Assembly: GCA_030624445.1 (NCBI GenBank)
Contig: JAUXKD010000008.1
Coordinates: 1 to 10,038 of the forward strand
Length of the DNA: 10,038 bases
Source of the DNA: Candidatus Aenigmatarchaeota archaeon
GTDB taxonomy: Archaea > Aenigmatarchaeota > Aenigmatarchaeia > QMZP01 > JAFGSV01
Direction of reading: 5' to 3'
Shown: positions 1 through 10,038 of the stretch, piece after piece
Position numbering within the stretch: the stretch's first letter is position 1
Layout: every line of letters begins with the position of its first letter
Program-made: the position numbers and the translations under genes
The notes under the pieces: model-generated
What the model was told of the DNA's origin: nothing
Database searches by the model: none
The model's input: the letters and a program-made list of their open reading frames with translations, nothing else

Positions 1-232
1 AGGCAAGAAGATCAGGGACGCCGAAACGGAATGGGTGAACTTCATTGTGGTCGTGGGCGAAAAGGAAAAGAAGAGCGGGAAGCTGGCGGTGAGGTTCAGG
101 GAAAACAGCAAGGTGAAACAGATGAAAGAAGCAGAACTAGTGGAAATGATAAAAAAGGAGACTGAAGGATTCCCGTACAGGCCGCTACCTCTTCCGAGAA
201 TGGTTTCGAAGAGAGTCGTGTTCCTCGGGTGA
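1..232 (+). CDS. thrS: Threonyl-tRNA synthetase, C-terminal end (partial)
   Basis: This is the 3' end of a gene that enters from the left edge; the frame is open from base 2 and stops at TGA 230-232, giving about 76 residues. The translation has the anticodon-binding-domain ending typical of class II ThrRS: a KKIRDAE segment, the strand NFIVVVGEKE, a KSGKLAVRFRE stretch, an acidic/basic helix (ELVEMIKKETEG) and the terminal PYRPLPLP...SKR motif. ThrRS charges tRNA-Thr with threonine in the cytoplasm, and this domain reads the tRNA-Thr anticodon. The wording of the tail fits archaeal ThrRS best, by memory of the family. A GTG at 35 is an internal valine codon, not a start. The gene converges on serS with a 28-base gap. 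The catalytic and editing domains lie outside the window. Confidence 0.85.
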   Translation, partial: GKKIRDAETEWVNFIVVVGEKEKKSGKLAVRFRENSKVKQMKEAELVEMIKKETEGFPYRPLPLPRMVSKRVVFLG

Positions 233-260
233 TTTAAGAAACCGGAAAAATCGAAAAACC

Positions 261-1544
261 TTATTTCTTCCCTATGACTTTCATTCCGTTCATGTAAGGC
301 TGAAGTACCTTGGGGACCTTGACCGTGCCGTCTTTCTGCTGGTAGTTCTCCAGTATCGCGATAAGTGCCCTCTCCGTGGCGACGAGCGTGCTGTTAAGGG
401 TGTGCGGTGGCTTTGTCGGATCGTTCGTATTGTCCCTGAACCTGATGTTGGACCTTCTTCCCTGGTAATCGGTACAGTTGGAGCACGAGACCATCTCCCT
501 GTAACTGTTCTGGCCGGGAAGCCAGGCCTCCAGGTCGTATTTTTTCGCTGCTATAGTCCCCAGGTCCCCGGTGCAGACGTTCATAACCTTGTACGGTATC
601 TTCAACTGCCTGAAGAAATCCTCGGCATTTTTGATGAGGTCTTCCAGCATGGACCACGATTCCTCAGGCCTGCAGAATATGAACTGCTCCACCTTCTCAA
701 ACTGATGGACCCTGAAGATGCCTTTTGTGTCTCTCCCGTGGGCCCCGGCTTCTTTCCTGTAACATGGTGAAACAGCGGCGTATTTAAGGGGAAGCTTTCC
801 ACCCTCGATGATTTCGTTCATATGGTAGGCAAGGAGGGTATGTTCCGATGTACCGATGAGGTACAGGTCCTCGTCCTCAACCTTGTAGATGACATCCTCG
901 AAATCGGACAGGGCGACAGCCCCGTTTATAGCTTCTCTCCTGATCAGGTATGGAGGCTGAAACAGCGTGTAGCCCCGCTTCGAGATGAAGTCCAGTGCGA
1001 ATTTAATCAGAGCATAATTCAATGTAACTAGCTCATTCTTGAGGTAGTAGAACCTTGCACCCGCTACCTTGGCCGCCCTGTCGATGTCCACAAGATCGAG
1101 TTTCTCTGTGATGACTATATGATCGAGCGGCTTGAAATCGAATTTGTGCGGACTGCCCCATTTCCTGACCTCGACGTTGTCGTTCTCGTCAGTGCCAACG
1201 GGCACGGACTTGTGCATGATGTTCGGAATTCTGAGCATGTACCAGTCGATCTTTTCCTTGAGCTTGTCGACCTTGGCCTCTTTTTCGCCTATCTCTTTCG
1301 GTATGTTTTTCATTTCCCTGAGAAGTCCGCCAGCGTCCTTGCCAGCCCTTTTCCTTTTGGCTATCTCCTGGCTCGTCTGGTTTCTCTTCTGTCTCAGGTT
1401 CTGGAGGTCGTACACGAGCCTCCCGTATTCCCTGTATTTCTTTACCGCGTCGTCTACCCATTTTACCTTTTCCGGGTCCTTCCTCTTCTTGAGGTCCTTT
1501 TTAACGACCCCCGGATTTTCTGTCAGGAATTTTATGTCAAGCAT
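261..1544 (-). CDS. serS: Seryl-tRNA synthetase
   Basis: Class II aminoacyl-tRNA synthetase that joins serine to tRNA-Ser in the cytoplasm. The 427-residue protein has the normal length and order for the common (bacterial-type) SerRS. Residues about 27-105 form the charged N-terminal coiled-coil arm that grips the long variable arm of tRNA-Ser. The catalytic core carries GTSEH (231-235, serine pocket), motif 2 around 262-290 (YRKEAGAHGRDT, then FRVHQFEKVEQF) and motif 3 at 385-402 (STLVATERALIAILENYQ, with Arg392 expected to contact ATP). It is not the rare zinc-dependent methanogen SerRS, which is built differently. The ATG at 1544 is chosen because MLDIKFL is the usual family start and a TATA-like box sits 26 bases upstream, suggesting a leaderless mRNA. 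No Shine-Dalgarno is seen. It lies 72 bases downstream of the secretion genes but probably has its own promoter. Confidence 0.96.
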   Translation of the reverse strand: MLDIKFLTENPGVVKKDLKKRKDPEKVKWVDDAVKKYREYGRLVYDLQNLRQKRNQTSQEIAKRKRAGKDAGGLLREMKNIPKEIGEKEAKVDKLKEKIDWYMLRIPNIMHKSVPVGTDENDNVEVRKWGSPHKFDFKPLDHIVITEKLDLVDIDRAAKVAGARFYYLKNELVTLNYALIKFALDFISKRGYTLFQPPYLIRREAINGAVALSDFEDVIYKVEDEDLYLIGTSEHTLLAYHMNEIIEGGKLPLKYAAVSPCYRKEAGAHGRDTKGIFRVHQFEKVEQFIFCRPEESWSMLEDLIKNAEDFFRQLKIPYKVMNVCTGDLGTIAAKKYDLEAWLPGQNSYREMVSCSNCTDYQGRRSNIRFRDNTNDPTKPPHTLNSTLVATERALIAILENYQQKDGTVKVPKVLQPYMNGMKVIGKK

Positions 1545-1564
1545 ACAATTCCATTAAAGTTGTT

Positions 1565-1574
1565 GATATAAAAA
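1565..1574 (-). promoter_or_regulatory. TATA box of serS
   Basis: Read on the minus strand the bases are TTTTTATATC. The centre is about 26 bases from the serS ATG, the spacing expected between an archaeal TATA box and the transcription start. This implies transcription starts at or next to the start codon, giving a leaderless message. An A/T-rich stretch just upstream could hold a BRE, but I cannot define one by eye. Confidence 0.5.
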
Positions 1575-1616
1575 TTTTGATTCTTTCCCGATGCCCGTTT
1601 TCGGTGTTGCGACTTC

Positions 1617-2723
1617 TTATCCCGCCAGCATCGTTCCGAACATAATGTTTACAAGGAAACTGGCCCCCAGGTAGACGAGGACCGCTATTATGGAAAGAAT
1701 CGGGGCGAACTTTAGGCCGTCCTTTTCACTTCCTGACCCGATCAGGCCGAGTATGAGACCCCCGAAAAATGTGGTAATGATGATCGCCGCGAGGGAGAAC
1801 TGCAAAAGGAATTCTTCCGATATCGATACGCCCTTCATCTGGAAGAAAGAGACCTTGTCCGAAACGCCGCTTGTCACGGTGGCATCCGGGGTGAGATCGG
1901 ACATCACGCCCGTCATGTAGCCTGAAAGAGCGTAAAGGCCCGGTGCCCCGAGGCAGCCCGCAAAGGCAATGAATATCGCGTACATAAGGGTGTTGGCCTT
2001 GATTTCCTTCTGTATGGCCTGCCTCCGGCGTATGTCCACTGCGTTCTCTTCCAGCAGTGACACTATCTGGCCTCCTCCCCTGATGCCCTCTATTATCAGG
2101 TTTATGCTGCGCTTGAGGTCCTCGGATTTTATAGTGGCGGGTATCTCTCTCATTCCCTCCTCAAGGGACTTTCCAGACATGATTTCCTTCCCTGCCTTTT
2201 TTATGGCTTCCGAAAGGGGACCGAATTCTGTCCTTGCCGAAAGGATGAGCGCCCTGCTCGGTATGTAGCCCGCCCTTATGTTCGCCGAAAGCAGCATCAG
2301 GGCATCCGGCAGTATTTCGTTCACAAACTTCCCTCTCCTGTCAACCGAAAGCAGCAGTATCATGTTGAAGAACGCAAAAGTGATAATGAAAAAGGCGGGA
2401 GACACGTAGAACATGTACTTCCTTATAAGAAAACCCGCAACAATGCCTACAATGATGCTGACGATAAATATACCCTTTATAAATTTTCCCGCATCTCTCT
2501 CTGACCCGGAAAGTTCGAACTGTCTCTGTACCCACCTTTCGTAGAACTTCGGGATGATCTTAATGTGCAGCAGTTTTTTTGTCCTTTTTTTCTTCTCTTT
2601 CCCCTTATGCTTTTCCTCTTTCTTCTCCTTCACATCGTGCTGCTTCCGCTTCGCTTTTTTATCCTTCTCCGGCTTTTTGGCTTTCTTCGGGCCTCTCCTC
2701 CACTTGATAGGAAACAGTTTCAT
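1617..2723 (-). CDS. Type II secretion system F family protein, TadC/FlaJ-like (second of pair)
   Basis: Polytopic membrane protein of 368 residues resembling the F-family platform proteins (GspF/PilC/TadC/FlaJ) on which pilins or archaellins are assembled, driven by a separate GspE-type ATPase. Hydrophobic segments are near residues 82-100, 106-126, 246-268, 306-329 and 339-362. The cytoplasmic helical domain between (about 131-245) holds the family-like stretches LPDALMLLSANIRAGY and IRGGGQIVSLLEENA. Residues 1-52 are unusual: nearly half are lysine or arginine, forming a polybasic cytoplasmic tail. The ATG start overlaps the stop of the upstream F-family gene by 4 bases (ATGA), so the two are translationally coupled. 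TadB/TadC-type pairs usually work together as a heteromeric platform. No ATPase, prepilin peptidase or pilin gene is visible here, so the substrate is unknown. Confidence 0.82.
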   Translation of the reverse strand: MKLFPIKWRRGPKKAKKPEKDKKAKRKQHDVKEKKEEKHKGKEKKKRTKKLLHIKIIPKFYERWVQRQFELSGSERDAGKFIKGIFIVSIIVGIVAGFLIRKYMFYVSPAFFIITFAFFNMILLLSVDRRGKFVNEILPDALMLLSANIRAGYIPSRALILSARTEFGPLSEAIKKAGKEIMSGKSLEEGMREIPATIKSEDLKRSINLIIEGIRGGGQIVSLLEENAVDIRRRQAIQKEIKANTLMYAIFIAFAGCLGAPGLYALSGYMTGVMSDLTPDATVTSGVSDKVSFFQMKGVSISEEFLLQFSLAAIIITTFFGGLILGLIGSGSEKDGLKFAPILSIIAVLVYLGASFLVNIMFGTMLAG

Positions 2724-3607
2724 ATTCCCACCGGCCTCTTGGATTTAATCATGCCAATAAGCATGAACTGGAATAACACAAGGAATCCCAGTATGGCCAA
2801 CAACACGAACTCCACCTGGAAGCTCAACCCGATGAAAGAGCCCAGGACGAGCAGGAAGGTTATGCCGAGCGTGGGCATTATCACACAGAATACCATGTAC
2901 ATCATGGCTATGGGGTTAAGCTGTGCACCGTACTTCTTTATGGCCAGCGTCTGGTCCATGGCGAGATTTTCAACTATCTCTTTCAGCGTGTCGCCGATGT
3001 CCGCCCCGGACTTGAGAGCGTTCGCCACCTGCCACAGCACCCTTCTGAAGTACAGGGACGGATTGTCCTTCGCCATTTCCTCGATGGCCTCTATTTCGGA
3101 TTTTCCGGTGTTTATCTCGTCGACCGACCTTTCGAACTGCTTGCCCAGTTGGCCGTAATCGCCGTGAGCGACAGACACCATGCAATTGAAGAGCGGAACG
3201 CCAGAACGTATCTGTATAAGCAGGTGGTGAAGGGCGTGGGGGAGGTTCTCATCCACGCTCTTTATTTTCTTCTTGGCAAGCAGCTTCGGATACATGACTA
3301 TGTAAAGGAAGGAGGCGCCGGCTATGGTGAAGCCAACCAGCAGTGAAACGCCCACTGACTGAGGGATGATTATTCTTGCCGCCCTGGTTATGACCAACAT
3401 GATGGTGAAAAGCATGGAAAAATAGAATATGGCTGAAAATATGGCGATCGAAACCCATTTCCTTGGTGCCATGTCAATACCGGAATGGTGCAGGTCCCAG
3501 TCCAATGAGGGGAAGAAATTGGACAACATCTCTCCCAGGCCAATGAAAACACTGGAAAACTTCTCGACTTTGTCGAGGGGGAAAGGAACGAGGGGCACTC
3601 TTTTCAT
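2720..3607 (-). CDS. Type II secretion system F family protein, TadB/FlaJ-like (first of pair)
   Basis: Integral membrane protein of 295 residues and the first gene of the two-gene F-family unit. Membrane segments are predicted near 51-74, 83-107, 230-258 and 263-287. The cytoplasmic helical bundle at about 115-225 contains NLPHALHHLLIQIRSGVPLF and a second repeat-like part (WQVANALKSGADIGDTLKEIVENLA), the pattern seen in GspF/TadB/FlaJ proteins. It would form half of an inner-membrane platform for a type IV pilus-like or archaellum-like machine; that role rests on family knowledge. The ATG at 3607 is supported by a TATA-like box 28 bases upstream, so the mRNA may be leaderless. The upstream in-frame ATG at 3625 runs into a stop after two codons. 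The 3' end overlaps the next gene by 4 bases. Confidence 0.82.
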   Translation of the reverse strand: MKRVPLVPFPLDKVEKFSSVFIGLGEMLSNFFPSLDWDLHHSGIDMAPRKWVSIAIFSAIFYFSMLFTIMLVITRAARIIIPQSVGVSLLVGFTIAGASFLYIVMYPKLLAKKKIKSVDENLPHALHHLLIQIRSGVPLFNCMVSVAHGDYGQLGKQFERSVDEINTGKSEIEAIEEMAKDNPSLYFRRVLWQVANALKSGADIGDTLKEIVENLAMDQTLAIKKYGAQLNPIAMMYMVFCVIMPTLGITFLLVLGSFIGLSFQVEFVLLAILGFLVLFQFMLIGMIKSKRPVGI

Positions 3608-3630
3608 AATAATTATTATTCATTCCATGT

Positions 3631-3640
3631 AATATAAATC
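3631..3640 (-). promoter_or_regulatory. TATA box in divergent promoter region
   Basis: Minus-strand reading GATTTATATT, centred about 28 bases from the ATG of the F-family operon at 3607, which suits leaderless transcription of that operon. On the plus strand the same bases read AATATAAATC, also TATA-like; a start near 3661 would give the small membrane-protein operon a leader of about 35 bases carrying its Shine-Dalgarno. The 88-base gap 3608-3695 may therefore be a bidirectional promoter. Confidence 0.5.
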
Positions 3641-3695
3641 TGAGGACGGGCCTGACATATCCGAAGAACGCAAACCTTATTAGAGAGGGAACGCA

Positions 3696-3914
3696 ATGAA
3701 AATCATGAAGAAAACGGAAATTGCGGGCATCATTCTCGTAATTCTGGGCGCATTCCTTTTGGCAGGCTACCCTCTTTACCTCTTCGTCCAGTCTCCCGGC
3801 ATACCCGCGATTGTGAGATTGGGTGTCATTGCCCTCTTTGTGGGATTCCTGGTAATACTCCTTTCCCTGGTGAGGGAAAGGTTCATGGATGTACGAAAGG
3901 AAAAGCAGAAATAA
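3696..3914 (+). CDS. Small two-helix membrane protein of unknown function
   Basis: 72-residue protein not assigned to a named family. Two strongly hydrophobic segments, residues about 8-31 (EIAGIILVILGAFLLAGYPLYLF) and about 39-59 (AIVRLGVIALFVGFLVILLSL), are joined by a short loop with prolines. The last part is a positively charged tail (RERFMDVRKEKQK), so both ends probably face the cytoplasm. The ATG at 3696 has a purine-rich Shine-Dalgarno (GAGAGGGA, 3683-3690) at suitable spacing; a second ATG at 3705 is an alternative start. The stop codon is part of the stretch leading into the Shine-Dalgarno of the UPF0145 gene 13 bases downstream, so the two genes are one operon and probably act together. 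The protein may anchor or partner the downstream protein at the membrane; this is inference from gene order only. Confidence 0.7.
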   Translation: MKIMKKTEIAGIILVILGAFLLAGYPLYLFVQSPGIPAIVRLGVIALFVGFLVILLSLVRERFMDVRKEKQK

Positions 3915-3920
3915 GGAGGT
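3913..3920 (+). promoter_or_regulatory. Strong Shine-Dalgarno deciding the UPF0145 start
   Basis: AAGGAGGT lies 7 bases before ATG 3928 and directly abuts ATG 3921. The spacing selects 3928, which also gives the conserved UPF0145 N-terminus MLITSSETIEG; the 3921 frame gives an unrecognisable protein. This internal operon site is a full anti-Shine-Dalgarno match, whereas first genes in the window look leaderless. Confidence 0.75.
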
Positions 3921-3927
3921 ATGATGT

Positions 3928-4248
3928 ATGTTGATTACGAGTTCGGAGACCATCGAAGGGAAAAAGATAAGCGAGACCCTCGGAATAGTGAAAGGCAACA
4001 CCATCAGGGCGAAGCATCTGGGAAAGGACATAATTGCCAGCCTGAGAAACATAATCGGCGGCGAGATAAAGGAGTACACCGAGATGCTGAACGAGGCAAG
4101 GGATCAGTCGGTTAAGAGGATGGTCGAAGATGCAGAGAAGATGGGCGCAGACGCAATAGTCACAGTGAGGTTCACGACTTCCACGGTCATAGGCGGAGCG
4201 GCAGAACTGCTGGCGTACGGGACCGCCGTGAAGCTGAAGAAACGATGA
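3928..4248 (+). CDS. UPF0145 / YbjQ family protein
   Basis: 106-residue protein with the full length and pattern of the UPF0145 (YbjQ, 'putative heavy-metal-binding') family: an N-terminal strand (MLITSSETIEGKKI), GIVKGNTIRAKHLGKDI, the signature GGEIKEYTEML at about 44-54, a helix of the DQSVKRMVEDAEKMGADAIVTVRF type (59-82), and the final AAELLAYGTAVKL. Family members are small soluble oligomers; the metal-binding description is historical and their biochemical role is not settled. There are no cysteines or histidine clusters in this copy apart from a single His30, so metal binding is not evident from sequence. It is the second gene of an operon with a small membrane protein, suggesting membrane-linked work. 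A T-tract follows the stop at 4266-4271. Confidence 0.9.
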   Translation: MLITSSETIEGKKISETLGIVKGNTIRAKHLGKDIIASLRNIIGGEIKEYTEMLNEARDQSVKRMVEDAEKMGADAIVTVRFTTSTVIGGAAELLAYGTAVKLKKR

Positions 4249-4265
4249 CGTCGTTTACCACGGTC

Positions 4266-4271
4266 TTTTTT
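4266..4271 (+). terminator. T-tract terminator of the plus-strand operon
   Basis: A run of six T's 17 bases after the UPF0145 stop, preceded by a GC-containing stretch without a strong hairpin. Archaeal RNA polymerase terminates at such U-tracts. Its position between the convergent UPF0145 gene and tRNA-Leu(CAG) fits. Confidence 0.5.
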
Positions 4272-4302
4272 ATCTCTAAGCTTCCTTATGCGGAGGCTGG
4301 GA

Positions 4303-4346
4303 TTTACGCATTTCCCATGCACGCGGATGCGCGAAAATGGAAACGT
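4303..4346 (-). other. T-loop intron of tRNA-Leu(CAG), about 44 nt
   Basis: The interval interrupts TTCGAA|T of the T-loop. The length of 44 is fixed by assuming a 7-base loop, but the borders can slide by up to 2 bases upward because both ends carry A's (4303-4346, 4304-4347 or 4305-4348). The intron can pair with itself, for example ACG with CGT at its ends, TTTCC with GGAAA, or GCGCAT with ATGCGT. Splicing would be by the archaeal tRNA endonuclease and RtcB ligase. Confidence 0.75.
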
Positions 4347-4401
4347 TTCGAACCCAGGAAGGCACTAAGCCACTAGGCCCTGAACCTAGCCCCTTTGACC
4401 A

Positions 4402-4446
4402 TTCCCTAACCCCTGCATCTATGGAATTCTTCCAGAGCAACGGGTT
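4402..4446 (-). other. D-loop intron of tRNA-Leu(CAG), about 45 nt
   Basis: The 47-base interval 4401-4447 lies between G15 and G18 of the tRNA; a normal D-loop needs about two of these bases, so the intron is about 45 nt with borders uncertain by 1-2 bases. It folds into a stem with AACCC/GGGTT at the base, TGC/GCA above and TGGAA/TTCCA at the tip. Its ends resemble those of the D-loop intron in tRNA-Leu(UAG). Confidence 0.7.
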
Positions 4447-4571
4447 TCTCGGGGACCTCCGCATCGGATGATATAGATATAGCTAATAATTATGCCCCTG
4501 ATTTTTAAAAATGGAGATATTTTTGGGCGACCTGCTGAAGGCAACGAATCCCTTTTGATCGCTGTTTAGTC

Positions 4572-5027
4572 TTATTGTCCGGCAAACTGTGTGCCAAGCA
4601 TGGTTTCCAGCATATTTATTATTGCTGCAGTATCGCCAACATACAGCACAATCAATTTATCTTTTTTATAAAAATGTGGCGAAGCGACCCAATTCATCAT
4701 AGTTGTACCAATCGAACTGCCGTCGGGCGAAACAAGTGCCGCTTCAGCGTCGGCCGCAACAGCATCCTGATATTCGAAAACCTGAACATCAACACCGTTA
4801 ACTGTTATAATCTGGCCTTTAACAGAGAAGAAGGGTTGTGATATATCTCCGGATGGATTGACTATGGCCCCAGATGCTCGTAGATTATCTATCAGGCTCA
4901 CATAGTCTTTAACTGGTCCGCCATGTGACACTACTGGTGTAGTAGACTGCTCTAATGCAACAAAACCAATTCCTGAAATGGCTAAAACAACCAGTATCCC
5001 ATAAAATAATTTTCTGTTTTTCATCAT
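4572..5027 (-). CDS. Membrane-anchored or secreted protein of unknown function
   Basis: 151-residue protein that I do not assign to a named family. A short basic N-terminus (MMKNRKLF) is followed by one hydrophobic segment (about residues 7-24), which would act as an uncleaved anchor or signal peptide with the rest outside the cell. The exported part has no cysteines and contains a beta-rich stretch (FFSVKGQIITVNGVDVQVFEY), then VSPDGSSIG and WVASPHFYKKDKLIVLYVGD; I have an impression of similar archaeal hypothetical proteins but cannot name a family. A TTG at 5039 would add four residues. ATG 5027 is preferred because a TATA-like box is 26 bases upstream (leaderless); the next codon is a second ATG. 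The gene sits alone between two tRNA-Leu genes and is visibly more A/T-rich than gyrA or serS, so it may have been inserted there. Confidence 0.75.
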   Translation of the reverse strand: MMKNRKLFYGILVVLAISGIGFVALEQSTTPVVSHGGPVKDYVSLIDNLRASGAIVNPSGDISQPFFSVKGQIITVNGVDVQVFEYQDAVAADAEAALVSPDGSSIGTTMMNWVASPHFYKKDKLIVLYVGDTAAIINMLETMLGTQFAGQ

Positions 5028-5048
5028 AAGTTCAATCAAATCTAATCC

Positions 5049-5058
5049 TTATAATATT
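5049..5058 (-). promoter_or_regulatory. TATA box of the 151-residue secreted protein gene
   Basis: AATATTATAA on the minus strand, centred about 26 bases before ATG 5027 in an A/T-rich stretch. The spacing supports a leaderless start at 5027 rather than at the TTG 12 bases upstream. Confidence 0.5.
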
Positions 5059-5136
5059 TTCTATTTTGTTCGGTTTTTACCTAAATTCGAACATTTCCTG
5101 CCGTGTAAGCTTCACCACACAGAACCTTGGGTTGTA

Positions 5137-5258
5137 TGCGGGGGCAGGGATTCGAACCCTGGAAGGCACTAAGCCACTAGGTCCTAAGCCTAGCCCCTTT
5201 GACCATTACCAAACCCGCCGCTTTACTGCAACACGACGGGTTTCTTGGGAACCCCCGC
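5137..5258 (-). tRNA. tRNA-Leu(UAG) with a D-loop intron
   Basis: The acceptor strands GCGGGGG (5258-5252) and CCCCCGC (5144-5138) pair perfectly; the discriminator A is at 5137 and CCA is not encoded. The anticodon stem CTAGG/CCTAG holds CTTAGGA, with anticodon TAG at 5186-5184 for CUA (and by wobble other CUN) leucine codons. The variable arm is long, as in leucine tRNAs. The T-arm CAGGG-TTCGAAT-CCCTG is intact, so there is no T-loop intron. Between G15 (5244) and the GG at 5204-5203 there are 39 bases, about 37 more than a D-loop needs. Removing them gives 85 nt, the same mature length as the neighbouring tRNA-Leu(CAG). The two genes share nearly identical anticodon-arm, variable-arm and D-arm 3' segments, so they are duplicates. 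Confidence 0.88.
5206..5242 (-). other. D-loop intron of tRNA-Leu(UAG), about 37 nt
   Basis: The insert spans about 5205-5243, borders uncertain by 1-2 bases. It forms a ten-pair stem AAACCCGTCG/CGGCGGGTTT (with one G-T pair) closing a 13-base loop. It starts with the same AAACCCGT and ends with a similar GGGTT-GG-AAT pattern as the intron in tRNA-Leu(CAG), while the loop parts differ completely. This is a typical result of common descent with fast loop drift. Confidence 0.75.
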
Positions 5259-5280
5259 ATTATAGGATTCGTTAAACATG

Positions 5281-5291
5281 ATATTTATAAA
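5281..5291 (-). promoter_or_regulatory. TATA box of tRNA-Leu(UAG)
   Basis: TTTATAAATAT on the minus strand, centred about 28 bases before the first base of the tRNA. It lies in the 66-base gap between the gyrA stop and the tRNA, so the tRNA appears to have its own promoter. Confidence 0.55.
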
Positions 5292-5324
5292 CTTAGAAAT
5301 CAGGAATTCCTTCTGCTGCAAAGT

Positions 5325-7784
5325 TCAGGATTCGTTATTTTCTCCGTTTTCCTCTTCGTTCTGCTCTTCCAGGAGCGAGATGTCCTCGATCATGTCGCCT
5401 TTACTCAGGCGCATAACCCTGACACCCTGGGTTGAACGCCCTATCAGTGACACGCCGTTCGTGGCGATGCGTATGGCCGTGCCCTGGTTGCTGATGAGCA
5501 TGAGCTGCTCTCCCTCTTCGCCTGTAACCTTCGTTATCGCCTTCACGGGGCCGTTCTTTTTCACGACTTTCATGTTTATGATTCCCTTGCCTCCCCTTTT
5601 CTGCACCTTGTAATGGGAGGCCCCGGTCCGCTTGCCGTAGCCTAACTCGGAAACCGTAAGAATCTGCTCGTCGTCCCCGAGTATTTCCATCCCGATGACC
5701 TCGTCTCCGGCCCTCAGCCTTATCCCCCGCACGCCGGAGGCGGATCGGCCCGTCTTCCTGACGTCATTCTCATCGAACTTTATAGCGTACCCTTTCACGG
5801 TTGCCAGGAAGACCTTACTCTTTCCGTCGGTCACATCCACGTCCATGAGCCTGTCGCCGTCCCTGAGGTTTATCGCGATGATCCCGCCCTTCCGAGGCCT
5901 GCTGTACGCCTGCATGGGCGTCTTCTTCACCTGGCCCTTCTTCGTGCAGAACAGCAGGTACCTGTCTTCGCCGAACTCCTTTACCGGTATCGTTGTTGAT
6001 ATTTTCTCATCCTCTTCGAGGTGCAGGTAGTTGACGATCGCCTTTCCCATCGCGTATCTGGAAGCGGTCGGCAGCTGGAACGTCCTCAGCCAGTGTACCC
6101 GCCCCTTGTTAGAGAAGAAAAGAAGGTAGTCATGGCTGTTTGTGATGAACATGTCCTTCACGAACCCGTCCTCGCTCGTTTCCGTAGCCGTTATCCCCTT
6201 TCCCCCCCTTTTCTGCGTCCTGTACTCGTCGACGGGCACCCTTTTCACGTAACCCCTGCTCGTCATCGTGACCACGACGTCTTCCTTGGGGACGAGGTCC
6301 TCCTCGTTCATGTCCGCTTCTTCAGCGGTTATCACGGTCTTTCGTTCGTCCGAGTATTTCTCCTTGATCTCCAGGGTCTCCTCCCGCACTATGGCCATGA
6401 CTTCCTTTTCGGAACTGAGTATCCTCTGATACTTATCGATGTCCTTCAGCAGCTGGTCGTGCTCCTCCTTTATCTTCGCCTGCTCCAGGCCCGTCAGCGT
6501 CTGCAGCCTCATCTGCAGGATCGCGTCCGCCTGCTTTTCAGAGAGCTTGAATTCCGATCGCAGGGTAACCTTTGCGGCGGGAGGGTTCTTGCTCTTCTTT
6601 ATGACCTGTATAACCCTGTTTATCCTCGAAAGGGCGATCCGCAGGCCTTCGAGGATGTGGGCCCGCGCCTTTGCCTTTTTCAGCAGGAATCTCGTCCTGC
6701 GCGTGATTATTTCCTTCCTGTGCCCGATGAAGTGCACGAGAAGCTCCTTCAGAGAGAGCACCCGGGGCTTGTTGTCCACGAGTGCCAGGTTTATGATTCC
6801 GAACGTCGATTCCAATTCCGTATGCTGGTACAGCTTGTTGAGAACCAGTTCGGGGCTCGTTCCCCTCTGCAGCTCGACCACGAGTCTCATTCCTTGCCTG
6901 TCGGACTCGTCCCTGATGGTCCTTATGCCTTCCAGGCGTTTGTCCTTGACGAGCGTCGCCATGTGCTCAATGAGTTTCGATTTGTTGACCATGTAGGGTA
7001 TCTCCTTTATCGCGATTGTGTCGCCGTTCTCTATGTCCGCATGTGCCCTCATCTTGACGATACCCCTCCCGGTCTTATAGGCCTGCAGTATCCCTGATCG
7101 GCCGCATATCATGCCGCCCGTGGGAAAGTCTGGTCCATGCACGGCCGTCATCAGCCTCTCGAGTTCCGTTTTCGGATCATCCACGAGCATCACGACGGCA
7201 TCGCACACCTCTCCGATGTTGTGGGGAGGCATGTTCGTGGACATGCCCACGGCTATGCCGCTGCTGCCGTTTATCAGAAGACCCGGGATTCTTGACGGAA
7301 GGACGACGGGCTCTTCCACGCTCCCGTCGAAGTTCGGCACGAAATCGACCGTGTCCTTGTCTATGTCGACGAGCATCTCCCCCGCAACCTTGGAAAGCCT
7401 AGCCTCGGTGTACCTCATGGCTGCCGCGGAATCGCCGTCGATGGAACCGAAGTTTCCCTGTCCGTTCACCAGGAGGTAACGCAAAGAGAACCACTGCGCC
7501 ATCCTGACCAGGGAGTCGTAAACCGCCTGGTCCCCGTGCGGATGATAAATACCAAGAACGTTACCCACAATACGGGCGCACTTCCTGAATGGCCTGGTGT
7601 ACGAAAGGCCAAGTTCCAGCATAGCGTAAAGGATCCTCCTGTGCACGGGCTTGAGACCGTCCCTGACGTCCGGAAGTGCCCGGCCGATGATCACCGACAT
7701 GGCGTAGTCTATGTAATCATCGCTCATCTCGTCCACTAAGGACCTTTTCGTCACCCCGTCGTCCGTGTTCTTTTTTTCTTCCAT
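5325..7784 (-). CDS. gyrA: DNA gyrase subunit A
   Basis: Breakage-reunion subunit of DNA gyrase, the GyrA2GyrB2 enzyme that introduces negative supercoils using ATP. Residues below count from the GTG at 7793. The winged-helix region ends in [10 protein letters not shown] with the DNA-linking Tyr128. Tower and coiled-coil parts span about 180-490. The C-terminal wrapping domain (about 500-805) carries the GyrA box as QKRGGKG at 527-533, the feature that marks gyrase rather than topoisomerase IV. A second identical QKRGGKG is at 731-737. The chain ends in a short acidic tail ([14 protein letters not shown]). ATG 7784 (residue 4) is preferred over the GTG because AGGTG lies six bases before it, overlapping the gyrB stop. 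The length, 819-822, is normal. Gyrase in archaea is understood to have come from bacteria. The E. coli Ser83 position is Gln89 here. Confidence 0.97.
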
Positions 7785-7793
7785 TATCCGCAC

Positions 7794-9766
<1,973 letters not shown>

Positions 9767-9779
9767 CTATATAATATAA
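9767..9779 (-). promoter_or_regulatory. TATA box of the gyrBA operon
   Basis: Minus-strand TTATATTATATAG, an A/T-only core in a 100-base gap. Transcription would start about 25 bases downstream, near 9745-9750, just before the ATG at 9742. The precise eight-base TATA core could be either half of the stretch. Confidence 0.5.
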
Positions 9780-9844
9780 TTAACAGAGAGGCTTAAATAT
9801 GTTGAAAATGCGGATTTGGCGATAATGCGGCCGGAAAGGGGCGA

Positions 9845-10038
9845 TTATTCCTGCAACGTGACGCAAAGGTCCGATGCAACGAAATAATAGGGATCCATGT
9901 CGATTTCAGCCGCCAGATACTTGATGACGAAAGCGTTGTTACCCTCTTCCAAGGTTTCCAATATCACGCCGCTGTAGTACGAATCCAACACGCATGTTAC
10001 TGAATCTCCGGGATCCAGGCTTGCCCCGCACGACCCGC
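9845..10038 (-). CDS. Unrecognised protein, C-terminal end (partial)
   Basis: The minus-strand frame is open from the right edge to TAA at 9847-9845, giving the last 63 residues of a longer protein. They begin GSCGASLDPGDSVTCVLDSYYSG and end in YYFVASDLCVTLQE. The three cysteines and the LDPGDSVTCVLDS strand pattern recall beta-sandwich domains of exported archaeal proteins, but I do not recognise a family. Support for coding comes from an even, stop-free frame with sensible hydrophobic alternation; there is no start in view. It runs in the same direction as gyrB, 123 bases upstream of it, but gyrB has its own TATA box. Confidence 0.6.
   Translation of the reverse strand, partial: GSCGASLDPGDSVTCVLDSYYSGVILETLEEGNNAFVIKYLAAEIDMDPYYFVASDLCVTLQE

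Follow-up and report, generated by a model that had tools for sequence, protein, structure and literature searches.

Introns in the D-loop and T-loop of a tRNA-Leu(CAG) gene from an Aenigmatarchaeota-related archaeon and recurrence of T-loop introns in related genomes

INTRODUCTION

In Thermoproteales, a single tRNA gene can carry several introns, at sites that include position 59/60 and the D-arm, and intron transposition is known (PMC4090602, PMC4390854). The tRNA-Pro(UGG) of Pyrobaculum islandicum, for instance, contains introns at 25/26 and 56/57 along with a third one (PMC4090602, PMC4390854). Across archaea, the reported number of introns per tRNA gene is 0.21; in Thermoproteales, it is 0.84 (PMC8450103). 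Among Asgard archaea, Atabeyarchaeia and Freyarchaeia have introns in 92-95% of their tRNA genes, often at non-canonical positions and with several introns in over half (PMC11291895). Diversified intron positions have also been reported for species with the epsilon-2 type of the splicing endonuclease EndA (PMC12397907), and in Cyanidioschyzon merolae, tRNA-Ile(UAU) has introns in the D-, anticodon and T-arms (PMC9602550). Among the papers listed by searches of the open-licence PMC literature, we found no report of tRNA introns in Aenigmatarchaeota.

Here, we analyze a tRNA-Leu(CAG) gene in a stretch of 10,038 nucleotides (the window) that belongs to a single metagenome bin of 134 contigs, 67% complete. 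Introns of the kind present in this gene are already known elsewhere; here, they recur in many related genomes and hide tRNA genes from standard searches. As in Thermoproteales, there are several bulge-helix-bulge (BHB) introns per tRNA, at canonical and non-canonical sites, with similar introns across isotypes. Unlike Thermoproteales, the organism belongs to another phylum, its T-loop is the commonest intron site outside the anticodon arm (by hand count), and one of the two sites in our gene, 15/16, is absent from the site list of a review, a list that ends in "etc." and includes the other, 59/60. The genome shares the epsilon-2 three-unit EndA architecture with ARMAN-2 (Micrarchaeota), but adds a single-unit EndA paralogue and comes from a DPANN lineage related to Aenigmatarchaeota. 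Intron-rich tRNA genes with non-canonical sites are a feature in common with Atabeyarchaeia and Freyarchaeia, which belong to a different phylum, and the combination of D- and T-arm introns recalls tRNA-Ile(UAU) of C. merolae, a eukaryote with its own splicing endonuclease.

RESULTS

Anatomy of the tRNA-Leu(CAG) gene

The unspliced gene occupies 174 nt on the minus strand (4289..4462), a strand that the original prediction did not give. As that prediction held, the acceptor strands match perfectly (7 of 7 pairs) and lie at the ends of a 174-nt span, from G1 to A73. Exon 1 (4448..4462, minus) corresponds to positions 1-15, that is, the 5' strand of the acceptor stem, positions 8-9, the 5' strand of the D-stem, A14 and G15. 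The D-loop intron that follows, at position 15/16, is 46 nt long (4402..4447, minus) and is supported by its BHB fit and by excision followed by ARAGORN. Exon 2 (4347..4401, minus; 55 nt) contains the remaining D-loop, the anticodon arm with CAG, a long variable arm, the 5' strand of the T-stem and UUCGAA. The 44-nt T-loop intron at position 59/60 (4303..4346, minus) is supported in the same two ways and by its match to R1, a structure model of T-loop introns; the E value of this match is 1.6e-8, for a sequence that was among the 12 from which R1 was built. Exon 3 (4289..4302, minus; 14 nt) supplies U60, the 3' strands of the T-stem and acceptor stem, and A73. The anticodon loop is uninterrupted, so there is no canonical 37/38 intron. 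Once both insertions are removed, the acceptor stem, D-stem, anticodon stem, long variable arm and T-stem all pair, and ARAGORN returns a complete Leu(cag) cloverleaf of 84 nt, that of a regular tRNA. The boundaries originally proposed for the T-loop insertion (4303-4346, 44 nt) were exact; the D-loop insertion was correctly located, but its extent (4402-4446, about 45 nt) and the length of the mature tRNA (85 nt) required correction.

The expectation that searches relying on an intact T-arm would miss the gene proved true for both ARAGORN and Rfam. ARAGORN found no gene in the intact sequence, nor after excision of the D intron alone; excision of the T intron alone led to a Leu(cag) prediction whose 5' end was wrong, and the complete tRNA was reported only when both introns had been removed. 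Neither a window scan with the Rfam tRNA model at E <= 1 nor a whole-genome scan at E <= 10 listed the gene; two of its intronless Leu(CAG) orthologues score 48.7 and 52 bits with this model. When the genome was searched at the DNA level with the gene, the only matches were the gene itself, Leu(TAG) and Leu(TAA); a second intact Leu(CAG), raised in the original prediction as a point against it, was not found by this search in the 67%-complete bin, from which another copy may be missing. In eight ORFs of the window, CTG is the commonest leucine codon (100 of 264).

A second disrupted gene in the window, tRNA-Leu(TAG) (5137..5258, minus; 122 nt, mature 84 nt), has a 38-nt D-loop intron (5206..5243, minus) that the original prediction did not mention. 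This intron agrees with the D intron of Leu(CAG) in position and in its first eight bases; its central helix has three of four pairs, and its BHB pairing was reached by 0 of 20000 shuffles. Both ARAGORN and Rfam misplace the 5' end of Leu(TAG) at 5218. Group I introns were set aside: the three introns of the window are 38-46 nt long, and Rfam at E <= 1 reported nothing in the window except a single tRNA match. The tRNA genes are adjoined by gyrA and gyrB (5325-9722, minus). Along almost its entire length, the window protein at 2720-3607 shares 56-75% identity with proteins of five metagenome-assembled genomes, four of them labeled Candidatus Aenigmatarchaeota and one "archaeon," and matches a sixth locus (Aenigmatarchaeota, CP070804) over 52 residues at 87%.

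BHB motifs at the exon-intron junctions

Folding of the junctions, a check suggested with the original prediction, gave a BHB fit at both introns, with three of four central pairs in each. In the T intron, the T-stem forms the outer helix, UUCG (54-57) pairs with CGUA in the central helix, the bulges are AA/A and AA/U, and the inner helix is CGUUUCC/GGAAAUG. The D intron combines a central helix CCCG (10-13)/AGGG, bulges AG/A and AA/U, and an inner helix AACCC/GGGUU, without a strong outer helix. With one mismatch in four central pairs, each motif is imperfect and not canonical; relaxed BHB forms are known (PMC6379350). In 20000 mononucleotide shuffles per intron, with the BHB register fixed in advance by the exons, the observed pairing was matched at frequencies of 7.5e-4 for the T intron and 1.3e-3 for the D intron. 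Folded to minimum energy, the unspliced RNA shows the T-stem and the inner intron helix, with a 7/7 internal loop in place of the bulges and central helix.

The same analysis was extended to a set of 13 T-loop introns, 11 in Leu and 2 in Ser tRNAs, that come from ten genomes. Eleven of these introns have four central pairs and two have three; the two weakest (150 and 155 nt) had shuffle frequencies of 0.014 and 0.034. Among five D-loop introns tested, two have three central pairs and three have four. In an alignment of 12 T-loop introns at their ends, a layout made to this structure, 87.2% of the cells are paired compared with 71.0% in shuffled sequences, and the covariation score, computed on the same layout, was reached by 0 of 500 shuffles. 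In the central helix, 95.8% of the cells pair, with variation on one side only; in the inner helix, 70.8% pair, and both sides change at all six pairs.

Orthologues in related genomes

We searched 61 genomes, comprising our genome and its relatives, with the Leu(CAG) gene at the DNA level; 46 matched, and a parser was applied to the fetched stretches. Intronless Leu(CAG) genes were identified in G036 and G004 (84 nt, ungapped, with 75/84 and 72/84 identical bases) and in two genomes from a different family of the class, G047 and G059 (86 nt, with two extra D-loop bases). Two further intronless genes of 84 nt, in G015 and G032 (71 identical bases with two aligner gaps, and 69), were dropped as Leu(CAG) orthologues and counted as Leu(GAG) because their anticodon is GAG. 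At the site used in the window gene, a T-loop intron interrupts Leu(CAG) in G001 (35 nt), G002 (64 nt), G005 (63 nt), G021 (37 nt) and G028 (150 nt); G005 has a 65-nt D-loop intron in addition, and in G042 the T intron is absent but the D-loop contains an insertion of 104 nt. The spliced gene of G001 is identical to the window gene at 81 of 84 exon bases, though its 35-nt T intron differs. Insertions at the same two sites as in Leu(CAG) are present in Leu(TAA) of our genome and in relatives.

Introns across the genome and the clade

Reading by hand, we recognized 22 tRNA genes in the genome (the isotypes of about six are tentative), 18 of which contain at least one insertion; the exceptions are Val(CAC), Arg(CCT), Phe(GAA) and His(GTG). 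Of the approximately 24 insertions, about 1.1 per tRNA gene in this hand count, the anticodon arm holds 11, the T-loop 8 and the D-arm 4 (in three Leu genes and Asp), with one more near 7/8. Six of the T-loop insertions were detected by R1 at E <= 1e-4 and two by eye. The one near 7/8 is an apparent insertion in tRNA-Ser(GCT), between the acceptor stem and the D-arm (L012, before 1501; G000:C16, before 2796).

Model R1, run on the 61 genomes, produced matches in 47 at E <= 1 and in 44, our own included, at E <= 1e-3 (hand count). The hits L140, L142 and L143 resemble other repeats and were rejected as tRNAs. ARAGORN was applied to 52 hits, namely 30 reported as loci and 22 that we selected, mostly from our genome and those of its family. 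A correctly ending tRNA was found in 0 of the 52 unspliced sequences versus 40 when exactly the predicted intron was cut out. Cuts displaced by -4 or +4 nt still left calls in 31 and 27 hits; shifts of 6 nt left 3 and 12, shifts of 9 nt 1 and 10, and shifts of 12 nt 0 and 3. This test shows that most R1 hits are tRNA genes and does not fix the exact site; given the tolerance of ARAGORN for shifted excision, the exact splice sites rest on orthologues and the BHB register. Very short T-loop introns, 13-16 nt, were predicted at L116, L150, L135 and L145 (G058, G030 and G004).

Splicing enzymes

The genome encodes a 397-aa EndA of the three-unit epsilon-2 type (L002:871-2061), whose residues 5-397 align end to end with residues 8-387 of ARMAN-2 EndA (4fz2) at 327 bits, a comparison made for this genome only. 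In ARMAN-2 EndA, Y236, H251 and K282 are catalytic and Y160 and K161 belong to the ASL; all five are essential, and alanine mutants of the three catalytic residues are inactive (PMC12397907). Counting residues on the alignment, with the numbering of that paper, we found the equivalents of all five to be identical in the 397-aa protein. The link to ARMAN-type archaea drawn in the original prediction therefore applies to the endonuclease type, but not to the named relatives, which are Aenigmatarchaeota. RtcB is also encoded in the genome (530 bits).

The second EndA is a single-unit paralogue of 190 aa (L001:1228-1797). These short forms retain the Tyr and His, and in 20 of 20 aligned sequences have Ala at the position of Lys156 of Methanocaldococcus jannaschii, where the five solved relatives listed have Lys; in ten further short sequences, read by eye, this residue is Ala in nine and Thr in one (G053). 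Judging from frame lengths alone, short and long forms occur together in 14 of the 61 genomes (G000-G006, G017, G025, G032, G034, G035, G036 and G039) and perhaps in G011. Among four other genomes of the class (G044, G051, G057 and G049), three contain a pair of neighboring EndA-like frames, each about 170-196 aa long, and the fourth contains a frame of 372 aa that gives two matches. From these sequences, several EndA architectures seem to coexist in the class. A strict tie between three-unit EndA and T-loop introns was rejected: T-loop-intron matches at E <= 1e-3 occur in G052, G054 and G058, where only the short EndA was found, and at this threshold are missing from G007, G009, G019 and G023, in which the only EndA frame is about 400 aa or longer.

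Similarity among introns

Among 325 intron pairs compared, those scoring at least 28 were tested against 400 shuffles each, and the 45 pairs listed all exceeded every shuffle, with shared BHB ends contributing to the scores. In G005, Leu(TAA) and Val(CAC) have nearly identical T introns, and within Leu(CAG) the D intron and the T intron are alike; the T intron of Gly(GCC) in our genome resembles the D intron of Leu(TAA) in G003. The similarity of the window Leu(CAG) T intron to the Leu(TAA) T intron is modest (z 7.5). The D introns of Leu(CAG) and Leu(TAG) have common ends, yet this pair is not among the 45. Used as a query, the Val(CAC) T intron of G005 hit G003 at 17 places, G005 at 6 (counting its own location) and G002 at 1; G000, G001 and G004 gave no match.

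A 16-base core, allowing at most one mismatch, occurs 25 times in G003, 13 times in G005 and 4 times in G002, compared with 1, 0 and 0 occurrences of the reversed pattern; elsewhere it occurs 0-4 times per genome, near the reversed control (0-4). The 13 copies in G005, read by eye, consist of 10 in tRNA genes, 2 outside tRNA genes and 1 unrelated sequence. In our genome, there are two core matches: one lies in the T intron of Ser(TGA) and the other apparently in a coding region. A hairpin repeat family in the sister genus g3 (L168-L191, L222-L240) was read as T-loop, D-loop and anticodon introns and as copies at a few non-tRNA places. The possibility that the non-tRNA copies in G003 and G005 lie in RNase P RNA genes was discarded, as Rfam at the gathering score gave nothing in five of the stretches concerned.

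DISCUSSION

The window locus is very probably a tRNA-Leu(CAG) gene that is functional and is split by two archaeal BHB introns, neither of them in the anticodon loop, as originally proposed. This reading is supported by the BHB register, the 84-nt intronless orthologues, the orthologues with a T-loop intron of another length at the same site, and the presence of both EndA and RtcB. After transcription, the 3' end of each intron in the pre-tRNA would pair with exon bases (10-13 of the D-arm and UUCG 54-57 of the T-loop), exposing bulges to be cut by the splicing endonuclease, for which the three-unit epsilon-2 EndA is the likeliest candidate. RtcB would then join the exons. Because the introns fill both elbow loops and the D-stem competes with the BHB of the D intron, the tRNA elbow would form only after splicing.

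It is very improbable that the locus is instead a decayed pseudogene with two chance insertions, with CUG read by another gene or through wobble by Leu(TAG). The adjoining Leu(TAG) could in principle read CUG, and a bin that is 67% complete leaves room for another gene; however, a decayed copy would hardly have all stems paired after splicing, a preserved BHB register, and exons so nearly identical to those of G001 next to T introns unlike in length and sequence, and the same two sites are occupied in Leu(TAA) of this genome and in relatives. For an assembly or binning artefact, one could cite the origin of the data in a single bin of 134 contigs. We give it a negligible chance, considering that a T-loop intron in Leu(CAG) is also present in another assembly (JAFGSV010000004.1, L052) and that both D- and T-loop introns interrupt this gene in G005, whose contig is identical to CP070804 (isolate bin1329) over the 10156 bases compared.

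A further proposal concerns the origin of the introns and is compatible with a functional gene: mobile hairpin repeats would have entered tRNA genes and been kept since EndA removes them, making the introns selfish rather than regulatory. Its probability appears to be somewhat below one half. In the sister genus, an intron family recurs in similar form in several tRNA genes, at several positions, and at a few non-tRNA places, and the near-copies across isotypes and across D- and T-loops in relatives suggest, at the sequence level, intron transposition as described for Thermoproteales. The window introns, by contrast, are only modestly similar to other introns, the family query had no match in our genome, where the core pattern has two, one in the Ser(TGA) T intron and one apparently in a coding region, and core counts outside G002, G003 and G005 do not stand out from the reversed control.

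We assign slightly less than an even chance to a more far-reaching scenario. In Aenigmatarchaeota-related archaea, a hairpin repeat may have become a mobile BHB intron for which UUCG of the T-loop provides half of the splice motif, so that the T-loop of almost any tRNA would be a safe landing site. Colonization would have reached the scale seen in Thermoproteales, with standard tools missing the genes, in a lineage with a three-unit EndA and a conserved Lys-less EndA paralogue, maybe put to other use.

The T-loop hotspot, the repeat-like introns and the second EndA paralogue without the catalytic lysine are the notable points of this system. The tRNA sets of these small-genome archaea may seem incomplete to standard tools despite the genes being present, and such apparent gaps would influence completeness estimates and ideas on host dependence. 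The clade offers a further setting outside Thermoproteales for studying the movement of introns and the reasons for their settling in the elbow loops, and two EndA enzymes in a single genome, one of them without the catalytic lysine, amount to a natural experiment on the evolution of splicing endonucleases.
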